Of a stretch of 12,281 nt of DNA, positions 1 to 12,281 are shown one piece after another. The stretch is from NCBI GenBank assembly GCA_012735455.1, contig JAAYHG010000242.1:1-12281 (forward strand). Reading direction: 5' to 3'. Both the position numbers and the translations under genes were made by a program. A model generated the notes under the pieces. That model did no database searches and was not told where the DNA came from. It saw only the letters and a list, made by a program, of their open reading frames with translations. The DNA is from Bacillota bacterium (GTDB lineage: Bacteria > Bacillota > DTU030 > DUMP01). The stretch's first letter is position 1, and the number at the start of each line of letters is the position of its first letter.

Positions 1-1820
1 ACCTGGAAGTAGGTTTCAAAGATCCGACGGGCTACAGGAGCCGCCGCAGAACCGCCGTGGCCCCCCTGTTCTACGATTACGGCCACTGCTATTTCCGGGT
101 TCTCATAAGGGGCGAAGCCCACAAACCAACCGTGGTCGGCACCATGGGGATTCTGAGAAGTGCCGGTCTTTCCTGCTAACTGCACAGGAAAACCTCGGAA
201 GTAGGATGTGGCGGTCCCCTCACCCTTGGTAACCAGGTTCATTCCTTCATGAATAGCCTGCACTGTTTCGGGCTTGAGTCCTACTTCTGCTTGGATTTCT
301 GGCTCAAATCGCACCAGTACTTCGCCTTCGGGCGATATTATCTCCTTGACCAAGTAGGGTTTGTAGCGCGTACCACCGTTGGCTAAAGTAGCAATATAAT
401 TTGCCATCTGAAGGGGCGTAAAAGATGAGAAACCCTGGCCAATGGCAGCACTCAATGTTTCGCCCGGTTGCCACGGCTCTGGCTTTCTTAAACCTAAGAG
501 CTTATAGTTTTCCAGTTTCCATTCAGGTGTGGCCAAGAGGCCGATACGTTCATTTGGATAGAGGTCTATCCCCGTGGGTTGTCCCAACCCAAGAAGGGAA
601 GCATAACGATTGATACCGTCAATGCCAACCCGATAACCAAGGTCGTAAAAATACACGTTGCAGGACACTGCAATGGCTCGGGTCAGATTAACAGTACCGT
701 GCCCGCCGGACTTCCAGCACTTCTTCGGCTCGATGCGCCAATAAACACCACGGTCAAAAATAGTATCCCGGGGACCAATGGTCCCTGTTTCCAGGCCAGC
801 TACACCCACCACCATCTTGAAGGTGGAACCAGGGGGATACTCACCCCGAATAGCCCGGTTCAGCTGGGGCTGCCACTTAGGATCGTTCATGGCCTCCCAG
901 ATATCCGGGGGGATTGTTTCCTTGGCAAAAACGTTAGGATTAAAGGATGGTTCACTGACCATGGCCAGAACGGCACCGGTACGAACGTCTATCACTACGG
1001 CAGCTCCAGCCTGCGTGGGAAAGCTAGACTTTATGTTCTCCATGCTCTCCCTCAGGGCCTCTGTGGCTGCAATCTGGAGGTCCCTGTCAATTGTGAGTCT
1101 GAGACTGCTGCCTGCTATGGGAACCTTACGGCCCGGCAGTGTTTTTACAGGGCGGCCTCCGCTATCTACCTCTACCTGTTCACCACCAGGTTCGCCCCTT
1201 AGATACTCATCGTAAACACGTTCCAGCCCTGTCTTGCCGACAATGTCGCCCATTTTATAACCCTTGTCACGCCAGGCCTCCAGCTCTTCTTTTGAGATTT
1301 CTCGCACATAGCCAAAAACATGGGCGCCAATCTCACCCAGTGGGTAGTCCCGGATGGGCTGCTCTTCTATGATCACCCCAGGGAGTTCCAGCTGGTGTTC
1401 AGCCACCTTAGCCAGTGTATCTATATCGGCGTCAGTGACGATACGAATTGGCATGTAGGAACGATATTCCTTCCGCTCTTTAAGACGGGCTATGGCTTCT
1501 TCCGCCTGTTCCTTAACATCGTAACCCAGAATCTCGCTGAGACGCGTAAGCACCGTCTCGGGGTCATCCATATCCATTGGCACAATGCTGATCACCGGAG
1601 CCAGCCGGCTGGTCACCAAGAGACGACCTTTGGTGTCTAAGAAGTCCCCCCGTGGAGCCGCCAGCGGTAGAAGACGGATACGGTTTTCAATGGCCATTTT
1701 CTCATAGTGCTCGCCCTGAACAAGCTGCAAGTAGCCTAAACGGCCAACCAGAACAGCAAAGACTATTACCGCTGCCCAAGTAAGTACCAAGAGCCGTTGT
1801 TCCAGTTTTTCCAGTTTCAT
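1..1820 (-). CDS. mrdA: Penicillin-binding protein 2 (class B transpeptidase, elongasome), 3' end outside window
   Basis: This is a class B PBP that cross-links peptidoglycan during lateral wall growth, working outside the membrane with MreBCD and RodA. I translated it directly from the minus strand; 606 codons are visible and the stop lies beyond the window start. Visible features: a short cytoplasmic N-terminus, one membrane segment at about residues 9-28, a dimerisation/pedestal domain at about 45-240, then the transpeptidase domain. All three catalytic motifs are present: STFK with nucleophile Ser332, SCN at 386-388, and KTGT starting at Lys551, near the visible end, so only a short C-terminus is missing. 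The ATG at 1820 has AGGTGA just upstream and lies 9 bases after the mreD stop. The order mreB-mreC-mreD-PBP2 supports an elongation PBP rather than a sporulation (SpoVD) or septal (FtsI) one. The subfamily call is strong but rests partly on context. Confidence 0.93.
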   Translation of the reverse strand, partial: MKLEKLEQRLLVLTWAAVIVFAVLVGRLGYLQLVQGEHYEKMAIENRIRLLPLAAPRGDFLDTKGRLLVTSRLAPVISIVPMDMDDPETVLTRLSEILGYDVKEQAEEAIARLKERKEYRSYMPIRIVTDADIDTLAKVAEHQLELPGVIIEEQPIRDYPLGEIGAHVFGYVREISKEELEAWRDKGYKMGDIVGKTGLERVYDEYLRGEPGGEQVEVDSGGRPVKTLPGRKVPIAGSSLRLTIDRDLQIAATEALRESMENIKSSFPTQAGAAVVIDVRTGAVLAMVSEPSFNPNVFAKETIPPDIWEAMNDPKWQPQLNRAIRGEYPPGSTFKMVVGVAGLETGTIGPRDTIFDRGVYWRIEPKKCWKSGGHGTVNLTRAIAVSCNVYFYDLGYRVGIDGINRYASLLGLGQPTGIDLYPNERIGLLATPEWKLENYKLLGLRKPEPWQPGETLSAAIGQGFSSFTPLQMANYIATLANGGTRYKPYLVKEIISPEGEVLVRFEPEIQAEVGLKPETVQAIHEGMNLVTKGEGTATSYFRGFPVQLAGKTGTSQNPHGADHGWFVGFAPYENPEIAVAVIVEQGGHGGSAAAPVARRIFETYFQ

Positions 1821-1829
1821 TCTCTCACC

Positions 1830-2360
1830 TCATCCTCGCGAGCGCTCCCGCTGCGTGAAGCGGACAGCAGTAAAAAGTTCGGCGAAGTATCGGTACAAGA
1901 AAGGGGCGAAGGCAGCGGTCACCAAGGCGTTAGGCACCATTACACGACGCAGAGCGGTAACAAACGTCCACTTCACCTGTCCGAAGGTACCCGCAGCGAG
2001 AAAAAAAAGGACCTCATCTACCAGAGTACCCGCGAAAAGAGCTACCGCAGGTAGAAGAGGGTTTTCCTTAAACACCGTACCTTCGACCAAACCCAGGATA
2101 AAACCAGTCACGCCTTTGGCCAAAGCGCGACTACCTGGTAAGCTGCCTGAGAGAATATCCTCCAGGAGACCACCAGTAATCCCCCAGACAAGGCCCTCAG
2201 CCCAGCCTCGGGCCAGCGCTACAGAGCCGACAACAACAAGAACAAGGTCCGGCCTGACCCCCAAAAAGGTAAATCGATTAATAACTGTCCCCTGAAGTAG
2301 CAAAACCCCGAGCATAGCCCCTGCTATGATCAGGACGCGCTTACTAGGTGTGACCCGCAT
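1830..2360 (-). CDS. mreD: Rod shape-determining protein MreD
   Basis: A 176-residue integral membrane protein of the MreD family, part of the elongasome that links cytoplasmic MreB to the wall-synthesis enzymes. It is nearly all hydrophobic, with about five predicted membrane helices (for example residues 8-25, 35-50 and 53-70). The polar segments include GSLPGS in the middle and a basic C-terminal tail. The family is defined more by position and hydrophobicity than by catalytic residues; length and placement between mreC and the PBP2 gene fit. The ATG at 2360 follows a GGGGAGAGGG purine tract, 11 bases after the mreC stop. The message carries an eight-U run (2001-2008 on the plus strand as A8) in the codons for VLFFL, a possible slippage site. 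The reading frame is intact as given. Confidence 0.92.
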   Translation of the reverse strand: MRVTPSKRVLIIAGAMLGVLLLQGTVINRFTFLGVRPDLVLVVVGSVALARGWAEGLVWGITGGLLEDILSGSLPGSRALAKGVTGFILGLVEGTVFKENPLLPAVALFAGTLVDEVLFFLAAGTFGQVKWTFVTALRRVMVPNALVTAAFAPFLYRYFAELFTAVRFTQRERSRG

Positions 2361-2371
2361 TGCCCTCTCCC

Positions 2372-3205
2372 CTAATTCTTCGTCCCAACGATCACTAAGA
2401 CCTCTTCCACATGGTCTAGGTCCACCAGCGGCTCCACTATGGCATGCTTACCTAAACCGTAATCCTCATCTGTGACCTCGGTAACGCGGCCCAAGAGCAG
2501 TCCCTTTGGGAACACTCCTCCCATACCGGAGGTAACAACGGCCTCACCCGGACGGATGGTGGCAGTGCGCGGCAGATACACTAAGCGAGCTTGACCGCCA
2601 CCGCCATCGCCACCCTGGAGGACCCCCACATCGCGGCTAAGCTGCCCCATGGCGCCCACGGCACTGCGCTGGTCACTGATAAGAAGTACTTCAGCTGTGT
2701 GCGCCGACACCTGAACAACGCGGCCTGCTACCCCACCAGCTGCCAGCACAACCGCATTCTCTTGCACGCCTGATTGGCTACCTCGATCGATAACAATAGT
2801 CTTATACCAATTCCCAGGATCACGGGCTACGACCCGGGCGCCCATGAGCTCATACTCAGGATAGGCAGACGGAAGTCCCACCAGTTGACGGAGACGCACA
2901 TTTTCGTTCCATATCTCGCGGGTGACATTCTCACGGTCCTTAAGCTCTTCTAGTTCCCTTCTTAACCGGGCATTCTCTGCCCCGAGACTCCTCACCTCGC
3001 TCACGAAGCTAATGGCCTGGGTTATTTTCTCACTCCCGGTAATTATCACCCGCTGTACCGGTGCCAGCGCATCCCTGAACACACCTTCCACCAGCCGGAC
3101 CTGAACATCTTGCTGTGCCGCCAAGCTCATTAGCACTGTTAGAAGCACCGTCGCCAGAGCTAGGAGCACATACTTCCGGTTCTTGGCCAGTTCAGGCATG
3201 GCCAT
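2372..3205 (-). CDS. mreC: Rod shape-determining protein MreC
   Basis: A bitopic protein that scaffolds the elongasome outside the membrane and binds PBP2. In 277 residues it shows the standard layout: a short basic N-terminus, one membrane helix at about 11-30, a coiled coil at about 67-110 rich in E, L and R, then the C-terminal beta-domain (GARVVARDPGNWYKT, SGVQENAVVL, GMGGVFPKGLLLGRV). A glycine-rich loop (GGDGGGG) sits in the middle of the beta-domain, where homologues usually have a shorter turn. The stop is 11 bases before mreD. Start choice: the ATG at 3205 has AGGAAGG (3210-3216) only 4 bases upstream; the in-frame ATG at 3199 has a 10-base spacing and cannot be excluded. The Shine-Dalgarno overlaps the mreB stop codon, indicating translational coupling. 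Confidence 0.94.
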   Translation of the reverse strand: MAMPELAKNRKYVLLALATVLLTVLMSLAAQQDVQVRLVEGVFRDALAPVQRVIITGSEKITQAISFVSEVRSLGAENARLRRELEELKDRENVTREIWNENVRLRQLVGLPSAYPEYELMGARVVARDPGNWYKTIVIDRGSQSGVQENAVVLAAGGVAGRVVQVSAHTAEVLLISDQRSAVGAMGQLSRDVGVLQGGDGGGGQARLVYLPRTATIRPGEAVVTSGMGGVFPKGLLLGRVTEVTDEDYGLGKHAIVEPLVDLDHVEEVLVIVGTKN

Positions 3206-3214
3206 CCCGCCTTC

Positions 3215-4258
3215 CTACCCACGTTTCGGTGAAATTAGCACCCGTCCCAAAACATCAATTTCGTCTAAAGCTTTGCCAGTACCACGTGCCACGCAGGTCA
3301 AAGGATCTTCGGCCAGGTGAACTGGCATGCCGGTCTCTTTCTGCAACAGAGTGTCAATACCGTGCAGCAGCGCACCACCGCCTGCCATCATAATACCACG
3401 GTCCATGATGTCTGCCGCCAATTCCGGTGGTGTCCGCTCCAATGTAACTTTTACTGCTTCAAGGATGTTCGACACCGGCTCCGCCAGGGCCTCATGGATC
3501 TCTTCCGCAGTCACCCGAATGGTCTTTGGTAGTCCCGTCACCAGATCGCGCCCTCGGATCTCCCGTTCGGCGCCCTTAAGGTCGTCGCTGATATAGGCCG
3601 AACCCAGGTTGATCTTGATCTCCTCGCCCGTACGCTCCCCGATCATCAGGTTGTAAGCGCGCTTAATGTACTGAACAATGGCCTCATCTAACTCGTCGCC
3701 GCCGATCCGAATGGAACGACTGGTGACAATACCACCCAAAGAAATGACCGCCACCTCCGTGGTACCACCACCAATATCAACAATCATATTACCAGTGGGT
3801 TCATGTACCGGCAGCTCTGCCCCGATAGCAGCCGCCATGGGTTCTTCAATCAAGTGGGCCTCTCGAGCACCAGACTGGAGCGTAGCAGCTAGAACAGCCC
3901 GTTTTTCCACTTCGGTAACACCCGATGGGATGCTAACAATAACACGCGGTTTAATAATACCTCGGGCACGATTAACCGCGGTAATGAAGTGTCGTAACAT
4001 GGCCTGAGTAACATCGAAATCTGCAATCACGCCATCCTTCATAGGGCGTATAGCAATGATGTTCCCTGGTGTGCGCCCGATCATCCGCTTGGCCTCTTCT
4101 CCCACCGCCAGCACTGCTCCCGTGTCGCGCTGCATGGCCACCACTGAAGGTTCCTGCAGCACAATGCCGCGGTTACGTATGAATACGAGGGTGTTGGCCG
4201 TTCCCAGGTCTATTCCCATGTCACGGGAAAACTGATTAAGTATGAAATTCAGGGCCAT
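3215..4258 (-). CDS. mreB: Rod shape-determining protein MreB (bacterial actin)
   Basis: Actin-fold ATPase that polymerises under the membrane and directs lateral wall synthesis. All nucleotide-binding motifs are visible (numbering from the ATG at 4258): phosphate-1 DLGTANT at 17-23, the LIEEP segment at 136-140, phosphate-2 DIGGGTTE at 161-168, and the adenosine motif [11 protein letters not shown] at 292-302. At 347 residues it has normal family length. Start choice: Shine-Dalgarno AAAGGAG at 4269-4275 lies 10 bases before the ATG and 7 before an in-frame TTG at 4261 immediately ahead of it. I prefer ATG; the TTG would add one residue. It lies 28 bases after the radC stop and 9 bases before mreC, so it probably shares a transcript with both. 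An MreB paralogue (Mbl-like) is possible, but adjacency to mreC and mreD favours MreB. Confidence 0.96.
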
Positions 4259-4286
4259 CAACTTTTGACTCCTTTCTTAGGCTCGC

Positions 4287-5024
4287 CTACTTGTCCATGG
4301 AACCTGTACCGGCAGCTGGTAAACCCAGGAGGCCTCGCTCTTTCAGGCTTACATAGCACCCATCGCCGATCACCAGGTGGTCCAAGACCTCAATCCCCAA
4401 AATGCTTCCTGCTTCCACCAAGCGACGGGTCAATGCTATATCCTCTGAACTTGGTTCCGGATCACCACTGGGGTGATTATGAAGAAGAATAACTGCAGCG
4501 GCGCTTCTCTTGACACAACCCTTGAAAAGCTCCCGCGGATGTACTAAAGCAGCACTTAAGCTGCCTACGGCCACCGTTTCCTGTGCCAGGACCTGGTTCT
4601 TCGTGTTAAGGTGCAGCGCCCGGAAGTGTTCGCGGTCGTAAAGCCGCATCTCATCTCCCACTAGCGAGAAGACATCTCGCGGGGAGCGGATTGAAGGCCC
4701 TCGCTCCGCCCCTTCACGCACCAACCTGCGTCCCAGTTCAAGCGCTGCCTTCACCTGTATTGCCTTCACCAGACCTATCCCCGGTCGCTTGGCCAGTTCG
4801 TTCAGGCTGGCTGTAGCCAGGTAGCGCAGGCCAACCTCATCACCCTCGCCAGTAAGCAACAGCTGGGCAAGATCAAGGGCCGTGCGTCCGCGGCTGCCAG
4901 TACGAAGGATGATAGCCAGGAGCTCGGCCGTAGCGAGGTTCTCAGCCCCCAACTGAGCCAATCGTTCCCGCGGACGAGAGTCCGCCGGCAGCTCCCTCAT
5001 GGTTAAGTGGTAGAGATCCTCCAT
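4287..5024 (-). CDS. radC: RadC family JAB/MPN-domain protein
   Basis: RadC-family protein of 245 residues. An N-terminal helix-hairpin-helix-like region (about 10-100, including PGIGLVKA) is followed by a JAB1/MPN+ domain (about 110-235). The metal-binding signature HxHx7SxxD is complete: His182, His184, Ser192 and Asp195, within HNHPSG. Despite the name, the family has no firmly established DNA-repair role, so its substrate should be treated as unknown. Start choice: the ATG at 5024 has a very strong purine tract (GGGAGGGAGGGAAG, 5029-5042) 4 bases upstream, whereas in-frame starts at 5057 and 5048 do not. With this start it overlaps the 3' end of maf by 83 bases. The radC-mreB neighbourhood, often with maf, is common in Firmicutes. 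Confidence 0.94.
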   Translation of the reverse strand: MEDLYHLTMRELPADSRPRERLAQLGAENLATAELLAIILRTGSRGRTALDLAQLLLTGEGDEVGLRYLATASLNELAKRPGIGLVKAIQVKAALELGRRLVREGAERGPSIRSPRDVFSLVGDEMRLYDREHFRALHLNTKNQVLAQETVAVGSLSAALVHPRELFKGCVKRSAAAVILLHNHPSGDPEPSSEDIALTRRLVEAGSILGIEVLDHLVIGDGCYVSLKERGLLGLPAAGTGSMDK

Positions 5025-5628
5025 CCGACTTCCCTCCCTCCCAGACATCAAAACCAAACACGCTAAGGAGCGAGGCCAGCTTAACTAAAGGTAGGCCAAC
5101 CACATTATAAAAACAGCCTTCAATCCGCTCGACCAGGAGGCCTCCCCTGCCTTGTACCCCATAGGCTCCGGCTTTGTCCATGGGTTCGCCTGTGGCAACG
5201 TAGGCACGGATCTCTTCGTCCCGTAAAGCACGGAACTTAACCCGGGTACACTCGTGGGCGCTCAGCACGTGGCCGCTGCTCGGTTCAACAACGGCTACTC
5301 CTGTAAACACCTCATGCCAGCGGTCGGCCAAGCGGCTCAACATAGCATGGGCCTCTCCTTCGTCCTGTGGCTTACCTAAAATGGTCCCCTCTAACACTAC
5401 GATGGTATCGGCGCCAATCACCAGTTTGTTCTCTGGTAATAATGCTGACTGGGCTGCCGCCACCGCAGCTGCCTTGCGCCGGGCTAGCTCCTCCACCAAT
5501 TTACCCGGATTAGAAGTATCCGTCACGGTTTCAGAGACAGCACTTGACTCCACACTAAAACTAAGACCGAGACCCTTGAGCAGCGCCCGGCGCCGCGGTG
5601 AGGCCGAAGCCAGAATAAGTTCTTTCAT
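4942..5628 (-). CDS. maf: Maf family nucleoside triphosphate pyrophosphatase
   Basis: Cytoplasmic house-cleaning enzyme that hydrolyses non-canonical or surplus NTPs (dTTP, UTP or modified nucleotides in characterised homologues) to NMP and pyrophosphate. Motifs: SASPRR at 8-13 (phosphate binding), GADTIV with catalytic Asp74, GKP at 85-87, KAGAYGVQG at 152-160, and GCFYNVVGLP at 171-180. It is 228 residues long, against about 190-200 for the family. The extra 30 or so residues after FGFDVWEGG (about 191-199) are Gly/Ser/Ala-rich, match no Maf motif, and overlap the radC start in another frame. The ATG at 5628 has AAGGAG 14 bases upstream, longer than ideal, but no better in-frame start exists. 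It lies 18 bases after the DUF4321 stop. The precise nucleotide preference cannot be read from the sequence. Confidence 0.94.
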   Translation of the reverse strand: MKELILASASPRRRALLKGLGLSFSVESSAVSETVTDTSNPGKLVEELARRKAAAVAAAQSALLPENKLVIGADTIVVLEGTILGKPQDEGEAHAMLSRLADRWHEVFTGVAVVEPSSGHVLSAHECTRVKFRALRDEEIRAYVATGEPMDKAGAYGVQGRGGLLVERIEGCFYNVVGLPLVKLASLLSVFGFDVWEGGKSDGGSLPLNHEGAAGGLSSAGTIGSVGG

Positions 5629-5646
5629 GCCCGCAACCGACTCTCC

Positions 5647-5898
5647 TTACAGCTGTCTGTAAAGAAGGTACCCCAAGAGGAGGCCGATAACCCCGGCTAC
5701 AGTAATGTTTAGAACAAAACCGATGGTAAACTGAAGAATGCTGATGTTGATGGTGGTAGGCGAAAAGCCCACTGTCTCCCCCAACACAAGAAAAGGAAGG
5801 TACTCAGCAAAAAGCCGACCCAGTGCACCGCCTATCAGGGCTCCTGTCAAAAGCATTGTTACCAAGAGGCCGGTGCTTCGGTATCTCCGCACTGACAT
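5647..5898 (-). CDS. DUF4321 family two-helix membrane protein
   Basis: Small membrane protein of unknown function, about 83 residues from the chosen start. Two hydrophobic stretches (about 10-30 and 54-79) flank a short loop with VLGETVGFSPTTINISIL, which resembles the conserved centre of DUF4321 proteins of Clostridia as I remember them. Each helix carries glycine motifs (GALIGGALG; GVIGLLLG), suggesting tight helix packing. Start choice: AAGGAGG at 5903-5909 sits 4 bases before the ATG at 5898 and 1 base before the ATG at 5901, so 5898 is preferred. An upstream GTG at 5931 overlaps the end of the Gx-family gene but has no ribosome site. No function should be assigned; small size and position between the Gx gene and maf are typical for these bacteria. 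Confidence 0.8.
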   Translation of the reverse strand: MSVRRYRSTGLLVTMLLTGALIGGALGRLFAEYLPFLVLGETVGFSPTTINISILQFTIGFVLNITVAGVIGLLLGYLLYRQL

Positions 5899-5927
5899 CA
5901 TTCCTCCTTCGGGAAGTCGGGTCCTTT

Positions 5928-6491
5928 TCACGTATTCAACGCCCGTGAGCTAACTCCTTTCGTCACCGGCTTTTTCCATTCACCATTTTTCGCGGGAAAG
6001 TAGCGACCAACATAAGTTGCCGTCAGCCCGACAAAATACCCCGTAGGCAAAGCAAAGGCTAACAGGTAGGGCAGGTAAAAGAAGATGCCCAAACGCTGGA
6101 TTAAAACTGTTGCCATCAGAAGCTGGGAAAGATTATGGGCCACAGCACCCAAAACGCTTACACCCATCAGACTGAAGGGCCCACGCCCCCCGCTATAAGA
6201 GATTATCATCACCAACATGCTGCCAAGGGCTCCTGCCGAACTAAGAAAAAAAGTAGTGGTAAGCAGCGTCCCGCCTAGTAGGGAACCTAGAAAGACCCTG
6301 AGGATCACTACCCACCAGGCGGAACCAGCACCATAAAAACTCAGCGCTATCAAGTTGACCAAATTGGCCAGACCCAGCTTGGCCCCAGGCAAAACACTGA
6401 GTGCAGGTAACATTCCTTCAAAGATATGGAGGGCTGTGCCGGCCGCCACCAAGAATGACAGGTGCAGTAGCTTACGCGTCTTTACCTCCAT
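5928..6491 (-). CDS. Gx transporter family / heptaprenyl diphosphate synthase component I-like membrane protein (EetB-like)
   Basis: A 187-residue polytopic membrane protein of the Hpre_diP_synt_I (Gx transporter) family, with about five or six hydrophobic segments. Recognisable features are the N-terminal HIFEGMLP (about 22-29) and the signature PGAKLGLANLVNLI (35-48). Older databases call it a heptaprenyl diphosphate synthase component, but it has no Asp-rich prenyl synthase motif. The fold resembles ECF substrate-binding subunits, so small-molecule transport or membrane anchoring is more plausible. In Gram-positive extracellular electron transfer loci the related protein is named EetB, next to a NusG-II protein (EetA) and an ApbE, the same trio as here. 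Start choice: the ATG at 6491 has AAAGG 9 bases upstream; the GTG at 6500 touches that site and is rejected. The gene ends in GTGA just before the DUF4321 gene. Confidence 0.85.
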   Translation of the reverse strand: MEVKTRKLLHLSFLVAAGTALHIFEGMLPALSVLPGAKLGLANLVNLIALSFYGAGSAWWVVILRVFLGSLLGGTLLTTTFFLSSAGALGSMLVMIISYSGGRGPFSLMGVSVLGAVAHNLSQLLMATVLIQRLGIFFYLPYLLAFALPTGYFVGLTATYVGRYFPAKNGEWKKPVTKGVSSRALNT

Positions 6492-6505
6492 GTTAAACAC
6501 CCTTT

Positions 6506-6898
6506 CTACTGCGTCAGTGCATCAGGGCCTTCCTCGTCCTCCTGGTGCCCCTCCACATGAATAACCACCTGGTTCGGTACGCAAATAATGGCTTCACCAG
6601 AGGCACTAATCCAGCCTCTCTTGACACATACCTTGTCGGGACAGGGAGAACTTACCATCCTAACTCTATTGTCTCCGCCTTCATACACGCTATACCCAAG
6701 CGGCCCCTTAACTTGCCACTGCCCTCCCGCCTTCAGGTCTTTGAGCGGGTGAGTCTCCACCACCTCGCCCTTTACTTCTACCACTACTTGGGCCTCTTGG
6801 GCTGGGGGCATAAGTCGAAATCTCATCCCCTGGTAACCGAAGACGGCCAAGGCCAAGACCACCACTGCCCCCAGTACTACCTTATCTCCGCGTGTCAC
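6506..6898 (-). CDS. Membrane-anchored NusG domain II protein (EetA-like)
   Basis: A 130-residue protein with one N-terminal membrane helix (about 7-25) followed by an extracytoplasmic NusG-domain-II (PF07009) region. The diagnostic segment is at about 85-112: PCPDKVC, then GWIS, then ICVPNQVVI, with cysteines at 86, 91 and 106 that could form a disulfide or bind a metal or cofactor. Despite the domain name it is not the NusG transcription factor, having no NGN or KOW domain. Start choice: the GTG at 6898 has AAGGAG (6905-6910) with a 6-base spacing; the upstream TTG at 6922 has no site. The first 17 bases overlap the 3' end of apbE, implying translational coupling. The same domain is in EetA of the flavin-based electron transfer system, always near ApbE in the cases I know. 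The molecular role is unknown. Confidence 0.87.
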   Translation of the reverse strand: MTRGDKVVLGAVVVLALAVFGYQGMRFRLMPPAQEAQVVVEVKGEVVETHPLKDLKAGGQWQVKGPLGYSVYEGGDNRVRMVSSPCPDKVCVKRGWISASGEAIICVPNQVVIHVEGHQEDEEGPDALTQ

Positions 6899-7952
6899 TG
6901 GCGACTCCTTCCTCTCGCACAATCTCCACCTTTTGTTTGGCGCTCGGAGTCATGATGATCTCCTCGTTCGGTGTAACCAGCACACAGCCCACGTCCTTTA
7001 GCCCTTCCACTAGCGCCAAACCCTTATCTGGGCCTAGGACAAAAACTGCAGTAGATAGAATATCCGCTTGGGCACTGTTCTTGGCAATAATGGTGACGGC
7101 CATGCTAGCGCGCGCAGGCTCCCCTGTGCGAGGATTAAAAATGTGGTGATAGCGGACACCACCCTTTATAAAATACCTTTCGTAATCACCTGACGTAACA
7201 AGGGTGTCGTCCTCACTCGTAACAATAGCTAAGACACTGCCACCGTGATCCGGGCGGGGGTTCTTAATACCAATGCGCCACGGTTTGCCCTCAGGGTGAC
7301 GGCCCAGCGCCCAAATATTGCCCCCTGCATCAATGAGGGCCGACTCTACTCCCCGTTCCGCCAGAATTTGGCGCGCTCGGTCGGCCGCATAGCCCTTGGC
7401 CGCACCACCCAAGTCCACTCCCATACCGGGACGCTTCAAATAAGCGGTCCTGGTGTCAGGGTCAAGTACCAGGTCGCGCCAGTTCACCAGTGCCTGCGCC
7501 TTAGCAATACGAGCTTTGTCCGGAACATACTCATTCTTTTTGCCAATGCCCCACAACTCAACCAAAGGGCGCACGGTAACATCAAAGGCACCGTCCGTGA
7601 GCTCAGCATAGTGCTGGGCAAGGGCAAGAAGTTCGTACGTATCCGCACTCAACACTACCGGCTGTTGGCCAGCAGCAGCATTGAGACGGCCCACCTCACT
7701 GCCCGGATCCTCTGCGCTCATTAAGTCTGCTATACGAGCCATCTCCGCCAGAGCCTCTTCCACCGCCGCCGGTGCTGCCTCACCGTAAGCAGTGATGGTA
7801 ACAACCGTATCCATCATAAATTCGGTTCGTTTGACCTCTAGCGCGGTTTGAGCCCCTCCCGGACCTCGTTCTTGAACCCGGCACCCAGCTAAAGAGATAC
7901 CCACCACTATGAGAGCAGTCAATACTAGCCCGATCAGCCTGTTTCGTCTCAC
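6882..7952 (-). CDS. apbE: FAD:protein FMN transferase, lipoprotein (ApbE)
   Basis: Transfers FMN from FAD to a threonine in target proteins outside the membrane. The 356-residue protein starts with a lipoprotein signal peptide: basic MRRNR, a hydrophobic stretch, lipobox LAGC with Cys24. ApbE motifs in order: GGAAKGYAAD (182-191), DAGGNIWALG (208-217), TSGDYERYF (253-261), HHIFNPRTG (269-277) and ADILSTA (296-302), the last region contributing metal ligands. Length is normal. Start choice: the GTG at 7952 has AAGGTGA (7960-7966) with a 7-base spacing; a nearby ATG at 7959 is out of frame. It lies 148 bases after rnfB across a hairpin. The likely substrate is RnfD (motif DTMTGAT). RnfG, the other usual substrate, is not encoded in this window. 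Confidence 0.95.
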   Translation of the reverse strand: MRRNRLIGLVLTALIVVGISLAGCRVQERGPGGAQTALEVKRTEFMMDTVVTITAYGEAAPAAVEEALAEMARIADLMSAEDPGSEVGRLNAAAGQQPVVLSADTYELLALAQHYAELTDGAFDVTVRPLVELWGIGKKNEYVPDKARIAKAQALVNWRDLVLDPDTRTAYLKRPGMGVDLGGAAKGYAADRARQILAERGVESALIDAGGNIWALGRHPEGKPWRIGIKNPRPDHGGSVLAIVTSEDDTLVTSGDYERYFIKGGVRYHHIFNPRTGEPARASMAVTIIAKNSAQADILSTAVFVLGPDKGLALVEGLKDVGCVLVTPNEEIIMTPSAKQKVEIVREEGVASDTRR

Positions 7953-8100
7953 CCGGCATTCACCTTCTAGTTGTGTTCACTAAGAGTTTCTCCGTACACC
8001 AACTGCTCTAGTCCTTAGCCCGCCCTGCTTCTAACCCTTCGCTCTATAGACATGTAACAACCGCCTTACTGAGGAAAAGGGGCGAGCCAACGCCGCCCCT
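7953..8100. other. rnfB-apbE intergenic region, the only sizeable gap
   Basis: 148 non-coding bases between rnfB and apbE. They hold the hairpin at 8071-8102, the apbE ribosome site at 7960-7966, and an imperfect inverted repeat (7969-7976 AGTTGTGT against 7996-8004 ACACCAACT, one bulged base) just ahead of that site. I looked for a sigma-A promoter toward apbE: a TATAGA-like hexamer exists (8043-8048 on the plus strand as TCTATA), but no good -35 lies 16-18 bases upstream. No riboswitch, T-box or tRNA was recognised. Confidence 0.6.
7960..7966 (-). promoter_or_regulatory. Ribosome binding site fixing the apbE GTG start
   Basis: AAGGTGA on the minus strand, 7 bases upstream of GTG at 7952. 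It selects GTG over the out-of-frame ATG at 7959. Confidence 0.7.
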
Positions 8101-8102
8101 TT
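8071..8102 (-). terminator. Hairpin terminator after rnfB
   Basis: On the minus strand the arms AAAGGGGCG (8094-8102) and CGCCCCTTT (8076-8084) pair perfectly over 9 bp around a 9-base loop, followed by T then CC (TTTTCCTC overall). The stem begins within the rnfB stop codon TAA (8101-8103). The U-tract is short, so this may attenuate transcription into apbE rather than stop it completely. Confidence 0.7.
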
Positions 8103-8919
8103 ACTTCGCACTCACTGCTACCCTGCCGGTAAGCTGTTCATTAATAATGATCTTTTGTGGACATTTCTCGGCACAGCGGCCGCAGTTGGTACACTTATCA
8201 TAATCAATACTGGCGATATTGTCTACCACGTGGATGGCATCAAACTCGCAGGTCTTTTCACAGATTCGGCAGGCGATGCAACCCACCTGGCAGGTCTGAC
8301 GAACTTCCCGGCCTGGAGCTTTGGAACTGCAGGCTACGTAGACCTTGGACCTCTCTGGTATCAGTGTCATAAGACCTTTAGGACAAGCCTCCACGCAGAT
8401 CCCGCAGCCTGTGCATTTCTCAGCATCCACCACTGGCAGACCGTTCTCGGCCAGGCTTAGAGCACCGAAGGGACACGCCCGGACACAATTACCCAGGCCT
8501 ACGCATCCAAAGGTACAAGCCTTGCCACCTGAGGCGAAGGCAGTTGCACTGCGGCAGTCTTGTAGTCCTTCGTACTTGGCGCGCTGAACGGCTACACCGT
8601 AACCACCATTACAGAGCAGGTGAGCGATCTTTCGTTCCTCGCCACCATCTGCTTGCACGCCCATAATTGCAGCGATTTCCTCCGCAACAGGAGCACCACC
8701 TACTAAACAGGCAGCCACAGGTGCCTCTCCCTTGGCAATTGCCTCCGCTAAGCCGCTACAACCTGGAAAACCGCAGGCACCACAGTTGGCACCTGGCAGC
8801 ACCTCGCTGATTTTTTCAGCCCTGGGATCCTTCTCCACGGCAAACTTGCGGGCCGCCACACCAAGCAGCACGGCAAAGAGGAGACCGAGACCGCCCAGGC
8901 TAACCATTGCTTCTATCAT
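8101..8919 (-). CDS. rnfB: Electron transport complex subunit RnfB (multi-cluster iron-sulfur protein)
   Basis: Cytoplasm-facing subunit that takes electrons from reduced ferredoxin and passes them into the membrane part of Rnf. It has 272 residues: an N-terminal membrane helix (about 4-23), then the RnfB/NqrB-like [4Fe-4S] site CGACGFPGC (Cys46, 49, 54, with Cys71). Four further cysteine groups follow: 135/139/145/149, 169/172/175/179, 210/214/217/220/224 and 243/246/249/253. Extra cysteines at 103, 122 and 197 may be structural or hold another cluster. This ferredoxin-like C-terminus is typical of clostridial RnfB; proteobacterial RnfB is shorter. The ATG at 8919 follows AGGGGTGAAAGAGAC, 18 bases after the rnfA stop. 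It is the last gene of the rnf cluster, followed immediately by a hairpin. Confidence 0.97.
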   Translation of the reverse strand: MIEAMVSLGGLGLLFAVLLGVAARKFAVEKDPRAEKISEVLPGANCGACGFPGCSGLAEAIAKGEAPVAACLVGGAPVAEEIAAIMGVQADGGEERKIAHLLCNGGYGVAVQRAKYEGLQDCRSATAFASGGKACTFGCVGLGNCVRACPFGALSLAENGLPVVDAEKCTGCGICVEACPKGLMTLIPERSKVYVACSSKAPGREVRQTCQVGCIACRICEKTCEFDAIHVVDNIASIDYDKCTNCGRCAEKCPQKIIINEQLTGRVAVSAK

Positions 8920-8937
8920 GTCTCTTTCACCCCTAAA

Positions 8938-9525
8938 CTAAAAGAGAATACCGCGGAAAAGACCTTGGAAACCAAAGAAAGCAATTGACATGAGTCCTGT
9001 AGAGACCAAGGCAATAGGGAAGCCCTGCATGCTGGCCGGAATGTCATTGAAAACCCAACGTTCCCTGATGCCGGCAAAGAGAAGGATGGCCAGGGTCCAC
9101 CCCAACGCGCTAGCTGTACCATTTACCACTGCTGCGAGGAAGCCGTAATCCTCTGTTACATTGAGAATAGCCACACCCAAAACAGCACAGTTAGTAGTAA
9201 TGAGAGGCAGGTAGATGCCCAGAGCTTGGTACAACTCCGGGCTTACCTTCATGATAACCATCTCAACGAACTGCACCAGCGAAGCGATGACAAGGATAAA
9301 AGCCACTGTCTGCATGTACTCCAGTTCCAACGGCACGAGGATAAAGTGCTGGATAAGCCAGGTCACCGCCGAGGCTAGAGCCATGACGAAGACAACGGCC
9401 ATCCCCATACCGGAGGCAGTCTCAATCTGTTTTGACACACCTAGAAAGGGACAAAGGCCCAGGAAACGGCTAAAGATATAGTTGTTAATAAAAATGCCAC
9501 CAACGATAATCGCAATAAACTCCAT
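8938..9525 (-). CDS. rnfA: Electron transport complex subunit RnfA
   Basis: A 195-residue integral membrane subunit with six predicted helices, paralogous to RnfE and arranged in opposite topology in the complex. It carries the two conserved cysteine sites, LGLCP (Cys25) and TTNCAV (Cys113). By homology with NqrE/NqrD, these together with the RnfE cysteines hold an iron-sulfur centre in the middle of the membrane. Further family signatures are NNYIFSRFLG at the N-terminus and LYQALGIYLPLI before Cys113. The ATG at 9525 has an excellent Shine-Dalgarno (AGGAGG, 7 bases upstream) overlapping the rnfE stop codon region; the gap to rnfE is 11 bases. Length and sequence are normal, with nothing unusual in this subunit. 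Confidence 0.97.
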   Translation of the reverse strand: MEFIAIIVGGIFINNYIFSRFLGLCPFLGVSKQIETASGMGMAVVFVMALASAVTWLIQHFILVPLELEYMQTVAFILVIASLVQFVEMVIMKVSPELYQALGIYLPLITTNCAVLGVAILNVTEDYGFLAAVVNGTASALGWTLAILLFAGIRERWVFNDIPASMQGFPIALVSTGLMSIAFFGFQGLFRGILF

Positions 9526-9536
9526 GCCTATCCCTC

Positions 9537-10193
9537 CTAACCCTCAAGCTTCTGCCCGGCCGAGCCTGAGGACTGCGACTTGGAGCCCATAGGACGATTA
9601 GACAGTCGTGCAGTAATAAGGTTCATAGCTCCCAAGAGGAACCCAAGGCTGACAAATGCTCCGGGGGGTAGAATCATAACAACAGCTGGCTCGAAACCTT
9701 CCGGCATCACTGGAAGGCCAAACCAGGTCCCGGCGCCGAGAATCTCGCGGATACTAGCCAGAATAATAAGCGCCAGCGTAAAACCTGTCCCCATCCCCAA
9801 GCCATCCATGATGGACAGCGGCACTGTGTTCCTCGAGGCAACGGCCTCTGCACGACCAAGAATGATACAGTTGACCACAATAAGCGGAATAAACAAACCC
9901 AGGGTAGCATGAATATCAGGCTGGAAAGCTGCCAACACCAAATCCGCAATGGTTGTGAAAGTGGCGATAACAACAATAAAAAAGGGAATGCGCACCTGCG
10001 CTGGCGTAACATTACGCAGAAGGGATATCAAAATATTGGATGCTGTTAGTACGAAAATTACAGCTACGCCCATCCAAAAACCATTGACAACAGCTGTAGT
10101 TACCGCCAGCACCGGACACATGCCAATTACCAAGCGTAAGGTCGGGTTTTCGTTTATGACACCATTGAAAAAGGTACTCACCATTCTACCCAT
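9537..10193 (-). CDS. rnfE: Electron transport complex subunit RnfE
   Basis: A 218-residue membrane subunit, partner of RnfA. Family signatures: VINENPTLRLVIGMCP (Cys26), TPAQVRIPFFIVVIA (63-77), LFIPLIVVNCIILGRAEA (Cys109) and MDGLGMGTGFTLAL (129-142). About six helices are predicted. The final 25 residues form a polar Ser/Gly/Lys tail (SNRPMGSKSQSSGSAGQ) beyond the usual end of RnfE. Start choice: AGGAGGAG (10202-10209) lies 8 bases before the ATG at 10193; the GTG at 10214 overlaps the rnfD stop and has no site of its own, and the ATG at 10184 is less well placed. The key oddity is that rnfD ends only 17 bases upstream, where rnfG normally lies. Confidence 0.96.
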   Translation of the reverse strand: MGRMVSTFFNGVINENPTLRLVIGMCPVLAVTTAVVNGFWMGVAVIFVLTASNILISLLRNVTPAQVRIPFFIVVIATFTTIADLVLAAFQPDIHATLGLFIPLIVVNCIILGRAEAVASRNTVPLSIMDGLGMGTGFTLALIILASIREILGAGTWFGLPVMPEGFEPAVVMILPPGAFVSLGFLLGAMNLITARLSNRPMGSKSQSSGSAGQKLEG

Positions 10194-10201
10194 AACCCTT
10201 A

Positions 10202-10209
10202 CTCCTCCT
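10202..10209 (-). promoter_or_regulatory. Ribosome binding site fixing the rnfE start
   Basis: AGGAGGAG on the minus strand, right after the rnfD stop codon (10211-10213) and 8 bases before ATG 10193. It shows that rnfE follows rnfD directly as a working junction, with no residual rnfG sequence between them. Confidence 0.7.
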
Positions 10210-10210
10210 C

Positions 10211-11188
10211 TCACACACGCGCGCGGGCAGTACCGTACACCCGCGGCTGCGTCCAGCGGGCAAGGAAAGGCACAACTAGGTTCATCAAGAGAATTGAGTA
10301 GGACACACCCTCGGGGTATCCGCCCCAGAGGCGAATCAAGACTGTGATGAACCCACAGCCGATCCCGAAAATTAGCCTGCCTCTTGAAGTGATGGGTGAG
10401 GTAACGTAGTCCGTTGCCATAAAAAAGGCACCTAGGATAAGTCCGCCCGCCAAAACATGGTAAAGCGGGTCACCGGTGAAGAGTCCGTCTCTACCACCAA
10501 ACATCCAGGTTAGGAGAGCCACAGTACCTATAAACCCGGCAGGAATACGCCAGTCAATTACCTTTTGCCACAGAAGATAAGCTGCCCCGACCAGCAGCGC
10601 CAAGGCTGAAGTCTCACCCAGGACACCGCTCACATTGCCAATGAAAAGATCCAGATAAGTCGGCAATGTGCCTGAAGCCGTTCCATCGAGGATGGCCAGC
10701 GGTGTGGCGCCAGTCATCGTGTCTAGCGGAAGTGGCAGTTGGCCGGTCATGTGCGTGGGCCAAGCCGCCAAGAGAAAGGCACGTGACGCTAAAGCCGGGT
10801 TGACAAAGTTAGCCCCTAGCCCACCAAAGACCTGTTTCACCACAGCGATGGCAAAGGCAGAACCTACCGCTACCATCCACCAGGGCGCATTGGCCGGAAC
10901 GTTAAAAGCCAGCAACAACCCAGTAAGTGCAGCACTGCCATCGGCAATAGTCACTTCCCTACTCAGACTTTTTTCCACCAAGGCCTCTGTCAGTACCGCA
11001 GTCACCACGCCGGTGATAATAAGACACAGGGAACGCATACCAAAGAAGTATACGCTTACAGCTGTGGCTGGCAGGAGGGCAATGATTACCTGCCACATCA
11101 GCCTATCCACCGTCTCCCCCGCACGAATATGCGGGGAAGAAGCAACAACCAATTTCTCCAGGCTGGGCATAGCCTTCTTTTCCTCCAT
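10211..11188 (-). CDS. rnfD: Electron transport complex subunit RnfD (flavinylated membrane subunit)
   Basis: A 325-residue polytopic subunit, homologous to NqrB, that carries covalent FMN and takes part in ion translocation. About nine or ten helices are predicted. The ApbE target motif Dxx(S/T)GAT is present as DTMTGAT (156-162), making Thr162 the predicted FMN attachment site. Other family signatures: SPHIRAGETVDRLMWQVIIALLP at the N-terminus, GGLGANFVNPALASRAFL (122-139), FFMATDYVTSPIT and GGYPEGVSYSILLMN near the end. Start choice: the ATG at 11188 has a G-rich site (GGGGGG, 8 bases upstream) and lies 13 bases after the rnfC stop; a TTG at 11224 would overlap rnfC and gives a non-conserved leader. 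The stop is followed at once by the rnfE ribosome site. Confidence 0.96.
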   Translation of the reverse strand: MEEKKAMPSLEKLVVASSPHIRAGETVDRLMWQVIIALLPATAVSVYFFGMRSLCLIITGVVTAVLTEALVEKSLSREVTIADGSAALTGLLLAFNVPANAPWWMVAVGSAFAIAVVKQVFGGLGANFVNPALASRAFLLAAWPTHMTGQLPLPLDTMTGATPLAILDGTASGTLPTYLDLFIGNVSGVLGETSALALLVGAAYLLWQKVIDWRIPAGFIGTVALLTWMFGGRDGLFTGDPLYHVLAGGLILGAFFMATDYVTSPITSRGRLIFGIGCGFITVLIRLWGGYPEGVSYSILLMNLVVPFLARWTQPRVYGTARARV

Positions 11189-11201
11189 TCCCCTATCCCC
11201 C

Positions 11202-12281
11202 CTACTTGCGGCGCCGCCGCGCAATAACCTCGGCCTTGCCCAAACGCAAGGCCGGTACTAGGTGCCGTTTGGACGGGCAGGCGTAAGCACAGGACCCGCA
11301 CTCGATACAATCGACAATGTGGTGCTCCTCGGCCCGGTCCCACATTTCCTTGCGGCTGAACTGGTCAAGGAAGGTCGGCACCAGTCCGATGGGACAGGCG
11401 TCCACACAGCGGCCACAGCGAATACAAGGCTTCTCCGGCGGTATTTCCGCCTCAGTCGGAGTGAGCACCAAAATACCAGAAGTACCCTTGATCACCGGCA
11501 CTTCCGCAGAGGGAAGAGCGACACCCATCATAGGCCCACCGGAGATCAGCTTGCCTACTTCTCCTTCGAGGCCACACTGGAGCAGTAGCTCACTGAAGAG
11601 AGTACCTATCCTCACCCTCAGGTTGGCAGGGTTCATTAGCGCTGCCCCGCCTGTCACTGTTACCACACGCTCCACTAAGGGACGCCCTGTCAAGATCGCA
11701 GTGGCCAGCGCATGAGTTGTCCCAACATTCTGCACCAGTGCCCCTGCGTCTACCGGCAGGCCACCCGAGGGGACCTGACGACCGCGTACAGCTTCGATGA
11801 GCTGTTTTTCACTACCTTGCGGGTATTTACAGACAAGCTTAACCACCTCAATACGGTCGTCACCGGAGGCAGCAGCCTGAAGCGCCGCTATGGCATCCGG
11901 TTTGTTGCTCTCGATTCCAATAAAGCCGTGATCAGCACCTGTCACCTTGAGCCAGGCCTGAAGCCCCAAGACTATCTTTTCTGGCTCTTCCACCATAAGC
12001 CTGTGATCACAGGTGAGAAAGGGCTCGCACTCAGCTCCGTTGATGATTACCGCATCAAAGGCCTTCCCCGGTGGCGGCGAAACCTTCACGTGGGTCGGAA
12101 ACATAGCCCCACCCATACCCACAAGGCCTGCCTCGCGGATCACTGCCTTAAGGTCATCTCCGGTCATGACCTCAAGGTCTTGTGCTTCTGTCTCCACCCA
12201 AGTGTCAGCACCATCGGATTCAATTACAACACAAGGCACCTCACGGCCGGTGGGGATCAACCGTGTTTCTATACCCACAAC
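11202..12281 (-). CDS. rnfC: Electron transport complex subunit RnfC (NADH-binding), 5' end outside window
   Basis: Peripheral cytoplasmic subunit that binds NAD(H) and FMN and exchanges electrons with RnfD and RnfB. About 360 residues are visible; the frame stays open to the window edge. A GTG at 12278 is internal, because RnfC normally has about 80 more residues (a barrel-sandwich domain) ahead of the visible ETRLIPTGREVPCVVIE segment. Visible motifs, numbered from that GTG: GLVGMGGAMFPTHVK (51-65, Gly-rich nucleotide binding), NGAECEP (80-86), and two [4Fe-4S] sites CIRCGRCVDACP (Cys285/288/291/295) and CIECGSCAYACP (Cys324/327/330/334). The protein ends 24 residues after the second site in a basic RRRRK tail, without the long Ala-rich C-terminus of proteobacterial RnfC. 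It is the first rnf gene seen and probably the first of its operon. Confidence 0.96.
   Translation of the reverse strand, partial: VVGIETRLIPTGREVPCVVIESDGADTWVETEAQDLEVMTGDDLKAVIREAGLVGMGGAMFPTHVKVSPPPGKAFDAVIINGAECEPFLTCDHRLMVEEPEKIVLGLQAWLKVTGADHGFIGIESNKPDAIAALQAAASGDDRIEVVKLVCKYPQGSEKQLIEAVRGRQVPSGGLPVDAGALVQNVGTTHALATAILTGRPLVERVVTVTGGAALMNPANLRVRIGTLFSELLLQCGLEGEVGKLISGGPMMGVALPSAEVPVIKGTSGILVLTPTEAEIPPEKPCIRCGRCVDACPIGLVPTFLDQFSRKEMWDRAEEHHIVDCIECGSCAYACPSKRHLVPALRLGKAEVIARRRRK

Follow-up and report, generated by a model that had tools for sequence, protein, structure and literature searches.

The stretch of DNA analysed here (the window, 12,281 bp) is the whole of contig C186 of a draft Bacillota genome of 1.68 Mb, which is in 355 contigs and 93% complete. 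It carries the following genes and features of an rnf cluster and its neighbours.

11202..12281, minus strand: rnfC (TIGR01945, 450 bits, over the NCBIfam cut-off); the N-terminus is cut off by the contig end
10211..11224, minus strand: rnfD (TIGR01946, 354 bits, over the NCBIfam cut-off), with the FMN motif DTMTGAT; counted from the first start of the frame, later starts being possible
10191..10213, minus strand: rnfD-rnfE junction, with the rnfD stop, 17 bases containing GGAGGAG, and the rnfE ATG at 10193; without rnfG
9537..10193, minus strand: rnfE (TIGR01948, 235 bits, over the NCBIfam cut-off), with Cys26 and Cys109
8938..9525, minus strand: rnfA (TIGR01943, 274 bits, over the NCBIfam cut-off), with Cys25 and Cys113
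8101..8919, minus strand: rnfB, polyferredoxin subunit (TIGR01944, 122 bits against a cut-off of 68.7)
6882..7952, minus strand: apbE, flavin transferase (PF02424, E 1.6e-94), directly after rnfB
6506..6922, minus strand: NusG domain II protein (PF07009), a neighbour retained in several relatives
5928..6500, minus strand: Hpre_diP_synt_I family membrane protein (PF07456), a neighbour retained in several relatives

The usual order of the rnf genes is CDGEAB, a layout that is typical and is not needed for function. Here, on the minus strand, the last base of rnfD is 10211 and the earliest ATG in frame with rnfE is at 10193, which leaves a gap of 17 bases with the ribosome site GGAGGAG just 5' of the ATG and confirms what the sequence-only reading had said of this junction. 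The residues listed in that reading for RnfA, RnfE, and RnfD are likewise all present, and the Cys ligands of RnfA and RnfE and the covalent-FMN motif of RnfD are thus retained in the window proteins. Its central claim, that rnfG is missing from the cluster, also holds, there being no rnfG in the window or in the stretch just upstream of rnfC. The start of rnfC is on contig C169 (profile positions 1–83 matched), which has a 22-base end in common with the window; the genes 5' of rnfC on this contig are a [FeFe]-hydrogenase set, which stands where an intact rnfG had been thought worth looking for. Beyond the cluster, the rnf-apbE-nusG-Hpre_diP_synt_I arrangement continues into maf, radC, and mreB (window 1–6500; L097, L103, L106, L112–L116), and this order is largely kept wherever the fetched stretches extend far enough.

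A family search across the whole draft genome returned a single match to rnfD and a single match to the rnfG family, the latter over the curated cut-off and on a different contig.

C214 1212-2315, plus strand: rnfG, 367 residues (TIGR01947, 144 bits against a cut-off of 102, over residues 8–165)

There is a PSP1-domain (yaaT/ricT-type) gene upstream of this rnfG and yabA downstream, both identified by Pfam, with further neighbours that we take, from their sequence and order, to be holB, trmN6, and rsmI. Counts for an own promoter or terminator beside rnfG are the same as in shuffled sequence (1 versus 1.1 and 1 versus 1.5). The gene before rnfG (L006 472–1128) encodes a Cys-rich protein of the PSP1/ricT type. 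Because RicAFT of B. subtilis carries Fe-S clusters and a flavin, a redox link between this protein and rnfG is conceivable.

The C214 protein has one N-terminal hydrophobic stretch, near residues 3–29, and three FMN_bind stretches (Pfam), a content of which the two further FMN domains could not be seen from the window. There are three SGAT motifs, at Thr151, Thr253, and Thr352, reading QAISGAT in domain 1 and DAVSGAT and DVVSGAT in the two extra domains; domains 2 and 3 share 56% identity with each other, and each is approximately 30% identical to domain 1. There is one Cys overall and no CXXCH haem motif in the protein. The Dxx(S/T)GAT filter that had been proposed for finding a moved rnfG would catch this protein through domains 2 and 3 and miss the RnfG domain itself. 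When a profile of eight family members was compared with the PDB, domain 1 matched the RnfG chains 7zc6_G (E 7e-27) and 9eri_G (E 1e-21), and domain 2 matched 8p2b, a multi-flavin domain solved by crystallography (E 7e-19). A structure model of the C214 protein, built with 37 sequences (pLDDT 81.8, pTM 0.50), has a long N-terminal helix (4–48) and three compact domains whose mutual placement is uncertain; the top five matches of this model in a PDB fold search are all RnfG chains, and 8p2b_B is matched with a TM-score of 0.89 by target length. Judged by sequence and modelled fold, the C214 protein is an RnfG, with a domain 1 that matches solved RnfG. The presence of the anchor, the fold, and the acceptor Thr would make domain 1 suited to the RnfG role.

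Domain 1 has Gln in place of the Asp of DxxSGAT in 8/8 members of family f1. The motif was surveyed in 51 RnfG loci, 39 of which have an exact [ST]GA[ST] and 12 of which do not. Three residues before the Ser or Thr, the 39 loci have Q in 17 (8 of these being family f1), D in 11 (two of which, G008 and G269, are read from a later domain, the first being without an exact match), E in 5, V in 2, S in 2, T in 1, and K in 1. The motif in the solved A. woodii RnfG chain, 9eri_G, is QAITGST, and this RnfG is reported to carry covalent FMN on Thr185 (PMC11889175). In fumarate reductase, changing the Asp of the motif to Ala is described as having only minor effects (PMC12052999); the same paper terms this Asp strictly conserved, a description that QAISGAT does not satisfy. 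That the Gln is a motif defect was considered and rejected, since Gln is the most frequent residue at this position among the RnfG loci and the A. woodii motif is flavinylated with it.

The only other FMN_bind protein found in the draft genome is on contig C182, where SKAT replaces SGAT and where there is no match to the rnfG family. It is a lipoprotein-like protein of 136 residues (L007 5064–5474), and a second apbE, represented by its C-terminal part (L007 7352–7762) at the contig end, is present 2 kb from it. The sequence-only reading had left two options, that rnfG has moved elsewhere or that another extracytoplasmic flavin protein is used. The second of these is not supported by the C182 protein, and the first is supported by the gene on C214 and by the conservation of its position among relatives.

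In the window's order, each of the eight genomes (8/8, from 4 genera) has one rnfG over the cut-off and one rnfD match; in seven of these genomes the two genes fall on separate contigs, and in the eighth they are widely separated. In this last (G001, a single contig of 2.88 Mb) the distance is 2.16 Mb along the deposited sequence, which would be about 0.7 Mb around the circle if the molecule is circular. Across the class, rnfG is matched in 13/13 genomes (12 over the cut-off, the copy in G008 being broken by Ns), rnfD in 11/13, and rnfA in 11/13, and rnfG does not adjoin rnfD in any of the 11 genomes with both. There is a yaaT-type gene directly before rnfG in 13/13 and a yabA-type gene directly after it in 11/13, with a trmN6-like gene instead in G011 and G012; Pfam was run on the window genome's copies of these neighbours, the others being named by likeness. 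A scan of the RnfG alignment over genome contigs gave one locus, in a Bacillota MAG, with an RnfG resembling the one in G007.

The adjacency of rnfD and rnfE without rnfG is seen in 11/11 class genomes with rnfD, so relatives do share this feature of the cluster, as the sequence-only reading had asked. For G011 the evidence is an rnfD end that precedes the rnfE match by 24 bases on contig C61; the complete rnfD of this genome is located at a contig edge (C85), where its neighbour is not visible, and the ends of C61 and C85 have no exact overlap. The two rnfD pieces in this genome (L119 3785–3982 and L105 40–984) both span the gene end, one being merely C-terminal, and would fit a duplicate, a strain mixture, or an assembly overlap alike. 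In an assembly as fragmented as that of the window's genome, rnfG might truly belong in the cluster and have been lost by collapse at the rnfD-rnfE junction, a source of error that had been named at the outset. This is scarcely credible: the adjacency recurs in all 11 class genomes with rnfD, including single-contig G001, and is therefore not an assembly effect, the 17-base junction contains a clean ribosome site, and every class genome has its rnfG match elsewhere.

To place this arrangement in the phylum, 299 evenly drawn genomes were sampled, of which 125 have both rnfG and rnfD among the matches listed; a further 17 with rnfD but without a listed rnfG, and 18 with the reverse, are uncounted. 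Among the matches listed, rnfG follows rnfD in the same orientation at a distance of 0–400 bases in 103 of the 125. The other 22, on the same matches, are nine genomes of the window's class, seven of family f20, two single genomes (G082 and G213), two with the same order and a longer gap, and two with rnfG at a contig end. For Syntrophaceticus schinkii, a putative rnfCDGEAB operon of six genes across seven locus tags is reported (PMC5113046). Thermacetogenium phaeum is reported to be without an Rnf (PMC3551663, PMC6436200, PMC6895022, PMC5924567).

In family f20 the order is hydA-rnfC-D-E-A without rnfG between in 8/8 clusters examined, with rnfB next in 7/8 (none was detected in G269, whose contig is short). 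The rnfG of this family is directly before the Mrp Na+/H+ antiporter genes mrpE, F, G, B, C, and D in 7/7 loci fetched (L084–L090); these genes were named by Pfam in L084, except for mrpC, and in the remaining six loci by tblastn using the L084 proteins as queries. A link between Rnf and Mrp in f20 is possible. The rnfG of G174, also in f20, is split across two frames. Upstream of the f20 rnfG loci there is a DsbD-type membrane protein, except in L087, where the stretch ends too early. As to the two single genomes, G213 (L092) has an RnfG-like gene of 183 aa that is opposite in strand to rnfD and approximately 9 kb away, with CRISPR-Cas genes (Cas5 and Cas7 by Pfam) between them. In G082, of family f31 (L091, L095), there is rnfCDEAB without rnfG, and an RnfG-like protein of 447 residues with the motifs QGVSGAS and QIVSGAS is encoded elsewhere, near pyrF- and pyrE-looking genes.

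Trees of the RnfG domain and of RnfD were made from the same 46 genomes, including 10 of the 13 class genomes; class members G008, G010, and G012 were left out, as were G092 and G226, which have a short rnfD. The comparison set is non-random, being the top 29 non-class rnfG loci by score, minus those last two. The class is recovered in both trees (RnfG 0.969, RnfD 0.966), as are family f1 (RnfG 0.991, RnfD 0.995) and family f20 (RnfG 0.991, RnfD 1.0). The class and f20 together are not a clade in either tree, which disfavours one shared origin for the two relocations and makes independent moves likelier. The linkage would have been lost on two or more occasions, or on a single occasion followed by settlement at two different sites, and separate events are weakly favoured by these trees.

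Since rnfD and rnfE are adjacent in every class genome with rnfD and the class is recovered in both trees, it is most likely that the relocated rnfG has stayed the partner of Rnf. Two genomes count against a tight pairing: G010 (79% complete; L043) and G012 (97% complete; L044) have rnfG at the usual place, and there is no rnfD or rnfA match in either assembly. Either the rnf cluster is missing from these assemblies, or RnfG is able to exist without it. It might then be proposed that the five-gene Rnf uses a different extracytoplasmic flavin protein and that the C214 protein serves another pathway. The C214 gene is, after all, off the rnf contig and has two extra FMN domains, rnfG occurs without a detected rnf core in these two genomes, and a second FMN_bind protein is available on C182. 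This is nonetheless very unlikely, given that the C214 protein is the sole match over the rnfG cut-off in the draft genome, that its domain 1 is modelled with the fold of solved RnfG and that it tracks RnfD in the trees, and that the C182 protein is neither an SGAT protein nor an rnfG match.

The best explanation, held with high confidence, is a normal six-subunit Rnf, with five subunits encoded in the window and the sixth the relocated multi-flavin RnfG from C214; we infer that these assemble into one complex. In the Rnf mechanism as described (PMC11889175, PMC12174285), RnfG is the electron carrier that takes over from the [2Fe-2S] centre of RnfA/E and delivers to the FMN of RnfD. Domain 1 of this RnfG, with its membrane helix, FMN domain, and QAISGAT motif, would do the usual RnfG job, such that the domain 1 FMN would receive electrons, outside the membrane, from the [2Fe-2S] centre that RnfA and RnfE hold between them and would pass them on to the FMN of RnfD. 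ApbE would attach the flavins to RnfD and RnfG, the extra domains being predicted ApbE substrates as well. The two extra FMN domains would hang from the C-terminus like beads, and as a guess they could store extra electrons or hand them to another acceptor outside the membrane. The number of SGAT-type motifs per RnfG in family f1 is three in G000–G003, two in G005–G007, and one in G004, where RnfG is a single domain of 191 aa at the same locus. Since the number of extra domains ranges from 0 to 2 within this one family, the RnfG role does not depend on them.

A further suggestion, which adds to this explanation and does not exclude it, is that its separation from the cluster has turned RnfG into a shared electron branch, in which FMN 1 serves Rnf and the extra domains feed an acceptor outside the membrane. 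Multi-flavinylated RnfG is known from Meheust et al. (2021), by whom a second electron path to outside acceptors is suggested for it (PMC8238504). RnfG frames over 240 aa are also commoner where rnfG is unlinked (15/18) than where it is linked (17/103), among the matches listed, although these counts are uncorrected for shared ancestry and the frames of linked G051 and G227 include rnfD. Such a branch is possible, if doubtful, as its acceptor is not known and the G004 protein has a single domain at the same locus.

When set beside the Rnf complexes of Clostridium tetanomorphum (7zc6) and Acetobacterium woodii (9eri), the six subunits are encoded here too, with apbE nearby, domain 1 of RnfG is alike in sequence and fold, and the RnfA and RnfE Cys and RnfD FMN motif are retained; what differs is the distant locus of rnfG and the addition of two FMN domains to its product. 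Multiple FMN-binding domains are found both here and in the multi-flavinylated RnfG of Meheust et al., which as described there sits in RNF clusters, whereas here it is outside, in a replication and housekeeping neighbourhood (PMC8238504). The multi-haem RnfG of Christensenellales described in the same paper has CXXCH motifs, unlike the C214 protein (PMC8238504). Domain 2 resembles in sequence domain 1 of CbFMN4, which with SaFMN3 is described among multi-flavin proteins (PMC10339131; 8p2b, 8p2a), and a domain of the C214 model matches this CbFMN4 domain in fold with 44% identity over 78 columns; the FMN domains here, however, are fused to a membrane-anchored RnfG domain. The Nqr/Rnf-like two-subunit complexes (PMC8238504, PMC11334425) have RnfD- and RnfG-type parts as here, but are described as an RnfD-type part fused to a NAD-binding domain with one RnfG-type part, whereas RnfA, E, B, and C are also present here.

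Some of the relatives' proteins are already named RnfG by their sources, so the rnfG gene itself is not newly recognised. Among the matches listed from titles and abstracts of the open-licence literature, there is no report of a conserved rnfG relocation. In our judgement this is a known complex, in a conserved gene arrangement that was not found described, with an enlarged subunit of a known kind. A broader proposal is that in at least two Bacillota lineages rnfG, in most cases encoding two or three flavin domains, left the operon and became fixed in a new home, 3' of ricT/yaaT in the window's class and next to the Mrp antiporter genes in f20, maybe as a separately regulated electron branch point, which in f20 might tie Rnf to Mrp antiport; we regard this as unlikely.

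Rnf is the main ion pump in many anaerobes, and its presence is often inferred from an intact operon. By that measure a complete Rnf such as this one would be scored as being without RnfG, or its RnfG would be taken for an orphan flavoprotein, and surveys in which Rnf is defined by neighbourhood should seek rnfG across the whole genome. Close relatives that have one, two, or three flavin domains in the RnfG of the same locus provide a natural set for addressing the role of extra flavins in an ion pump.
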